From NCBI RefSeq assembly GCF_026004115.1, contig NZ_BPIM01000001.1, forward strand, positions 1,821,501 to 1,885,500: a stretch of 64,000 nt of DNA, in the 5' to 3' direction. This stretch comes from Meiothermus sp. (lineage in GTDB: Bacteria > Deinococcota > Deinococci > Deinococcales > Thermaceae). The position numbers and the translations under genes are program-made. This document shows positions 1 to 64,000 of this stretch, in pieces. Every line of letters begins with the position of its first letter. Positions within the stretch are counted from its first letter, which is position 1. Below the pieces are notes generated by a model. That model did no database searches, had not been told where the DNA came from, and worked only from the letters and a program-made list of their open reading frames with translations.

Positions 1-1
1 C

Positions 2-304
<303 letters not shown>

Positions 305-316
305 GGGAGGCCCTGA

Positions 317-631
317 ATGCCAAAGATTCGTATCAAACTTCGGGGCTTTGACCACAAGAGCTTGGATGCTTCGGCTGCCAAGATTGTGGAAACGGCCCGC
401 CGTAGCGGTGCACAGGTAGCGGGCCCGGTGCCCCTGCCCACCCGCATCCGCCGCTTTACCGTGTTGCGGGGCCCCTTCAAACACAAGGACAGCCGCGAGC
501 ATTTCGAGCTGCGTACCCATAACCGCTTGGTAGACATCACCGATCCCACCCCCAAGACCATCGAGGGGTTGCGTAACCTCGACCTGCCCACTGGGGTCGA
601 GATCGAGCTCAAGATGGTAGGAGGCCGCTAA
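317..631 (+). CDS. rpsJ: 30S ribosomal protein S10
   Basis: A 104-residue S10 of normal family length. It starts [17 protein letters not shown] and has the conserved [19 protein letters not shown] stretch. S10 sits in the head of the small subunit and, as NusE, pairs with NusB in antitermination; nusB is also in this window, at 56365. The GGGAGG ribosome site lies just upstream of the ATG. The stop overlaps the rplC start (TAATG), which indicates translational coupling in the S10 operon. Confidence 0.98.
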
Positions 632-1275
632 TGAAGGGCATCCTTGGAACCAAAGTGGGCATGACCCAGGTCTGGAAGGGCGATAAAGCTGTGCCCGTGA
701 CAGTGATTCTGGCGGGCCCCTGCCCCGTAGTGCAGCGCAAAACCGTCGATAAGGATGGCTACGAGGCGGTTCAGCTGGGTTTCCAGAGTCAGAAGGCCCA
801 GCGGGTCAACAAACCAGCCAAGGGGCATTTTGCCAGGGCGGGGGTTGAGCCGGTGAAGTTTCTGCGGGAGCTGCGGGGCTTCAATCCCGACGGTGATACC
901 GTTACGGTGAGCATCTTCAACCCGGGGGAAGTGGTGGATGTGACCGGCACCTCTAAAGGCCACGGCTTTACCGGCGTAATGAAGAAGTGGAACTTTGCGG
1001 GGGGTAACGACTCGCACGGCGCCCACAAGATTCACCGCCACGGCGGCTCGATTGGTAACCGCAAGACGCCAGGCCGGGTTTTCAAGGGTAAGAAGATGGC
1101 CGGGCGCTGGGGTAACGAAAAAGTGACCATCCAGGGCCTCGAGGTCGTGGACGTGCTCGAGGGCGAGAACCTGATTCTGGTTAAGGGCTCGGTTCCGGGG
1201 GCCAACGGTAGTCTGGTGGTGGTGCGCCAGACCAGCAAAGTACCCGCCCTCAAGGCCGGAAAGGGAGGTAAGTGA
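631..1275 (+). CDS. rplC: 50S ribosomal protein L3
   Basis: A 214-residue L3 beginning [15 protein letters not shown], with the conserved central loop [19 protein letters not shown] that reaches the peptidyl-transferase centre. It is one of the first proteins to bind 23S rRNA during assembly. Length matches the bacterial family. It overlaps rpsJ upstream and rplD downstream by one base each (TAATG and TGATG). Confidence 0.98.
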
Positions 1276-1895
1276 TGTATAACCTTCCGGTGCTCGGAAG
1301 CAACAAAACCGTGGAGGCAACGCTTCCTGAAAAGGTGAACAGCCACGTGCTCTACGAGGTGGTGCGCTGGCAACTGGCCTCGCGTCGCCGGGGTACCGCT
1401 GCTACCAAGACCCGTGGCATGGTGAACTTCACCACCAAAAAGATGTACGGCCAAAAGCACACCGGGCGGGCCCGCCACGGCGACTATGGTGCGCCCATCT
1501 TCGTGGGGGGTGGTACGGTTTTCGGCCCGCAACCCCGCGACTACAGCTACACCCTGCCCAAAAAAGTACGCAAGCTGGGGCTCTCGATGGCCCTAGCCGA
1601 CCGCGCCAGGGAAGGCAAGCTCTTCCTGGCCGAAGACTTCAAGGGCGTGAACGGCAAAACCAAGGAGTTTGTGGCCTGGCTCAAAGCCCACAACCTCGAG
1701 GGCCACACCATCCTGCTGGTCACCAGCGACGAAAAGGTAGCTCGCGCAGCCCGCAATCTGCCCAGGGTACGGGTGCTGGCGCCCGAGGGACTCAACGTCT
1801 ACGACATCATGCGCCAGGAAGCTCTGGTGATGGAGGCGAGTGCCTGGGAAGGCGTGCAGGCTCGAGTAAGCCGCAGCGAAAGGGGTGAAGCCTGA
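1275..1895 (+). CDS. rplD: 50S ribosomal protein L4
   Basis: A 206-residue L4 lining the exit tunnel. It contains the long-loop signature GQKHTGRARHGDYGAPIFVG and the C-terminal LAPEGLNVYDI. The ATG at 1275, overlapping the rplC stop, gives MYNLPVLG as in Thermus. A GTG one codon earlier (1272) is possible but less likely. In E. coli L4 also represses the S10 operon; no matching leader could be checked here because the operon start lies outside the window. Confidence 0.97.
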   Translation: MYNLPVLGSNKTVEATLPEKVNSHVLYEVVRWQLASRRRGTAATKTRGMVNFTTKKMYGQKHTGRARHGDYGAPIFVGGGTVFGPQPRDYSYTLPKKVRKLGLSMALADRAREGKLFLAEDFKGVNGKTKEFVAWLKAHNLEGHTILLVTSDEKVARAARNLPRVRVLAPEGLNVYDIMRQEALVMEASAWEGVQARVSRSERGEA

Positions 1896-2185
1896 TGAAA
1901 ACGCCCCACGACATAATCATTCAACCCGTCTTGTCCGAAAAAGCCTATGGCCGCTTTGCTGAGGGGATTTATACCTTCTGGGTACACCCCAAAGCCAACA
2001 AGACCGAGATTGCCAATGCTGTAGAGGCCGCTTTTAAGGTTAAGGTAGTGCGGGTCAATACCCAGAACACCCTGGGCAAGGATAAGCGCTTGGGCCGTTT
2101 TAGCGGCAAGCGCCCTGACCGCAAGAAGGCCATCGTGACGGTGGCCGCTGGACAGAAGATCGAAGCCCTGGAAGGACTGATCTGA
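1895..2185 (+). CDS. rplW: 50S ribosomal protein L23
   Basis: A 96-residue L23 starting [19 protein letters not shown]. It sits at the tunnel exit and docks trigger factor and SRP. The family core [17 protein letters not shown] is present. The ATG overlaps the rplD TGA by one base. A 219-bp spacer follows before rplB, which is unusual because rplW and rplB are normally almost adjacent. Confidence 0.97.
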
Positions 2186-2205
2186 TCGGTGGGTTCCGAT
2201 CTTTT
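2184..2205 (+). terminator. Weak hairpin after rplW
   Basis: GATCGG (2184-2189) and CCGATC (2196-2201) form a perfect 6-bp stem with a 6-nt loop, followed by four T. It overlaps the rplW stop codon. The stem is short, so it may pause or attenuate transcription or protect mRNA ends instead of stopping transcription before rplB. The rest of the spacer to 2404 has further short repeats, such as CCTGT/ACAGG near 2310, and no gene. Confidence 0.35.
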
Positions 2206-2404
2206 GGGGGCTTTGAGAAGGAGGTAGCGGGTAGAGGGTCAGGCGGCAAGAAAGGCTTTTCCTGTACCACTACCTACCACCCCGGATGCCTCGAGACCGA
2301 GCCAAACCTGTCTACCTCACAAACAGGGGCGGATGAAGGGGCAAAAAAATCCACTTGGCATCAGGGCGACTCGGTTAGTCCGTATCAAGTGAGAGGAAGA
2401 GAAA

Positions 2405-3232
2405 ATGGCAGTAAAGAAGTTCAGACCCTACACACCATCGCGCCGCTTCATGACGGTAGCGGACTTCTCCGATCTGACCAAAAAGCGTCCGGAGAAGAGC
2501 CTCACCGCCCCAATGAAAAAAACCGGGGGGCGCAACAACCAGGGCCGCACCACCAGCCGGTTTATTTCCGGGGGGCACAAGCAGCTCTACCGTATCATCG
2601 ACTTCCGCCGCCGCGATAAGGTGGGTATCCCTGCACGGGTAGCGGCCATCGAGTACGACCCCAACCGCACTGCCCGCATCGCCCTCCTGTTCTACCGCGA
2701 TGGCGAGAAGCGCTACATCCTGGCACCCGACTCCCTGCGCGTGGACAGCACCGTCGTCAGCGGGCCTGAAGCCGCCATTGCGGTAGGGAACGCCTTGCCG
2801 CTGCGCTTTATCCCGGTAGGTACGGTGATCCATGCGGTGGAGCTCGAGCCTGGCAAAGGGGCCAAGATGGCCCGTAGCGCGGGTACCAGCGTGCAGGTAC
2901 AGGGCCGCGAAGGCGATTACGTGATCCTGCGGCTGCCCTCGGGCGAGCTGCGCAAGGTACACGGGGAGTGCTTTGCTACTATTGGGGTGGTTTCCAACAG
3001 CGATCACAAAAACATCGTGATAGGTAAGGCAGGTCGCAACCGCCACAAGGGCCGCAAAGGCCACGTGCGCGGTACGGTCATGAACCCGGTGGACCACCCG
3101 CACGGTGGTGGGGAAGGCCGGGCACCGCGGGGTCGCCCGCCAGTTTCGCCCTGGGGCCAGCAAGCTAAAGGTCTCAAGACCCGCAAGAAGAAGAAGCCCT
3201 CGAGCGCGCTTATCGTGTCTCGTCGTAAATAG
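2405..3232 (+). CDS. rplB: 50S ribosomal protein L2
   Basis: A 275-residue L2, full length, starting [21 protein letters not shown]2 binds 23S rRNA domain IV and supports peptidyl transfer. The C-terminal signature [19 protein letters not shown] carries the conserved histidine. A reading frame shifted by one base overlaps the start and end of the gene but is a shadow. Confidence 0.98.
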
Positions 3233-3242
3233 GAACTTTTTC

Positions 3243-3265
3243 GTGCCGCCCACACTCGGCGGCAC
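3243..3265 (+). other. Intercistronic hairpin, rplB-rpsS
   Basis: GTGCCGCC (3243-3250) pairs perfectly with GGCGGCAC (3258-3265) around a 7-nt loop, in the 46-bp spacer between rplB and rpsS. No T-run follows, so it is probably not a terminator. The ATG of rpsS lies 13 nt downstream, close enough for the stem to affect ribosome access or mRNA processing. Confidence 0.6.
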
Positions 3266-3278
3266 AGGTGAGGAAACT

Positions 3279-3560
3279 ATGCCACGCAGTTTGAAAAAAG
3301 GAATTTTCGTGGAAGGCCACCTGCTGGAAAAAGTCGAGGCGATGAACGCCAAAGGCGAGAAGCGGGTGATCAAGACCTGGAGCCGTCGGAGCACCATCGT
3401 GCCCGAGATGATTGGCCACACCCTGGCGGTCTACAACGGCAAACAGCACGTACCGGTCTATGTGACCGAACAGATGGTCGGGCACAAGCTGGGCGAATTC
3501 TCGCCCACCCGCACCTACAGGGGTCATAGCCGTGAGGCCAAGACCGCTACCAAGAAATAA
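3279..3560 (+). CDS. rpsS: 30S ribosomal protein S19
   Basis: A 93-residue S19 of typical length, [20 protein letters not shown]. It contains the family signature [21 protein letters not shown] and [11 protein letters not shown]. It sits in the 30S head next to S13. The ATG at 3279 is chosen because it gives the family N-terminus and follows GAGG; the upstream open frame runs into rplB and is not coding. Confidence 0.97.
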
Positions 3561-3570
3561 GGGGTGAGTC

Positions 3571-4068
3571 ATGGAAGCCAAACGTCGTTTGAGAAAGAGT
3601 GACCGCAAGGACATTCACAATGACCTCCGTGATGTTCATCACCCCGGCTCGGCAGGTCTAAAGCGCTATGCCAGGATGTCACTACGCCAGAAAAGCGAGG
3701 CCCTCGAGGCCGAGACGGCCCATACCTATGCCCTGGCCACTGCCCGGCACGTCCGTATGTCGCCACAAAAGGTGCGTCTGGTGGTAGACCTGATTCGCGG
3801 CAAGAAGCTGGAAGAAGCCCGCGCCATCCTCAAATACACCCCGCACCGCGCTTCGGAGATTGTGGCCAAAGTGCTCGAGTCGGCAGCCGCCAACGGCATG
3901 AACGATGACCGCAAGAACATGATCGAAGACCAGATCTTTGTCAAGGCGGCCTATGTGGACGAGGGCCCCGCCATCAAGCGGATGCTGCCCCGTGCCCGGG
4001 GGAGCGCCAACATGATCAAGAAGCGTACCAGCCACATCACCATCATCGTGGGGGAGAAAAATGGGTAA
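3571..4068 (+). CDS. rplV: 50S ribosomal protein L22, N-terminally extended
   Basis: The L22 core is clear from about residue 51 onward ([19 protein letters not shown], then [15 protein letters not shown] at the end). The protein is 165 residues against about 113 in Thermus. The extra 50 N-terminal residues are charged, with two basic and acidic patches. The ATG at 3571 follows AAGGGGTGAG, a good ribosome site, and no well-placed internal start was seen, so the extension is probably translated. L22 lines the exit tunnel with L4. The last 8 bp overlap rpsC. Confidence 0.95.
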
Positions 4069-4822
4069 CAAAATCAATCCCGTAGGCTTGCGCCTGGGTA
4101 TCACCCGCGAGTTTGAGTCGCGCTGGTACGCAGGTAAGAAGACATATGCCAAGATCATTCAAGATGACCGCCTGATCCGCCACACCATCGAGAAAGAGCT
4201 GCGTCCTGCGGGCCTGGCACGTATAGATATCGAACGTGCGGCTGACAACATTGCCATTACCGTTTATGCGGCCAAGCCCGGCGTGGTGATTGGTCGGGGC
4301 GGCGAAACCATCAAGCGCTTGCGCGAAACCTTGCAAAACAAGTTTCCCGGCAAAACCGTCGCTCTGAACGTGCAGGAAGTGGGCAACCCCAATCTATCGG
4401 CACCCCTGGTCGCCCAGCGCGTGGCCGAACAGATCGAACGCCGCTTTGCTGTGCGCCGCAGCATAAAGCAAGCCGTGCAGCGGGTGCGCGAATCCGGGGC
4501 GCAGGGGGCCAAAATTGTGGTCTCGGGCCGTATTGGCGGCGCCGAACAGGCTCGTGTGGAGTGGGCTGCCGAGGGCCGGGTGCCTCTGCATACCTTGCGG
4601 GCCAATATCGACTATGGCACGGCCCGTGCCGAGACCACCTACGGTTCGCTCGGCGTCAAGGCCTATGTCTTCATGGGCGAAGTGATTGGCGGCAAGAAGG
4701 TTGTGCCGGGTGCCGCGCCCACGGCGCGTCCCGCAGCTCCCAAGCGTGACCGCGAGGACAGCAAGCCCCGTCGCCGCTCGGCGGTGCGTAAGGCTGGTGC
4801 TGGTGCCAAGGAAGGTGAGTAA
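4061..4822 (+). CDS. rpsC: 30S ribosomal protein S3
   Basis: A 253-residue S3 with an N-terminal domain, a KH domain ([16 protein letters not shown], near residues 75-90) and the C-terminal domain ending in GEVIGGKK. S3 forms the mRNA entry tunnel. A roughly 35-residue Arg/Lys/Ala-rich tail follows the core and is low complexity, as in Thermus relatives. The gene overlaps rplV by 8 bp and is 3 bp from rplP. Confidence 0.98.
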
Positions 4823-4825
4823 AGC

Positions 4826-5251
4826 ATGTTGATGCCCAAACGCATGAAATACCGCAAGGCCCACCGGGGCCGGATGCGGGGTACCGCCAAAGGGGGCGAC
4901 TATGTGGCCTTTGGTGAGTGGGGCCTGGTAGCCATGGAGCCTACCTGGGTTACCAGCCAGCAAATCGAAGCAGCCCGTGTAGCGATGGTGCGCCACTTCC
5001 GCCGCGGGGGTAAGATTTTTATCCGTATCTTCCCGGACAAACCCTTTACCAAAAAGCCCCTGGAAGTCCGGATGGGTAAAGGAAAGGGGAACGTGGAAGG
5101 GTACGTGGCCGTGGTGAAGCCGGGTCGGGTGATGTTTGAAGTGTCCGGCGTGACTGAAGAGCAGGCCCGTGAAGCCCTTCGTCTGGCCGGACACAAACTG
5201 CCCATGCAAACGAAGGTGGTGAGACGCGATGCCTACGACGAAGCCCAGTGA
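4826..5251 (+). CDS. rplP: 50S ribosomal protein L16
   Basis: A 141-residue L16 starting [16 protein letters not shown], with [19 protein letters not shown] and [16 protein letters not shown]. It binds near the A-site tRNA elbow and stabilises the 50S. Start and length match the family. The end overlaps rpmC by 23 bp, a longer overlap than usual. Confidence 0.98.
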
Positions 5252-5531
5252 GCTGCGCAAACTGCCGGTGTCGGAGTTGCAAAAGCGAATCCAGGACACC
5301 AAGAAAGAGTTGATGGAGCTCCGCTTTCAGTCCAGCATCGGGCAACTGGATAAAAACCATCGGGTAGCTGAAGCCAAGCGCGAGATTGCCCGCATGATGA
5401 CCGTGCTGGGTGAGAAGACCAGGGGGGTTGAGGGGGCGAGCGAGGTTGAAGCCAAGCCCACCCAGGCCGGGAAGAAAATGGCTGCCAAGGCCAAAGCCTC
5501 CGCGCAAAAGCCCCGCGCCAAGAAAGCTTAA
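5229..5531 (+). CDS. rpmC: 50S ribosomal protein L29 with basic C-terminal tail
   Basis: The first 65-70 residues are a normal L29 helical hairpin ([18 protein letters not shown], then [20 protein letters not shown], then [11 protein letters not shown]). The protein continues to 100 residues with a tail rich in Lys and Ala (about residues 73-100), where the family normally stops at 63-72. L29 surrounds the tunnel exit near L23. The gene starts inside the end of rplP, which suggests coupled translation. Confidence 0.95.
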
Positions 5532-5546
5532 AACAAGGAGTCTACA

Positions 5547-5840
5547 ATGCCCAAAAAAGTTCTAACCGGCGTGGTGGTAAGCGATAAGGCGCAGAAGACC
5601 GTCACGGTTCTGGTCGAGCGCCAGATGCAACATCCGCTGTACGGCAAGGTTATCAAGCAATCCAAAAAGTACCTTGCCCACGACGAGAACGACCAGTACA
5701 AACTCGGCGATATCGTTGAGATCAGGGAAGCTACCCCGATATCGAAAAACAAGAAATTTGTGGTGGTGGGGCGTCTCGAGGAAGGCCGTATGGACTTGGT
5801 CGAGCGCTACCTGCTGCGTAAGGAGCGTGGTAAAGCGTGA
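5547..5840 (+). CDS. rpsQ: 30S ribosomal protein S17
   Basis: A 97-residue S17 with the OB-fold core [20 protein letters not shown], the family signature [20 protein letters not shown] and a C-terminal helix extension as in Thermus. It is a primary 16S rRNA binder. AAGGAG precedes the ATG. The final codons overlap the rplN GTG start by 4 bp (GTGA). Confidence 0.97.
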
Positions 5841-6205
5841 TTCAGCAAGAAACCGTGCTGGAAGTCGCCGACAATACCGGCGCACGCAAAATTGCCTGTA
5901 TCCGGGTGATGGGCGGCCACTACCGCAAGTACGCTGGTGTGGGCGACGTGATCGTGGCTTCGGTGAAGGAAGCCATCCCCAGGGGCATGGTCAAGGAAGG
6001 GGATGTGGTCAAGGCGGTGGTGGTGCGGACGGCCAAGGAAATCCGTCGTCAAGACGGTTCTTCCATTCGTTTCGACACCAATGCTGCGGTCATCATCAAC
6101 CCCCAGAACGAGCCCCGTGGAACCCGTGTGTTTGGCCCGGTGGCCCGCGAACTGCGCGAACGCGGGTTCATGAAGATCGTTTCGCTGGCCCCTGAGGTGC
6201 TCTGA
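5837..6205 (+). CDS. rplN: 50S ribosomal protein L14
   Basis: A 122-residue L14, exactly family length, reading [19 protein letters not shown] with a GTG start that overlaps the rpsQ stop. It contains the family signature [17 protein letters not shown]14 contacts L19 and helix 44 of 16S rRNA at the subunit bridge. A 222-bp spacer with strong RNA folding potential follows it. Confidence 0.97.
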
Positions 6206-6210
6206 CCCAT

Positions 6211-6298
6211 AGACAGGGTGGCGGGTTCTTGCCGTAGGCAAGTTGTTTCCGATACACGGGAGGCTTCCAGAGTCTCCTGTCCCGCGCCCAGCTTGTCT
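6211..6298 (+). other. Folded spacer, rplN-rplX
   Basis: The 222-bp gap between rplN and rplX is not coding. AGACA-GGG-GCGGG (6211-6225) can pair with CCCGC-CCC-TGTCT (6281-6298), enclosing a perfect 6-bp hairpin CTTGCC/GGCAAG (6228-6242). A possible -10 (TAGACT, 6365-6370) lies further down without a good -35. Function is unknown: attenuation, processing, or autoregulation by a ribosomal protein are all possible. Confidence 0.5.
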
Positions 6299-6427
6299 GG
6301 GTCAAAACCGACCCCCGACCCCGACAAGCCTCGAGTGAAGGATGCTTTTCAGGGCGATTTCTGGTAGACTGACCATTTGGTGTCAAGGACTTGGCTGTCT
6401 TGGCCCTGGAGCAAAATCGGAGGAATA

Positions 6428-6760
6428 ATGTCCAAGGTACACGTCAAAAAAGGGGACACTGTAGTGGTTCTTTCCGGTAAGGAAGGACTGCGCGGTGAAA
6501 CCGGCAAAGTCAAGGCCGTCATGCCCAAGGAGGGTATGGTGGTGGTGGAGGGGTTGAACCTGATCAAGCGTGCGGTACGCCCCAACCCCCGCAACCCCCA
6601 GGGGGGCTTTATCGAGAGCGAAGCACCAATCCATGCTTCGAAGGTCATGCCGATTTGCCCGAGCTGTGAGAAGCCGACACGTATCCGCAAGAAGGTGCTA
6701 CCCGACGGTACCAAGGCACGTGTCTGCGCCAAGTGTGATGGCGTGCTGGATACCAAATAA
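6428..6760 (+). CDS. rplX: 50S ribosomal protein L24 with zinc-type cysteines
   Basis: A 110-residue L24 starting [20 protein letters not shown] (KOW motif). Its C-terminal part carries CPSC and CAKC pairs near residues 79-82 and 102-105, the zinc-binding arrangement also found in Thermus L24. L24 initiates 50S assembly. The ATG at 6428 follows CGGAGGAATA; the longer upstream frame lacks any L24 similarity. Loss of zinc from S4 and S14 in the same operon makes retention here notable. Confidence 0.96.
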
Positions 6761-6771
6761 GGGGGTTGTGA

Positions 6772-7320
6772 ATGCCTTTAGAAGTTGCCCTCAAGAAACG
6801 CTACGTCGAAGAGATTCGACCCGAATTGATGAAGCGCTTTGGCTACGACAACATCATGGCGGTGCCCCGCCTGGTCAAGGTTGTGGTTAACCAAGGGTTG
6901 GGTGAGGCCAAGGAAGATAGCCGGATTCTGGAAAAGGCGGGCAAAGAACTGGCCGTCATCACAGGTCAGCAGCCGGCCATCACCCGCGCGAAAAAATCTA
7001 TTTCCAACTTCAAGCTGCGCCAGGGCATGCCCATCGGCCTGCGGGTCACCCTGCGGGGTGATCGGATGTGGATTTTTGTCGAGAAGCTGGTTAATATTGC
7101 CCTGCCCCGTATCCGCGATTTCCGTGGGGTTAACCCGGGCGCCTTTGATGGTCGTGGCAACTACAACCTGGGCCTGCGCGAGCAAGCCATCTTCCCCGAA
7201 ATCACCTTTGATATGGTGGATACGGTGCGTGGGATGGATATTGCGGTGGTCACCACGGCCAAGAACGATGAGGAAGCCAGGGCCCTGCTGGAACTCCTGG
7301 GGTTTCCGTTCCGGAAGTAA
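6772..7320 (+). CDS. rplE: 50S ribosomal protein L5
   Basis: A 182-residue L5 with [19 protein letters not shown], the signature [19 protein letters not shown] and a normal C-terminus [12 protein letters not shown]5 anchors 5S rRNA in the central protuberance with L18. It starts 11 bp after rplX, with GGGGGT upstream. Confidence 0.97.
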
Positions 7321-7363
7321 GTTTGAGCCCTTTTGCTACCTGCTTTAGAAAGGAGGTGAAACC

Positions 7364-7633
7364 ATGGCCAAGAAATCCCAAGTCGAGAAGATGAAGCGCA
7401 AGCAGAAAACCATCGCCAAGTATGCGGCCAAGCGGGCGGCCCTCAAAGCCGCGGGTGATTACGCTGCTCTGGCCGAGCTGCCCCGCGATGCCAGCCCGAC
7501 CCGCCACAAGAACCGCTGTGCGGTGACAGGCCGTTCCAAGGCTTTCATGCGCTACTTCGGTCTCTCGCGTCTTCAGTTCCGCGAAATGGCCCACAAGGGT
7601 CAGTTGCCGGGTGTCAAGAAAGCCAGCTGGTAA
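7364..7633 (+). CDS. rpsN: 30S ribosomal protein S14, long zinc-free form
   Basis: An 89-residue S14 beginning [20 protein letters not shown] and ending [11 protein letters not shown]. Thermus has the short 61-residue zinc-ribbon form. This protein is the long form with only one cysteine ([11 protein letters not shown]), so it cannot hold the CXXC zinc site. It follows AAAGGAGGTGA, a perfect anti-Shine-Dalgarno match. S14 packs in the 30S head with S3 and S10. Confidence 0.96.
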
Positions 7634-7648
7634 AGGTTGCTTTGTAGG

Positions 7649-7666
7649 TCGGTAAGCTTTTACCGA
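7649..7666 (+). other. Hairpin in rpsN-rpsH spacer
   Basis: TCGGTAA (7649-7655) and TTACCGA (7660-7666) form a perfect 7-bp stem with a 4-nt loop, just after rpsN. Further down, CTCTGT near 7693 and ACAGAG near 7765 could close a second fold in front of rpsH. The 163-bp spacer contains no gene. Confidence 0.5.
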
Positions 7667-7796
7667 TACCGCAAGGTCAATCCTAAGGGTGCCCTCTGTG
7701 GATGTTCTGAACTGGCTGGTTGGCCAACTTGGCCAAGACCGGGTTCCGCAAACCTCCAGACCAAACAGAGCTGCCCAAGAAGAAGGAGATTTCGCA

Positions 7797-8192
7797 ATGC
7801 TCAGTGATCCAATTGCCGATATGCTGACCCGGATTCGCAACGGAGTCCAGGTGTACAAGGAGAGCGTGGATGTGCCTGCTTCCAAGTTCAAGCAGCAGAT
7901 CGCCAGCATCCTTGTCAAGGAAGGTTTCCTCAAAGGGGTGGAGCCGGTAGAAGTTGACGGCAAGCCCTACCTCCGCCTGACCCTCAAATACGGCCCCCGC
8001 CGTGAACAAGTGATCCAGCACATCCAGCGGGTGAGCCGCCCGGGCCGCCGGGTTTACGTAACTGCCGAGAATGTACCCAGCGTGCGTCGTGGCCTGGGGT
8101 TGGCGATTGTCTCGACTTCCAAAGGTCTGTTGCCCGACCGCGAAGCCCGTAAGCTGGGCGTGGGCGGCGAAGTGATTTGCGAGGTGTGGTAA
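7797..8192 (+). CDS. rpsH: 30S ribosomal protein S8
   Basis: A 131-residue S8, MLSDPIADMLTRIRNGVQV, with the signature STSKGLLPDREARKLGVGGE near the C-terminus. S8 binds helix 21 of 16S rRNA; in E. coli it represses the spc operon. The ATG at 7797 follows AGAAGGAGAT and gives the family N-terminus; the longer upstream frame is spacer. Confidence 0.97.
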   Translation: MLSDPIADMLTRIRNGVQVYKESVDVPASKFKQQIASILVKEGFLKGVEPVEVDGKPYLRLTLKYGPRREQVIQHIQRVSRPGRRVYVTAENVPSVRRGLGLAIVSTSKGLLPDREARKLGVGGEVICEVW

Positions 8193-8197
8193 TCCCA

Positions 8198-8277
8198 CCC
8201 CAATTTGAGCTGTCCCCGAGAGCAGCGTTATGGCCCCTGTTGCTCTGCCCAAAGCAGTAATCACGCTCAAATCGGGG
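8198..8277 (+). other. Stem-loop spacer, rpsH-rplF
   Basis: CCCCAATTTGAGC (8198-8210) pairs with GCTCAAATCGGGG (8265-8277), 12 of 13 positions plus possible wobble at the last. Inside it AGAGCA (8219-8224) pairs with TGCTCT (8241-8246). The structure fills almost the whole 108-nt gap and ends 23 nt before the rplF ATG. No T-run follows, so regulation or processing is likelier than termination. Confidence 0.6.
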
Positions 8278-8300
8278 GCCCCATCAAGGAGAAAGACAAC

Positions 8301-8840
8301 ATGTCTCGAATTGGAAAACAACCCATTACCTTGCCCAAAGGCGTGACCGTAGAAGTGGCTACCGGGCTTGTCAAGGTCAAGGGTTCCAAGGGCGAACTGA
8401 CCGTGCAGGTTCATGCTGACCTGACCGTAAAGAACGAAAACGGTGTCATCACCGTGAGCCGTCCCTCAGATAGCCGTACACACCGGAGCCTTCATGGTCT
8501 GACCCGCACCCTTATTGCCAATGCCATCCAGGGTGTTTCGGCAGGCTACGTGAAGGAAATGCTCATTAGTGGTACAGGTTATCGTGCGGCCATGCAAGGC
8601 AAGAACCTCGAGCTCACCGTGGGGCACAGCCACAAGGATATCGTCACCCCGCCAGCCGGCATCACCTTCGAGGTGCCTGAACCCACCAAAATCCGAGTCG
8701 TGGGTATTGATAAGCAACTGGTGGGACAGGTGGCCGCGAATGTGCGGGCGGTTCGTCCCCCCGACGCTTACCACGCCAAGGGTATTCGTTACGCCGATGA
8801 GGTAATCAAGACCAAGCCTGGCAAGACTGCAGGTAAATAG
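8301..8840 (+). CDS. rplF: 50S ribosomal protein L6
   Basis: A 179-residue L6 of standard length, [17 protein letters not shown], with the duplicated L6 fold and [19 protein letters not shown]. The C-terminus reads [20 protein letters not shown]6 lies at the factor-binding region. ATG at 8301 follows AAGGAG. Confidence 0.98.
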
Positions 8841-8846
8841 ATTGAT

Positions 8847-8874
8847 CCCGCTATCCATCTAGGGTGGGAGCGGG
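8847..8874 (+). other. Hairpin in rplF-rplR spacer
   Basis: CCCGCT (8847-8852) pairs with AGCGGG (8869-8874), and CCATC (8855-8859) with GGTGG (8863-8867), giving a nearly continuous stem. It ends 20 nt before the rplR start and 6 nt before its ribosome site. Confidence 0.55.
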
Positions 8875-8894
8875 TGTCAGAGGAAGGAGAATCT

Positions 8895-9233
8895 GTGGCT
8901 CGTTTGTCCACTGAAGACCGCCGTAAGTTCCGGGTTCGCAACGCTGTTAAATCCTCGGGCCGCCTGCGCCTCAGCGTGCACCGCAGCTTGCAGCACATCT
9001 ACGCCCAAATCATTGACGACAGCAAAGGGGTGACCCTGGCCGCCGTCTCGAGCAAATCCCTCAAGCTTTCGGGTAACAAAACCGAGGTTGCTAAGAAAGT
9101 GGGTGCTGCCATCGCTGAGGCAGCCAAGGCCAAGGGTATTGCCCAGGTGGTCTTTGACCGGGGCGCCTTCAAGTATCACGGGCGCGTCAAGGCGCTGGCC
9201 GATGCTGCACGTGAAGGGGGACTGGAGTTCTAG
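8895..9233 (+). CDS. rplR: 50S ribosomal protein L18
   Basis: A 112-residue L18 with a GTG start at 8895 ([16 protein letters not shown]), chosen because AGGAAGGAG lies 5 nt upstream and the length then matches Thermus. A GTG at 8874 would add seven residues. [18 protein letters not shown] and [20 protein letters not shown] are typical. L18 binds 5S rRNA. Confidence 0.95.
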
Positions 9234-9270
9234 CTGACAACCTGTAGCTAAGCGGCTATTTGTTATCAGC
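9233..9270 (+). other. Hairpin in rplR-rpsE spacer
   Basis: GCTGA (9233-9237) pairs with TCAGC (9266-9270), with an inner TAGC/GCTA stem (9245-9248 and 9255-9258). It begins on the last base of the rplR stop and ends 11 nt before the AAAGGAG site of rpsE. Confidence 0.45.
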
Positions 9271-9292
9271 GTTAGCCTCCAAAGGAGCTGAC

Positions 9293-9781
9293 ATGCCTGA
9301 AACCGATTTTGAAGAAAAGATGATCTTTGTGCGCCGTACCTCCAAAACCTACCAGGGGGGGCGCCGCTTCCGTTTTGGGGCTTTGGTAGCGGTCGGAGAC
9401 CGGCAAGGCCGGGTAGGTCTGGGCCTGGGCAAGGCTAAGGAAGTCCCGATGGCGGTGCAAAAAGCCAACAACTACGCCAAGCGCGAGATGGTCGAGGTGC
9501 CCTTGCAAAACGGCACCATTCCCCACGAAATCAGTGTGACCTGGGGTTCTTCCACCATCTTGCTGCGCCCTGCGGCGCCCGGCACCGGGGTAATTGCAGG
9601 CCAGGTGCCCCGAGCCATCCTCGAGCTGGCCGGCATTACCGACATCCTGACCAAGGAACTGGGTTCCCGTAACTCGGTCAATATCGCCTATGCCACCATG
9701 GAAGCCCTGCGCCAACTCCAGACCTGGGACGATGTCAAGCGCCTGCGCAAGGCACCTGGCAAGCCCGAGGAGGTGGCCTGA
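9293..9781 (+). CDS. rpsE: 30S ribosomal protein S5
   Basis: A 162-residue S5 starting [18 protein letters not shown]. The double-stranded RNA-binding signature [20 protein letters not shown] and the C-terminal [18 protein letters not shown] are present. S5 affects decoding accuracy and mRNA unwinding at the entry site. ATG at 9293 lies behind AAAGGAG. The stop overlaps the rpmD start (TGATG). Confidence 0.97.
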
Positions 9782-9957
9782 TGGCTACCGTCAAGGTTCG
9801 GCTGATCAAGAGCCCCATCGGCTACCCCAAAGACCAGAAAGCCGCCCTCAAGGTACTGGGTCTGACCAAGATGAACCGCGTGCGTGAGATACAGGATAAC
9901 CCCGCCATGCGCGGTCAAATTCGCAAGGTTTCCCACCTGGTGGAGGTAGTGGAATGA
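9781..9957 (+). CDS. rpmD: 50S ribosomal protein L30
   Basis: A 58-residue protein, [20 protein letters not shown], then [20 protein letters not shown] and ending HLVEVVE. This is a complete L30 of bacterial length. It overlaps rpsE by one base and rplO by four, so it is embedded in the coupled spc chain. Confidence 0.97.
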
Positions 9958-10415
9958 AACTCTCCGATATTCGTCCCAACCAGGGGGCCAACAAACGCCC
10001 CAAGCGCGTGGGCCGGGGCCCTGGCTCGGGCAAGGGTAAAACTGCTGGGCGCGGCCACAAGGGCCAGAAATCCCGTTCGGGCGGCCTCAAAAACTCGGCC
10101 CGCTTCGAAGGTGGTCGCTCCACACTGCTGATGCGCCTGCCCAAGCGTGGCATGAAAAGCAACTCCCACGGCGAACTCAAGCGGGTAGAGTACCAGGTGG
10201 TCAACCTGGGCGCCATCGCCAAGCACTTTGCTTCCGGCGAAGTAAGCCCCGAAGCCCTGGTCAAGGCGGGCCTGGTGCGTCCGGGCTATCCCGTCAAGGT
10301 GCTTGCTCAGGGAGATGCTAGCAGCGTCAAGGTGCATGCCCACAAGTTCTCGCAAGCTGCTGTAGAAAAACTCAAGGCTGTAGGCGGCGAAGCGGTTGTG
10401 CTCGAGGGGGCCTAA
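9954..10415 (+). CDS. rplO: 50S ribosomal protein L15
   Basis: A 153-residue L15 with the glycine-rich RNA-binding N-terminus ([20 protein letters not shown]) and the C-terminal [21 protein letters not shown]15 is a late 50S assembly protein. It overlaps rpmD by 4 bp, and its stop lies 1 bp from the secY start. Confidence 0.97.
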
Positions 10416-10416
10416 G

Positions 10417-11739
10417 ATGCTCGCGGCCTTCCGCTCCGCGCTTGTTATTCCCGAGCTGCGTAAACGCATACTGTTTACGCTCCTGGTGCTGGCGCTGTAT
10501 CGGCTGGGTACTTTTATCCCCACCCCTGGGGTGGACATCAGCAAGATCCGCGACTTCCTGGGCACCCAGGCAGGTAGCGCGCTGGGTCTCATCAACCTGT
10601 TTTCCGGTGGCAACTTCGAGCAGTTCTCGATTTTTGCCCTGGGCATCATGCCCTACATCACCGCCGCCATCATCATGCAGCTTCTGGTCACGGTAATTCC
10701 GGCCCTGGAAAAGCTGCAAAAAGAAGGGGAAGAAGGCCGTCGCATCATTACCCAGTACACCCGCTATGCCGGTATTGTCCTGGGGGCGGTACAGGGTTTG
10801 TTCCTGGCCACGGCCTTTTTGGGTTCTAACAATGGCGCTTTCCTGCTGCCCGGCTGGGAACCTGGCTTCTTCTTTTACTTTGTGGTGGTGATTACCCAGG
10901 TGGCCGGTATTGCCCTGTTGCTCTGGATGGCCGAGCGGATCACCGAGTATGGTATTGGCAATGGCACCAGTATGGTGATCTTCGCGGGCATCGTGGCTTC
11001 CTGGCTGCCGCAACTGGGCCGAACCTTTGGCCTGGTTCGTACCGGCGAGGTCAACCTGATTGCCCTTTTGATCTTCCTGGCCTTTATCGTGCTGGCCTTT
11101 GGTGCAATGGCGGCAGTGCAACAAGCCGAGCGGCGTATTCCGGTGCAATACGCCCGCAAGCAGGTAGGCCGCAAGATGTTTGGTGGGCAAGCCACGTACA
11201 TCCCCATTAAACTCAACGCAGCGGGGGTCATCCCCATTATCTTTGCAGCGGCCCTGCTCCAACTCCCACTCTTTATCACCGGGGTGTTCCCCGAGTCGCC
11301 GGTAGCCCAGGGGGTCGCCAACTTTTTCACCCCCTCCCGTTTCCCCGGCTTGCTGATAGAGGTACTCCTGATTGTGGGGTTCACCTACGTCTATACCGCT
11401 GTGCAGTTCGACCCGCGCCGAATTTCGGAGAACCTACGCGAATATGGTGGTTTCATTCCCGGTATCCGTCCTGGTGACCCCACCGTGAAGTTCCTGGAAC
11501 ACATTGTTTCCCGCCTGACTTTGTGGGGGGCTATCTTCCTGGGCATTGTGGCGGCCCTGCCCACCATCATGCAAAACGTGACGGGCGTCACCACCCTGGC
11601 TTTCCACTTCTCGGGCATCAGTCTGTTGATTGTGGTGGGGGTTGCGCTCGATACCTTGCGCCAAATTGAGGCCCAGTTGCAGATGCGAAACTACGAGGGT
11701 TTTTTGTCCAAGGGTCGCCTGCGGGGCCGTACTCGCTAG
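10417..11739 (+). CDS. secY: Protein translocase subunit SecY
   Basis: A 440-residue, ten-helix integral membrane protein forming the Sec channel with SecE and SecG. Recognisable are the TM2 plug region (GSALGLINLFSGGNFEQFS), the TM4-5 loop AERITEYGIGNGTSMVIFAG and the cytoplasmic QAERRIPVQYARKQVGRKMF. The start at 10417 is placed one base after the rplO stop. It is the last gene before a 348-bp spacer carrying a repeat element. Confidence 0.98.
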   Translation: MLAAFRSALVIPELRKRILFTLLVLALYRLGTFIPTPGVDISKIRDFLGTQAGSALGLINLFSGGNFEQFSIFALGIMPYITAAIIMQLLVTVIPALEKLQKEGEEGRRIITQYTRYAGIVLGAVQGLFLATAFLGSNNGAFLLPGWEPGFFFYFVVVITQVAGIALLLWMAERITEYGIGNGTSMVIFAGIVASWLPQLGRTFGLVRTGEVNLIALLIFLAFIVLAFGAMAAVQQAERRIPVQYARKQVGRKMFGGQATYIPIKLNAAGVIPIIFAAALLQLPLFITGVFPESPVAQGVANFFTPSRFPGLLIEVLLIVGFTYVYTAVQFDPRRISENLREYGGFIPGIRPGDPTVKFLEHIVSRLTLWGAIFLGIVAALPTIMQNVTGVTTLAFHFSGISLLIVVGVALDTLRQIEAQLQMRNYEGFLSKGRLRGRTR

Positions 11740-11830
11740 GGTGGGTAATTTCAGACGTCGCGGGTCCTAAAATGCCGATGGACAAGGGTCTAGGGTTATA
11801 GATGCTGCAGATTTCTGCAATCAGCTATTG

Positions 11831-11996
11831 ATACCAGATTCGGTTAGTTCGGCGCCGGATGGCGGCGAACTAACAGGGCCGAAGTTATCCGCGTAGCGGA
11901 GGGCGATACCGCCCCTTGGAAGGGAGTGCTCTAGGATTCAAAAAGATAGCCTCTGAAGGTCTTTGGTTTGGATGATTATCTTTTTGAATCCGGTAT
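11831..11996 (+). repeat. Palindromic dispersed element, copy 1 (166 bp)
   Basis: First of six copies. It begins ATACCAGATTCGGTTAG and ends GAATCCGGTAT. Three modules are visible: an apical hairpin (GTTAGTTCG ... CGAACTAAC, 11843-11874), a middle GC-rich block with CCGCGTAGCGG, and a second hairpin (GATTCAAAAAGATA / TATCTTTTTGAATC, 11936-11990). The copy lies in the 348-bp secY-adk gap, where no gene was seen. No coding capacity and no clear target duplication, although a TA pair flanks the shared CC...GG core. Confidence 0.9.
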
Positions 11997-12087
11997 GATT
12001 TGTAGATCGTCGGCCCTACCGGACGGAGTGTGGGATCTACGCAGGCAATAAGAAGAGTGGGAACGCGATAAGGAGACGGTTAAAGAT

Positions 12088-12660
12088 ATGGCAGAGGCTG
12101 TCATCTTCCTAGGCCCCCCCGGTGCGGGCAAGGGTACCCAGGCCAAGCGTCTGGCCTCCGAGATGGGGTTCAAACAGCTTTCGACAGGCGACATCTTGCG
12201 CAGCCACGTGGCCCGTGGCACCGAGCTGGGCAAGCTGGCCAAGCCCATCATGGATGCCGGGAAACTGGTTCCGGACGAGATCATTCTGGGGCTTATTGGA
12301 GCAGAACTAGCCGCCATGCCCGATCCCAAGGTCATCTTTGATGGTTTTCCCCGCACCCTGGCCCAGGCGGAAGCCCTGGATCGGCTTTTGCAAGAGCAAC
12401 ATATTCGCTTGCTGGGGGTTTTGCTGGTAACGGCCCCCGAAGATGAACTGGTGCGGCGCTTGCTGGGCCGGGCGCTGGAAGAAGGCCGCTCAGACGATAA
12501 CGAGGAGACCATCCGGGCCCGCATGACCGAGTATCGCCAGAAAACCCAGCCCTTGGTGGATTACTATAAAAAGACCGGTAGCCTTAAGGAAATCAATGGA
12601 CTGGGCAAGGTGGATGAGGTCTACCAGGCGATCCAGGAGGCTTTAGGTGTCCGGGCCTAG
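12088..12660 (+). CDS. adk: Adenylate kinase
   Basis: A 190-residue short-type adenylate kinase that interconverts 2 ADP with ATP and AMP. It has the P-loop GPPGAGKGTQAKRL near residues 9-22, the AMP-binding STGDILR and FDGFPRTLAQAEAL. The lid is short and lacks a zinc-finger insert, matching the about 190-residue class. Its place after secY is conserved in bacterial spc operons. AAGGAGAC precedes the ATG. Confidence 0.97.
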   Translation: MAEAVIFLGPPGAGKGTQAKRLASEMGFKQLSTGDILRSHVARGTELGKLAKPIMDAGKLVPDEIILGLIGAELAAMPDPKVIFDGFPRTLAQAEALDRLLQEQHIRLLGVLLVTAPEDELVRRLLGRALEEGRSDDNEETIRARMTEYRQKTQPLVDYYKKTGSLKEINGLGKVDEVYQAIQEALGVRA

Positions 12661-12686
12661 AGACTGCGGCCTTTGATCCCAAATTT

Positions 12687-13478
12687 ATGGCTATCCACAT
12701 CAAATCGCCCTGGGAAATCGAGAAGATGACCAAAACCGGTCAGCTTCATACCGCCATTTTTGCCGAAGTGGAGCCCTATATTCGGCCTGGGATGAGTACC
12801 CTCGAGCTCGACCAGATGATCCTGCGGGCCATTCAACGGGTGGGAGGAAAGGCACCCCAGATCGGCTACCGGGCGGGTGGGCAGGTGCCTTATCCCAGCG
12901 CAACCTGCATGTCTATCGACGATGTGGTGGTACACGGCTTTCCCTCCAAGCGCCCTTTGCGCGAAGGGGAGCTTTTGAAGATCGACTTCCTTTTCACCCA
13001 CGATGGCTATACCACCGATATGGCGCGCACCTATGCCGTGGGCAAGGTTTCGCCCGAAGCTCAGAAGCTGATGCAGGTGACCGAGGAAGCCTTCTGGTTG
13101 GGATTGGAGCTTCTACAGCCTGGCAAGCGCATTGGCGATGTGGCGGCAGCCGTACAGGATTTTGTAGAGAAGCAGCATGGTCTGTGGTGCATCCGTGAGA
13201 TGGTGGGACATGGGGTGGGGCGTGAGCTGCACGAAGACCCCCAGGTGCCCAACTACGGTGAACCCGGCAAAGGCCCCAAGTTGCGCCCCGGCATGACCCT
13301 AGCCTTCGAGCCGATGGTTGCTTTGTACCCTGCCAAGATGGTAATATTGGCGGATGGTTGGACGGCCACGGTTGGCAAAGGCAACCTGGCGGCCCACTAC
13401 GAAAACACGGTGCTGATTACCGAGTCTGGCCCTCGCCTCTTGACGGGGAGCCAGAAATCTGTGCCGATCGGACGATAG
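12687..13478 (+). CDS. map: Methionine aminopeptidase, type I
   Basis: A 263-residue MetAP-I that trims the initiator methionine. The metal ligands can be read: Asp in KIDFLF, Asp in YTTDMART, His in [13 protein letters not shown], Glu in LAFEPMV and Glu in [10 protein letters not shown]. No N-terminal extension is present. It follows adk by 26 bp and precedes infA by 26 bp. No strong ribosome site is visible before the ATG. Confidence 0.97.
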
Positions 13479-13504
13479 CCAGGATTTGCGCTAGGAGGAA
13501 GTGC

Positions 13505-13723
13505 TTGGCCAAAGAAAAAGACACAATTCGAGCCGAAGGGGTTATCACCGAAGCGTTGCCCAACACCACCTTCCGGGTTCAACTCGACAACGGCCCCGAG
13601 ATCCTCTGCTACATTTCGGGCAAGATGCGCATGAACTACATCCGCATTCTGCCCGGAGACCGGGTGGTGGTCGAGATTACCCCCTACGATCCCAGTCGGG
13701 GCAGGATTGTTTACAGAAGGTAA
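13505..13723 (+). CDS. infA: Translation initiation factor IF-1
   Basis: A 72-residue IF-1, starting at TTG ([20 protein letters not shown]) with TAGGAGGAAG six bases upstream. The OB-fold signatures [17 protein letters not shown] and [13 protein letters not shown] are nearly invariant. IF-1 blocks the A site during initiation. The longer frame upstream covers the end of map and is not supported. Confidence 0.97.
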
Positions 13724-13766
13724 TCGTTTGAGCCGGAGCGTTTTGTGCGCTTCCCAAGGAGAAACC

Positions 13767-13880
13767 ATGAAAGTGCGTACCTCAGTGAAGAAAATGTGCG
13801 ATAAATGCAAGGTCATTAAGCGCCACGGTCGCGTGTACGTGATCTGCGAAGACCCGACCCACAAGCAGCGTCAAGGCTGA
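13767..13880 (+). CDS. rpmJ: 50S ribosomal protein L36, zinc form
   Basis: A 37-residue protein: [20 protein letters not shown] and then [17 protein letters not shown]. The Cys11, Cys14, Cys27 and His32 pattern is the zinc-binding L36. It is preceded by AAGGAG. L36 is a very small late-assembling 50S protein near the base of the L7/L12 stalk. Confidence 0.97.
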
Positions 13881-13907
13881 TTGGTAATCTAGAAAGGAGG
13901 TGAAGAG

Positions 13908-14288
13908 ATGGCTCGTATTTCTGGTGTGGAAATCCCCCGCAACAAGCGTGTGGACATTGCCCTGACCTACGTGTATGGAGTGGGCCCGGCCCGTGCGAAA
14001 GAGGCACTTGCTGCTACCAACGTCAACCCGGCCACCCGGGTCAAAGACCTGACCGAGGCCGAGGTAGCCAGGCTGCGCGAGTTTGTGGAGAACACCTACA
14101 AACTCGAGGGTGAGCTGCGCGCCGAGGTTGCAAGCAATATCAAGCGCCTGATGGATATCGGTTGCTACCGGGGATTGCGTCACCGCCGTGGATTGCCTGT
14201 GCGGGGACAGCGTACCCGTACCAACGCCCGCACCCGCAAAGGTCCCCGCAAGACCGTGGCCGGTAAGAAAAAGGCACCCCGCAAATAA
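13908..14288 (+). CDS. rpsM: 30S ribosomal protein S13
   Basis: A 126-residue S13, [20 protein letters not shown], with the C-terminal signature [18 protein letters not shown]. It contacts P-site tRNA and bridges to L5. AAAGGAGGTGA precedes the ATG. A 160-bp folded spacer separates it from rpsK, although these two genes are usually nearly adjacent. Confidence 0.98.
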
Positions 14289-14423
14289 AATGGGGTTTTG
14301 GCTAGTGGGTCAAACACTTTTTGCGCTGCCCACCGCCCTCTGATAAAGCTGGAACGTAGATGCTGCAATAGTGCATCGTGTACACGCCAGTTGAGACTCC
14401 TGATAGAGCTTCACCCCCATTTT
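14287..14423 (+). other. Folded spacer, rpsM-rpsK
   Basis: AAAATGGGG (14287-14295) and CCCCATTTT (14415-14423) are perfect 9-bp complements closing the whole spacer. Within it GTGGGT (14305-14310) pairs with GCCCAC (14328-14333), and GATGC/GCATC forms a third stem near 14362-14380. The fold ends 26 nt before the rpsK ATG and leaves AGGAGAG free. No T-run or gene is seen. Confidence 0.55.
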
Positions 14424-14448
14424 TGTGTGGAGCAAACGCGAGGAGAGT

Positions 14449-14850
14449 ATGGCTGAGAAAAAAGCTGCCACCAGTCGTAAGAAAAAAGTTAAGCGTCAGG
14501 TTAGCATGGGAAAGGCGTTTATTCACGCCTCCTACAACAACACCATCGTGACCATTACCGATACCAACGGTCACCCGATCACCTGGTCGTCGGGTGGGGT
14601 GATCGGCTACAAAGGCAGCCGCAAGGGTACGCCCTACGCCGCGCAGTTGGCGGCAATGGACGCGGCCAAGAAAGCCCAAGGCTTTGGGATGAGCAGCGTG
14701 GAAGTGGTGGTACGGGGCACGGGGGCGGGCCGCGAGCAAGCCATCCGGGCTTTGCAGGCCAGTGGGCTCCAGGTGCGCTCGATTGTGGACGATACCCCCT
14801 TGCCGCACAACGGCTGCCGTCCCCGCAAGAAGTTCCGCAAGACGATTTGA
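14449..14850 (+). CDS. rpsK: 30S ribosomal protein S11
   Basis: A 133-residue S11, [20 protein letters not shown], then [20 protein letters not shown] and ending [18 protein letters not shown]. It supports the platform and the E-site. The start at 14449 follows GAGGAGAGT and removes eight upstream codons that have no family match. Confidence 0.97.
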
Positions 14851-14862
14851 AGGTTGGTTGCT

Positions 14863-14909
14863 GGGGTGAAACTTTGGTTCCCTGCTTCGCCCCGCATACC
14901 CTGGGAACC
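14863..14909 (+). promoter_or_regulatory. Candidate pseudoknot in the rpsD leader
   Basis: Two stems interleave in the order needed for an H-type pseudoknot. Stem A is GGGGTGAA (14863-14870) with TTCGCCCC (14886-14893), eight pairs including one G-U. Stem B is GGTTCCC (14876-14882) with GGGAACC (14903-14909), seven perfect pairs. The connecting loops are 5, 3 and 9 nt. It ends 54 nt before the rpsD ATG. S4 is a known autoregulator that binds folded mRNA in other bacteria, so an S4 site is a reasonable guess. The pairing is seen; the function is inferred. Confidence 0.45.
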
Positions 14910-14963
14910 CGGTCGGAAAAGCAGTATGAATAAGTGGGCTTCCTGACCGATGGAGGAGAAAGA

Positions 14964-15581
14964 ATGGGTCGTTATAGAGGGCCAATCGTAAAAGTGGCAC
15001 GTCACCTTGGGGTGAACGTGGCCGAGACCGAAAAAGTTCAAAAGTACCTGGATCGCCGCCCCTATGCGCCGGGCCAGCACGGCCAGAAGCGCAGAGGACG
15101 CCCCTCCGATTTTGCAGTGCGTCTGCGCGAGAAGCAAAAACTGCGCTTCATCTACGATGTGTCGGAAACGCAGTTCCGCAACCTCTTCGAAGAGGCCAGC
15201 CGCAAGAAGGGCGTGACCGGTACGGTTTTCTTGCAATTGCTCGAGAGCCGTCTGGATAATGTGGTGTTCCGCATGGGTATTGCCTCTACCCGCCGTCAGG
15301 CTCGTCAGTTTGTGCGCCATGGCCACATTCTGGTCAATGGCAAGCGGGTGACGGTTCCTGGTTATCGCCTGCGCCAGGGCGATGAACTCAAGGTATCGGA
15401 AAGAGCAAAGAAGATGGATTTCATCGTGCAGAACGTCGAACGCTTCAAAAACCGCAAGGCCTTCCCCTGGTTGGAGTTTAACGCCGACACCATGACCGGA
15501 CGCTTTTTGCGCTTGCCTGAGCGGGAAATGTTGTCATTGCCGGTGAACGAACAATTGGTGATCGAGTTCTACTCCCGATAG
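14964..15581 (+). CDS. rpsD: 30S ribosomal protein S4, zinc-free form
   Basis: A 205-residue S4, [20 protein letters not shown], with [20 protein letters not shown], the S4 RNA-binding domain ([20 protein letters not shown]) and ending [11 protein letters not shown]. Thermus S4 carries a four-cysteine zinc knuckle in the first 35 residues; here there is no cysteine in that region and the knuckle is replaced by a different stretch. S4 nucleates 30S assembly and often controls its own operon. Confidence 0.97.
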
Positions 15582-15658
15582 CCCATCGCTCATAGCCGTT
15601 GGCCGATAGAAAAGCGCCATTCGCTATCAGCTATTGACACCTCCGAGGAGGTTCTAGT

Positions 15659-16642
15659 TTGGAAACCACCAAGACCAAAGCCCCCGTCTTCAACGCCCGC
15701 ATTGACGGAAACTACGGCGAGTTTGTGCTCGAGCCCCTCGAGCGGGGTTTCGGCGTAACCCTGGGCAACCCCCTGCGCCGAATTTTGCTTTCCTCGATTC
15801 CCGGTACGGCTGTTACCAGTGTCTACATCGAGGACGTGCTGCACGAGTTTTCCACCATTCCAGGGGTCAAGGAAGACGCCATCCAGCTCATCCTTAACCT
15901 CAAAGAGCTGGTGGTGCGCTTTGCCAACCCCGGCAGCGGCCCCAAAACCCTGACCCTCCGGGCGAGTGGCCCCAAGGTGGTCTATGCCCGCGACCTCGAG
16001 TGCCCCCCCGATGCCGAAATCGTTAACCCCGATCAGTACATTGCTACCCTGGAGGATAAGGGCAAGCTGGTGATGGAAGTGCGGGTAGATGAAGGAACCG
16101 GATACGTGCCGGCGGAAAAACACGGCATCAAAGACCGTATCTCCTCCATCCCGGTGGATGCCCTCTACTCCCCCGTGCGCCGCGTGGCCTACCAGGTCGA
16201 GGATACCCGTCTGGGTCAGCGTACCGATCTGGACAAGCTGACCTTGCGCATCTGGACCAATGGTTCGGTCTCGCCCATGGATGTGCTGCAACAATCGGTA
16301 GCCATCCTGCGCGAACAACTGGGTTTCTTCGACCAGTCGCCGGTGGTGCGGGTCGAGCACAAGCCCACGCCGGTAGCCGCCCCTGTCACCCCCGTAGCCA
16401 CCTCTACCTCTACGGCAGCCCCCGTAACCGCCCCTGTTTCCAAGGGGGTAGGGCTGACCCTGGACGACCTGGGTCTGACCACCCGCGTCCTGCATAACCT
16501 CAAGGAAGAGGGCATCGAGAGTGTGGAAAGCCTCCTGGCCCTTTCGGAACGCGAACTTAAGAAGGTGCCGGGCATCGGCGATCGCAGCCTGCAGGAGATC
16601 AAGGACTGCCTGGCCCAGCACGGGCTGGTAATGAAAGACTAG
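15659..16642 (+). CDS. rpoA: RNA polymerase alpha subunit
   Basis: A 327-residue alpha subunit with a TTG start after GAGGAGGTTCTA. The N-terminal dimerisation domain includes [20 protein letters not shown] and [21 protein letters not shown] linker rich in Pro, Thr, Ala and Val (about residues 236-262) leads to the C-terminal DNA-binding domain, [20 protein letters not shown] and [16 protein letters not shown]. The linker is longer and less acidic than in Thermus. Confidence 0.98.
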
Positions 16643-16703
16643 CGTCGAGGCTACTGGGTTGGGCGTCCAAAGCGCTAGACCCTGGACTCTTGGCCCTCGA
16701 CGC
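16642..16703 (+). other. Stem closing the rpoA-rplQ spacer
   Basis: GCGTCGAGG (16642-16650) is a perfect complement of CCTCGACGC (16695-16703), starting on the last base of the rpoA stop. The rplQ ATG is 15 nt further on, with GGAG between. It resembles the other spacer stems of this operon. Confidence 0.55.
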
Positions 16704-16718
16704 ACCGAAGGAGCAAAG

Positions 16719-17204
16719 ATGCGTCACCAGAAAGCTGGAAGAAAACTTAACAGGAACTCCTCGCATCGCGTGGCTCTGTTCCGCAACCTCGCTAAAAGCC
16801 TATTGCTTTCGGAGGAGGGTAGAATCACCACCACCATCCCCAAGGCCAAAGAACTGGCGGGCTATGTGGATAACCTGATTTCCGCTGCCAAGAAAGCCCC
16901 CACCCTAACCGTGCCCGACAATGTGCGCTTTACCAAGCGCAAGGATAAGAACGGCAAGGAACTGCCCCTGCAGGAAGGCGAGCGCATGGCCACACCCGAA
17001 GAGCTGGCCGCCTATGCCCGGCGTAACCACCTGCGCCGCCAGGTCTTGCGCGACCTGCACGACCCCAAGCTGGTCAAGAAGCTATTCGAAGAAATAGCCC
17101 CCAAATACGCCGACCGTCCAGGCGGCTATACCCGCGTCCTCAAACTGGCTGAGCGCCGCCGGGGCGATGGTACACAACTGGCCCTGGTGGAGCTGGTAAA
17201 GTAA
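16719..17204 (+). CDS. rplQ: 50S ribosomal protein L17 with internal insertion
   Basis: A 161-residue L17. The N-terminus [20 protein letters not shown] and the C-terminus [17 protein letters not shown] match Thermus L17 (118 residues). About 43 extra residues, roughly positions 55-95 and rich in Lys, Glu and Pro, sit between the two conserved halves. L17 lies at the bottom of the 50S near the tunnel exit. The gene ends the ribosomal operon and is followed by a strong hairpin. Confidence 0.95.
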
Positions 17205-17218
17205 AGCAGCATCGCGTC

Positions 17219-17247
17219 GAACAGGGTGGGTACTACCCACCCTGTTC
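17219..17247. terminator. Bidirectional hairpin between rplQ and the S41 gene
   Basis: GAACAGGGTGGGTA (17219-17232) and TACCCACCCTGTTC (17234-17247) are perfect 14-bp complements; the stem must open at the tip to make a loop. CTTTT follows on the + strand. It sits between the convergent stops of rplQ (17204) and the S41-like gene (17254), so it probably ends both transcripts. Confidence 0.75.
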
Positions 17248-17253
17248 TCGCTT

Positions 17254-18531
17254 TTATCGGTTGGCTTTGATGCCCAGGGCTTCCAGGGCCTTCTCGAGCG
17301 GCAGGTCGCGCCCGTTGTTGGCAAGTTGCTCGAGGGAATTCTCCACCACAAAATCCGGGGTGGCCTTGGCGGGGTAGGGGGAGCCATCGGCAAAGAAAGC
17401 TCGGTTGTAGGAGATGCTCAGGGCGCCTCCATTAATCAGGTTGAGGGGGCGGGTGGTCGTGTTCCCGATGCCCAGAGTAGCGACCCCCACGAGGGGTGCC
17501 CGCCTGGCTTTCTGGATGGCGGAGGCCAGGTACTCCCCGCCCGAGGCGGTGTTTTCGTCTATGAGTACCACCAGGGGGCCGCGCCATCGGGCCAGGTTGG
17601 GCAGGTTGGCATTTTCGCTCTGGCCGTTGCGGGTCACGATAAAGCGCCCATCGCGGATGCGGAACTCGGTGCGCTCGGTCTGGTAGCGGTCTACCAGGGC
17701 CACGAAGGGCTCGTCCAGGAAGGCTGCCGCCGAGTAGATCATCTCGTTAAGCAGGCCCCCACTGTTGCCGCGCAATTCCAGAATGAGCGCCCTGGCGTTT
17801 TTCTGCTGGGCCTCGCGCACCAGCTCGTGTACGCGGCGGCCCACCTGGCCTTGGGCATCGAAGTCGGGGATTTTGAGCACAGCCACCCCGTCGGGCCGCA
17901 TTTTAAGCGAAGGGAAACGGGCCAGGTTGATCTCACGGCCCGTCAGGGTGATCTCGAGGCGCTGGCGCTCTGGCCCACGCAGGATAGTAAGCACCACCGG
18001 GCGGCCCGTCTGGACTGATTGCACTAGAAACTGAGCCGCCTGATTATCGTCGGGTAGCTCGTTTAGCGGGCGGCCGTTGACCGCGATGATGCGGTCGCCG
18101 TAGGCCAGTCCGGCTTCGTCGGCAGGGCCACCCTCCACCACATCCACTACCAGGCGGTCACGTGAACCCGGAATGGGTAGGTGGGTCACGCCGATGCGCA
18201 GGGTGCGGGAGGGTGCGTTGCCCTGGCGACTCTCACGGGTGCCGCGCAGGGCTTCGGGGCTCAGATAGTAGGTGTGGTTGTCGTTCAATTCGCCGACCAT
18301 GCGCTGGATGATGGGTACTGCTTGGTCGTAGGAGCAGGTGTCTTTTTGGGGTGCACAGGTGCGGTCGAGCTCGCTCTGGTAGCGAGCGGTAAGCTCCTTA
18401 AGGTTAAGGGTAGCTGGGCCGTTGTAATAGAACTCCACGTAAAAGCTAGCTTGATCGAAGAGGTCTTGGGCGGGCGAGGCCAGCGAGAGCGAGCCAAGCA
18501 CCAGGGCCAGGGTTGCAAACAGTTTTCGCAT
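17254..18531 (-). CDS. Exported S41-family (CtpA-like) protein, paralogue A
   Basis: About 425 residues with a signal peptide (RKLFATLALVLGSLSLASPA), a PDZ-like region (about 115-190, with GPADEAGLAYGDRIIAVNGR) and an S41 core (about 205-400). The serine motif is seen as ENTASGGEYLAS. Where active CtpA proteases have TFGKG with the catalytic lysine, this has TLGIG, so activity is doubtful. It probably works outside the membrane. Start ATG at 18531 is preferred; a GTG at 18540 would be adjacent to the stop of the upstream paralogue. It forms an operon with that gene, sharing the SPAQDLFDQA segment and two spaced cysteines. Confidence 0.85.
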   Translation of the reverse strand: MRKLFATLALVLGSLSLASPAQDLFDQASFYVEFYYNGPATLNLKELTARYQSELDRTCAPQKDTCSYDQAVPIIQRMVGELNDNHTYYLSPEALRGTRESRQGNAPSRTLRIGVTHLPIPGSRDRLVVDVVEGGPADEAGLAYGDRIIAVNGRPLNELPDDNQAAQFLVQSVQTGRPVVLTILRGPERQRLEITLTGREINLARFPSLKMRPDGVAVLKIPDFDAQGQVGRRVHELVREAQQKNARALILELRGNSGGLLNEMIYSAAAFLDEPFVALVDRYQTERTEFRIRDGRFIVTRNGQSENANLPNLARWRGPLVVLIDENTASGGEYLASAIQKARRAPLVGVATLGIGNTTTRPLNLINGGALSISYNRAFFADGSPYPAKATPDFVVENSLEQLANNGRDLPLEKALEALGIKANR

Positions 18532-18540
18532 AGCATCCAC

Positions 18541-19788
18541 CTACCGCAGCATTTCCAGGGCGCGTTCCAGCACCACATCACGCCCTGCAACGAGGGCATC
18601 CAGGTCGTCTACTACCGCTACATCTGGGGTTACCTTGAGGGGGAAAGGCGAACCATCCAGGTTGCGCATTCTGAGCGAAGAGACCGCAATAAACTCGCCA
18701 TTGAGCAAAGGGCCCTCGGCGCTGCCCGACATGCCCAGGGCACCTGCGGTGGGCTCGCCCAGCACCTTAGCCCGGCCTGCAACCTGCAAGAAGTAAGCCA
18801 GCATCTCGGCGGAGTTGATGGTGTTGCGGTTGACCAGCACCACCAATGGAATACGAGCCAGGTAAGGCCGTTCTACCGCGCTTTGTTCTTCTTTGTCGCC
18901 CCCTTCGGTCTGTACAAACAGCTTGCCGTTTTCGACGGTGTGGGTTTCGTCCTGCCCCTGGAAGCGCCGGTCGTAGATAAAACCCCCCTTGCCCGTGAAG
19001 GCAGCGGCCCCCAGCAGGGCTTCGGAGTCGTAACCGGTGAGGGCGTCGCGCAGGTCAATTACCATGCCCCGTACCCCGGCCTGTTCGGCCTGGCGAGCGG
19101 CATCGTGGATGCGCTGAGCGGTGGAGTATTCGTCGGAGCTATAGAGGTGGTAAATCCGCAGGTAGGCGATGCCGTTGTTGATCTCGAGGCGGGGCCGCAT
19201 AGTGGCCTCGGCCACCCGGGGGGTGAGGTTTACAGTGCGAGCATTGCCCTGGCGGCTGTAGCTCAGGCTAAAGGCATTGCGGGCGGTTTCGGCAGCGCTC
19301 AGCCGCGCCAGGGTGGCGGGTTGCCCGCCGATCTGGGTAATTAGGTCGCCACGCCGCAACCCCGCCTCGAAGGCGGGTTCGCCGGGGAAGGCCTCGCTCA
19401 CCACCAGCCCCCTGGGAGTCTCGCGCACCCAGACCCCAATTCTGGGGGCTGCAGGCCCCAAACCGGCCCCATAGCGCTGGTCGTCGATGAGCTGCTCGCG
19501 GGTGATCAGCACCGTAAAGGGGTCGGCAATGTCTTGCACGATGCGGGTGATGACCTGCCTGGCCTTGTCGAAGCCGCATCGGTCACGCTCGGGGGCGCAG
19601 AGCCGGTCAAGCTCTGGCTGATACTGCCGCCGGAGTTCTCTGAAGGGGGGAACTTTGGCCGGGCCGTTGTAGTAAAAGCCAATAAGAAAGGTGGCCTGGT
19701 CGAACAGATCTTGGGCGGGGGAAGCCAGTGCCGGACTGACCATCCCGATTATCAGCACACTGCTGAGCAACGCATGGCGCAGGGTCAT
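18541..19788 (-). CDS. Exported S41-family protein, paralogue B
   Basis: 415 residues, signal peptide (LLSSVLIIGMVSPALASPA), PDZ-like region (FEAGLRRGDLITQIGGQPAT) and S41 core. The motif NTINSAEMLAYFL keeps the serine; GEPTAGALG replaces the lysine motif, more like S41B/TSPc members that use another catalytic set. The N-terminus (SPAQDLFDQATF ... FYYNGPA) and the CAPERDRC cysteine pair match the downstream gene, showing a tandem duplication. A -10-like TATATT lies five bases before the ATG on the - strand, suggesting a leaderless transcript. Confidence 0.85.
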   Translation of the reverse strand: MTLRHALLSSVLIIGMVSPALASPAQDLFDQATFLIGFYYNGPAKVPPFRELRRQYQPELDRLCAPERDRCGFDKARQVITRIVQDIADPFTVLITREQLIDDQRYGAGLGPAAPRIGVWVRETPRGLVVSEAFPGEPAFEAGLRRGDLITQIGGQPATLARLSAAETARNAFSLSYSRQGNARTVNLTPRVAEATMRPRLEINNGIAYLRIYHLYSSDEYSTAQRIHDAARQAEQAGVRGMVIDLRDALTGYDSEALLGAAAFTGKGGFIYDRRFQGQDETHTVENGKLFVQTEGGDKEEQSAVERPYLARIPLVVLVNRNTINSAEMLAYFLQVAGRAKVLGEPTAGALGMSGSAEGPLLNGEFIAVSSLRMRNLDGSPFPLKVTPDVAVVDDLDALVAGRDVVLERALEMLR

Positions 19789-19985
19789 GCTTCAATATAA
19801 GCAAGAAAATGTTAAGCGAATGGTAGATTGACCCGGATTGTGGTAAGTTCAAAGCCGAAGGCTCAAGGCAAGAGATTCATAGCTGATAATCCATGGTCTG
19901 TGGCTTGATGACGGTGCGACAAAAATCGCTTGGTTTTTGTGGATAGCCGATTTCGGAATAGAGAAAGCTATGTAGACAAAAATAC

Positions 19986-21200
19986 CTAAAGCCAACCTGG
20001 CCCAAAAGTTGTATAGAAGAGCGGGGTTACCAGAGCTGGCGCTGGTGTTGCAGGGGTATGTATGCCCAAACCGGTGTGAGCCAAGGATGTGGCATATCCG
20101 GCCCGGAAGAGTTTGTCCTGCAAACCAGCTACTACCTCGAAGCTGCTGAGGAAGGTGCCGGGATAGTAATAGCCGAGAATCTGCCGAAAATCCCAGCCCT
20201 GGAGGGCCAGCCCACGCGCACCCCACTGGCTCATGCCTACCCCATGACCGTTGCCCTGGCCGAATACTTGCCAGCCATCGATGCGCACCCGGGTGGAGGG
20301 CAACCCCAGGCCCCGCAACAGGCGGGTGGACTGGGGGCCATCGAGCTCCACGCTGCGGCTGCTGCCCACAACACGAAGGCGTAAAGGGCGGCCACTTTCG
20401 CTGACGAGTAGGGGGGCGATGGTTTGCACAGCGCCTACCTGGATACCCTGGCTGGCCAGACTGCGGGCGATGGCTGCGGGTGAGAGGGTGCGGCTCCAGG
20501 TGCTACTTGGACTCTGTGCAAAAGGGTCGGGGCGCGAGACCAGGTAGGGCACACTGCTGCCCCACACTTCCGCCGAGGCAGCGGTGTAGCCGCCCGAGTC
20601 AGAATGGTAGACGGCGGTGATGGGTTTTTGGTTGAAGCTGACAATCAGGCTGCGGGTGGCGTAGATCGCACTGGTGTGGCGGGGGGTTTCCACCGAGCGT
20701 CCCAGGTACACCTGGCAGCGTTCGGTAGCGCAGAGATCGTAGAGGCCCTGAGGATTTAGTCGATAGAGTGCAAAAGTGCGGGCCAGAATGGCCTGTGCCT
20801 GCAGCACTGCGTCCGGAAAAGAGGCCGGAACCTCGCTGGGAACAACCCCCATCAGGTAGTCCTCGAGCCAGACCCGGTTAATGAAGAGTACCCGCCCGGC
20901 CTGCCACACCGCCAGCAGGTTGCCGCGGTAGCTGCGTTCTCCCAGGGCGAAACCATCGGTAGTTACGAACTCTACCCATGGTCCGGCACTTTGGCCGTCT
21001 ATGAGTACCTCGCCTGCCCCAGCCGCGACACGCAACGTACCAGCGCCAAAATCCTGGCTACCGAAAGCGCTGTTGCGCTGGTGCGGCCCCAGTTGAATGC
21101 TGCCCGCCGGAGCTTCGGTGAGCAAGACCCGCAGCAGCAAGTCCTGCTGAGCGTGAGCAGCGCCCAAGAGCAAAAATAGCAGCATCCAGATGCGCCGCAT
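19986..21200 (-). CDS. SpoIID/LytB-domain exported protein
   Basis: 404 residues with a signal peptide (MLLFLLLGAAHAQ). The SpoIID domain spans about residues 95-345: NRVWLEDYLMGVVPSEVPAS with the acidic residue, QAQAILARTFALYRL, AVYHSDSGGYTAASAEVWG and GQGNGHGVGMSQWGARGLAL, then GYYYPGT. SpoIID proteins cleave denuded glycan strands of peptidoglycan; relatives in non-sporulating bacteria act in wall turnover or division. A TATACT -10 lies seven bases before the ATG, indicating leaderless transcription. About 50 C-terminal residues beyond the domain are unmatched. Confidence 0.9.
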   Translation of the reverse strand: MRRIWMLLFLLLGAAHAQQDLLLRVLLTEAPAGSIQLGPHQRNSAFGSQDFGAGTLRVAAGAGEVLIDGQSAGPWVEFVTTDGFALGERSYRGNLLAVWQAGRVLFINRVWLEDYLMGVVPSEVPASFPDAVLQAQAILARTFALYRLNPQGLYDLCATERCQVYLGRSVETPRHTSAIYATRSLIVSFNQKPITAVYHSDSGGYTAASAEVWGSSVPYLVSRPDPFAQSPSSTWSRTLSPAAIARSLASQGIQVGAVQTIAPLLVSESGRPLRLRVVGSSRSVELDGPQSTRLLRGLGLPSTRVRIDGWQVFGQGNGHGVGMSQWGARGLALQGWDFRQILGYYYPGTFLSSFEVVAGLQDKLFRAGYATSLAHTGLGIHTPATPAPALVTPLFYTTFGPGWL

Positions 21201-21392
21201 ATCTCTCAGTATACGTTTGGACTGAGAGCCGCGGTGTTCATCTGGCGTTGAGGTAACGGGTGGTCAGGCGCCCAGGGCTCAGGAGTCTGGGTAAATCACC
21301 ATAACGCCGCTGCTGGGAGGCCAATACCCTGCCACATGTCCCAGGTCGCGCGTCGTAGATCAAGTAGATCAAAGGGCTTTGAGCTTTCGACG

Positions 21393-22892
21393 CTAACTCA
21401 GACTGAGCGTATGGTTGCCCGTTGCGGGTAGTTCCAGGAGCTTATCCAGTACCCGCTCCCCATGTTTGAGCAGGTACATCAGGAAAGGATAAGCCCGCTC
21501 CTGGGGGCCTGCGGGGGCCAGGTGGCGCTGCAGCCGGGCAAACTGAGCCCCCAGGGTGTTCTCCTGGTGCAGGGCGTTGTCCAGTATTTTGCGCTCTAGT
21601 CGCTCGAGCTCGTGCTGAACGCGCACCTGGGCGCGGTGGCGAGGGCGGCTGAGGGTGGGGTCGGTGAGGAGGGTTTGTACCTGCTCGAACTCGGCGGCAA
21701 TGCGCCGCAAATGGGCCTGGATGGCCTGTACCCGCGCGTCTTGTTGGGCCAGGGCGGCCTTGAAGGTGCCTTCGGGGTCGGCCTGGAAAGCCCAGGCCTC
21801 GAGGCCATACTTCTGCAGGATACGCTCGATGGGGGGCTCGAGAACAGCCACCCCCATCCGGCGGATAACAGCGGGGGGTTCCAGCCCGTGCAGCGCATAA
21901 ACCCCACCCAGCTCGGCTACATATTTGAGCTCCCCTGGCCCCACCACAAAGCCAGCGGTGGGGAGCACGGCGTCCTGGAGCACCGGCCGCAGGCCTGCTG
22001 CCGGGGTCAGGCGGGTGGGGTCTTGGGCCAGCAAAGCCCGCAGATCGGCGGGTGAGTAGCTGCGCTCGCCATCCTCAAAGTGTCCGTCGCGAAAACGCAG
22101 CAGGCGGCGGATGCCGTCCGGGCCTTCCAGAAACAAATTGGTGGCGGCTTCGCCCCGGCCCAGCACGGGCTCGAGGCCCGCTTTCTTCATGGCCTGGGCG
22201 GTGCGGTTGATGGCCTGGGAAGACGCTAGGGGGTCGGTAATTTCCCGTTCCAGGGCCGGTACAAACAAAGGGGCCAGCTCCTTTGCCATGGGGTCGAAGA
22301 GCACCAGGCCATACGGCCCCAGAAATTCCAGCATCAGCCGCGCGAAGGCCTCGCTATAGCTCCAGTTGCCCCGCATGGCCCGGCAGATGCGCTCGCGCAC
22401 ATCGGGATAGCCGTCAAAAGGCCGCAGCAGGCTGCAAACCTGGGCAAAGTAGGGTTCGAAAGCAATGCGCCCGGCGGGGTGTGCGGGGGGGAGTGGTAGC
22501 TCCAGGCGGTGAACCCGCTCCTCGAAGTCTAGCAGTTCCACACTGCGAATTTCGTCGGTGTCGTGGTCTTGTGAGGCTACCCAAAAGACCGCTACGACCG
22601 GTTGCTCCTCGGAGCTGTATTCCTGGGCCAGCTTGAGCGCAGCCTGGGCCTTGTAGAAGGTGTAGGCGGGCCCGGTCAGTAGCCCGGCTTGCTGACCGCT
22701 GACCATGGCCCGGCTCCTGGGGTGGGCCAGGCGATGGGCAGCCTCGAGGCTGGCCGGAGGTGCACCCAGGCGCTTCAGGTAAGCCACCAGCCCGGCGCTC
22801 AAGGCCTCCCGTGAAACCTCTCTGGGTGTACGCAGCACGGCGGGCAGGTGCTCGAGGCTATAAGGTAAAAACTGGCACAGGGCATCGGGCAT
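21393..22892 (-). CDS. bshC: Bacillithiol synthase BshC (cysteine ligase)
   Basis: 499 residues. The family signatures MVSGQQAGLLTGPAYTFYKA and AVFWVASQDHDTDEIRSVEL are clear near residues 63-125, and a C-terminal coiled-coil region (about 385-445) matches the family. BshC joins cysteine to glucosaminyl-malate, the last step of bacillithiol synthesis, giving the cell its main low-molecular-weight thiol. No bshA or bshB is in the window. TAGAAT lies nine bases before the ATG on the - strand. Confidence 0.93.
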   Translation of the reverse strand: MPDALCQFLPYSLEHLPAVLRTPREVSREALSAGLVAYLKRLGAPPASLEAAHRLAHPRSRAMVSGQQAGLLTGPAYTFYKAQAALKLAQEYSSEEQPVVAVFWVASQDHDTDEIRSVELLDFEERVHRLELPLPPAHPAGRIAFEPYFAQVCSLLRPFDGYPDVRERICRAMRGNWSYSEAFARLMLEFLGPYGLVLFDPMAKELAPLFVPALEREITDPLASSQAINRTAQAMKKAGLEPVLGRGEAATNLFLEGPDGIRRLLRFRDGHFEDGERSYSPADLRALLAQDPTRLTPAAGLRPVLQDAVLPTAGFVVGPGELKYVAELGGVYALHGLEPPAVIRRMGVAVLEPPIERILQKYGLEAWAFQADPEGTFKAALAQQDARVQAIQAHLRRIAAEFEQVQTLLTDPTLSRPRHRAQVRVQHELERLERKILDNALHQENTLGAQFARLQRHLAPAGPQERAYPFLMYLLKHGERVLDKLLELPATGNHTLSLS

Positions 22893-23031
22893 GGCTACGG
22901 GATTCTAACGCTTGCTAGTGATCTACAGCGTGATGTGTGGTGGTTTCTCGTAATGAAGGGCGGCAAGGCTGGATCTAAATAAGTAAATACTTGCTTGGGC
23001 TGCCGACTAGACTTGTTCGGGGCAATGTTTT

Positions 23032-23673
23032 TCATGCAGAGGCCCGCTTGAGCGCATCGGGCTTAAGAATCAGAATACGGCGGTAGCCCAGCTCGATAGC
23101 GTCGTCCATGGCCAGCTCGCCCAGCACCTTGGTAATGGTTTCGCGGGTCGAACCAGCCAGGTGGGCCAGGTCCTGGTGCGAAAGGGTTACTTCCAGGCCC
23201 TCCTCGCCCTTGCGCATGGCCGAGAGCAGAGCTTTGGCCAGCCGGGGCAACACCTCCTTGAAGCGCAAGTCCCGCAGGCGCTCCTCGGCCTTGCGCAGTC
23301 TGCGCGAAAGCAGCAGCACAAAGGCTGCCTGGGCTTCGGGGAAACGGCTTGTAAGGCGCAGCAGGTCTTCCCTCGAGGCCGAGAGCAACTCAGAGTCCAC
23401 GAGCGGCTCGGCAAAGACCCCATAGCGCTCGCTGGGCAGCAGGGCCCCCTCGCCAAATATGTCGCCAGCCCCCACCACCGTTAGGGTAATTTCTTCTTCC
23501 TGGGGCCCAAGCTGAAACAGGCGAACCCAGCCATCCTGGACGAAATATAGGGTTTTGGCCTCGTCTTCGGGGTAGCACACGTAGCTGCCCCGCCGGGCCG
23601 AAAAGCTACGAAATACCCGTTCAGCTTCGGCCCTGGCTTCGGTGGGCAAAGCGGCAATGAAGTCCGGGATCAT
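23032..23673 (-). CDS. CRP/FNR-family transcription regulator
   Basis: 213 residues: an N-terminal cyclic-nucleotide-type beta-roll (about 15-125, with VVGAGDIFGEGALLPSERYG), a dimerisation helix rich in Arg and Glu (RRLRKAEERLRDLR), and a winged helix (about 145-205) with SHQDLAHLAGSTRETITKVL as recognition helix. No FNR cysteines. The roll lacks the classical RTA phosphate-binding motif, so cAMP binding is uncertain; several Thermus members work without an effector. It lies just downstream of mqnD on the same strand. Confidence 0.9.
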   Translation of the reverse strand: MIPDFIAALPTEARAEAERVFRSFSARRGSYVCYPEDEAKTLYFVQDGWVRLFQLGPQEEEITLTVVGAGDIFGEGALLPSERYGVFAEPLVDSELLSASREDLLRLTSRFPEAQAAFVLLLSRRLRKAEERLRDLRFKEVLPRLAKALLSAMRKGEEGLEVTLSHQDLAHLAGSTRETITKVLGELAMDDAIELGYRRILILKPDALKRASA

Positions 23674-23819
23674 GAAATTAATTTAGCGGTTATGGCAGAA
23701 AGGGATTCCTAGCTGAGCATACAGATTGTAAGAAGCCTACCTATTGGCACTGGGAGGGCTGGGTCTGGAAGCGGTCTCCGGCTGAATTCAGCCACGGGCT
23801 GTTGCAGTCTGTACCAAGT

Positions 23820-24638
23820 TCAGACAAAAAGAGGAAGGCTCGAGGTTGGCAGCAGCCCGGCGGCTTCGCCCTGCCGGAAGAGTTCGGCCACGGCGGCCTC
23901 ACCCTCGAGCCCCACGTCTAGCGAGAACTCGTTAACGTAGGTGTGGATATGGGCCCAGATCACTTCGTCTTGTAGCTCCTGGGCGTGCTGCTTGATGTAG
24001 GCCACGGTCTCTTCTGGGTGAGCGTAGGCGTACTCCAGGCTCTGCCGCACCGCCCGATCTATGGCCCGAAGGGTCTCGGTACCCAGGTCGCGCCGGGCCA
24101 GAATGGCCCCCAGGGGCAGGGGCAGGCCGGTCAGCCCTTCCCACCACTCGCCCAGGTCCAGCACTTTTTGCAGGCCGTGCAGGTGATAGGTGAAGCGCGA
24201 CTCGTGGATGATGAGCCCGGCGTCCACCTCGCCCCTCGCCACTGATGGCATAATTTTGTCGTAGCGCATCTCCACCGGCACGAAGCCCTGGCTATGCAAG
24301 GACAGCAGCAGAAACGCAGTGGTGTTCTGGCCCGGAATTGCAATTTTTTTGTCCTGTAGCTCGCCCAGCGGATACCTGGCTACCAAGAGCGGCCCCACCC
24401 CCCGCCCTAGCGCGCCTCCGGCCCGCAGCGCCACGTACTGCTTGCGCAGGCGTCCGTAGGCCGCATAGCTGATTTTGGTTAGGGGAAGCTGGCCCTGCAA
24501 GGCCCAGCGGTTGAGGGTCTCCACGTCTTCCAGGTGCTCGGTAATGGGGAAGGGGGTGGCCACCTTGCCGTGGACCAGGGCGTAAAAAATAAAGGTGTCG
24601 TTGGGGCAAAAGGAATAGCCAAGTTGCATAGTATTCAT
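23820..24638 (-). CDS. mqnD: 1,4-dihydroxy-6-naphthoate synthase (menaquinone, futalosine route)
   Basis: 272 residues with the periplasmic-binding-protein-like fold of MqnD. The N-terminus (LGYSFCPNDTFIFYALVHGK), EDVETLNRWALQGQLPLTK, the central GLIIHESRFTYHLHGL and HTYVNEFSLDVG closely match the Thermus enzyme. It converts cyclic dehypoxanthine futalosine to the naphthoate precursor, so this organism makes menaquinone by the futalosine pathway. No other mqn gene is nearby. A second ATG three codons in (24629) is an alternative start. Confidence 0.93.
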   Translation of the reverse strand: MNTMQLGYSFCPNDTFIFYALVHGKVATPFPITEHLEDVETLNRWALQGQLPLTKISYAAYGRLRKQYVALRAGGALGRGVGPLLVARYPLGELQDKKIAIPGQNTTAFLLLSLHSQGFVPVEMRYDKIMPSVARGEVDAGLIIHESRFTYHLHGLQKVLDLGEWWEGLTGLPLPLGAILARRDLGTETLRAIDRAVRQSLEYAYAHPEETVAYIKQHAQELQDEVIWAHIHTYVNEFSLDVGLEGEAAVAELFRQGEAAGLLPTSSLPLFV

Positions 24639-24697
24639 GCTAACGGGCTATGTTTACGCTCAAAGTGAGCCTGGCTCCTGGCTGAAGGGGGCTGTGG

Positions 24698-25072
24698 CTA
24701 CTTTGCCGAGCTTTTGCGGCGGGGCTTCTTTCGGGGGGGCTGGGGGGCCTCGAGCTTCAAATCGGTCTTTTTGCCCACTAACCTGAACAGGTTGCCGAGG
24801 GTAGCCTCAAAGCCGACCCAGCCCAAAAGCGTTGCCAACACCAGGAGGCTCTTGGGAGAAAGGGTGAGCCAGTCCGAAACCAGGATGGCCGCCAGGGTGC
24901 CCCAGAAAGCGCTGCTGAGTATGCGCAGGGCCTGCTTCCAGAACTTGCTTCGCACGCTCTCAACCAAGACCTTGAGCAATGCGCCGGTAGCGGCAAAGGC
25001 GCCCATCACCCCGAAGAACTGCCAGGGCTCGAGTCTTGAGAGCAGGTCGGCGGTGGACGGGGCTGGTTCCAT
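24698..25072 (-). CDS. Small holin-like membrane protein
   Basis: 124 residues with two to three hydrophobic segments (about 18-36, 50-66 and 76-96) and a strongly basic tail (PPRKKPRRKSSAK). This layout resembles phage holins, and GAFAATGALLKVLVES recalls the first segment of lambda- and LydA-type holins, but I cannot assign a family with confidence. It diverges from a CI/LexA-like repressor gene across a 157-bp AT-rich region with palindromes, which supports a prophage-derived or stress-controlled pair. No other phage genes are near. Confidence 0.6.
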   Translation of the reverse strand: MEPAPSTADLLSRLEPWQFFGVMGAFAATGALLKVLVESVRSKFWKQALRILSSAFWGTLAAILVSDWLTLSPKSLLVLATLLGWVGFEATLGNLFRLVGKKTDLKLEAPQPPRKKPRRKSSAK

Positions 25073-25107
25073 GATTCACCTATGCTTTGAAGGAGAGGAA
25101 CGTCTAT

Positions 25108-25147
25108 GTTATGTTTATAACAAAAAATAGCCTGGTATTAGGTTATT
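25108..25147. promoter_or_regulatory. Candidate operators between holin-like and repressor genes
   Basis: Two inverted repeats lie in this AT-rich stretch: GTTAT-GTTT-ATAAC (25108-25121, perfect) and AATAGCCT-GGTATT-AGGTTATT (25126-25147, seven of eight). A -10-like TAGTAT (25205-25210) lies further on before the repressor gene. They are natural candidates for binding the divergent HTH regulator, which is inferred, not shown. Confidence 0.4.
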
Positions 25148-25229
25148 CAAAAAACGACAACTAGTCAATATGCCTAGAAAGATTGAATCTTAATCAAAAT
25201 GACTTAGTATGGTTTATGAGGAATTCTCC

Positions 25230-25940
25230 ATGCACTCCCCTCATTGGGCCACCGCCATCCGCCAGCAGCGTCAGCGCCTGGGTCTGTCGCAAGCCCAGGT
25301 GGCGCAGGCCTCGGGATTGCTCAACCAGACCGAGGTTAGCCGCCTCGAGCGCGGCCTGATTCACCCCACCCTCGACCTGGGCGCAGCTAAATTGCGGGCT
25401 TTGCTGCGGGTGCTGGGCTGGAACTGGCCCCAGTTTGCCCTGGCTACGGGGCTGGAGTTAGATTTTGCTGAAGCTGGAGCCCTAAAGAGTTTGGAACGCC
25501 TGGAAGCGGAGCTGCACTTTGCTACCTTTTCTGTTCAGGCCACCGCTTCGGCGGGCCACCAGAACACCCCAACCAGCGAGGGCCTGGTTTCGATTCCGCT
25601 GGAAGACCTCAAAGCCCTGGGGGTGCGGCCCGAAAACGTGCGGGTCTATGCCGTCAACGGCGACTGCATGGTCTCGGAGAGCGTGCGAGCCATGGGCCAG
25701 AGCATAGCACCAGGCGACCGGGTGGCGGTGGATACCGGGCGGATGCCCCGGGCTGGGGATGTGGTGGTGGCCTGGGACGGTCTCAATGAAGTGCTGCTCA
25801 TCAAGCGCTACCAGGAAGAAGGCGAGCACATTGTGTTTTATCCGGCCCGCCGGAGTGTGCCGCCGGTGGTGCGCCACCGCGACGATCCGGTCAAAATCAT
25901 AGGGCCGGTGGTGTGGCGTGGGGGGGCGTTTAGGGGATAG
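25230..25940 (+). CDS. CI/LexA-like repressor: HTH_XRE plus S24-type domain
   Basis: 236 residues from the ATG at 25230, behind TGAGG; an in-frame ATG at 25209 overlaps a -10-like box. An N-terminal HTH_XRE (RQQRQRLGLSQAQVAQASGL ... EVSRLERG) is followed by a linker and a C-terminal S24-type domain (from about residue 112). The catalytic motif is VNGDCMV, where LexA/CI proteins have GDSM or similar, so the nucleophile is Cys in place of Ser. The lysine region reads VLLIKRYQEEG. It probably represses the divergent holin-like gene; self-cleavage with Cys is uncertain. Confidence 0.85.
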   Translation: MHSPHWATAIRQQRQRLGLSQAQVAQASGLLNQTEVSRLERGLIHPTLDLGAAKLRALLRVLGWNWPQFALATGLELDFAEAGALKSLERLEAELHFATFSVQATASAGHQNTPTSEGLVSIPLEDLKALGVRPENVRVYAVNGDCMVSESVRAMGQSIAPGDRVAVDTGRMPRAGDVVVAWDGLNEVLLIKRYQEEGEHIVFYPARRSVPPVVRHRDDPVKIIGPVVWRGGAFRG

Positions 25941-25976
25941 GGTGGGGAAGCGAATCCTTGGTCAATGCTAGGGCCA

Positions 25977-26002
25977 AAAGCCCAAAGCCGAAGACTGAAA
26001 GC
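25977..26002 (+). repeat. 26-bp repeat, copy 1
   Basis: This sequence (AAAGCCCAAAGCCGAAGACT, continuing GAAAGC) occurs again as an exact inverted copy at 63936-63961. A looser match, AAAGCCGAAGGCTCAAGG, lies at 19854. It is noncoding and may be a short dispersed intergenic motif. Confidence 0.7.
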
Positions 26003-26081
26003 ATCGGGACTTGCGACCTGCGACTTTTATTCTCGCTAAAGCCCATCCAAAAAACCCAAGTTACCTGTAGAGTCCCTTTGA

Positions 26082-26087
26082 TACACT
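26082..26087 (+). promoter_or_regulatory. -10 element of a leaderless gene
   Basis: TACACT lies six bases before the ATG of the ABC-2 permease gene, with TTACCT 15 bases further up as a weak -35. This spacing places the transcription start at or next to the start codon. Confidence 0.5.
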
Positions 26088-26093
26088 GAACCC

Positions 26094-26873
26094 ATGCGTT
26101 ACCTGCGGGTGCTGGGCCGCTTCTGGGGGACGGCCCTGGCAGCAGAGCTCGAGTACCGGGGCAATTTTTTGTTGGCCGCGCTCTCGGCCCTGGGCGCCGC
26201 TGCCGGCAGCCTGTTCGGGATCTCCTTGCTCTACCAGGGAGGCTATCAGCCAGGGGGGTGGAAGTTCGAGGAAGCCTTGCTGGTGCTGGCTGCCTTCCTG
26301 ATGATGGATAGTTTTGCCTTCACCCTGCTCTCGCCTAACCTTAACCGGGTGGTGGAGCAGGTGCAAAAAGGCACCCTCGATTTTGTACTCCTCAAGCCGC
26401 TGGACAGCCAGTTCTGGCTATCCTTTCGTACCCTTGCACCCTGGAGCCTGAGCGATGGGATAATCGGGCTTTCGCTCTGGTTTTATGCAGGCTACCGTCT
26501 GGGGCTGGGCCTGGCCGATTATGGGGTAGGCTCTGGCCTTTTGGCCGTGGCTTTCGTAATGCTTTACAGCCTATGGTTCATCATTAGCGCCAGCAGCATC
26601 TGGTTTGTCAAAGTGGCCAACGCCACCGAGGTTTTGCGGGCTTTGCTCGAGGCCGGGCGCTTCCCTGTACAGGCTTTTCCGGTAGCTTACCGCTTCATCT
26701 TCACTTTTGTGGTGCCGGTGGCCTTCCTGACCACCGTGCCTGCTGAAGCTGCGTTGGGCCGCCTGACCCCAGCAAACCTGGGCCTGGCCCTTCTGATTGC
26801 CCTCTTTTTGCTGCTGTTTTCCAGGGTTTTCTGGCGCTTTGCCCTGCGGAGTTATACCTCGGCCTCGAGCTAG
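26094..26873 (+). CDS. ABC-2 type transporter permease
   Basis: 259 residues with six predicted membrane helices. The segment QVQKGTLDFVLLKPLDSQFW, after the second helix, is typical of the ABC-2 family 6 permeases, which work as pairs with a separate ATPase. No ATPase or partner permease is adjacent, so the complex must be completed elsewhere. Substrate is unknown. The last 4 bp overlap the convergent transferase gene. Confidence 0.82.
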   Translation: MRYLRVLGRFWGTALAAELEYRGNFLLAALSALGAAAGSLFGISLLYQGGYQPGGWKFEEALLVLAAFLMMDSFAFTLLSPNLNRVVEQVQKGTLDFVLLKPLDSQFWLSFRTLAPWSLSDGIIGLSLWFYAGYRLGLGLADYGVGSGLLAVAFVMLYSLWFIISASSIWFVKVANATEVLRALLEAGRFPVQAFPVAYRFIFTFVVPVAFLTTVPAEAALGRLTPANLGLALLIALFLLLFSRVFWRFALRSYTSASS

Positions 26874-27979
26874 GCGTTTCCCTGGGGCTGCTGCGTGGTC
26901 TCTTTCCACACCGCCCGTAGCTTGCGCCAGACAGTAAAACCCAGCAACAATGCGGTGCCGATGGCGGTTACCGCAGTTACGGCAAAATTAACCCCCTGAA
27001 ACCACATAGCAACCAGATTCAGGGCCAGTGTAATGATCCACAGGGTTACAGTGGTACGGCGCTGGGAGAAGCCCCGGGCCAATAGCCGGTGGTGGATGTG
27101 GTCTTTACCGGGGGTAGACATGGGGTTTTGCCGCTTGAGAAGGCGGCGAATAAACACCTGTGTGGTGTCCAGAATGGGCAGCAGCAAAAACAAAGCGGTA
27201 GGAACCAGCGAAAAAACCGTGGTGACTTTGAGGCTACCCAATAAAGCAGTGGCTGCGAGCACGTAGCCGAAAAAATAGGCTCCGGCATCCCCCATGATGA
27301 TCTTGGAAGGGAAGAAGTTATGCCGTAAAAAGCCCAGTGCGGCCCCCGAAAGCGCTGCCAGTACCAGGGTAGCCGCAACCCACTGGGGGTTCTGCGCCGA
27401 AACCGCCAGCAGGCTCATGGCCGTGATGAAGGCGATACCCCCGGCCAGGCCATCAACTCCATCCATTAGGTTAACCGCATTGGTAATGCCCACAACCCAG
27501 GCAATGGTCAGTACCATGCCCCAAAAGGGATCCAGGGCAGTGCCGAAGGCAGCATGAAAGCGAATATCCACCGCAATCAGAAGCAAGGCTGCCAGCAACT
27601 GCACCAACAGTCGAAATAGCGGTGGTAAGCCAAACTGATCATCCACAAAACCCACCAAAACCAGAATGGCACCTCCCAACAAAATAGCCAGTACCTGTAC
27701 TTGTACCTCCTGGATCAAGATGGGGCGCAGGGCCGTGGCCACTACCAAGGCAGCCACCACTCCGGCGAAAATGGCCAGCCCTCCGGCGTTGGGTAAGGGC
27801 TCCTTGTTGAGCCGACGGGCGTTGGGTTGGTCGGCCCAGCCCACTTTGAGGGCAAACTGTCGTACCCTGGGCATAAAGCGCCAGGTGACTGTCCAGGCCA
27901 CCACAAAAGTGAAAACCACAATCAACCAGCCCGAACCGGTGGGGTTGGCGATGCCGATAGATTTTAGAAACTCGGTCAT
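26870..27979 (-). CDS. Undecaprenyl-phosphate sugar-1-phosphate transferase (WecA/TagO type)
   Basis: 369 residues with about ten membrane helices. The MraY/WecA family motifs are in order: GFVDDQFGLPP (aspartate pair), NAVNLMDGVDGLAGG, MGDAGAYFFGYVLA and GKDHIHHRLLARGFSQRR, whose HIHH motif marks the WecA/TagO branch. It moves a sugar phosphate, often GlcNAc-1-P, from UDP-sugar to undecaprenyl phosphate, starting a surface polymer. No glycosyltransferase genes flank it. Sugar specificity cannot be read. Confidence 0.88.
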   Translation of the reverse strand: MTEFLKSIGIANPTGSGWLIVVFTFVVAWTVTWRFMPRVRQFALKVGWADQPNARRLNKEPLPNAGGLAIFAGVVAALVVATALRPILIQEVQVQVLAILLGGAILVLVGFVDDQFGLPPLFRLLVQLLAALLLIAVDIRFHAAFGTALDPFWGMVLTIAWVVGITNAVNLMDGVDGLAGGIAFITAMSLLAVSAQNPQWVAATLVLAALSGAALGFLRHNFFPSKIIMGDAGAYFFGYVLAATALLGSLKVTTVFSLVPTALFLLLPILDTTQVFIRRLLKRQNPMSTPGKDHIHHRLLARGFSQRRTTVTLWIITLALNLVAMWFQGVNFAVTAVTAIGTALLLGFTVWRKLRAVWKETTQQPQGNA

Positions 27980-28111
27980 TCCAATCGCCTTAGCTTATCG
28001 CGTGCAGGTGAGGAATGGGACTGGATGTGCGCTTTTTTCGGGCTTTGCCTGAGCCAGAAGCAATAAACAGGGCCAACCCAGCACCTTGGCCATACGAAGG
28101 GCCAGGATGGC

Positions 28112-28238
28112 ATACCAGATTCGGTTAGTTCGTCACTGTTCAGTGACGAACTAACCCGACTGAAAGGAGTGCTCTGGGATTCAAAAAGATAGCCTCTGGA
28201 TTTTTTGGTTTGAATGACTATCTTTTTGAATCCGGTAT
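28112..28238 (+). repeat. Palindromic dispersed element, copy 2 (127 bp)
   Basis: The shortest copy; it lacks the middle GC block. Its first hairpin is a perfect 16-bp palindrome (GGTTAGTTCGTCACTG, two-base loop, complement) at 28122-28155. Its tip differs wholly from other copies yet still pairs. The second hairpin is at 28179-28232. The right end stops on the last base of the upp stop codon, so the element abuts upp directly. An overlapping 97-residue frame on the - strand (27976-28269) is not considered a gene. Confidence 0.9.
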
Positions 28239-28864
28239 CATTTGGTACCATAAATCCTGTCGCCAGCATCGCCCAGACCCGGCACGATATAGCCGTGGTC
28301 GTTGAGGTGGCTATCCACAGCCGCTACCACAATTTCTACATCAGGGTGTGCTTCTTGTACCCGCTTGATGCCCTCTGGAGCGGCAATGATGCTCATCAGT
28401 TTTATATGGTGGGCGCCCTTGGCTTTGAGAATTGAGAGCGCGTGTACTGCGCTACCAGCAGTGGCGAGCATGGGGTCGGTGAGGAAGACCCTGCGCTCGG
28501 CGATATCGGCAGGGAGTTTGCAGTAATACTCCACCGGGTTGAGGGTCTGTGGGTCGCGGTAGAGCCCAATATGGCCCACCTTGGCGGCAGGCACCAGCTT
28601 GAGAATGCCATCCACCATAATCAGTCCGGCCCGCAAAATGGCCACTACCGCCAGTTTTTTGCCTGAGAGCATGTGAGCGGTCATGGTGGTGAGGGGGGTC
28701 TCGATGGTGACGGGGTCGAGCTCGAGGTCGCGCATGGCTTCGTAGGCCATGAGCATGGTGACTTCTTCCATCAGCTCGCGGAACTCTTTGTTGCCGGTGT
28801 TTTTATCCCGAATGATGGCCAGTTTGTGCTGAACCAGGGGGTGGTCTACTACCGTCAGTTTCAT
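28238..28864 (-). CDS. upp: Uracil phosphoribosyltransferase
   Basis: 208 residues from [20 protein letters not shown]. The PRPP loop is [19 protein letters not shown], and the uracil-binding end reads [19 protein letters not shown]. It salvages uracil to UMP with PRPP. The start at 28864 matches the family; an upstream ATG at 28903 would add 13 unmatched residues. The stop codon's final base is the first base of repeat copy 2. Confidence 0.96.
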
Positions 28865-28903
28865 GGTGGCTGAATCGTAACACCCGGTTGCAAGAGAGAG
28901 CAA

Positions 28904-29002
28904 ATGACCAAGGTTATCCTCGGCATTTTGCCTATGGCCTTAGGCTTTTTGGATACCCGTTGGGATACTTCAGGCCAACTCATACCGGATTCAAAAAGAT
29001 AA
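28904..29002 (+). CDS. Short frame ended by the repeat (possible truncated gene)
   Basis: ATG at 28904 behind GAGAGAG opens a 32-codon frame: [20 protein letters not shown], then a few residues, then IPDSKR and TAA. The last six codons and the stop come from repeat copy 3. The first 15 residues are hydrophobic, as in a membrane or signal segment. It may be a real small gene, a gene cut short by the insertion, or chance. No family is recognised. Confidence 0.25.
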
Positions 29003-29215
29003 TCATCCAAACTAAAGACCCCCAGAGGCTATCTTTTTGAATCCTAGAGCACCCCCCTCCCGAACGGTCGGCGAAGAAAGCGTCTCCCTTCCAAGGGGCT
29101 TACGCCCTCCGCTACGCGTATAACTTCCAAGGGGCGGTATCGCCCTCCGCTACGCGGATAACTTCGGCCCTGTTAGTTCGCCGCCATACGGCGCCGAACT
29201 AACCGAATCTGGTAT
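28982..29215 (-). repeat. Palindromic dispersed element, copy 3 (234 bp)
   Basis: A long copy, in - orientation, with the middle block present twice (GGCGGTATCGCCCTCCGC and GGGGCTTACGCCCTCCGC sections, each next to TACGCG). Its left end (29215 side) forms the last five codons and stop of the APH-like gene (DTRFG, TAG). Its right end gives IPDSKR and TAA to the short frame at 28904. Together these make it the clearest example of the element as a gene terminus. Confidence 0.92.
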
Positions 29216-30056
29216 CAGGACTGAAATTCTGGTAGAAACGCAGAGCCTTGGGCATCTTGTCGGCCACAGCAGCCTCGAAACCAGTGGGTTCTTTGGTGCG
29301 GAACCAGTGCATGTCGTGCAGGTAGGTAAGGGGTACCCAGAAGCGCAAGCGGCGCCAGAGCACCTTGGGCTCCGGGTAGCCGCGCACGATGTGTTGCAAG
29401 GCAGACAGGGCTTTTTCCTCGCCCAGCAGAACCAGCGTTCCGGTGGTCAGGATGGCCAGGTCGCGGGCGGGGTCGTCGGGCTGGGCGCGTACCCAGTCCA
29501 CTACCAGGGCTTCGGGCACGTCCTGAGCCTCGGGGTGCTTCAAGAGGATATTACCTGCGTGGGGGTCGCGGTGGCAGAAAGCCTGGGGGGTTCCGGCGAC
29601 TTCCTCTACATGCTTCCGCAACCAACCCACCAACTGCTGGGCTTCGGGAAGGTCGTGCAGGGTGCCGCCAAACTGGTTGAGGCGGTCTTGCAGACGGGAT
29701 CGGCTCACCACACCGGGCTCCTGGATGGCGTGCAGTCGCACGAAGAATCGGGCTAGCTCCTCCAGGGCAGCCTGATTAAAACGTTCGGGGGTGAAGTTGG
29801 CCCCAGGATAGCGTTTGGTAACCAAAATGCCGTGCTGGTTGAGCATGTAGGCTTCCACAACCCACTCCCCCAGCCCCGCTTTGGTCATGTTGAGGGCTTC
29901 CAGACGGGCAGCATAGATGCCGCCGGGTTCGGTGGTTTGGGGTGGGTAGATTTTGAACACCAGCCCATCCCCTGCAAAAGTGCGGGCCTCGTTGCCTCCT
30001 GCCAGAGGGGTCAGCTGCATTTTGTAGCGGGCCTCGAGGGCCGGTAATATCTCCAC
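29199..30056 (-). CDS. APH-like phosphotransferase (aminoglycoside/choline kinase fold)
   Basis: 285 residues from a GTG start. The kinase catalytic loop FCHRDPHAGNILL (about 160-172) and the metal motif ALVVDWVRAQPDDPARDLA identify the APH family; the ATP-binding lobe includes ARTFAGDGLVFKIYP. The substrate is unknown. The last five residues and stop codon come from repeat copy 3, so the original C-terminus may have been longer. A TATGCT box lies seven bases before the GTG. Confidence 0.82.
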   Translation of the reverse strand: MEILPALEARYKMQLTPLAGGNEARTFAGDGLVFKIYPPQTTEPGGIYAARLEALNMTKAGLGEWVVEAYMLNQHGILVTKRYPGANFTPERFNQAALEELARFFVRLHAIQEPGVVSRSRLQDRLNQFGGTLHDLPEAQQLVGWLRKHVEEVAGTPQAFCHRDPHAGNILLKHPEAQDVPEALVVDWVRAQPDDPARDLAILTTGTLVLLGEEKALSALQHIVRGYPEPKVLWRRLRFWVPLTYLHDMHWFRTKEPTGFEAAVADKMPKALRFYQNFSPDTRFG

Positions 30057-30080
30057 TTAGCACAGCATACCCAGGCCCGC

Positions 30081-31328
30081 TCAGTCCGAGGCAACCTGGG
30101 GGGTGGGCAAGGGCGGCTCCACTTTGGGGGCCGGCGTGGGCGCCAGCACTTTGGGCCAAGGAAAACGGATCATGACCAGTGCAGCCGTGAGGGTAAGCAA
30201 GCCCATCACGGCTACGCCCCAGCGGGCCCCCAGGGCATCGATCAGAAAGCCCGAAAGATAGGCCCCCAGCGGCCCGGAGCCCAGCAAGACCATCGAGTAC
30301 ACCGACATCACCCGGCCTCGGATCCGGTCGGGTGCTATCAGTTGTACGGTGGTGTTTGAGTTGAGCATGGTGGTAATCATGCCCAGCCCGCCGATGCCCA
30401 GCACCACCGCTACCCAAAGGGTGGGGAGGGGGAGGGCCAGGGTAATCAGCGAGGCGCCCAGAATAATGCTGCCCAACACGGCCCGCATGGGACGGGCCCT
30501 GGAAGCGATGGCTTGTACCAGGGCGGCTACGATGGAGCCGAGCCCCACCGCTGACATCAAGAAACCGAATCCCTGCGCGCCGAGGCCGAGCTCGAGCCTC
30601 GCATACGAAGGCACAATGGTTTGAAAGTTCATGCCCAGCAAGCTGGTCAGCCCCACCAGCACCACCACCTGCCGCACCAGGGGATGCCCCCAGACAAAGC
30701 GCAAGCCCTCGATAGCATCTTCCACAACCCCGCTGTGTTGGGGCTGGGGTTTGTTGCTGGGTGTGATGAATAAAACCGCAATCAGCGGAATGAAGGAAAG
30801 TGCATTAGCCAAGTAGCTCCAGGAAAGGCCAAAACCGGCAATAAGCAGCCCGGCCAGGGCAGGCCCCACGAGCCTCGAGGTGTTGAAGCCAAAAGAGTTC
30901 AAAGCGATGGCGCCAGGGTAGCGCTCCTTACCGGCCAGCTCCACCGTGAAGGCCTGCCGCACGGGCAGATCCATGGCGTTGAACAGCCCGTAAAGAAAGG
31001 CAAACACCAGCACCTGTTCGTAGCGCACCAGTCCGGTCACGATAAGGGCAAACATGCCAAATGCCAGCACCGCCATGCCGCCCTGGGTAATGAAGAGCAG
31101 GTTGCGTCGGCTGTAACGATCCGATAGAACCCCGGCTGGAATAGAGAACAGCAACGAGGGTAGAAACTGCAAGGCCACCACCAGGCCCAGCCGCTCGGCA
31201 CTCCCGGTCAGTTCCAGCACCAGCCAGCCCTGGGTAGCGGCTTGCATCCAGGTGCCTAGCTGCGAAAGAAATAGCGCAATCCAGTAGGTTCGATATTTGG
31301 GGTCACGTAATAAGGCCAGCGCTAGCAC
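30081..31328 (-). CDS. MFS transporter (EntS/DHA3-like)
   Basis: 415 residues, twelve predicted helices, GTG start. The loop between helices 2 and 3 reads AGVLSDRYSRRNLLFITQG, the standard MFS motif, and QAFTVELAGKERYPGAIALN and DRIRGRVMSVYSMVLLGSGP are typical of the DHA3/EntS group of exporters. The C-terminus is a Pro-rich tail. A TATGAT -10 lies six bases before the GTG, so the mRNA is probably leaderless. A strong palindrome overlaps the promoter. Confidence 0.88.
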   Translation of the reverse strand: MLALALLRDPKYRTYWIALFLSQLGTWMQAATQGWLVLELTGSAERLGLVVALQFLPSLLFSIPAGVLSDRYSRRNLLFITQGGMAVLAFGMFALIVTGLVRYEQVLVFAFLYGLFNAMDLPVRQAFTVELAGKERYPGAIALNSFGFNTSRLVGPALAGLLIAGFGLSWSYLANALSFIPLIAVLFITPSNKPQPQHSGVVEDAIEGLRFVWGHPLVRQVVVLVGLTSLLGMNFQTIVPSYARLELGLGAQGFGFLMSAVGLGSIVAALVQAIASRARPMRAVLGSIILGASLITLALPLPTLWVAVVLGIGGLGMITTMLNSNTTVQLIAPDRIRGRVMSVYSMVLLGSGPLGAYLSGFLIDALGARWGVAVMGLLTLTAALVMIRFPWPKVLAPTPAPKVEPPLPTPQVASD

Positions 31329-31334
31329 CCGCCC

Positions 31335-31367
31335 ATCATACCCCTAAACTGACCGGCGGGTCAGTTT
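31335..31367 (-). promoter_or_regulatory. Promoter with overlapping palindromic operator (MFS gene)
   Basis: AAACTGACC-GGCG-GGTCAGTTT (31346-31367) is a perfect 9-bp inverted repeat. The -10 TATGAT (31335-31340, - strand) lies just downstream, and TGACCC within the palindrome serves as a -35 at 17 bp. Such a site usually binds a TetR- or MarR-like dimer. It also touches the stop codon of the GntR gene. No T-run follows on the - strand, so it is not a terminator for that gene. Confidence 0.6.
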
Positions 31368-32052
31368 ATTTTGATGTGGAGGGTTGGGTCTGGTCGGAGG
31401 CCAGCCAGCTTTCCAGGCTTTCCCGAATGCGCTTGAAGTGTTTTTGCAATGCCCTGGCGGCTTGCGGGACCTTGCGGGCCTCGAGGGCTGCCAGTACGGC
31501 CTGGTGTTCGTGGTATCCCCGCTCGAGCTGGGCCAGGCTGCGGGCCGCCGGTTCCAGCGCCAGGTGCGACTGCTCTTTGAGCAACCCCACCATCCGCTCC
31601 AGTACGGGGTTGTGGCTCAGGGTGCCCAGCAGTTTGTGAAACTGAAGGTCGGTGGCCTGATAGCCCTCGAGGTCGGCTTCCTGGATGGTTTTGGCCTGGG
31701 CTTGAAGTACTTGGCGCAGCAGCGCCAGGTCTTTGGCGGTGGCCCTGGTGGCCCCTAACCGCACCGAGGCCACCTCCAGCACCTCCCTGGCCTCCAGGAT
31801 TTGTAGCGCGTCCTCGAGGCCAAAATGGGCTACCACTGCGCCCTTGCGGGCTTCCTCCTGGGCCAGGCCATCGGCCACCAGCTGCAGCACTGCTTCGCGC
31901 ACCGGGCTGCGCGAGACTCCAAGTTGGCGGGATAGCTCGGGGACGCTCAAGGCATGCCCGGGCGGCAATGCCCCCTTCAGAATCTGGGTGCGCAATATGG
32001 CATAGGCCTTGTCGGCGAGGCGTTCGGATTGCAGTTTGGCTCGAGGTTTCAT
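31366..32052 (-). CDS. GntR-family regulator, FadR/FCD type
   Basis: 228 residues. The winged helix spans about 10-75 (LSVPELSRQLGVSRSPVREAVLQL), followed by an all-helical FCD ligand domain (about 85-215). FCD proteins often sense carboxylic acids with a metal; of the usual ligands, Asp and His are present in TDLQFHKLL and GYHEHQAVL. It diverges from the TAXI-TRAP genes and probably controls them through a site in their promoter. Confidence 0.9.
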   Translation of the reverse strand: MKPRAKLQSERLADKAYAILRTQILKGALPPGHALSVPELSRQLGVSRSPVREAVLQLVADGLAQEEARKGAVVAHFGLEDALQILEAREVLEVASVRLGATRATAKDLALLRQVLQAQAKTIQEADLEGYQATDLQFHKLLGTLSHNPVLERMVGLLKEQSHLALEPAARSLAQLERGYHEHQAVLAALEARKVPQAARALQKHFKRIRESLESWLASDQTQPSTSK

Positions 32053-32239
32053 AAACCGTCAGGGTTGGCCAACAGGGTCTTTGGGCTGTTGCTCAGTTCG
32101 AGCCGATGGCCGCAGATCTTTAGTCCCATGCCGCAGATTGGGTGCTTTCGACTTTTGGCTTTACAGAACATAAACGGGCTTCGCTCCAACTTTTTGTTTT
32201 GGGTTGCGCCCTATCTGCGGGCATTATGGCGTCTGCCCC

Positions 32240-32267
32240 TTGACATGTTACATGTAATATGTAGACT
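32240..32267 (+). promoter_or_regulatory. Promoter of the TAXI-TRAP genes with GntR-like site
   Basis: TTGACA (32240-32245) and TAGACT (32262-32267) are 16 bp apart. Inside the spacer lies the perfect palindrome TTACATGTAA (32248-32257), a plausible GntR/FCD operator for repression by the divergent regulator. The rest of the 314-bp intergenic stretch holds no gene. Confidence 0.6.
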
Positions 32268-32366
32268 GTCCACAGCCGGAAGCACAACCCACAACACATC
32301 GGGCTAAAGCGGTGTTTGGGGTGGTCAATTAAGCCTGTCTTGATCCGGTTTTCAGGAGGTTTGTCA

Positions 32367-33368
32367 ATGAAGCTGTGGAAACTGTGGGTAATTTTCTTAG
32401 TTCTGGTGCTGGGGACTGCCCTGGCCCAGCAGCGTCCCAGGGTGGTTATTCCTACCGGTAGCACCGGTGGGGTGTTCTTTTTTTATGGGCAAGCCATTGC
32501 CAAGCTGCTCAGCGAGGCGGGTGTGGCCGATGCCACCGCCCAACAGACCGGTGGCTCCTACGATAACATTCTTCTTTTGCGCGACCGCACCGACCCTCGC
32601 TCCAATACCTACTACTGCGCCCTGGCCACCACCGACTCCGCGTTGGTCACTTATACCGGCGAGGAGCCGCGCTTTGCCCAGCGCAAGGCCGACATGCAGC
32701 GCATCATGTTCTACATGTATCCGAGCCTGATTCACATTGTGACCACCGAAAAGTCGGGCATCAAATTTGTGGGTGACCTGCGGGGTAAACGGGTCTCGAC
32801 CGGTCAGCCCGGTTCCTCCACTGAAAACCTAGCTCTACTGGTGCTCAAGGGTGCAGGTGTGGACGTGCGTGAGTTTGCCAAGCGGGAGCGCCTGCCCGCA
32901 GCCGAGTCGGCCAAAGCCCTTTCGGAAGGCACCATAGATGCCTACTTCTGGGTGGGTGGTGTGCCGACCGCCAGTGTGGTTGAACTTGCCCAGAGCCTGG
33001 CTCGTAAAGGTGACCAGATCAAGCTGGTAGACTCGCCCCGCACCGGCCCCACCGCCCAACTCCTACAAAAGGAGTTCCCCGGCATTATTACCACGGGTGT
33101 ACTGCCCAAAACAGCCTATGGCACTAAGGACAATGTGTTTGCACTCTACACAGGCAACTTATTCCTCTGCCCAGCCTCCATGCCCGACGACCTGGCTGCT
33201 GCCATCATGAAAGCTGTCTTCGGTAATCTACAAACTCTGGTCACCGCTACCGCCGCGGCCCGCGATACCACCATCAAAAACACCGTGGATCTGGTCAACC
33301 AGAAAGTCGCGATTCCCTTCCACCCCGGCGCTTTGCGCTACCTGCGCGAAACCGGGGCCCTGAAGTAA
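32367..33368 (+). CDS. TAXI-family TRAP transporter substrate-binding protein
   Basis: 333 residues with a signal peptide (LWVIFLVLVLGTALAQ) and the TAXI signatures IPTGSTGGVFFFYGQAIAKL and VSTGQPGSSTENLALLVLKG. It binds an organic acid in the periplasm and passes it to the fused permease downstream. The start at 32367 follows CAGGAGGT; 17 upstream codons are not used. A terminator directly after it would give more binding protein than permease. Confidence 0.94.
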   Translation: MKLWKLWVIFLVLVLGTALAQQRPRVVIPTGSTGGVFFFYGQAIAKLLSEAGVADATAQQTGGSYDNILLLRDRTDPRSNTYYCALATTDSALVTYTGEEPRFAQRKADMQRIMFYMYPSLIHIVTTEKSGIKFVGDLRGKRVSTGQPGSSTENLALLVLKGAGVDVREFAKRERLPAAESAKALSEGTIDAYFWVGGVPTASVVELAQSLARKGDQIKLVDSPRTGPTAQLLQKEFPGIITTGVLPKTAYGTKDNVFALYTGNLFLCPASMPDDLAAAIMKAVFGNLQTLVTATAAARDTTIKNTVDLVNQKVAIPFHPGALRYLRETGALK

Positions 33369-33384
33369 AGCAAGCGTTATTGCG

Positions 33385-33418
33385 AAGCTCCCTCGAGCCT
33401 TTGGGGGGAGCTTTTTTC
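33385..33418 (+). terminator. Rho-independent terminator after TAXI gene
   Basis: AAGCTCCC (33385-33392) pairs with GGGAGCTT (33406-33413), followed by a T-run (TTTTTTC). It probably stops part of the transcription before the permease gene. Confidence 0.8.
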
Positions 33419-33578
33419 TCAAAGCGCCCGCCACCTTCAGTGCGTGCTTTAGGCTTTGTGGCGCTTAGTCCCACGCTGGGCCTTCCAGCGGCTCACGAGG
33501 CTTGCACTGGCCAAAAAGACCGGCCAATGGCTAAAACCTCGAGCCCGTATGCGTAGAAAGGCAGGCCCAAAAGCGATA

Positions 33579-33584
33579 TATAAT
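33579..33584 (+). promoter_or_regulatory. -10 element before the TRAP permease gene
   Basis: A perfect TATAAT lies 33 bp before the ATG; no convincing -35 is seen at 16-18 bp. It could give the permease its own transcript after the upstream terminator. Confidence 0.45.
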
Positions 33585-33616
33585 CACGCTCACCAACCCG
33601 GCTTTTAGGAGGCTTC

Positions 33617-35980
33617 ATGGAAATACCTCAGGACAGTACGGGCCGAACCACTCCGATGGGGCGGGTCATCTGGGTAATTTTGCTTGTTGCAGCGCTTTTT
33701 AGCATGTATCTGGTGGTACATCCCTTTACCCCGCTGAGCCGCCTGGATATCAGCATCCTCGACCAGGTACAGCTGCGCCGGGCTACCCACGTTCTGCTGC
33801 TCCTGGTAGCAGGGTATCTGATTACCTCTCGCCTTCCCACTACTCGGCGAACGCTAGGTTCGTGGGTTTTTGCGGCCCTCACCCTGCCTTTTCTCTACAC
33901 CTTCTGGGTGCCCAATGTGCCGGGGGTGGATATTCCACTGGCTGGCAAGCTGATGGGAACCCTGGCCTGGGCGCTGGCGGTGCTACCGGCTTTGTTGCCG
34001 CAGATGCGCCGCTATACCGATATTGCCGCTGCGCTGCTGGCCATCGCGCCCTGGGCCTACCAGGTGCGCTATTACGAAGAGCTGGTCAACCGGGCAGTCA
34101 TCCCGGCGGGCTGGGATATGGCCATGTCCTTCAGCATTATCATTCTGGTGCTGGGGCTGGTCTCTCGTTTGCTGGGCCCCATTATGCCCTCGTTGGTGCT
34201 TATTTTCCTGGCCTACAACATGTACGGCCAGTACGTGCCCGGTACGTTCCGTGGGGCCAAAAACGGTATTGACCTGATCCTGGGCAAGACCTACAACGAA
34301 ACCGAGGCCGGTATCTATGGTCTCATCACCGGGGTATCGGCCAAATACCTGGTCTACTTCACCATTCTCTCGGGGCTGATAGGTGCGCTCGGGTTGGGGC
34401 GGGTGGTGGCCAACATGGCCCTGGCGATGGTGGGCCGCACCCCACAAACGCCCGGGCGGGTGACCGGCATTGCTTCGGTCTTCATGGGCATGTTCAGTGG
34501 CTCGGGGGCTGCCGACACTCAGTTTGTGGCTACCCTGACCAAGCCGCTCTACGAAAAAGCCAATTACGACAAGATGATCGCAGCGGGTCTGGTGGCGACC
34601 GCAGGCACCATTGCGCTGATCACCCCGCCGGTGCTGGGCAGCATCGCCTTTGTGATGGTGGAAATCTTGCAGATCAGCTACCTGTGGGTGGTCATCATGG
34701 CCATTGGGCCCATGCTCTTGTACTTGCTGGGCATCCTGACCTTTAACGAGTTCTACGCCCGCAAGGCCAAGCTGCCTCCTGTGGGAGCAGACGAAACCCT
34801 GCGGCGCAGTTATGCCCTTCGATACAGCACCATCTTTGTGCCCATCGTCCTGATCGTGGTGATGCTCTTTTTGGGTACGGAAGTCTCGACCGCAGTGTAC
34901 CTGGCCTCCCTGGCTTTTATCCTGGTCTGCTACCTTGACCCCACTTTGCGACCGGCGCCCCTGGCCGAGGCTATGCGGAGCCCGGCCTACAAGGTGGGCT
35001 TACCCCTGGGCATTGGGCTGGCCCTGGGGGGTGTTTTTTTGCCCCTGCTGGCAGGCTGGGACTTAGGCAGAATACCCGTTCTGCCTGTAACGCTGGCGGT
35101 GCTGGGGCTTTTGCTGGGCACCTTCGTTTACCCGGCTATTGCTACGGGTAAGCTGCGGGGAGCTATCGAACCGATTGCGCTGGGGCTGGCTGAAGGCTTC
35201 CGCCAACTGATTCCCATCGGCTCGGCCATTGTGGCGGCTAACCTAATTTTCGGCATGATGGTGATTACCGGCCTGCCTTCCAAGTTCTCCATCTTCCTGG
35301 GGCAGGTCTCGGGGGAAAGCCTGTTGCTGGCAACCCTGGTTACCGCCGTCTTCAGCCTGATTTTGGGGATGGGCGTGCCCCCGACAGCAACCTACGTGCT
35401 CACCGCTTCGCTGACCGCTCCGGCCATCATTAAAATTGCCGCATCTAACTTCCAGGGGTATGGCCTCGAGCCCCAACAAGCCGTGCTGGCCGCAACCCTG
35501 GCCACCCACATGTTTCTCTTCTACTACGCGGTGCTGGCCGACGTGACCCCACCGGTGGCGCTTTCGGGCTATGCGGCGGCCTCGGTGTTTAAAACCAACC
35601 CCATCCTGACCGGGGTGTATGCGGCGCGGGTGGCGCTGGCCAAATACATCATCGGTTTTTTCTTCCTGCTCTCCTTTACTGGAACAGGCTTGCTGATTTT
35701 GCCGATTGTGCAGAACGTGCCGGGAATCGAGGGCTGGCTGATTATCCTCGAGCGCTTCTTCTTTACCGCTGTGGCTATTGTCTTCCTGGCAGCAGCAACG
35801 GTGGGTTACACCCGTCACCCCTTACAACGCTGGGAAAGCTGGGTGATGGGCCTCCTGGCCCTGGCCCTCTTCTACCCGTACCCTAACCTCTGGATGGCCT
35901 TCATTCCCTTTGGGCTGGGCCTCTTGTTTTTTCTGCGGGGCGAGCAAAAGGGAACCCCGCGGCCCCAGGCTGCAGACTAG
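33617..35980 (+). CDS. TRAP transporter fused permease (small and large subunits)
   Basis: 787 residues with about 18-20 helices. The TRAP signatures for the large subunit include FMGMFSGSGAADTQFVATLT, ATAGTIALITPPVLGSIAF, GMGVPPTATYVLTASLTAPA and DVTPPVALSGYAAASVFKTN. The N-terminal third corresponds to the small (DctQ) part. It imports a carboxylate with sodium, delivered by the TAXI protein. GGAGGC precedes the ATG. Confidence 0.95.
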   Translation: MEIPQDSTGRTTPMGRVIWVILLVAALFSMYLVVHPFTPLSRLDISILDQVQLRRATHVLLLLVAGYLITSRLPTTRRTLGSWVFAALTLPFLYTFWVPNVPGVDIPLAGKLMGTLAWALAVLPALLPQMRRYTDIAAALLAIAPWAYQVRYYEELVNRAVIPAGWDMAMSFSIIILVLGLVSRLLGPIMPSLVLIFLAYNMYGQYVPGTFRGAKNGIDLILGKTYNETEAGIYGLITGVSAKYLVYFTILSGLIGALGLGRVVANMALAMVGRTPQTPGRVTGIASVFMGMFSGSGAADTQFVATLTKPLYEKANYDKMIAAGLVATAGTIALITPPVLGSIAFVMVEILQISYLWVVIMAIGPMLLYLLGILTFNEFYARKAKLPPVGADETLRRSYALRYSTIFVPIVLIVVMLFLGTEVSTAVYLASLAFILVCYLDPTLRPAPLAEAMRSPAYKVGLPLGIGLALGGVFLPLLAGWDLGRIPVLPVTLAVLGLLLGTFVYPAIATGKLRGAIEPIALGLAEGFRQLIPIGSAIVAANLIFGMMVITGLPSKFSIFLGQVSGESLLLATLVTAVFSLILGMGVPPTATYVLTASLTAPAIIKIAASNFQGYGLEPQQAVLAATLATHMFLFYYAVLADVTPPVALSGYAAASVFKTNPILTGVYAARVALAKYIIGFFFLLSFTGTGLLILPIVQNVPGIEGWLIILERFFFTAVAIVFLAAATVGYTRHPLQRWESWVMGLLALALFYPYPNLWMAFIPFGLGLLFFLRGEQKGTPRPQAAD

Positions 35981-36031
35981 GTCTGCATCGCTCCGTTGGC
36001 CCCTACGAAATGGGGAGCTGGCTACTGGGTA

Positions 36032-36308
36032 ATACCAGGTCGGTTGGTTCTTCGCCGACCGTGAGGGAGGGGTGTGTTTCAGGATTCAAAAAGATAGCCT
36101 CTGGGATTTTTTTTGATACCAGCTTTACTTGGACAGTTAGCTTTAAGTCCCAAGCTCCCTCATCCGGCGATGCCCCGGGTGCATTCAAGCGCGTTCCTAG
36201 CGCTGTTTGTAAATAGCACGGTCGGGGTGTCGCCACCTTCTCCCCCTGGGGAGAAGGCAAGGGGTTCATGTGGATTTGGTATGAAAACTATCTTTTTGAA
36301 TCTGGCAC
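36032..36308 (+). repeat. Palindromic dispersed element, copy 4 (degenerate, interrupted)
   Basis: It starts ATACCAGGTCGGTTGG and ends GAATCTGGCAC. The first hairpin has become GGTCGG...CCGACC. The second hairpin (GATTCAAAAAGATA at 36083 and TATCTTTTTGAATC at 36289) is split by a 167-bp insertion. The right end supplies PDSKR and the TAG stop to the cytochrome-like gene. This fills the gap between the TRAP permease and that gene. Confidence 0.8.
36116..36282. mobile_element. Small nested insertion in copy 4
   Basis: This 167-bp insert lies in the loop of the second hairpin of copy 4. Its own ends read ATACCAGC and TTTGGTAT, resembling the host element's ends. It contains a palindrome CCTTCTCCCC/GGGGAGAAGG near 36236-36257. 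No coding capacity is evident. No second copy was seen in the window. Confidence 0.5.
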
Positions 36309-36974
36309 AAGGGCAGTTTGGTAGAGCCATAGCCGCTCTGGCCGCACCAGGGGTAGCTGGCTTTTGCTAAAGCCCCAGAAGCCGGTTGGGGTCTTGGCGG
36401 GGGATTGCCCGCGCAATAGGGCTTCTAGTTGCCCATTCTGGGCAAGCTGACGCAGTTGAGCACGGTAGCCCAGTAAGGTTTGGGGGCTCAGACTGGGCCT
36501 GGACTGGGCCTCGCCAGGCCAAAAACCGAAGAGTAGCTCCAGGTCATTATCAAAACCATCGCCGTCGGAGTCGAGCCCATCCTGGGTGACTTCCTGGATA
36601 GCCTGGCGAACCTGTAGGGCGTTGAGCTGAAAGATACTGCGGGCTTCGGGGCTGTCGGCGCTCACGCTTTCGTCCAGCATGCGGCGCACGATGACCTGAT
36701 AGTCCCGGCCAAAAGGATTGAGCTGTTTGGCGCTTTCCTGGCCAACGTGGCACAGCGCACAGGTGGCCTGGGTGGGCTCGAGGTGGTAGCGCACCGCCAA
36801 CTCCTGGAGCGACGGTACCCCAAAGCGCAGGGGAGGGGTGGCGGCGGGGATGAGCCCCAGGGCATCGGTGTAGCGTCCGCGCTCCCGGAATACCTCGCCC
36901 AGACCGCGCCAGCTATATAGCGCGAAGCTGCCCAAGAGGGCCACGATCAACAGAAGCCGCAGGCGGTTGTCCAC
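36288..36974 (-). CDS. Membrane-anchored c-type cytochrome-like protein with calcium motif
   Basis: 228 residues. A single N-terminal membrane helix (LLLIVALLGSFALYSW) directs the rest outside. One haem-binding motif, TCALCHVG, lies near residues 71-78, and a calcium-type loop, DGLDSDGDGFDNDLELL, near 132-148. The C-terminal half is unmatched. The last residues (PDSKR) and stop come from repeat copy 4. It may be an electron carrier; no oxidase genes are adjacent, and the methionine ligand cannot be fixed. Confidence 0.7.
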   Translation of the reverse strand: MDNRLRLLLIVALLGSFALYSWRGLGEVFRERGRYTDALGLIPAATPPLRFGVPSLQELAVRYHLEPTQATCALCHVGQESAKQLNPFGRDYQVIVRRMLDESVSADSPEARSIFQLNALQVRQAIQEVTQDGLDSDGDGFDNDLELLFGFWPGEAQSRPSLSPQTLLGYRAQLRQLAQNGQLEALLRGQSPAKTPTGFWGFSKSQLPLVRPERLWLYQTALVPDSKR

Positions 36975-37082
36975 CAGGCTTCAATCTATACGAAAACAGC
37001 CAGCGCGAGGGTGGGCTGGTTATGCAAGCATTGCGTAACGCCCAGGATGGTCAGAAGCACTGCAAGCCAGACCGGGGCACGC

Positions 37083-37088
37083 TAAAAT
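37083..37088 (+). promoter_or_regulatory. -10 element of the leaderless DUF4160 gene
   Basis: TAAAAT lies six bases before the ATG at 37095. TGCAAG (37061-37066) is a weak -35 at 16 bp. No ribosome site is present, consistent with leaderless translation. Confidence 0.5.
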
Positions 37089-37094
37089 TGAGCT

Positions 37095-37457
37095 ATGTTG
37101 ACGCTCATGCGCCGGGGTGGTTTTCGCTTCTATGTCAAGTCGGGCAGCGCCCAGGAAAAGCCGCACATTTTTGTGACCCGCGACGGCGATACCTGGGCGA
37201 AGTTCACCTTGAAGCCCGTGAGCGTGGTCATCAACAGCGGCTTGGCCCGCAACGAGCTAACCCGGCTACAGGGGGTAGTGGCCGACCTCGAGCCCCAGCT
37301 TTTACAGCTCTGGTGGGAATACGCCAGCACCCAGGGGGTCAAACCGGAAGTTGAAAAGTCGGACAAGCACGGGCATAAACCCACAACAGCAGATGAAACA
37401 CTACCAACTCGGGTGGAGTCTTCTTCTGAAGCATCAGTGCTAGAGCCTGTGGTTTGA
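37095..37457 (+). CDS. DUF4160 protein with disordered tail
   Basis: 120 residues. The first 80 match the DUF4160 pattern: GGFRFYVKSGSAQEKPHIFV, then GDTWAKFTLKPVSVVINSGL, then LQLWWEYAS. Family members usually sit beside a DUF2442 gene in toxin-antitoxin-like or regulatory pairs; no such partner is found here. The last 40 residues are rich in Ser, Thr and Glu and look disordered. Function unknown. Confidence 0.65.
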   Translation: MLTLMRRGGFRFYVKSGSAQEKPHIFVTRDGDTWAKFTLKPVSVVINSGLARNELTRLQGVVADLEPQLLQLWWEYASTQGVKPEVEKSDKHGHKPTTADETLPTRVESSSEASVLEPVV

Positions 37458-37605
37458 AACAGTAAGAAAGCAAAGGTGGTGCTTTCGTTTCGTTGTGTTA
37501 AAGAGCCCAGAAAACCTCGGGTTGGTTCCAACAGGGCGAGGGCTTTTTGTCAGAGGCTCCTGACCCCTGACCCCTGGGCCACCTTTTGGTATCCTGCCCC
37601 TGGGC

Positions 37606-38544
37606 ATGATTCAAGTTTTTACCGGCGATAGCTTTCTGGCCCGCGAAGCCCTGCTGCAAGAGGCTCGCTTGCAGGGTTTGGCCCCCCGTATGATGCCCCC
37701 CGAACCCGCCCTGGTGGCCCAGGAGGCCAGCGGGGGGCTTTTTGGGCCGGGCGGGGCCCTGGTGGATTTGCGCGACCTGAGCGAGGCCGAGTGGAAGCCC
37801 CTCAGGGAGGTACTGGAGGCTGCGCCGCCCGATGCGGTGGTGTTGCTGCTCGACCCCCGCCCTACGGCGGCCCGCAGCAAATGGTATGCCGACAAAGCCC
37901 AAAAGCGCGACCATCCCACCCCTGGCCCTAAGGAGATGACCAACTGGGTCATCAATCGCGCCCGCCACTACGACCTCAAGCTGCCGGGGGCCATCGCAGC
38001 GTATCTGGCAGGCTTGGTAGGGGGTAAGGGCAGCGCCGAAAACCCCGCTATGGGGCTCGAGGCCCTCGAGCAGGAGCTGAAGAAACTCTGCCTGGTGTCG
38101 CCCCCCCTTACGCTCGAGAAAGTCCAGGCCCTGGCGGCCCTGGATACCCCCATTTCGGGCTTTGACCTGGTGCGCTCGATCACCGAAGGCAAGCCCACCC
38201 AGGCCTTCAAATATGCCCGAGAACTGCTCGAGCGGGGTGAAGACCCCCTGCGCATCCTGGGGGCACTCTCCTGGCAGTATGTGCGGGTGGCCAGAGCCTG
38301 GGCGCTGTTGCAGGACGACCCCATGCTAGGGGAGGGCATGGCCGCCAGCGCCCTGGGTATGCACCCCTACGCGGCCAAGCAAACCCTCCTCCTTGCAAAA
38401 AAGATGACGGCTGAGGCCGTTGTCCAGGCCCTGGAAATTCTGATGGGGGCCGAGGAAGCTGCCAAAACCGGCAAGGATATGCGCCTGGCCCTGGAGCGAG
38501 CCATGGCCCTGTTGGCCCGCATTCACCAGCCAGCGGCGCATTAG
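37606..38544 (+). CDS. holA: DNA polymerase III delta subunit
   Basis: 312 residues, MIQVFTGDSFLAREALLQEA, with the HolA layout: an N-terminal AAA-like domain without a working P-loop, a lid, and a C-terminal collar (about 205-310, with EGKPTQAFKYARELLERGED and LSWQYVRVARAW). Delta opens the beta clamp in the loader. A clear repeat of CTGACCCC lies just upstream. The last 4 bp overlap the convergent exchanger gene. Confidence 0.9.
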   Translation: MIQVFTGDSFLAREALLQEARLQGLAPRMMPPEPALVAQEASGGLFGPGGALVDLRDLSEAEWKPLREVLEAAPPDAVVLLLDPRPTAARSKWYADKAQKRDHPTPGPKEMTNWVINRARHYDLKLPGAIAAYLAGLVGGKGSAENPAMGLEALEQELKKLCLVSPPLTLEKVQALAALDTPISGFDLVRSITEGKPTQAFKYARELLERGEDPLRILGALSWQYVRVARAWALLQDDPMLGEGMAASALGMHPYAAKQTLLLAKKMTAEAVVQALEILMGAEEAAKTGKDMRLALERAMALLARIHQPAAH

Positions 38545-39503
38545 GTGGCCGTTCGGATGAGCAGGGCTACATAAATCACGTACAGCCCTACAAAAACGCC
38601 CCCCTCCCTGCGGCCCAGCCGGAACCCGGTGACCAGGAAAGGCCACAGGAGCACGCTGGCCCCGAGCATCACCCACAGGTCGCGCTGGATGCTCTCCCAG
38701 GGCAAGCCAACGGGCTGCACCAGGGCCGTAATGCCCAGGATACCCAGGATGTTAAAGACATTGGAGCCCACGATGTTGCCCAGCGCAATGTCCGGCTCGC
38801 GACGCAAGGCGGCGGTAATGGAGGCGGCCACCTCCGGGAGGCTGGTGCCCAGGGCCACGATGGTCAGGCCAATGATAAGTTCAGGAACCCCGAAAGCCCG
38901 GGCCAGCTCCACCGCGCCGATGGTTAGCAGGCGAGCCCCCACCCCCAACAGCACCAGCCCCAGCCCCACCCCTGCGTAGGTTTGCCAGCTCGCCTGAACG
39001 GGCCGACCATACTCCTGGTCGAACTCGCCCTGCACTTCGGCGCTTTCCCCCGCGCTGCTGCGGTACAGGAACCCGATGTACAGGCCCAGCAAGACCACCG
39101 ACAAGAGCCCTTCCAGGCGGCTTACCTGCTGGTCGAAGTACAAAAACCAAAACAGCAGCAAAGCCGCCCCGATCATGATGGGTACCTCGCGCTTGATGAA
39201 CTGGGCCTGGGCCCGGATGGGCGCTACCAAAGCCGTGACCCCCAGGATGAGCAGGATATTCAGGGTATTGGAGCCCACCACGTTGCCGATGGCGATGTCC
39301 GGGCTGCCCGTGAGCGCGGCAGCCAGACTGGCGGCCAGCTCGGGGCTGCTGGTGCCAAAGGCCACCACGGTTAGACCTACCACCATGGTGCTGATGCCCC
39401 AATTGTGGGCCAGCACCACCGCATTTTTTACCAGGGCTTCGCCCCCAAAGTAGAGGAGTACAATCCCCCCCGCAATCAGCAAGAAGTTAAGCGCAAACTC
39501 CAT
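38541..39503 (-). CDS. Calcium/sodium antiporter (CaCA family, YrbG-like)
   Basis: 320 residues with ten predicted helices in two inverted halves. The two alpha repeats read VAFGTSSPELAASLAAALTG with GNVVGSNTLNILLILG, and VALGTSLPEVAASITAALRR with GNIVGSNVFNILGILG. It probably exports Ca2+ in exchange for Na+. The cytoplasmic loop between the halves is short. Confidence 0.93.
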   Translation of the reverse strand: MEFALNFLLIAGGIVLLYFGGEALVKNAVVLAHNWGISTMVVGLTVVAFGTSSPELAASLAAALTGSPDIAIGNVVGSNTLNILLILGVTALVAPIRAQAQFIKREVPIMIGAALLLFWFLYFDQQVSRLEGLLSVVLLGLYIGFLYRSSAGESAEVQGEFDQEYGRPVQASWQTYAGVGLGLVLLGVGARLLTIGAVELARAFGVPELIIGLTIVALGTSLPEVAASITAALRREPDIALGNIVGSNVFNILGILGITALVQPVGLPWESIQRDLWVMLGASVLLWPFLVTGFRLGRREGGVFVGLYVIYVALLIRTAT

Positions 39504-39792
39504 GCCGAGTAGGGTAGCAGAAACCGTGCGGGTTTGCCGGGGTGTTGGGCGGTTTTGGCCTACAGCCCATAGCTTATGGCTAATAGCCGGAGAGTGGTTT
39601 GCTTCTGATCGTTGATCTACAGGCTGATAGGGTTATTCGCGCATATCTTTCTGTCTAGAAAATTGCTTGGAGGAGGTTCCAGGCAGATGAAGCCATAGAC
39701 GGTGATGCAACGTGCCGTCGAAAAGCCCGCCTTCTTGATTCCTGGGCTCCCGATCGCGGCTCATAGCCGCGTCTCGACGAACAAAACGACCT

Positions 39793-40575
39793 TCAGCGGT
39801 AAGTGCCCCGGAACTCCTGGTGCATCTGGGCTTGCAGAATGTGGGCCAGATCGGTATTCCCGGCAGCCAGCAGGTAGCTGTAGGCGGCAGGGGCATAGCC
39901 AATCTGGCCGGTAAGCCAGAGAGCCAGGGCAGCCTCGAGGGGGCTTTCTACCGTGACCTCGGTAGCGAAATGCACCCAGCGCACCGGGGCGGCATAGACC
40001 ACCACCCCTGAGCGATTGAGCGCCTCGAGGCGGGTAGCCCTCTTGAGCAGAGCGCTGGAAACTGCAAAACCCTCACGACCCACTTCGATTTGGGCCAGTT
40101 CTTGCTGGCTGTCGAGCACGCGCAGGGTTTGTGCGGTGGCAACCACCAGATAAAGGGTCTCCAGGCTGTAGTCGGTGGGTACGTACAACACCGGTACGCT
40201 CCCCTCCGTACCCCGGCTCTTGGCTTCTTTGATAAAAGCCACTTCGGCCTGTTTTTTGCAGACCCCAATGTCCTGGCAACTGGCCACCAGGTTTTGCCAG
40301 AACGACTTGGGCCGGGCCACCTCGAAGCAGGCGGCTCCCCTGGCTTCCAGCGCAAAAGCCCGCACCCCGTACAAGAGCCGTCCCTTGCCCGCAGTGATGC
40401 ACAAGCGGTCGCCAGCTTCCAGGTTCAGCACCAGGGCTGGGCCGCCGCTGCGGGTGTAGGTTTGTACGGTCTGGTCGGGGCGCTCGAGCCTGGCCTTGCC
40501 GCTGAGCTCGAGGCGGGCCTGCTCGGCCAGCCCCAGCGAACCCAAAAAAGCCAGGGCCAGGAAAACCCTAACCAT
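39793..40575 (-). CDS. Exported protein of unknown function (CHASE2 operon)
   Basis: 260 residues with a signal peptide (MVRVFLALAFLGSLGLA). No known family is recognised. Four cysteines occur (RLCIT, AACFE, ASCQDIGVC), allowing disulfides. Its ATG overlaps the end of the CHASE2 gene by 8 bp, so both are translated together and the protein is probably a periplasmic partner of that sensor. A start 30 codons earlier lies within the upstream gene and is rejected. The 289-bp region after it to 39503 has no clear gene. Confidence 0.7.
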   Translation of the reverse strand: MVRVFLALAFLGSLGLAEQARLELSGKARLERPDQTVQTYTRSGGPALVLNLEAGDRLCITAGKGRLLYGVRAFALEARGAACFEVARPKSFWQNLVASCQDIGVCKKQAEVAFIKEAKSRGTEGSVPVLYVPTDYSLETLYLVVATAQTLRVLDSQQELAQIEVGREGFAVSSALLKRATRLEALNRSGVVVYAAPVRWVHFATEVTVESPLEAALALWLTGQIGYAPAAYSYLLAAGNTDLAHILQAQMHQEFRGTYR

Positions 40576-41907
40576 CCCCTGTGCCCTCCACGATTTCCTT
40601 GAGTTTGTCGGCCACTTCCTGGCCCTTATCGCTGGCTTTGCTTTCATCTTTTTTCCCTCCGGCAAATAGCTTCAAGAGTAAAGCGCCCGTCTGGAAGGCC
40701 ACAATTGGGTAGAGGTAGTCCAGAAAATGGCCGGTGTACTGCAAAATCAGCACGCCAGCCAAAAACAAAAACCAGGCCGCGATAGCGGTCTCGATCAGGG
40801 CCTGCACGAAGCCCTGGAAGCGGCTGAACTTGAGCCAGCCATCGGTGATGGAATAGGTCAGCCAGAGGGCCAGAAACACCACCAGCGGCACCACCATAAG
40901 CACCGGCCCCCAGCCCAGGGTTTCGGAAAAACTGCGGTAGGTGGCCAGGGTCAGGAGGGCATTCACATGAATATCAATGCCCTGTACCGGCCCGATGGCG
41001 CTGAAGTGGACGTCATCGCCCTTGGGGTAGGTGCGCCCCACCAGAAACAAAGCCCCCTGGGTTTCCTCGGACTGCACCAGCCCATCGTTAAAAAAATCCA
41101 GCCCCTCTATCACCACCAGGTTGGGCCAGAGCTGGCGGCCTTGGGTATGGGCTTTGAAGCGCCGTATTTCGCGATAGACGATGCGCTTACCGTCGGCTTT
41201 TGGGCTGCCCGAGGCCACCGCCTGCTGGCAGTGCTTGCCGTCCTGTAAATGTATGCCCAGCCCCAGGCAATATAGCCCCAGCGAAGCCGCTACCGGCTGG
41301 CCGGATTGGGGCCGGGGGATTTTTCGGGTTTGCCCGTCGCTATCGTAGAAAACCTGGGCTTGTACGGCGTGGAGGTAGGGGTTGAGGCGGCCCAGCGGTT
41401 GACCCAATACCTCGGTGTCGGGCAGCAGTAAGGGGGTTTGGATTTGCTTCAACAACGCCAGCAGCTCCCGGTCTCCCGCCGACAGCACCCCCCCTTCGTT
41501 GCTGGGGTGGCGCAGGTCGAAGTCCAGGAAGATGCCTTTGGGCGCGTAGGTCAGAATTTTTTGGGTCAGGCGGGCCAGTTGGCCCCGGTTGAACACGTAG
41601 CTGTCCGGGCTGAGCTGGCCGATACTTTGCTGCTCGAGCTCCACCAACACCACCAGCGGAAAGTCCCGAATGGGAACCGGCGAACCCCAGCGGTGCACCA
41701 CCCGGGTCAGACGGTCCAGCGAAGCCCCTTGCGGCCCCTTGATAAAGGCGCCAAAAGGTCCCAGCAGGTTGTTGCTCAAGATATACGACGAGACCACCAT
41801 CACCAGCACCACCAGTCCGGTGCGCCAGAGGGCTTTGCGAACATGGGGTGATAGCCCCCGTCGTCGAGAAGGGGTAGGACTCGGCTTATCCACCCCACAA
41901 CCCCCCA
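40568..41907 (-). CDS. CHASE2-domain membrane protein without output domain
   Basis: 446 residues (the ATG is at 41906-41908). An N-terminal helix (TGLVVLVMVVSSYIL) is followed by an extracellular CHASE2 sensor domain (about 60-330, with FPLVVLVELEQQSIGQL and ILTYAPKGIFLDFDLRHP), then three membrane helices (about 335-420) and a short charged tail. CHASE2 proteins usually end in a kinase, cyclase or CHAT domain; here there is none, so the signal must pass to another protein. It diverges from a caspase-like protease gene. Confidence 0.85.
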
Positions 41908-42044
41908 TTGCGGCGCGGATACAGGAAACTCCAATCTTGCGGCATAGGGCTGGTCATAACTCCAAAACGCAACATCTAGTAGAGATTGGGACCAATTGCA
42001 CTAGGGGTTGTGTCCTTCAGGACAATAAAAAGCCGATGAAAAAA

Positions 42045-42073
42045 GGATTTGTACCGTGATATACTACAAATCC
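42045..42073. promoter_or_regulatory. Inverted repeat over the caspase promoter
   Basis: GGATTTGTA (42045-42053) and TACAAATCC (42065-42073) form a perfect 9-bp inverted repeat with an 11-bp spacer. A -10 TATACT (42060-42065) lies inside it. A dimeric regulator binding here would block the promoter of the caspase-like gene. No regulator gene is adjacent. Confidence 0.5.
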
Positions 42074-42179
42074 ACCTTTTACGCTGGGTTAACGCCGTCT
42101 CCTGCATTGCTTAGCTTGCTTTCATCTCCATCTAACATTGGAGAATGAAGGGTGGCAACTTACTCTGGCGGTGTTTTGC

Positions 42180-43427
42180 ATGGGGCGCTTTGGGGGCTGG
42201 CCAATTCCCTGCCTTGTAGGGCTGGGCGTGGGGTGCTGGATGGGCTTAGCCCAACCCATGCCCAAACCCGAAACCTATGCCCTGGTGATCGGCATCAACA
42301 ACTACCGCCCCTACCCCGAAACCCCCTCCTTACCCCCCCTCAGCTATGCCGAAAGCGATGCCCGCAAGATGGCCCAGGCCTTGCGCGACCCCCACAAGGG
42401 TCAACTGAGCAAGGTGCGCATCCTCCTGGATACCGAGGCCAGCAAGACCGCCATCGAGGCGGAACTGCGCGATCTGGCCAGGGGTATGGGTGTGAGCGAT
42501 ACCCTAATTGTCTATTACTCCGGCCATGGGATGCCGAGCCGCTCGGGGCAGGCCACCCTGATGCCCAGCGATGCCAAAATCAACGACGAGGAAACCTGGC
42601 TGCCCCTGGACTCAATCCAGGATATTGCTCGCAAGGCCAGCCGGGGCAAGGGCCGCCTGATTCTGATTGTAGACGCCTGTTTTAGCGGTCAGTCCCTCCC
42701 CGGCTCACGCAGCTTCAGCATGCCGGGCCGCAAGGATCTTCCCAAGCCGCAAAAACCCGACCTGAGCGGGGTCAATGTGTTGCTGGCCTCGTCTGCCGAT
42801 ACCCAGCCGAGCTGGGAGGATGCCGAGCTGGGGGGTGGGATTTTTACTGCCTATTTGCTGGAAGCCATTTCGGGCAAGGCCGATGAGAATGGGGATGGTT
42901 ATGTGACCATCGGGGAGGCCTACCGCTATGCAGCGGTGCAGGTCGAGGGGTTTAGCCAGCGCAAAGGCACCCCGCAAACCCCCAGGCTCTACGGCCCCGA
43001 CGACTACACCCTGGCCCTCAACCCCATTGCGGTAGCCAGGAGCCGTCTGGCGGGCCTGAAACTGGCGGGCCACATTAATGGAGCGCAGTTCGATGCGCTG
43101 GCCGAGTGGATCGAGAGCAAAAGGCAACCCGACGACTTGCAGCAGTACCTGGCGGGAACCCTGACTGGCGGGCAGTTCGTGAGCCTGGTGCGGGCGGGCG
43201 CCATCCCGGGGGTTCCGGCGCAGGCTTACACCGACGCCCGCTTACAAAAAATGGGCTTGTTGCGGCGCGACGGCAAGATTCGCCTGGATCAGTTTTGGGT
43301 GTTGAGCCGGATGATTCAAACCGGCAAGGCGGTTGCGGATGTGAGTGACTTTCTATCCGGGCGCCTATCCGAGATAAAGTTCTTGCAACGCTTGCGGGCG
43401 GGGGCCATCCAGGGGGTGCCAAGGTAA
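42180..43427 (+). CDS. Secreted caspase-like (C14) protease
   Basis: 415 residues from the ATG at 42180, behind GGCGGTG; a TTG at 42138 would lengthen it by 14. A signal segment (CLVGLGVGCWMGLAQ) precedes a caspase-fold domain (about 30-275). The catalytic dyad is visible: His116 in VYYSGHGMPS and Cys167 in LIVDACFSGQS. A DENGDGYVTIGEAY segment looks like a calcium loop. The C-terminal 125 residues contain two related 55-60-residue repeats, each ending in RAGAI(P/Q)GVP. Substrate unknown; the divergent CHASE2 pair may sense its products or control it. Confidence 0.87.
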   Translation: MGRFGGWPIPCLVGLGVGCWMGLAQPMPKPETYALVIGINNYRPYPETPSLPPLSYAESDARKMAQALRDPHKGQLSKVRILLDTEASKTAIEAELRDLARGMGVSDTLIVYYSGHGMPSRSGQATLMPSDAKINDEETWLPLDSIQDIARKASRGKGRLILIVDACFSGQSLPGSRSFSMPGRKDLPKPQKPDLSGVNVLLASSADTQPSWEDAELGGGIFTAYLLEAISGKADENGDGYVTIGEAYRYAAVQVEGFSQRKGTPQTPRLYGPDDYTLALNPIAVARSRLAGLKLAGHINGAQFDALAEWIESKRQPDDLQQYLAGTLTGGQFVSLVRAGAIPGVPAQAYTDARLQKMGLLRRDGKIRLDQFWVLSRMIQTGKAVADVSDFLSGRLSEIKFLQRLRAGAIQGVPR

Positions 43428-43434
43428 GAAAGGT

Positions 43435-44652
43435 CTACTCGAGCGGATGGTCGTTTTCCAGGTACTCCAGCACCCCTCGAGCGATGCCGAAGCTGATTCG
43501 GTCGAGGTAGTTGCTATCGCGCAGGTTCTGTCCCTCCAGGGGGTGGCTTAGGTAGCCCATCTCCACCAGAATTGCGGGTATGCTGCTGTAGCGAATAACG
43601 AAGAAATCCGAACTGCGCACCCCCCGGTTGACGGCGGCGGTGGTGCCCAGCATGTAGGAAAGTACCCGTGTGGCCAGGGTGCGCGAGAGCTCCATGCGGC
43701 GGGCCGAGTTCATCTGCGGGGTGGGTGTTGGCAAACTTTGCGGGGGGATGGGGTTGACATCCTCGGGGCCGGGCTGGGCGCCGGGGTCGAGGGGGCCGGG
43801 CTGGGTTGAGTTGGTCAGCATATCCAAGGGGCCAGGGGAGATGGCTATGGGCGGGGTGGGGGTGAGGGGGGCCGGGGGCGGGTAGAAGGGGCGGACGCCC
43901 GTGGGGCCATAGTAGTAGACCTCGAGGCCGCACCAACCATCGGCGCGGGCCGGTACGGTGGCGTTGGCGTGGATGGACACAAAGAGCTGTTTGCCCTCGG
44001 CCAGAGCTACGCGCTGGGCCAGGTCGGTACGCTTGTCGGGGGAAAAGGCAATATCGCTTTCGCGGGTCAGGGTGACCTCCACCCCAGCCTCTTGCAGCAG
44101 GCGGCGCACCCGCAGGGCGACCTCGAGGTTCACCGCCTTCTCCGCCACCGGCCCCATGGCGCCGGGATCTGGGCCACCGTGCCCGGCATCCACCACCACC
44201 GAAAAACGCCGTCCATTGGCCTTAACAAAGCGGAAGGCGGGGCTGGGGACGAGCGGACTAGTGTCGGCATACGCGCCCGAGAGGTCGATCACCAACCGTT
44301 GCCCATCGCCCTCCAGGGCTGCCAGGGTCATGGTTTTATAACCCGAGCGGGGGGTAACGCCCTGGGGGGTGAGCAAGAGCAGCACGGCTTTGTCTTCGTG
44401 CTGCTCCAATACGTAACCGGCCAGTTCGGGCTGATTCACAAACTGAATGCCCGGCGTGACCCGCAGGCCCGGCAGGGTCACGCGCAGCGCAGCCCCCAGG
44501 GGCTCGATCTGGTAGCTGACCCCATTGGGCAGATCCAGCACCACCCGGGTAAACCCCGGCTGGTCGCCGATGCGAACGGGGGGCAGGTCTTGACTCCTGA
44601 CCTCGCCAAAGAGCAGCAGCAAAAAGAGCTGTACGGGAAGATATAGCCTCAA
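43435..44652 (-). CDS. N-acetylmuramoyl-L-alanine amidase with AMIN domain
   Basis: 405 residues: signal peptide (VQLFLLLLFGEVRS), an AMIN wall-targeting domain (about 22-135) and an Amidase_3 domain. Zinc ligands appear in VVDAGHGGPDPGA, KAVNLEVALRV and LFVSIHANA, and the catalytic glutamate in ILVEMGYLSH. A Pro-rich insert of about 60 residues (about 250-310) interrupts the catalytic domain. It cuts peptide stems from peptidoglycan, probably in cell separation. It converges with the caspase gene, 7 bp apart. Confidence 0.93.
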   Translation of the reverse strand: MRLYLPVQLFLLLLFGEVRSQDLPPVRIGDQPGFTRVVLDLPNGVSYQIEPLGAALRVTLPGLRVTPGIQFVNQPELAGYVLEQHEDKAVLLLLTPQGVTPRSGYKTMTLAALEGDGQRLVIDLSGAYADTSPLVPSPAFRFVKANGRRFSVVVDAGHGGPDPGAMGPVAEKAVNLEVALRVRRLLQEAGVEVTLTRESDIAFSPDKRTDLAQRVALAEGKQLFVSIHANATVPARADGWCGLEVYYYGPTGVRPFYPPPAPLTPTPPIAISPGPLDMLTNSTQPGPLDPGAQPGPEDVNPIPPQSLPTPTPQMNSARRMELSRTLATRVLSYMLGTTAAVNRGVRSSDFFVIRYSSIPAILVEMGYLSHPLEGQNLRDSNYLDRISFGIARGVLEYLENDHPLE

Positions 44653-44823
44653 AATAGCTTCAGTTTAAGCCTGCTTCGAAGCGCAGGATGAGTTTTTGGC
44701 GGGCGGGCTTCATAAAAAGGTGCAGGGCGGGCAGTGCCGGCTCACACCCGGTCGAAAAATGCAACCTGGGTCGGGTATGGTCTGGGGCCTGAACTGTTAG
44801 GCTATTTGGAACAAGGAGGTTGT

Positions 44824-46218
44824 GTGTTAGACGAAATACTGGTGGGTGATGTGCTGCACCGCGCTCGGCTGGGTGGGGCCGACTTTGCAGAACTCTATGT
44901 GGAGCGCTGGCGGCGGCGGGCTTTGCGGGTGCTTTCGGGTGAGGTTAAGGAGGCCACCAGCGGTATCGAGTACGGGGCCGGGTTGCGGCTTTTTTACGGC
45001 ACCGAGGTGGTGTATGCCTATACCAACGACCTTAGCCCCGAGCGCCTTTTGGAGCTAACCGAAACCCTGGTCAAGCTCAAGGGCAGCGCAGGACAGGTGG
45101 ATACCCAGGGCCAAGGCGGCCTCGACTTTCGCAAGGCGGTGGCCCAGGGTCTGCACACACCCGCAATTCCCTTCACGGCCAGGGACAAGCGTTACCGCCT
45201 GGAGCGCGTCCGCGAGGCCGAGGCGGGGGCGCAGGTGAGCCCCCAGATCAAACAGGTGCAGAGCAACCTGATGGAGTGGGAGCAGGAAGTCCTGGTAGCG
45301 AACAGCGATGGAAAGTGGGCCGAGGATCGCCGGGTGCGAACCCGCCTCTACGTGACCGCCATCGCCCAGGACGAGAGCGGGATGCAGACTGGGGTGGTGG
45401 GGCCGGGGCTTAGCGTGGGCCTCGAGCTCTTCGACCGCTATTCCCCTGCCGAGATTGGGCGCAAGGCCGGGATGCAGGCCCTGACCAACCTGCGGGCCAA
45501 ACCGGCCCCGGCCGGTAGTATGCCGGTGGTGATTGGCAATGGCTTTGGCGGGGTGATTTTTCACGAGGCCCTGGGGCACCTGCTGGAAACCACTTCTGTG
45601 GCCAAAAAGGCCAGCGTGCTCTCCGACAAGCTTGGGGAAAAGGTGGCCTCCGAGGTGGTGACCTACATAGACGATGGCACCACCCCCCACGGCTGGGGCT
45701 CTTCCGAGTTCGACGATGAGGGCCTGCCCACCGAGCGCACGGTTCTGATCGAAAACGGCGTGCTGAAAAGTTACATGGTGGACAGGCTGGGTGGAATGCT
45801 CACCGGCTACCGGCCCACCGGCTCGGGCCGCCGTCAGGACTACACTTTTGCCCCTACCAGCCGGATGCGCAACACCTACATTGCCCCCGGCAGTACCCCC
45901 AGGGAGAAACTCTTTGAGGGTATCGAGTACGGCCTCTATGCCGCTGACATGGGGGGTGGGCAGGTGCGGCCTGGTTCGGGCGAGTACAACTTTGCTGTCA
46001 AGGAGGGCTACATTATCCGCAACGGTCGGATTGAAGAGCCGGTGCGGGGGGCCATGCTGGTGGGCAAGGGTCCCGAGAGCATAAAGCGCATTGTGGCGGT
46101 ATCGGACGACCTCGAGATGGGCCCCGGTATGTGCGGCTCGCTTTCGGGCAGCCTGCCGGTAGAGGTGGGCCAGCCCCACCTGCTGATTTCGGAGATTGTG
46201 GTAGGAGGGCAAGCTTGA
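44824..46218 (+). CDS. tldD: TldD metalloprotease subunit
   Basis: 464 residues from a GTG start after AAGGAGGT. The HEXXXH zinc motif FHEALGHLLETTSVA is at about residues 250-264, with YIDDGTTPHGWGSSEFDDEG downstream. TldD pairs with TldE to cleave unstructured peptides and, in some bacteria, to mature modified peptides. The next gene is its partner. An earlier start at 44734 would add 30 unmatched residues. Confidence 0.94.
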   Translation: MLDEILVGDVLHRARLGGADFAELYVERWRRRALRVLSGEVKEATSGIEYGAGLRLFYGTEVVYAYTNDLSPERLLELTETLVKLKGSAGQVDTQGQGGLDFRKAVAQGLHTPAIPFTARDKRYRLERVREAEAGAQVSPQIKQVQSNLMEWEQEVLVANSDGKWAEDRRVRTRLYVTAIAQDESGMQTGVVGPGLSVGLELFDRYSPAEIGRKAGMQALTNLRAKPAPAGSMPVVIGNGFGGVIFHEALGHLLETTSVAKKASVLSDKLGEKVASEVVTYIDDGTTPHGWGSSEFDDEGLPTERTVLIENGVLKSYMVDRLGGMLTGYRPTGSGRRQDYTFAPTSRMRNTYIAPGSTPREKLFEGIEYGLYAADMGGGQVRPGSGEYNFAVKEGYIIRNGRIEEPVRGAMLVGKGPESIKRIVAVSDDLEMGPGMCGSLSGSLPVEVGQPHLLISEIVVGGQA

Positions 46219-46290
46219 ACCGGGCTTCGGGACTGGTTTCTCTGACCCCTGACCTCTGTGCCCTGAACCCTGTAATCCGGAGGAATGCCA

Positions 46291-47607
46291 ATGACCTTTG
46301 AAGAAGCCAGAGACTATCTGTTACAAAAGGCCAAGGCACTGGGGATTGACGCCGAGGTGCTGGCCACCCACACCCGCGAACTGACCATCCAGGCCCACGG
46401 CGGCAGGGTAGAGGAGATTACCCAGGCCACCCAGGGGGGGGTGGGGGTACGGGTGGTGGTGGAGGGCAAGACCGGCTACGCCTACAGCGAGGAGCGCACC
46501 CCAGAGGCCCTGGACTGGGTGCTCCAGGAAGCCCACGAGAACGCCCTCTTGCAGTCGGAGACGGGCGGGTTCTTGCCTGCGGGCAGTGAACTGGGCCGCC
46601 ACGACCTCCTGGGTGAGGGGCTTTCGGCGCCCTTGGAGCAGAAGCGCCAGGCTGCCCTGGAGTTAGAAGCAGGCTTGCGGGCCGACTCCAGGGTCAAGCA
46701 GGTGCAGATGACCCGCTACTCCGAGAGCGAAACCCAGGCTACCCTGGGTTCCACCCAGGGGGTGGCGGGAGCTTTTCGCAACGGCTATGCCTTGCTTCTA
46801 ACAAGCGCGGTCATGGCCGAGGGTAGTAGCCTCAAACAGGGCTACGAATTCGACCTTTCCAAGGAGTTCCACACCCTCGAGCCGGGCCGCACCGTACAAG
46901 CCTTCCTGCAAAATACCGGCAGGCTGCTGGGGGCCCGTCCGCTCAAGACCGGGCGCTACAAGGCCTACTTCGAGCCCAAGGCGTTTGGACAGTTGCTGGG
47001 CATGATGGGCTGGTTTTTGCTCTCGGCCAAAAATGTGCTGGAGGGCAAGAGCCTGCTCGCTGGAAAGATTGGGCAGAAGGTGGCCTCGGAGATTTTTACC
47101 CTGGTGGATGACCCTACCTTGCCCGGCGGGCTGGCCTCGCGTCCCTTCGATGCCGAGGGGACGGCGGCCAAACGCACGGTGCTAATCGAAAACGGTATCC
47201 TGCGAACCTTTGCCCACAACAGCGAGACCGCCCAGAAGATGGGCATGGAGAACACCGGCCATGCCGCCCGCAGCTACAAAGGGGTGCTGGGCATCGCACC
47301 AACCAACCTTTTTGTGCAGCCGGGTCAGGGTGTCAAAATGGATGAAGGTATTGTGGTGACAGACCTGATGGGCCTGCACGCCGGGGCCAACCCCATTTCG
47401 GGCGAGTTCAGCCTGCAAGCCCTGGGGCTCAAGGTGGAGGGGGGCGAGATGGCCTACCCGGTGGAAAACTTTACGGTGGCGGGTAACTTCCTGGAGCTGC
47501 TATCCAGGATTACCGCGCTGGGTACAGAGCTCGAGTGGAACCCCATGATGGGCATTGTGGGCGCGCCGATGGTCGAGGTGGCTGAGCTATCCTTTGCGGG
47601 GGCCTGA
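46291..47607 (+). CDS. tldE: TldE/PmbA subunit
   Basis: 438 residues; the ATG at 46291 has GGAGG at proper spacing, while an ATG at 46285 is too near it. It shows the TldD fold (GGRVEEITQATQGGVGVRV and VDDPTLPGGLASRPFDAEG) but has no HEXXXH, as expected for the non-catalytic partner. It follows tldD by 72 bp in the same operon. No peptide substrate gene is nearby. Confidence 0.93.
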   Translation: MTFEEARDYLLQKAKALGIDAEVLATHTRELTIQAHGGRVEEITQATQGGVGVRVVVEGKTGYAYSEERTPEALDWVLQEAHENALLQSETGGFLPAGSELGRHDLLGEGLSAPLEQKRQAALELEAGLRADSRVKQVQMTRYSESETQATLGSTQGVAGAFRNGYALLLTSAVMAEGSSLKQGYEFDLSKEFHTLEPGRTVQAFLQNTGRLLGARPLKTGRYKAYFEPKAFGQLLGMMGWFLLSAKNVLEGKSLLAGKIGQKVASEIFTLVDDPTLPGGLASRPFDAEGTAAKRTVLIENGILRTFAHNSETAQKMGMENTGHAARSYKGVLGIAPTNLFVQPGQGVKMDEGIVVTDLMGLHAGANPISGEFSLQALGLKVEGGEMAYPVENFTVAGNFLELLSRITALGTELEWNPMMGIVGAPMVEVAELSFAGA

Positions 47608-47639
47608 GCCAGTCTTCGTTTGAAATGCACGCTTGATCC

Positions 47640-48002
47640 CGCGACCCCCTGGAAGTGCTGGCGCAGACGCCCGAACTGCTAAGCGACCTGTTTCCCCGCC
47701 TGGACATGCGCCGGGGTTATGAGTTGACCCACTGGACGGCAGGGTAGATCTACTGCCACCTGGCGGATATAGAAATTGGCTACGGCTTTCGCGTACGGCA
47801 GGCCCTGGAAGCCTTTTGCGCCTTGCGCCGCTGGAACCTGGAGCTTTTGCGCAACCTGGAGCCGCCTGACTGGGACAAGGTGGCCTATCATCCCGAACGC
47901 GGCCCCGAGACCATCCGCTTTATTGTGCAGATGCTGGCCGAGCACGACCTGCGCCACCTGAAGGAGCTGGAGTACATCGCATCTTACGTAGAAGCGGGCT
48001 GA
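47640..48002 (+). pseudogene. Decayed DinB-like metal-binding protein
   Basis: This reads in one frame as a DinB_2-type protein: THWTAG, then an in-frame TAG (47745-47747), then IYCHLADIEIGYGFRVRQAL, LRRWNLELLRNLEPPDWDKV and AEHDLRHLKELEYIASY. The His residues of the metal site are still visible. Besides the internal stop, about 30-35 residues appear missing after RVRQALE and no start codon lies upstream, where TGA precedes the frame. DinB-like proteins are thiol transferases or of unknown role. Confidence 0.75.
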
Positions 48003-48007
48003 GGTGC

Positions 48008-48658
48008 TCAATCCCCGCCCCCACGCAACAGGAGGTCCTCGAGCCGGGCCTTCACAGCCGGCCACTCCCCAGCCAGGATGCTAAACACGGCGCTATCGCG
48101 GATTCCGCCGTCGGCAGCAGGCCGGTGGGCTCGTAGAACTCCATCTAGGTGAGCGCCCAGCCGGGCGATGGCCTGACGCGAGCGCAGGTTGCGGGCGTCG
48201 GTCTTGAGGGTGACCCGGCGTACCTGGAACACCTCAAAAGCATGGGCCAGCATCAGGAGCTTGGCTTCGGTGTTGAGGCCGGTACGCTGGGCCTGGGGAG
48301 CCAGCCAGGTATGGCCAATCTCCACCGCATCCGGCAAGCCGCGGCCATAGTGTGGGCTGTGCTCAGGCCAGGGCCAGTATTCAAATTCCATAAAACGGGT
48401 GCTTCCTACCACCCGGTTTTCCCGCCTGTCCGCCGTTGCGAAAGGCAGCGCTCGGCCTTGGGCCTGGTCGGTCAGGGCGGTTAGAATATAACGCTGCATT
48501 GCCTCGATATTTTTAGGTACGTGGGTGTGAGGATAATCCTCGAGCTCGGCCAGCTTCACCAGGCTGGGAAGGTGTTCCATGGTAAGGGGTTCCAGCCGTA
48601 CAAGGCGGCCCTCGAGGGTAATGGGCTGGGTGAGTAGCGGAATCATACTACCGAACAT
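48008..48658 (-). CDS. GNAT-family N-acetyltransferase
   Basis: 216 residues, Acetyltransf_3 type: ITLEGRLVRLEPLTMEHLPS at the start, VVGSTRFMEF, and the acetyl-CoA region HTWLAPQAQRTGLNTEAKLL followed by VRRVTLKTDARNLRSRQAIA. Related to RimJ/RimL-like enzymes, but the substrate is unknown. A second ATG at 48646 is an alternative start. It converges with the DinB remnant. Confidence 0.88.
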   Translation of the reverse strand: MFGSMIPLLTQPITLEGRLVRLEPLTMEHLPSLVKLAELEDYPHTHVPKNIEAMQRYILTALTDQAQGRALPFATADRRENRVVGSTRFMEFEYWPWPEHSPHYGRGLPDAVEIGHTWLAPQAQRTGLNTEAKLLMLAHAFEVFQVRRVTLKTDARNLRSRQAIARLGAHLDGVLRAHRPAADGGIRDSAVFSILAGEWPAVKARLEDLLLRGGGD

Positions 48659-48831
48659 GTTAGTTCCACTGTTTGCTGGATGGGCGGAGTCCTAAGCTTA
48701 GATTGAACGTGCTTCGTCGCGGGGTTTCGCCTAACCAGGCTGGTTTTGAACCGGGTACACAAAATGCAAGCCGTCATAGTATTCTAGGGGCACAACACAA
48801 TCGGAGAAGTAATCCCAGTAGGAGGAAGTAC

Positions 48832-50025
48832 ATGAAAATGAACCGTCGGCAAGTACTAAAAGCAGGCCTGGCAGCTTCAACGGTGTATAGCCCCTGGATG
48901 ATTGCCCGTGCGCAGGCCCGCCCGGTCAAGCTCGCGGCCATTCTGCCCCTTACGGGTGCCTTTGCTTTTGCGGGCAACGCGGCCCTGGATGCATTCCGCG
49001 ATGCAACCGACCGGATCAACGATGCGGGGGGCATCGGCGGTCGACGTTTCGAGCTGGTCGTCGAGGACGATGGCTACGATGTGGCCCGGGGTACAGCCGT
49101 TTTTAACCGGATTGTCCAGCGCGAGAGCCCGGAGGAGCTGGTGTTTGTTTATGGCGATTCCACTGGCCTCTCCAAAGCCTTGGCCCCCGAAATTACCCGG
49201 TTGCGTCTGCCCTACACCGCCACCTCGTTCTCCAACGAACTGGCCGACCCCCAGACCTATCCCACCATCTTTGTCTTTGGCCCCACCTACAACGATATGG
49301 CCGGGGCCTTGCTGCAACAGATTCGTCGCCAGAAGGGACGTGGGGCCAAGATTTTCCTGTGCTACTCCAACTCCGAGTTTGGCCGCGACCCGATTCCCTT
49401 CATCAAAGCGCAGTCGGCTCGTCTGGGCTTCCAGATTGTGGGTGAAGAAGTAACCCCTCTGGCCATTGCCGATGCAACCCCCATCGTGACCAAACTGCGC
49501 CAGGCCCAGCCCGATTTTGTGATTGTCCACGGCTACGTGCTAACCGTGGAGCCCTTGCTGATACGGGCTGCCCGTGAGCAGGGTATCCGGGCCACCTTTA
49601 TGGGTACCTACTACTCTGCCGAGCTGGCCCTGATGCAGCGGGCTGGGGCCGCCGCCGACGGCTTTATTGTGGCCTACCACAACGCCTACTACTACGACAC
49701 CACGGTGCCGGCGGTCGAGCAAATTCGGGCCCTGCGCCGGGCCAAAGGCCGTGATCTCTCCTACCGTACCACCTACTACATGGGCTCCTGGATGGCCATG
49801 GATGTCATCGCCGAGGCTATGCGACGGGCCAATGCAGCGGGCAAGCTCAACCGCCCCGGCATGATCGAAGCCCTGGATAGCCTGGGTGACTACAACGCGG
49901 GTGGGCAGGTGCGCAACATGCGCTGGGTCAACCGTCGTTTGCCCTTTACCAAGCTCTGGCGGGCCAACGTGCGGGATGTCCGCTTCGATGCCATTACCGA
50001 CTGGGTAGACGGCTCCAAGCTCTGA
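48832..50025 (+). CDS. Liv-type ABC transporter substrate-binding protein
   Basis: 397 residues; the ATG at 48832 follows AGGAGG. A twin-arginine-like N-terminus (MNRRQVLKAGLAAS) precedes the Peripla_BP_6 domain: VKLAAILPLTGAFAFAGNAA, GGIGGRRFELVVEDDGYDVA and GTYYSAELALMQRAGAAADG. It binds the solute for the importer encoded downstream. Given the acyl-CoA synthetase in the operon, the ligand may be a carboxylic acid instead of a branched-chain amino acid. Confidence 0.92.
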   Translation: MKMNRRQVLKAGLAASTVYSPWMIARAQARPVKLAAILPLTGAFAFAGNAALDAFRDATDRINDAGGIGGRRFELVVEDDGYDVARGTAVFNRIVQRESPEELVFVYGDSTGLSKALAPEITRLRLPYTATSFSNELADPQTYPTIFVFGPTYNDMAGALLQQIRRQKGRGAKIFLCYSNSEFGRDPIPFIKAQSARLGFQIVGEEVTPLAIADATPIVTKLRQAQPDFVIVHGYVLTVEPLLIRAAREQGIRATFMGTYYSAELALMQRAGAAADGFIVAYHNAYYYDTTVPAVEQIRALRRAKGRDLSYRTTYYMGSWMAMDVIAEAMRRANAAGKLNRPGMIEALDSLGDYNAGGQVRNMRWVNRRLPFTKLWRANVRDVRFDAITDWVDGSKL

Positions 50026-50102
50026 ACAGTTCGTTTGCGCTGGGGGTCGGGGCCGGCATTTTTGGGGCGCTCGACCCCCAGCCTGTCGTAAAAGGCTCAT
50101 CA

Positions 50103-51017
50103 ATGGATTTTGCCCTTGTCGTTCAAACCATCCTCAACGGCCTGGCCAACGGGGCCTTGTACGCGGTGATTGCTGCTGGGTTCGTGCTGGTCTACCGGGC
50201 TACCAGCGTGGTTAACTTTGCCATTGCCGAGTTCATGCTCATCGGGGCCTACCTGACCTATACCATGTCACTCTTTTTTCCGCTCTTAGTCGCGCTATTG
50301 CTGGCACTTCCCCTGGCCTTTGCCTTTGGGGTGCTGGTGGAGCGGGGGTTCGTAAGGCCACTGCTGGGGCGCAACGTGGTGGCGGTCATTATGGCCACCA
50401 TCGGCCTGGCCGCGACCCTGGACGGTGCGGCCCTCATCCTCTGGGGGCCTGACCAGAAAGCCATGGGGGCAGCGGACATCGCTCAACTCCCCAAAGAAAT
50501 GCCCAACCTGGCCTTCAGTGTAGGGGGGGTATTTCTCTCTTCCAAAGCGGTGTGGAGCCTGATTCTGGCACTGCCGCTGGCTATTTTGCTGGTCACGCTG
50601 CTCAAGTACAGCCGCTATGGGGTTTTGTTGCGGGCTGTCTCCGAAAGTGAGACAGCAGCCCTGGCCATGGGCATTAACGCCCCTCGAGTGGTTGCGGTAG
50701 CCTGGGGCATCTCGGCCATGATGGCGACTATTGGGGGTGCCTTCCTGGCAGGGGCCGCCGGAGGTGGTGGGCCGGGCCACCACCTGGTGCTGCTGGGCTT
50801 GATCGTGTTTCCCGTGGCAATCCTGGGCGGCTTCGATTCAGTACCTGGCGCAGTGGTGGCGGGGTTGCTAATCGGCCTGGTGGAGGCCTTTTCGCAGCTG
50901 TACCTCGAGTCCTTCCTTCCCGGCATTACCCAGGCCATCCCCTTCTTGATCGTGCTGCTGGTGCTTTTGTTTCGTCCGTATGGGCTGTTTGGACAGCACC
51001 GCATCGAGCGGGTTTGA
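50103..51017 (+). CDS. Liv-type ABC transporter permease (LivH-like)
   Basis: 304 residues, eight predicted helices. It shows LANGALYAVIAAGFVLVYRA near the N-terminus and the coupling region LKYSRYGVLLRAVSESETAA. It pairs with the LivM-like permease at 54744 to form the channel. Confidence 0.93.
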   Translation: MDFALVVQTILNGLANGALYAVIAAGFVLVYRATSVVNFAIAEFMLIGAYLTYTMSLFFPLLVALLLALPLAFAFGVLVERGFVRPLLGRNVVAVIMATIGLAATLDGAALILWGPDQKAMGAADIAQLPKEMPNLAFSVGGVFLSSKAVWSLILALPLAILLVTLLKYSRYGVLLRAVSESETAALAMGINAPRVVAVAWGISAMMATIGGAFLAGAAGGGGPGHHLVLLGLIVFPVAILGGFDSVPGAVVAGLLIGLVEAFSQLYLESFLPGITQAIPFLIVLLVLLFRPYGLFGQHRIERV

Positions 51018-51065
51018 AAGATGTCGTGCTTCGTGCGATATGAGACCTGAGACAAGGTTTGCCCT

Positions 51066-51851
51066 ATGGCTGAAATTAACGTCGAAAATCTGAAGGTGGT
51101 CTACCGGGGGGTCATCCTGGCCTTGCAGGGCGTGAGTTTACGGGCCGGAACCGGCGAGGCCATCGCGCTTTTGGGCCCCAACGGGGCCGGGAAAAGCACC
51201 CTGGTGCGGGCCATGGCAGGTTTGCTGCCACAGTACGACGGCCGTGTCCTGGACGGCAAAATTGTCATCAACGGTCAGGAAGCCAACCACCTGCCCGCCC
51301 TCAAGGTAGCCGAACTGGGCCTGACTGCGATCCTCGAGGGTCGCCCCATCTTTCGCTACCTGACCGTCACCGAAAACCTGCGGGCTGCTGCCCACAAGCT
51401 GTCGTCCCAGCGCCAAAAGGAAATCACCGACGAAATCTTCACCCGGTTTCCTCGCATCTACGAGCGCCGCTTTGAGCAGGGGGGTTACCTTTCGGGGGGC
51501 GAGCAGCAGATGCTTCTGCTGGGCATGGCCCTCCTCACCGAACCCAAAATTCTGGTGGTGGACGAGCCCAGCCTGGGCCTTTCGCCCAAGCTGACCGAGG
51601 AAGTCATGCGGGTACTCGACGAACTGCGTCGCGACAAGGGCCTTACCCTGGTGCTGGTTGAACAGAACGCTCGGGCGGCTTTTTCTATCGTAGAGCGGGT
51701 GTATGTGATGGAGCAGGGCCGGGTGGTCTTCGAGGGCACAGCCCAAGAGGCCCAGGCCGATGCCGACGTGATGGAGTTCTACTTGGGCGGCGCGGTGGCG
51801 GGGGGGTTCTCCGAGGCCAAGCGCTACCGCAGGAGGAAGCGATGGGTATGA
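51066..51851 (+). CDS. Liv-type ABC transporter ATP-binding protein (LivF-like)
   Basis: 261 residues with Walker A GPNGAGKSTLVRAM, signature YLSGGEQQMLLLGMAL, Walker B ILVVDEPSLGLSPKL and the switch VLVEQNARAAF. The tail (KRYRRRKRWV) is unusually basic. It follows LivH by 48 bp. Confidence 0.93.
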   Translation: MAEINVENLKVVYRGVILALQGVSLRAGTGEAIALLGPNGAGKSTLVRAMAGLLPQYDGRVLDGKIVINGQEANHLPALKVAELGLTAILEGRPIFRYLTVTENLRAAAHKLSSQRQKEITDEIFTRFPRIYERRFEQGGYLSGGEQQMLLLGMALLTEPKILVVDEPSLGLSPKLTEEVMRVLDELRRDKGLTLVLVEQNARAAFSIVERVYVMEQGRVVFEGTAQEAQADADVMEFYLGGAVAGGFSEAKRYRRRKRWV

Positions 51852-51908
51852 GTTTAGGGGAAGCCGGTCGTCTTACCCCTTACTTCACGGGGTTTGCGGG
51901 AGGACGCT

Positions 51909-52664
51909 ATGTCTAAGGTGCTGTTGGAAGCCCAGGACCTGCACCTCTCCTTCCGGGGCGTCAAGGCGTTGGTGGGGGTGAGTTTTAGCGTTTCGGAGGG
52001 GGATCTCTTTGCCGTAATTGGCCCCAACGGGGCGGGCAAGACCAGCCTGCTCAACGTACTGTCGGGGTTATACAGGCCACAGCAGGGCCGGGTGGTGTTC
52101 CTGGGCGAAGACCTGGCCGGGCAGAGCCCCCAGGCCCGGGTGCGCAAGGGGCTGGGCCGGACGTTTCAGAACCTCGAGCTCTTCCGGGGTATGACCGTGC
52201 TGGATAACGTCAAACTCGGGGCTGAGCTGGCCGTGGGGGGCTACACTGACCTGGCCCCTAAAGCCCCCCTCGAGTGGGAGATTCGCCGCCATGCCGAAGA
52301 GGTACTGGACTACCTGCACCTCTCTCCCTACCGCCACGCCCCCGCCGGGGCCTTGCCCTACGGTCTGCAAAAGCGGGTGGAGGTGGCGCGGGCCCTGGCA
52401 GGGCGGCCCAAACTGCTTCTCCTGGACGAGCCCATGGCCGGCCTTAGCCTGGAAGAAAAGCAGGATCTGGCCCGCTTTTTGCTGGATGCCCGGCGCGAGT
52501 GGGGCGTTACCCTGGTGCTGGTTGAGCACGACTTAAAAGCTGTACTGGAACTCTCTACCGGTGTGCTGGTCATGTCCTACGGCGAGGTGCTGTACCAGGG
52601 CGCTCCGGCGGGGGTGCGGGAGAACCCGCGTGTGGCCGAGGCCTATCTGGGGAGGAGCGCATGA
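51909..52664 (+). CDS. Liv-type ABC transporter ATP-binding protein (LivG-like)
   Basis: 251 residues from the ATG at 51909, behind GGGAGG. Walker A GPNGAGKTSLLNVL, the LivG marker GLGRTFQNLELFRGMTVLDN, and Walker B LLLLDEPMAGLSLEEK are clear. The ABC signature position reads ALPYGLQKRVEVARAL, the usual LivG form. It overlaps the synthetase gene by 4 bp, so the two are translationally coupled. Confidence 0.93.
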   Translation: MSKVLLEAQDLHLSFRGVKALVGVSFSVSEGDLFAVIGPNGAGKTSLLNVLSGLYRPQQGRVVFLGEDLAGQSPQARVRKGLGRTFQNLELFRGMTVLDNVKLGAELAVGGYTDLAPKAPLEWEIRRHAEEVLDYLHLSPYRHAPAGALPYGLQKRVEVARALAGRPKLLLLDEPMAGLSLEEKQDLARFLLDARREWGVTLVLVEHDLKAVLELSTGVLVMSYGEVLYQGAPAGVRENPRVAEAYLGRSA

Positions 52665-54568
52665 GCCGAACCCTGGTTGAATTCCTGGCCCGCTACGCCG
52701 AAACCAAACCCCATGCCCCTGCCTTGCGGGTCAAGCGCCTGGGGGTGTGGGAAACCACCTCCTGGGCCCACTTGAAACAGACTGTGGAACAGCTTGCCGG
52801 CGGACTGCTGCAACTGGGGTTGGAGCCGGGCCGGGTGTTGGCTATCCTGGGCCAGAACGCCCCGGAGTGGGTTATTGCCGAGATAGCTGCCCAGACCGTT
52901 GGGGCCATGCCCATGGGCATCTATGCCGACGCCATGCCCGAGGAAGTGGGCTACTTTATCGAGTTTTCCGAGTGCCAGGGCATCGTGGTTTCGGACGAAG
53001 AACAGCTCGATAAAGTGCTGCCGCACCTGGAAAAACTAAAGTTCGTGCTGGTCTGGGAAGAGGCCGGTATGAGCAAGTACTGGAACGAGCGCGTGCGGCC
53101 CTTTAGCAGTGTCGTGGCCCTGGGGCAGACCGCCCAAAGCCAACAGGCCGTGGGGGCTGCTAAGTCTGGGGTGGGGCCTGATACCATCGCCCTTCTGGCC
53201 CCGACCTCCGGCACTACGGCCCGCAGCAAACTGGCCATGCTGACCCATGCCCAGTTGATTGCGGGCGCTGAAGCAGGCCGCGAGACCATCAGCATCCGGG
53301 GTGGGGAATGGGTCTTTTCCTATTTGCCGCTCCCCTGGATTGGCGAGCAGATGCTCACGGTGGTGCGCAACCTTACCGATGGTACGGTGGTTCATTTCCC
53401 TGAAGACTTGATTACCGTGCGCGAGGATGTGAAAGAAGTCCAGCCCGACTTTTACCTGGCCCCGGCGCGGCTTTGGGAGGACACAGCGGCCCTCGTGCGC
53501 AGCCGCATGGAGGATGCCGATGGACTGAAGAAAGCGGTTTACCGCTGGGGCATGGGGGTTTTGCTCGAGTGCGCCCAACGCGAGTTCCGCAAAGAGCCCA
53601 TCGGCTTTGGCCTGAACCTGGCCCGAGCCCTGGCGTATCCGTTGATAGCCCGCCCAATCCGCGCCCGTATGGGCCTGGCCGCCTGCCGCATTGCCGCTAC
53701 CGGGGGTGCGCCTTTGGGTCCGGAGGTCTTCACCTTTTTCCGCGCCCTGGGCGTGGATATTCGTCAGGTCTATGGTCAGTCCGAGACCGCCGCCACCAGC
53801 GTGGCCCACCTGCCCGGCGATACCCCGCCCGAGACGGTGGGCAAACCCCTGCGCAACACCCAGGTGCGTATCGCCGAGGACGGCGAAATTCAGGTCAAGG
53901 GTGGGCAGGTCTTTGCGGGCTACTTCAAAAACGAAGCCGCCACCAAGGAGACCTTTACCGAGGACGGCTGGTTTCGTACGGGCGATGCCGGCTTCTTCAA
54001 CGAAAACGGCCACCTCGTGCTCCTGGGCCGGCTCAAGGAAGTGGGGGCCCTGGCCGATGGAACCCGTTTTGCCCCGCAGTTCCTGGAGAATCGTCTCAAA
54101 TACTCGCCTTATATCCGCGAGGCGGTCGTGATTGGCCACGGAAAGCCCTTTGTAACTGCTCTGATCGAGCTTGACCCCGAGAATACCCAGAACTGGGCGC
54201 GCAAACGCGGCATCGTCTTTTCGACCTATCAGAGCCTGACCTCCAACGCGCAGGTCTATGCTCTGATCGCCCAGGAACTCAGAATGGCCTGCGAGAGCCT
54301 GCCCGATGAACTCAAGGTGCGCCGCTTTGCCATCCTGCCCAAGGAACTCCACGCCGACGACGAGGAAATTACCCGCACCCGCAAGGTTAAGCGCGGTACG
54401 GTGGAGTCTCGCTATGCGGGCTTGCTGGCAGCCCTCTACGATGGCTCCAAACAGGTCAAGCTCAGCCTGCCCATACGCTACCTGGAAGGCCAGGGAACCC
54501 TCGAGGCCGAAGTTCAGATCGCCGATGTGGGCGAGCCGGTAGGCCTGGGGCAGAAGGTGGGGACGTGA
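52661..54568 (+). CDS. AMP-forming acyl-CoA synthetase in the transporter operon
   Basis: 635 residues. The AMP-binding motif is LLAPTSGTTARSKLAMLTH, near residues 180-198, with later motifs VYGQSETAATSVAHLP and FRTGDAGFFNENGHLVLLGR. It ligates CoA to a carboxylic acid using ATP. It overlaps the LivG gene by 4 bp and lies before the LivM gene. This suggests that the imported acid is trapped as its CoA ester; long-chain or aromatic acids are both possible. Confidence 0.9.
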   Translation: MSRTLVEFLARYAETKPHAPALRVKRLGVWETTSWAHLKQTVEQLAGGLLQLGLEPGRVLAILGQNAPEWVIAEIAAQTVGAMPMGIYADAMPEEVGYFIEFSECQGIVVSDEEQLDKVLPHLEKLKFVLVWEEAGMSKYWNERVRPFSSVVALGQTAQSQQAVGAAKSGVGPDTIALLAPTSGTTARSKLAMLTHAQLIAGAEAGRETISIRGGEWVFSYLPLPWIGEQMLTVVRNLTDGTVVHFPEDLITVREDVKEVQPDFYLAPARLWEDTAALVRSRMEDADGLKKAVYRWGMGVLLECAQREFRKEPIGFGLNLARALAYPLIARPIRARMGLAACRIAATGGAPLGPEVFTFFRALGVDIRQVYGQSETAATSVAHLPGDTPPETVGKPLRNTQVRIAEDGEIQVKGGQVFAGYFKNEAATKETFTEDGWFRTGDAGFFNENGHLVLLGRLKEVGALADGTRFAPQFLENRLKYSPYIREAVVIGHGKPFVTALIELDPENTQNWARKRGIVFSTYQSLTSNAQVYALIAQELRMACESLPDELKVRRFAILPKELHADDEEITRTRKVKRGTVESRYAGLLAALYDGSKQVKLSLPIRYLEGQGTLEAEVQIADVGEPVGLGQKVGT

Positions 54569-54743
54569 TGGAGTGGGGTAAAAAGCGAGGGCCCAGGGGA
54601 TGGTGTAGCGGCCCAGGAATGTGCGTCCCGCCCTTCGCTACGGGCACTGAAGGACAGAGAAAAGTGTGCGCCCGCTTCAGCAACATTGTGCTCAACCCGT
54701 CTATTGTCTCTACGATGTCGCTCAGGCTGGAGGAGACCCAAGC

Positions 54744-55814
54744 ATGTACCGCCTAAGCCAATCCCTTACCGATGCCTTTAGCCGTCGTTTTTCCCGTACG
54801 GTGCGTGAAGACTACCGCCAGGACGAAGCCTACGCCAGCACCCCACAGGGCCGCTTCTGGCTGGCGATAGCGATAATCAGCTTGCTCGTGATGCCCTTGC
54901 TGTTGCCGCAGTACCCGATGTTTGTCGCCACTCAGATTCTGGTGGCTGCTCTGGCCGGGCTGGGCTTGCACTTGCTGGTTGGCGGTGCAGGCCAGATTTC
55001 GTTGGGTCAGGCGGCTTTTGTGGGAATCGGCGCCTACACCTCCAGCCACCTCACAGGTGATTTGGCGCCCATGGGCATTCTCGCGGGGGGATTGATCGCC
55101 GCGCTGATTGGGATCGTACTGGGGATTCCCTCACTGCGTATCAAAGGCGCTTATTTGGCCATTGCTACCCTGGCCTTCCAGTTCCTGGCCGATTATATTT
55201 TCAAGCGCTGGACCGACTTTACCGGTGGGGTGGCTGGTCGCAAGCTTCCCGCCGAAGGCACCTTTCTGGGGCTGCCCCTGGCCGACGACCGGGTGGTCTT
55301 CTACCTGGGGCTGGCCTTTGCTATTCCGATGTTTTTCTATGCCAAACGCCTGCTTTCCACCCGGGCAGGCCGGGCCTGGTTTGCCGTGCGCGACAACGAC
55401 CTCTCGGCCCAGCTTTCCGGCGTGGATCTGGTGCGCTCCAAGCTCACCGCCTTTGCCCTCTCGGCTTTTTATGGCGGCATTGCCGGGGGCATCTTGATGC
55501 ACCTGATTGGCGCCGTCACACCGGAAAACTTTGTCCTGTCCTTTAGCATTCAGTACCTGGCCATCGTGATAGTGGGTGGGGCCGGCACCGTGCTGGGGGC
55601 AGTGCTGGGTGCTTTCTTTATCGTGCTTATCCCCGAGACCCTGAGCGTGATTGCCGGGGCCTTTGGGCCGCAGTACGTGGCGCAGCTTTCGGCTTGGCGC
55701 AGCGTAGCTTTCGGAGTACTGATTCTGCTCTTTCTGATTCTGGAACCCCGTGGGCTGGTGGGTCTGTGGGGCCGCATCCGGGACTACTTTAGAACCTGGC
55801 CACTACCCTATTGA
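54744..55814 (+). CDS. Liv-type ABC transporter permease (LivM-like)
   Basis: 356 residues from the ATG at 54744, behind GGAGGAG. After an unusual 45-residue charged N-terminus come about nine helices; GGAGQISLGQAAFVGIGAYT and LPSLRIKGAYLAIATLAF-like segments are LivM hallmarks. A 175-bp spacer without a gene separates it from the synthetase gene. It completes the importer. Confidence 0.92.
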   Translation: MYRLSQSLTDAFSRRFSRTVREDYRQDEAYASTPQGRFWLAIAIISLLVMPLLLPQYPMFVATQILVAALAGLGLHLLVGGAGQISLGQAAFVGIGAYTSSHLTGDLAPMGILAGGLIAALIGIVLGIPSLRIKGAYLAIATLAFQFLADYIFKRWTDFTGGVAGRKLPAEGTFLGLPLADDRVVFYLGLAFAIPMFFYAKRLLSTRAGRAWFAVRDNDLSAQLSGVDLVRSKLTAFALSAFYGGIAGGILMHLIGAVTPENFVLSFSIQYLAIVIVGGAGTVLGAVLGAFFIVLIPETLSVIAGAFGPQYVAQLSAWRSVAFGVLILLFLILEPRGLVGLWGRIRDYFRTWPLPY

Positions 55815-55830
55815 ATCTATTGAATAGGGT
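55805..55830. terminator. Hairpin at the end of the Liv operon
   Basis: ACCCTATT (55805-55812) pairs with AATAGGGT (55823-55830), overlapping the livM stop codon. No T-run follows, so it may mark the 3' end or slow decay more than terminate. Confidence 0.4.
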
Positions 55831-55892
55831 TGGATAAACGGACGCAGGGGTCAGGAAAGAGCCAATGGAGGCCCTTGGGCCTTACCGCTTTT

Positions 55893-55921
55893 TTGTGCTC
55901 TATATGTTTAGCGGGTAAACT
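55893..55921 (+). promoter_or_regulatory. Promoter of the Asp23-nusB-folD genes
   Basis: TTGTGC (55893-55898) and TAAACT (55916-55921) are 17 bp apart. The ATG at 55928 is only six bases after the -10, so the transcript is probably leaderless. Confidence 0.65.
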
Positions 55922-55927
55922 AAGCAC

Positions 55928-56263
55928 ATGGTGGACTACGACCTTTCCGAATCGGCCCTGATCAGCCTGGTGGTGCTGGCGCTGGAAGGGCAGAAGGGGC
56001 TCAGGTTGGCCCAGGCAGGCACCCGAAGTGTGGGGGATGTGCTTTCTGGGCGCCGTTCGCGCCCGGTGCGCCTCGAGCGCGAAGGTGATAGCCTCACGAT
56101 AGATCTCAACGTGAGCGTCGACTACGGGAAGCCCGTGATGGAGGCGGCCAAGGAAGCCCAGCGAACCGTGGCTGAAGCCATTACGGCTTCTACCGGTCTC
56201 AAGGTAAAGGCCGTCAACGTGACGGTGGTTTCGGTCGAATACAAGGAGCCCAATGCAGCGTAG
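55928..56263 (+). CDS. Asp23/Gls24 family envelope stress protein
   Basis: 111 residues covering one Asp23 domain: YDLSESALISLVVLALEGQK near the start and SVDYGKPVMEAAKEAQRTVA later. These small proteins are linked to envelope stress; in many bacteria the gene sits just before nusB, as it does here. Its biochemical role is not established. The gene starts without a ribosome site and has a close promoter. Confidence 0.85.
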   Translation: MVDYDLSESALISLVVLALEGQKGLRLAQAGTRSVGDVLSGRRSRPVRLEREGDSLTIDLNVSVDYGKPVMEAAKEAQRTVAEAITASTGLKVKAVNVTVVSVEYKEPNAA

Positions 56264-56364
56264 GTTCGAGAGAGCAGGGTGCGGGGGACATAGTAGCGCT
56301 TCCCTCGAGTACGCGGCCCGCCTTGACCCCGACCCCCACCTTGCCATCCCCAAGTGGAGTGTTT

Positions 56365-56823
56365 ATGCGGCGTAAGGCCCGTGAACTGGCCTTCAAAGTG
56401 CTCTTTGAGCACGCGGTTGGCGGGGTTCCGCTCGAGGCCGCCTGGCAACACGCTACCCAGGAACTCGAGCCCGATGAGTCCGACCAGGATGCCGACGTGC
56501 TCGATGCCCAAGGGCTCATGTTTGCCCACCAGTTGGTGCAGGGCTACCAGAGCCAGCAGGAAACCATAGACAAAATCCTGGCTGCCACCATCGAGGGCTG
56601 GAGCTTTGCTCAGATGGCCAAGACCGACCTGGCGGTTTTGCGGCTGGCCGCCTACGAGATGCTCTTTGAGCCCACCCCCCACGCCCCCCTGATCGAGGTG
56701 GCCGTCAAGATCGCCAAGCGCTACGGCGGCGAGGACTCGGGGCGCTTTGTAAACGGGGTATTGGCTCGGTTGCTCAAGCGCATCGAGGCCGGGGAGCTGC
56801 AAGCGGTTTCTAAGGACGACTAG
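56365..56823 (+). CDS. nusB: Transcription antitermination factor NusB
   Basis: 152 residues, MRRKARELAFKVLFEHAVGG, with the all-helical NusB fold and RLAAYEMLFE and IEVAVKIAKRYGGEDSGRFV. NusB binds S10 (NusE) and boxA RNA in antitermination of rRNA synthesis. The ATG at 56365 sits behind GTGGAGTG; 14 upstream codons do not match. Confidence 0.95.
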   Translation: MRRKARELAFKVLFEHAVGGVPLEAAWQHATQELEPDESDQDADVLDAQGLMFAHQLVQGYQSQQETIDKILAATIEGWSFAQMAKTDLAVLRLAAYEMLFEPTPHAPLIEVAVKIAKRYGGEDSGRFVNGVLARLLKRIEAGELQAVSKDD

Positions 56824-56862
56824 CCGGCAGCTGCTGGTTTATTGTTTCTCTCGAGGTTCGCT

Positions 56863-57729
56863 ATGCTTGAACTATCCGGCCCCCCGGTGGCCGAAGCGAT
56901 CTATCAGGAATTGCAAGTCCAGTTGTCTAAGCTGCCCTACGTGCCCCATCTACGGGTGGTGCGCTTGGGGGAAGACCCAGCTTCGGTTTCGTATGTGCGC
57001 CTCAAAGACCGGCAGGCCAAGAAGCTGGGTTTGTCCAGTCAGGTGGATGTGTTTCCCGAAAGCACCTCTCAAGACGAACTGCTGGCCCATATCGCCCAGC
57101 TCAACGCCGACCCCGAGGTGGACGGCATCCTGGTACAGTCGCCGGTGCCCAAGCAGGTAGATTTCAATACCGTGCTGGAAGCTATCAGCCCCCTGAAGGA
57201 TGTGGACGGCCTGACCCCTACCAACGCGGGGCGCTTGTGGATGGGCCTGGAAGCCCTGGAGTCGTGTACCCCGGCCGGGGTGATGCGCATATTGAAGCAC
57301 TACCAGATTCCCCTGGCGGGCAAGGAAGTGGTGATTGTGGGCCGCAGTAACCTGGTGGGTAAGCCACTTGCAGCCTTGATGCTGCGAGAGAATGCCACCG
57401 TAACCCTGGCCCACTCCCGCACCCGGGACTTGCCCGCCGTCTGCCGCCGGGCGGATGTGCTGGTGGCGGCGGTGGGCAAGGTGGGGCTCATTACGCGCGA
57501 TATGGTGCGCCCCGGCGCGGTGGTGGTGGATGTGGGCATCAACCGGGTAGGCCAGAACGAAAAAGGCCGCGACATCCTGGTGGGGGATGTGGCGCCCGAT
57601 GTATCCGGAGTAGCCTCGGCCCTGACGCCGGTGCCGGGGGGTGTGGGCCCCATGACGGTGGCCATGCTGCTCCATAACACAGTTAAGGCAGCCATCCGTC
57701 GCCGGGGCTTACCCGTGGGTGGAGCCTAA
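56863..57729 (+). CDS. folD: Bifunctional methylene-THF dehydrogenase/cyclohydrolase
   Basis: 288 residues. Substrate-site residues are in SVSYVRLKDRQAKKLGL and VDGILVQSPVPKQ; SPLKDVDGLTP, the NADP site VIVGRSNLVGKPLAALML and LTPVPGGVGPMTVAMLL complete the family. FolD makes 10-formyl-THF for purines and initiator tRNA. The start at 56863 removes seven unmatched codons. Confidence 0.96.
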   Translation: MLELSGPPVAEAIYQELQVQLSKLPYVPHLRVVRLGEDPASVSYVRLKDRQAKKLGLSSQVDVFPESTSQDELLAHIAQLNADPEVDGILVQSPVPKQVDFNTVLEAISPLKDVDGLTPTNAGRLWMGLEALESCTPAGVMRILKHYQIPLAGKEVVIVGRSNLVGKPLAALMLRENATVTLAHSRTRDLPAVCRRADVLVAAVGKVGLITRDMVRPGAVVVDVGINRVGQNEKGRDILVGDVAPDVSGVASALTPVPGGVGPMTVAMLLHNTVKAAIRRRGLPVGGA

Positions 57730-57772
57730 TTGGCTACCCCAAAGACTGGTGCATAAATTGAAACCACTCCTT

Positions 57773-57791
57773 CCTCCCCCAACGGGGGAGG
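57773..57791. other. GC-rich palindrome after folD
   Basis: CCTCCCCC (57773-57780) pairs with GGGGGAGG (57784-57791) over a 3-nt loop. No T-run follows. Similar C-rich palindromes occur in the insert at 36236. The 230-bp stretch between folD and the next gene otherwise shows nothing clear before the leaderless promoter (TAGAAT, 57946-57951). Confidence 0.4.
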
Positions 57792-57959
57792 CCCGGTGGG
57801 GGCATAACGCCCAGCCAGGTCGCCTACCTGCGAGCACTTTTTGCAACACCAAGCGTTTGAAGCGCTCCTGGCTGAGGTTTGCAAGGATTCACGCACCGAC
57901 CCTTTGGCTAACCCAAGGCCAGAGGCCAGCCCTGCACAATGAAGGTAGAATGAAAAGCA

Positions 57960-58409
57960 GTGACCGAGCTTCTTGCCAACCAGGTGTTATGGACGGCCAT
58001 TCTGGCCAGTGTATTTGCCCAGCTTCTCAAGCTTTTTTTCTACTACCTGGTCGAGCGCCGCTGGGAGTGGGAACGCCTGGCCGAAACCGGTGGTATGCCC
58101 TCCTCCCACTCGGCCACAGTAGCGGCGCTGGCGACCGGGGTGGGGATTACCGAGGGTTTGGATAGCGCCTTTTTTGCAATTGCCGTGGTGCTGGCCATCA
58201 TCGTCATGTACGATGCCACCGGCATTCGCCGGGCCGCGGGGCTGCACGCCGAGCGCCTGAACGACCTGTTTGAGGAGTTTCGGGCCGTGTTCGAGCGTGG
58301 CCCACAGCCCGAGCCTTTGAAAGAGCTGCTGGGCCACACCTACCTCGAGGTCGCGGTAGGAGCGACCCTGGGCATCATCTTTGCAGCTATCAGTTTCGCC
58401 CTGTTGTAA
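57960..58409 (+). CDS. Divergent PAP2-family (DUF212) membrane protein
   Basis: 149 residues, GTG start, four to five helices. GGMPSSHSATVAALATGVG and VMYDATGIRRAAGLHAERLN are DUF212 marks; the SSHSA motif recalls the PAP2 phosphatase site, but activity has not been shown for this branch. TAGAAT ends eight bases before the GTG, so the gene looks leaderless. The last base of its TAA is the first base of repeat copy 5. Confidence 0.88.
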   Translation: MTELLANQVLWTAILASVFAQLLKLFFYYLVERRWEWERLAETGGMPSSHSATVAALATGVGITEGLDSAFFAIAVVLAIIVMYDATGIRRAAGLHAERLNDLFEEFRAVFERGPQPEPLKELLGHTYLEVAVGATLGIIFAAISFALL

Positions 58410-58642
58410 TACCAGATTCGGTTAGTTCGGCGCCGGATGGCGCCGAACTAACAGGGCCGAAGTTATCCGCGGAGTGGAGGGCGATACCGCCCCTTGGAAG
58501 TTATCCGCGTAGCGGAGGGCGTAAGCCCCTTGGAAGGGAGACGCTTTCTTCGCCGACCGTTCGGGGGGGGTGTGCTCTAGGATTCAAAAAGATAGCCTCT
58601 GGGGGTCTTTAGTTTGAATGATTATCTTTTTGAATCCGGTAT
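58409..58642 (+). repeat. Palindromic dispersed element, copy 5 (234 bp)
   Basis: A long copy like copy 3, in + orientation. The middle block occurs twice (AGTTATCCGCGGAGTGGAGG and AGTTATCCGCGTAGCGGAGG, about 40 bp apart). Hairpin one is GTTAGTTCGGCG/CGCCGAACTAAC (58421-58451) and hairpin two GATTCAAAAAGATA/TATCTTTTTGAATC (58581-58636). It begins on the last base of the stop codon of the DUF212 gene. It makes up most of the 322-bp gap to the CAP gene. Confidence 0.92.
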
Positions 58643-58731
58643 AACCTATTTTCGCCCTTCGCCCTGGCCGTTACGTTAAGGATTTTGCTTGTCCTGGTCG
58701 GGCGAGTGTGTGGTAGTTTCTTGGTATCCCT

Positions 58732-59202
58732 ATGAAGCGGGCTTGGTGGGTGCTAATGATTTTGGGCTTTTCCGCTGCTATAGCCCAGCCTACCGTCCAG
58801 CTGGAATCCCAGGTTCTTTCCCTCATCAACGAGGCCCGGGCCAGCGGTGTGGCCTGTCGCGGGGGTGGGGGCGGGGTTCCTTTGCCCTCCTTACGCTACG
58901 ATGCCACCCTGGCCCAGGCCGCCAAGGGCCACGCTATCAACATGGGGCGCTACGGTTTTATGTCGCACTATTTCCAGGGCGTAGGGCCCCGGGTGCGGGT
59001 GGCCCGCGCGGGCTATGGCTACCTGCGCATGTCGGAGATCATCTTCAAGGGCCGCAACAGCGACCCCGCAAGGGCGGTGCGCTGGTGGTTGCGTTCGCCG
59101 CCCCACTGCCGGGCCATCATGAACCCCTACTACACCGAGTTCGGGGCGGGGCTCTCGAGGGTGGGAAACGCCTGGGCGGTGGTGCTGGCCCAGCCCCGCT
59201 AG
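58732..59202 (+). CDS. Secreted CAP-domain (SCP/PR1) protein
   Basis: 156 residues with a signal peptide (WWVLMILGFSAAIAQ). The CAP domain begins with VLSLINEARASGVACRG and contains LRYDATLAQAAKGHAINMGR, SHYFQGVGPRVRVARAGYGY, SEIIF and SPPHCRAIMNPYYTEFGAGL; the two His and the Glu of the CAP cavity are present. Two cysteines may pair. Function in bacteria is largely unknown. It overlaps the convergent small gene by 4 bp. Confidence 0.88.
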   Translation: MKRAWWVLMILGFSAAIAQPTVQLESQVLSLINEARASGVACRGGGGGVPLPSLRYDATLAQAAKGHAINMGRYGFMSHYFQGVGPRVRVARAGYGYLRMSEIIFKGRNSDPARAVRWWLRSPPHCRAIMNPYYTEFGAGLSRVGNAWAVVLAQPR

Positions 59203-59438
59203 CGTTGTTGGGCCAGGCGCATGATGACCAGCATCCCCACGCTTTGAATGAGTGGAAAGGACATCAGGGTAATGGCCCCCGGCCACAGTGCAAAAAGCCC
59301 CACGGGGACTACCGTCGCTACCACCCCGATCCACATCAGGTCGGTGCGCCGGCGCTCCCGCAGCAGGCGATAAATGATGTAGTTGTTGAAAGCAGCAAAC
59401 ACCAGGAGCAAAACCCAGGCCAGTACGAAGGTATTCAT
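59199..59438 (-). CDS. Small membrane protein
   Basis: 79 residues, MNTFVLAWVLLLVFAAFNNY, with two or three helices (about 4-20, 34-52, 53-70) and an RRRTD loop. No family recognised. TACAAT lies eight bases before the ATG on the - strand, supporting a real leaderless gene. An upstream start (59465) would extend through that promoter and is rejected. Confidence 0.65.
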   Translation of the reverse strand: MNTFVLAWVLLLVFAAFNNYIIYRLLRERRRTDLMWIGVVATVVPVGLFALWPGAITLMSFPLIQSVGMLVIMRLAQQR

Positions 59439-59546
59439 AGCCTTGCATTGTACGATAGATGCCACCGCAGCTCCGCCCTTGATTCTATTTCGGGCGACCC
59501 ATAAACTTATACCCAGTATAAAGTTTGCTCGTTCGAAGGGAGCCCC

Positions 59547-61604
59547 ATGCTGACCACGCCTGAGAAAATCCTCTTCTTGATTTTAGTGCTGGCCTCGCTT
59601 TACTTTGGCGGTGGTGCGCTGCTGCGCGTGTACCGGGCCATCCGCCGGGGCCAGCCAGAAGACCGCTTCGATAATCTGCCCGCTCGGCTCGGTAGGGCCC
59701 TCTGGCAGACCCTCACCATGCAGACCGTCTTCAAGAAGCGGCCCTGGGTGAGCCTTCTGCACGCTTTCGTGTTCTATGGCTTTGTCTTTTACCTGACCGT
59801 GAACCTGGTGGATGTGCTCGAGGGCTTCTTTCCCTTCAAGGCCCGGGGGGGCTTCTGGAACGGTTACAACCTGATAGCCGACCTTCTGACTGCCCTGATC
59901 CTGGCGGGCATTGTGGGCCTGCTAATAAGGCGCTACTCCGGGGCCGGACGCAAGACCTTTCAGTGGAACGAGAAGACCCCCCTGCACGAGAAGGTGCGCC
60001 AGGGCATCCCCACCGATAGCGCCATTGTGGGGAGTTTCATCTTGTTCCATGTGGGAAGTCGCCTGCTGCACAAAGCCGCCCAGACCGCCAACCTGGACTA
60101 CGGCCCCGACCCCTTCCAGCCGGTGGCCAGCCTGGCCTCGACCATCTTCCTCTGGGTGGACGTGGACCGCATCGTGATTTTTGAGCACGTTTTCTGGTGG
60201 TTTGCCATTGGCTCCATCCTGCTCTTCATCCCTTACTTCGCCCGCTCCAAGCACATTCACCTCTTTCTGGCTCCCCTCAACCTGGCCTTCAAGAAGGAAA
60301 AACCAGGGGCCCTCTTGCCCATCGCCAAAGACTTTGAAGAGCTGGAAAAGCTGGAAAAGTTCGGGGTGGCCAGGCTGGAAGATTTTAGCTGGCCGCGCTT
60401 ACTGGACGCCTATAGCTGCATCATGTGCAACCGCTGCCAGGAGGTCTGCCCGGCCTATACCACCGGCAAGGCTCTCTCCCCGGCAGCCATTCTGATTAGC
60501 GAGCGCTACGAGCTGAACCAGATTTTGCCCGATTTTGCCGCAGGCAAGGAGAGCCCCCGCCCTCTGATGGACTTTGCCATGAACGAAGAGTCTATCTGGG
60601 CCTGTACTACCTGCAATGCCTGCATCGAGGTGTGCCCGGTGGGCAACGAGCAGATGCTGCACATCCTGGACGTGCGGCGCGAGCGGGTGATGATGCAGGG
60701 CGAGTTCCCGGCCCAGCTGAACAATGCCTTCAAGGGCATGGAGCGCAATGGCAACCCCTGGAACCTGGGGGCCGATAAGCGCATGGGCTGGACCGAGGGG
60801 CTCCCATTCGAGGTGCAAACCGTGGCCCAGAACCCCGAGGCCGAGGTGCTCTACTGGGTGGGCTGTGCACCGTCCTACGACCCCCGGGCCCAGAAAACCG
60901 CCCGGGCCTTTGCCGAAATCCTGCACGAGTCTGGGGTGAGCTGGGCGGTGCTGGGCAAGGAGGAAAAGTGCACCGGCGACGCCGCTCGCCGGGCCGGCAA
61001 CGAGTTCTTGTTCATGCAGCTCGCTACCGAGAACGTGGAGACCCTGAATGCCGCGATGGAGGCCAAACCCAAGACCATCGTGACCACCTGTCCCCACTGC
61101 TTCCACACCCTCGCCAACGAATACAAAGACTTTGGCGGTCACTACACCGTCAAGCACCACTCCGATTACATTGCCGAATTGATCGATGCGAAGAAGCTGG
61201 AAATGATCCCGATGGCGGGTGAAGTCACCTACCACGACCCCTGCTACCTGGGGCGGCACAATGGGGTGATTGCCGAACCCCGGCAGATAATCCAGGCCAC
61301 GGGCCTCAAGCTGCATGAGCCAGGACGTCATGGTAAGGAGAGCTTCTGCTGTGGGGCCGGCGGGGCGCAGTTCTGGAAAGAAGAAGAGCCTGGTAACGAG
61401 CGGGTCTCTACGAACCGCTACCGCGAACTCAAGGGTACGGGCGCAAATACTATTGCGGTGGGTTGTCCCTTCTGCATGCAGATGATGAACCTGGAAGCCA
61501 CCCAGGAACCCGAAGACCAGGCCCCCCGTGTGCTGGACATTTCCGAACTGGTGGTACAGCGCCTAAAACGCGAGCCCGCTAAGACCGGTGAGGCTACCGA
61601 TTAG
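59547..61604 (+). CDS. Membrane HdrD-like Fe-S oxidoreductase
   Basis: 685 residues. The N-terminal 240 hold about five helices, like a NarI-type haem b membrane domain, with several His on the helices (LLHAFVFYG, LFHVGSRLLHKA). Two 4Fe-4S motifs follow (CIMCNRCQEVCPAY and CTTCNACIEVCPVG, about 290-375), then two CCG domains (GCAPSYDP/CPHCFH and DPCYLGRH/CCGAGG/GCPFC). This matches the HdrD/GlpC-like fusion seen in many aerobes, probably passing electrons between a flavoprotein and quinone. The partner is unknown; in relatives it is often near electron-transfer flavoprotein genes. Confidence 0.9.
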   Translation: MLTTPEKILFLILVLASLYFGGGALLRVYRAIRRGQPEDRFDNLPARLGRALWQTLTMQTVFKKRPWVSLLHAFVFYGFVFYLTVNLVDVLEGFFPFKARGGFWNGYNLIADLLTALILAGIVGLLIRRYSGAGRKTFQWNEKTPLHEKVRQGIPTDSAIVGSFILFHVGSRLLHKAAQTANLDYGPDPFQPVASLASTIFLWVDVDRIVIFEHVFWWFAIGSILLFIPYFARSKHIHLFLAPLNLAFKKEKPGALLPIAKDFEELEKLEKFGVARLEDFSWPRLLDAYSCIMCNRCQEVCPAYTTGKALSPAAILISERYELNQILPDFAAGKESPRPLMDFAMNEESIWACTTCNACIEVCPVGNEQMLHILDVRRERVMMQGEFPAQLNNAFKGMERNGNPWNLGADKRMGWTEGLPFEVQTVAQNPEAEVLYWVGCAPSYDPRAQKTARAFAEILHESGVSWAVLGKEEKCTGDAARRAGNEFLFMQLATENVETLNAAMEAKPKTIVTTCPHCFHTLANEYKDFGGHYTVKHHSDYIAELIDAKKLEMIPMAGEVTYHDPCYLGRHNGVIAEPRQIIQATGLKLHEPGRHGKESFCCGAGGAQFWKEEEPGNERVSTNRYRELKGTGANTIAVGCPFCMQMMNLEATQEPEDQAPRVLDISELVVQRLKREPAKTGEATD

Positions 61605-61635
61605 GCTACAGGTGGGATTTGCTACACTGGTAGCC

Positions 61636-62190
61636 ATGCCCAGGCCGAATCCGCTTCGCCAGGCGACCTTTGAAGAGTTCCTGGAGCAGGAAGCAAAGAC
61701 CCAGACCCGCCATGAGTACGTGGATGGATTTGTCTTTGCGATGGCAGGCGGAACCGACTACCACAACCGCCTGGCCACGCGCTTTTTGTTGACCATTTTT
61801 CAGGCAGCCGAGGAAGCAGGATGCGAAGCCTTCGCCGAAAATATGCTGCTAAAAGTCGGCACGGCGGCCTATTACCCGGATGTTTTTGTAACCTGCGAGG
61901 AGTCTTTGGAAGGGGTGAGCTTCAAGAAAACGGCCTGCCTGGTGGTGGAGGTTCTTTCCGATGCGACGGAGGCCATAGACCGGGGTGAAAAGCTTCTCAA
62001 CTATCAGAAGCTAACGGGGTTGCAGGCATATGTGCTGGTTTCTCAGCATACTAAACGACTGGAAATTTTCCGGCGCATGGAGGACGGGGGGTGGCGCTAT
62101 GAGCTCACGGAGAACGGAGCCGTAAGGCTGCCCTGTGTCGATGTTGCTCTGAGCCTCGGCGAGCTTTACCGTGGAATACCGGTTGGGTAG
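61636..62190 (+). CDS. Uma2-family (DUF820) protein, endonuclease-like fold
   Basis: 184 residues. FEEFLEQEAKTQTRHEYVDG, YYPDVFVTCEE, VVEVLSDATEAIDRGEKLLN and GLQAYVLVSQ follow the Uma2 pattern with PD-(D/E)XK residues (Asp in PDVFV, Glu in VEVLS). Members are common in Thermaceae and cyanobacteria; a function is not proven. TACACT lies seven bases before the ATG at 61636, so the gene is probably leaderless. Confidence 0.85.
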   Translation: MPRPNPLRQATFEEFLEQEAKTQTRHEYVDGFVFAMAGGTDYHNRLATRFLLTIFQAAEEAGCEAFAENMLLKVGTAAYYPDVFVTCEESLEGVSFKKTACLVVEVLSDATEAIDRGEKLLNYQKLTGLQAYVLVSQHTKRLEIFRRMEDGGWRYELTENGAVRLPCVDVALSLGELYRGIPVG

Positions 62191-62208
62191 CCCACAGCGG
62201 GTCGGCGC

Positions 62209-62238
62209 TTGAAGTTTGCTCCTATAGCCAGGTAAACT
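62209..62238 (+). promoter_or_regulatory. Promoter of the MalK/UgpC-type gene
   Basis: TTGAAG (62209-62214) and TAAACT (62233-62238) are 18 bp apart. The 113-nt leader ends with AGGAGG before the ATG, so this gene is not leaderless. Confidence 0.5.
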
Positions 62239-62351
62239 ACCGACGTACCAGCAGCAATCCCCGATGGGCTCGCCAGGGCGAGGTCTCACAGCGCGGGAAC
62301 CGGGTACAGGCTGGCGCTCTGAGCAGCACAGCTTCAAGGTAGGAGGCCATA

Positions 62352-63497
<1,146 letters not shown>

Positions 63498-63513
63498 CGC
63501 TACGCGAGAATAC

Positions 63514-63540
63514 CCGGTACAGCGGCTTTCGCTGTGCCGG
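63514..63540 (+). terminator. Hairpin after the sugar ATPase gene
   Basis: CCGGTACAGCG (63514-63524) pairs with CGCTGTGCCGG (63530-63540), 11 bp with one wobble, loop GCTTT. Only TTACATT follows, not a full T-run. It begins 17 bp after the stop codon. Confidence 0.6.
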
Positions 63541-63594
63541 TTACATTGTGCGATAGTTGCTCATGGAAGTGGCGTGGATCGTTATGTTTTCCAC

Positions 63595-63707
63595 GTCATT
63601 GCAACCCTAAGGCCAAGCCGATGGGGAAGCCATCCAGAGCAACCCATTGGCCGGGCATAGCGACCCGCTGGATTGCTTTGTCGGCCTAAGGGCCTCCTTG
63701 CAATGAC
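63595..63707. repeat. Imperfect inverted-repeat element
   Basis: GTCATTGCAA (63595-63604) and CCCTAAGGCC (63605-63614) are matched near the other end by GGCCTAAGGG (63683-63692) and TTGCAATGAC (63698-63707). Such GTCATTGC-ended palindromic units are common bacterial intergenic repeats. Only this copy is in the window. The surrounding 63498-63725 holds no gene. Confidence 0.65.
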
Positions 63708-63725
63708 CCCAAAAGGGCGCACATG

Positions 63726-63922
63726 ATACCGGATTCAAAAAGATAATCATTCAAACTAAAGACCCCCAGAGGCTATCTTTTTGAATCCTAGAGCACACCC
63801 CCCCCGAACGGTCGGCGAAGAAAGCGCCTCCCTTCCAAAGGGGCTTACGCCCTCCGCTACGCGGATAACTTCGGCCCGGTAAGTTCGCCGCCATACGGCG
63901 GCGAACTTACCGAATCTGGTAT
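63726..63922 (-). repeat. Palindromic dispersed element, copy 6 (197 bp)
   Basis: Starts ATACCGGATTC and ends GAATCTGGTAT, in - orientation, with one middle block. The first hairpin is a perfect 15-bp palindrome, GGTAAGTTCGCCGCC / GGCGGCGAACTTACC (63878-63911). Compared with other copies it has GTAAG and CTTAC in place of GTTAG and CTAAC, a matching double change. No gene touches it. Confidence 0.92.
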
Positions 63923-63935
63923 GAGTTGCTGTAGG

Positions 63936-63961
63936 GCTTTCAGTCTTCGGCTTTGGGCTTT
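63936..63961 (-). repeat. 26-bp repeat, copy 2
   Basis: An exact inverted copy of 25977-26002 (GCTTTCAGTCTTCGGCTTTG, continuing GGCTTT). It follows repeat copy 6 by 13 bp. The remaining bases to 64000 show no feature. Confidence 0.7.
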
Positions 63962-64000
63962 CGATCAACTCGAGGTGCGACTCCGGTGATGTATCTTCTC

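Follow-up and report, generated by a model that had tools for sequence, protein, structure and literature searches.

The window analysed here, a stretch of 64,000 nucleotides from Meiothermus sp., contains a divergent pair of open reading frames: HOL (24698..25072, reverse strand), which encodes a holin-like membrane protein, and REP (25230..25940, forward strand), which encodes an HTH-S24 repressor. Coordinates and divergent orientation of both reading frames agree with the original prediction made from the sequence. It had also stated that no other phage genes are near, which holds for about 3 kb to either side, where only chromosomal genes are found: mqnD and a Crp-family regulator on one flank, an ABC-2 permease and a glycosyltransferase on the other.

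REP has 236 residues and most likely starts at the ATG at 25230, which has GAGG upstream, rather than at 25209. Its two parts are an HTH_3 DNA-binding half (residues 1-78; 25230..25463, forward strand), which is orthologous in all 12 genomes that carry the pair, and an S24 domain (residues 106-228; 25545..25913, forward strand). Both score above the Pfam cut-offs, with 34.9 bits for HTH_3 (cut-off 23) and 39 bits for Peptidase_S24 (cut-off 23.3), and the best phage profile is phrog_4, a transcriptional repressor family. The S24 domain has the LexA fold; the model of the C-domain matches LexA 3jso with a Z score of 15.7 and an rmsd of 2.3 over 119 aligned residues, tied with the next structure match (Z 15.4 over 118 residues), and in a profile alignment with LexA the match runs from the cleavage site through the Lys. 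We also considered that REP might be the LexA master regulator of the SOS response. This was rejected, as REP reaches 26.4 bits against the TIGR00498 equivalog, for which 110.95 are required. Outside the window, the genome carries a second HTH-S24 repressor, which is of the Ser type (G000:C1:1162198-1162818).

S24 repressors carry an Ala-Gly bond 35-40 residues before the nucleophile. In REP the predicted scissile bond is Ala108-Gly109 (25551..25556, forward strand), and Lys192 (25803..25805, forward strand) takes the position of the catalytic general base. The nucleophile position, where the S24 family has Ser, reads Cys (Cys146, codon TGC, 25665..25667, forward strand). This residue lies in the GDCM sequence to which the original prediction had drawn attention, and it is the only cysteine of REP.

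Among 50 Thermaceae genomes, 12 carry both a close REP homologue (L001-L012) and HOL, in divergent orientation every time and never one without the other, which answers the question of whether the two genes are neighbours in relatives. REP-like matches are found in 31 of the 50, most of them distant repressors. A weak match in a thirteenth genome of the family, G031 (E 9e-4), lies within a long unrelated reading frame and was left out of the count. A HOL search across the phylum (111 genomes) gave these 12 again. The window's genus has the pair in 9 of its 18 genomes, two other genera have it in 1 of 2 and 2 of 2, and the remaining two in 0 of 28; Meiothermus hypogaeus, M. granaticius, Calidithermus chliarophilus and C. 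roseus are among the carriers. Since it is absent from half of the genomes of the window's own genus (9/18), the pair is dispensable, as judged from these genomes.

HOL adjoins mqnD, a gene of menaquinone biosynthesis, in 10 of the 12 genomes, including G019, where a second contig holds the rest of HOL. The distance to mqnD is about 3 kb in G003, and in G012 mqnD is not on the contig. Among the pair-less genomes in which mqnD was found, 5 of 11 have it directly beside the ABC-2 permease that adjoins REP in the window, with no gene between. Because mqnD abuts the permease in these genomes, the pair can be regarded as a discrete two-gene block that is either present or absent. In the window, HOL and mqnD point in the same direction with a gap of about 60 bp (24638-24698), and transcription starting at a derepressed HOL promoter could run on into mqnD, and so into menaquinone biosynthesis, where genomes share this gene order.

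Outside the pair, the window also contains copies of an interspersed palindrome about 57 bp long, with the arms GGATTCAAAAAGAT ... ATCTTTTTGAATCC. Six arm pairs are present (11934-11991, 28177-28233, 28987-29044, 36082-36303, 58580-58637 and 63731-63788; the one at 36082 spans about 220 bp) compared with 0.28 arm matches expected, and genome-wide there are 82 copies compared with 0 for the reversed pattern. The element is a REP- or MITE-like family of this lineage, REP being used here in the sense of the repeat. A similar sequence stands after HOL in G016.

The holin-like membrane protein

HOL has 124 residues, three long hydrophobic helices by prediction, and a basic C-terminal tail with 11 Lys or Arg residues. 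Lambda-type holins have three helices with the N-terminus outside and the C-terminus inside. The charge pattern of HOL fits this arrangement, and its topology is probably N-out/C-in and class I holin-like; the structure model is of low confidence (pLDDT 57.5), and a structure search with this poor model gave no matches.

The holin superfamily III profiles PF16083 (Phage_holin_3_3; LydA), phrog_126 and phrog_785 match all nine HOL family members scanned, weakly, with a best E-value of 8.9e-8; with PF16083 alone, all nine match at E-values up to 1 (best 5.5e-6). HOL is similar to this superfamily in size and in its three predicted helices. The window protein itself, however, reaches 22.4 bits against PF16083, which is under the curated Pfam cut-off of 28.4, and no endolysin gene is present among the four neighbours scanned at the window locus. 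Membership in a housekeeping family, which would have spoken against the original prediction, was found neither for HOL nor for REP.

No HOL match below E 0.2 was obtained in phage records and none in viral contigs, and a plasmid search gave no match. The sole further HOL relative in the phylum was found in Calidithermus roseus (L081, E 3.5e-6) and has no Pfam match of its own. It adjoins the last part of an SLT transglycosylase gene, a piece that matches one in the viral contig L066 at 47% over 59 residues (E 1e-16), where the protein has an SLT domain. A serine recombinase lies about 2 kb from the HOL relative, and the three together occupy L081 9781-13740. This locus looks like a broken, decaying phage lysis cassette. 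As the relative lies beside a transglycosylase remnant and near a recombinase, it points to a descent of HOL itself from a phage lysis cassette.

HOL might not kill the cell at all but be a small stress or signalling membrane protein with a mere likeness to holins, acting in envelope stress or tuning REP as its membrane partner, and we regard this as unlikely. It would agree with the sub-threshold holin match and with the lack of an endolysin gene among the neighbours scanned, and the SSAFWG motif, invariant in nine of nine aligned HOL proteins, is perhaps more than a bare pore needs. On the other hand, phage holins are the best-represented families for all nine members scanned, and the only relative outside the pair sits in the broken lysis cassette of L081.

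Predicted operators and promoters between the genes

All 12 intergenic regions contain two 13-bp sites near the consensus ARTCAnnnTGAYT. In the window, predicted operator site 1, AGTCAATATGCCT (25163..25175), has one mismatch to the consensus, and its first six bases, TTGACT, form the putative -35 element of the HOL promoter on the reverse strand; TAACCT (25140..25145, reverse strand) at a distance of 17 bp is the putative -10 element by comparison with the consensus. The order TTGACT, 17 bp, TAnnnT is found on the HOL strand in 12 of 12 genomes, with TAnnnT read directly in 11 and, in G006, after a one-base shift of its alignment row. Predicted operator site 2, AATCAAAATGACT (25192..25204), lies within the spacer of the putative REP promoter, for which TTGAAT (25183..25188, forward strand) and, 16 bp from it, TAGTAT (25205..25210, forward strand) were read by eye as the -35 and -10 elements.

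The two sites are 29 bp apart in the seven genomes of the window's subgroup, and in the remaining five their spacing is 31-32 bp. G003 and G012 have a weak second site with 2 mismatches. When the region of each genome was shuffled 200 times, between 7 and 23 of the shuffles (3.5-11.5%) contained two such sites at a tolerance of two mismatches. The case for the operators rests, for this reason, on the agreement of position and sequence across genomes. The original prediction had proposed two palindromes of the intergenic region as operators. Two perfect palindromes are indeed present, TGTTATgtttATAACA at 25107-25122 and AAGATTgAATCTT at 25179-25191, but they are little conserved: the first has a counterpart in about 4 of 11 other genomes (G020, G013, G019 and G001) and the second in 1 of 11 (G007). 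Their poor conservation rules them out as operators, and it is the two 13-bp sites that are conserved instead.

We also considered a wider REP regulon. A scan of the own genome with the operator consensus gave 5 sites, each counted on both strands, compared with 3 for the reversed pattern, and a tighter pattern with one mismatch gave 8 compared with 4. The sites outside the pair that were opened (L212, L214-L216, L226, L231, L242 and L243) showed by eye no shared lysis or repair gene, and no second place with both operator sites was seen among the matches listed by these scans. A wider regulon was rejected. Since the opened sites share no lysis or repair gene, REP probably acts locally, as far as these sites show.

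Cysteine and serine forms of the repressor

The nucleophile position reads Cys in eight of the 12 pair repressors and Ser in four, while the Ala-Gly bond and the Lys are invariant in all 12, with 37-40 residues between the bond and the nucleophile. In the Cys forms, the nucleophile is the sole cysteine of the protein. Conservation of the Cys among close relatives had been proposed as a check, and it is present in eight of eight members of the window's subgroup of close relatives.

From a Pfam search of 111 genomes covering this one phylum, 143 S24 domains, presumably all that it gave, were read; 132 have Ser, 10 Cys and one Pro at this position. In a FastTree phylogeny, from which five of the 143 rows with 70 or fewer filled columns were left out, the ten Cys domains form one clade (support 0.915), and an insertion of four residues behind the nucleophile loop is common to all ten. 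Two of them belong to proteins outside the pair and come from another family of the phylum. One (L210) stands beside a Phage_integrase gene; the other (L211) adjoins the first part of an integrase-like gene and a weak DUF968/RecA-dependent nuclease match. The host lineage of both is unsure, as G095, the genome that holds one of them, is listed with 9% contamination and the other domain is on a 3.2-kb contig. The L210 gene (400-1139) seems to lack the HTH part, and the reading frame upstream of it is broken. Viral contigs gave 141 pattern matches in the Cys-domain alignment, none of the Cys type. As the ten Cys domains form one clade and the HTH domain of L211 does not group with the HTH domains of the pair, the Cys is a property of a domain lineage and not of this locus, so far as the trees reach.

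This changes the reading of the Cys in the window. The original prediction had treated it as a point substitution of Ser in this repressor; we find instead a whole S24 domain from a separate Cys clade, with Ser-type domains at 4 of the 12 loci. In six representatives, Cys and Ser pair repressors are 57-67% identical over their first 78 residues, whereas their C-domains are only 26-31% identical. The Ser-type C-domains of M. granaticius and Calidithermus share 62-63% identity. The 12 HTH domains of the pair form one clade (97/94), in which neither the Ser nor the Cys forms stay together: the Cys form of G001, from another genus, is placed with Calidithermus (Ser), and G006 and G012 (Ser) fall with Meiothermus (Cys). 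An AU test on the HTH tree, which has 81 columns and moderate supports (82-97), rejects both a single Ser clade (p-AU 0.013) and a single Cys clade (0.026). The HTH, HOL and mqnD trees each need two changes between the Cys and Ser labels. DNA-binding domain, HOL and operators are orthologous across the two forms, whereas the S24 domains are not sister to each other. Because the HTH, HOL and mqnD trees conflict with the Cys-Ser split and the C-domains are so different, at least one replacement of the protease domain, and more probably two, appears to have taken place at this locus, with the rest unchanged. Alternatively, an old polymorphism may have been sorted between lineages.

S24 proteins are described as Ser-Lys proteases (PMC8565304, PMC12984324), and the available text of both papers makes no mention of cysteine; that of PMC13148647 names cysteine only as a medium supplement. 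In the open-access literature we found no published account of a natural Cys-type S24 protein, and nothing on this pair under Meiothermus, holin and repressor. The Cys might nearly or fully disable the protease, with REP no longer cutting itself and relief coming from an antirepressor, a ligand or another protease. Ser is the nucleophile of canonical S24 repressors (PMC8565304), as it is in 132 of the 143 domains of the phylum, and with IrvR a RecA-independent member of the superfamily is known (PMC7101444). We nevertheless consider a disabled REP unlikely. In a dead protease, Cys, Lys and Ala-Gly should drift apart, yet they are kept together in eight of eight Cys pair repressors and in both relatives on mobile elements, down to 39-49% identity. 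Moreover, signal peptidase with its Ser changed to Cys is active.

A proposed domesticated repressor-holin switch

The preferred reading of the locus, to which we give about an even chance, is a domesticated phage immunity-and-lysis switch. A REP dimer would bind the two conserved 13-bp operators. Occupancy of site 1 would block the -35 element of the HOL promoter, and with site 2 lying in its own promoter, REP would keep HOL off and limit its own expression. Upon stress, in the simplest case when RecA forms filaments on damaged DNA, REP would then cut itself between Ala108 and Gly109 by means of the Cys146-Lys192 dyad. The cut repressor would lose its dimerisation domain and release the operators, and HOL would accumulate in the inner membrane and stop or kill the cell, presumably by pore formation. 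The sensor and protease domain is modular in this scheme, as Cys- and Ser-type domains are found on the same DNA-binding domain, operators and partner.

The existence of IrvR means that a RecA trigger cannot be assumed. In Deinococcus, SOS-type control exists alongside IrrE/DdrO, with homologues in Meiothermus and Calidithermus as well (PMC8072749). The original proposal that the Cys slows cleavage, or that redox or heat replaces RecA as the trigger, is a guess. A more specific version is tentative and on balance improbable: a natural Cys-nucleophile branch of S24 domains, spread by phages, would serve as an exchangeable sensor cassette on a fixed repressor-holin switch, with the thiol state of the single, invariant cysteine gating cleavage and integrating DNA damage with oxidation. 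Oxidised Cys would leave the repressor uncut, or a thiol signal would trigger it without RecA.

In function, the nearest known system is the Alp pathway of Pseudomonas aeruginosa, a chromosomal prophage-like module in which the autocleaving repressor AlpR controls a putative holin and the cell is killed on DNA damage (PMC7969949). There, the regulator AlpA stands between the repressor and a lysis operon of four genes, alpBCDE (PMC7969949). The window locus, in contrast, has a single holin-like gene directly under the repressor, with no antiterminator such as AlpA between the two genes, and the repressor nucleophile is Cys in 8 of 12 cases. By analogy, the pair resembles AlpR-AlpB in its working and is not a member of AlpR-AlpA-AlpBCDE. 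In structure, FddR of Francisella comes closest; this phage S24 repressor has been co-opted and controls its own gene together with one divergent gene as a self-contained unit (PMC13148647). FddR differs in having a Ser-Lys dyad, and its partners are described as uncharacterised proteins or DinB, not as holin-like (PMC13148647). With lambda CI, LexA and UmuD of the Peptidase S24 family, REP has in common the fold, the C-terminal protease, the Ala-Gly bond and the Lys; it differs in the Cys that replaces Ser and in the 4-residue insertion of the Cys clade.

The pair could also be an anti-phage module, in which infection relieves REP and HOL aborts the infection, or in which REP confers immunity to related Thermus phages. 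Relatives of REP in phages are distant only, and one further search with REP gave none. The DNA-binding domain of REP does group with the repressors of two viral contigs (L065 and L066), and Thermus phages carry LexA-like relatives; the patchy presence within the genus would also agree with a defence role. PADLOC, however, gives weak HTH matches only and none for HOL, and a fixed chromosomal place with a vertical pattern is found rather than a defence island, which makes this reading rather improbable.

It is very improbable that these phage-type genes, alone amid chromosomal genes, are a functionless remnant of a decaying prophage, since dN/dS is 0.10-0.20 for REP and 0.11-0.27 for HOL (10 pairwise comparisons per gene, covering five Cys-type genomes), the operators are conserved, and three genera carry the pair, mostly at one place. 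In addition, no frameshifts were seen in the 12 orthologues, one HOL (G019) being cut by contig ends. The domesticated lysis or stress module of the original prediction gains support from the conserved pair, its mostly fixed place, the purifying selection and the lack of a housekeeping family. The locus is a real, maintained switch of phage origin, and its action is probably local.

What is unusual is the Cys-type S24 domain and its exchange. The pair would represent a minimal two-gene domesticated lysis switch in a deep-branching group of thermophiles, and it suggests that phage repressor domains swap inside a resident chromosomal gene. A Cys clade in which Lys and scissile bond are both retained would put the Ser-Lys mechanism to a natural test. 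As thermophilic proteins, the repressors lend themselves to easy purification, and what the protease domain senses could be tested directly by comparing Ser and Cys forms from a single orthologous locus, such as those of M. granaticius (Ser) and M. hypogaeus (Cys), which have DNA-binding domain, operators and partner in common.
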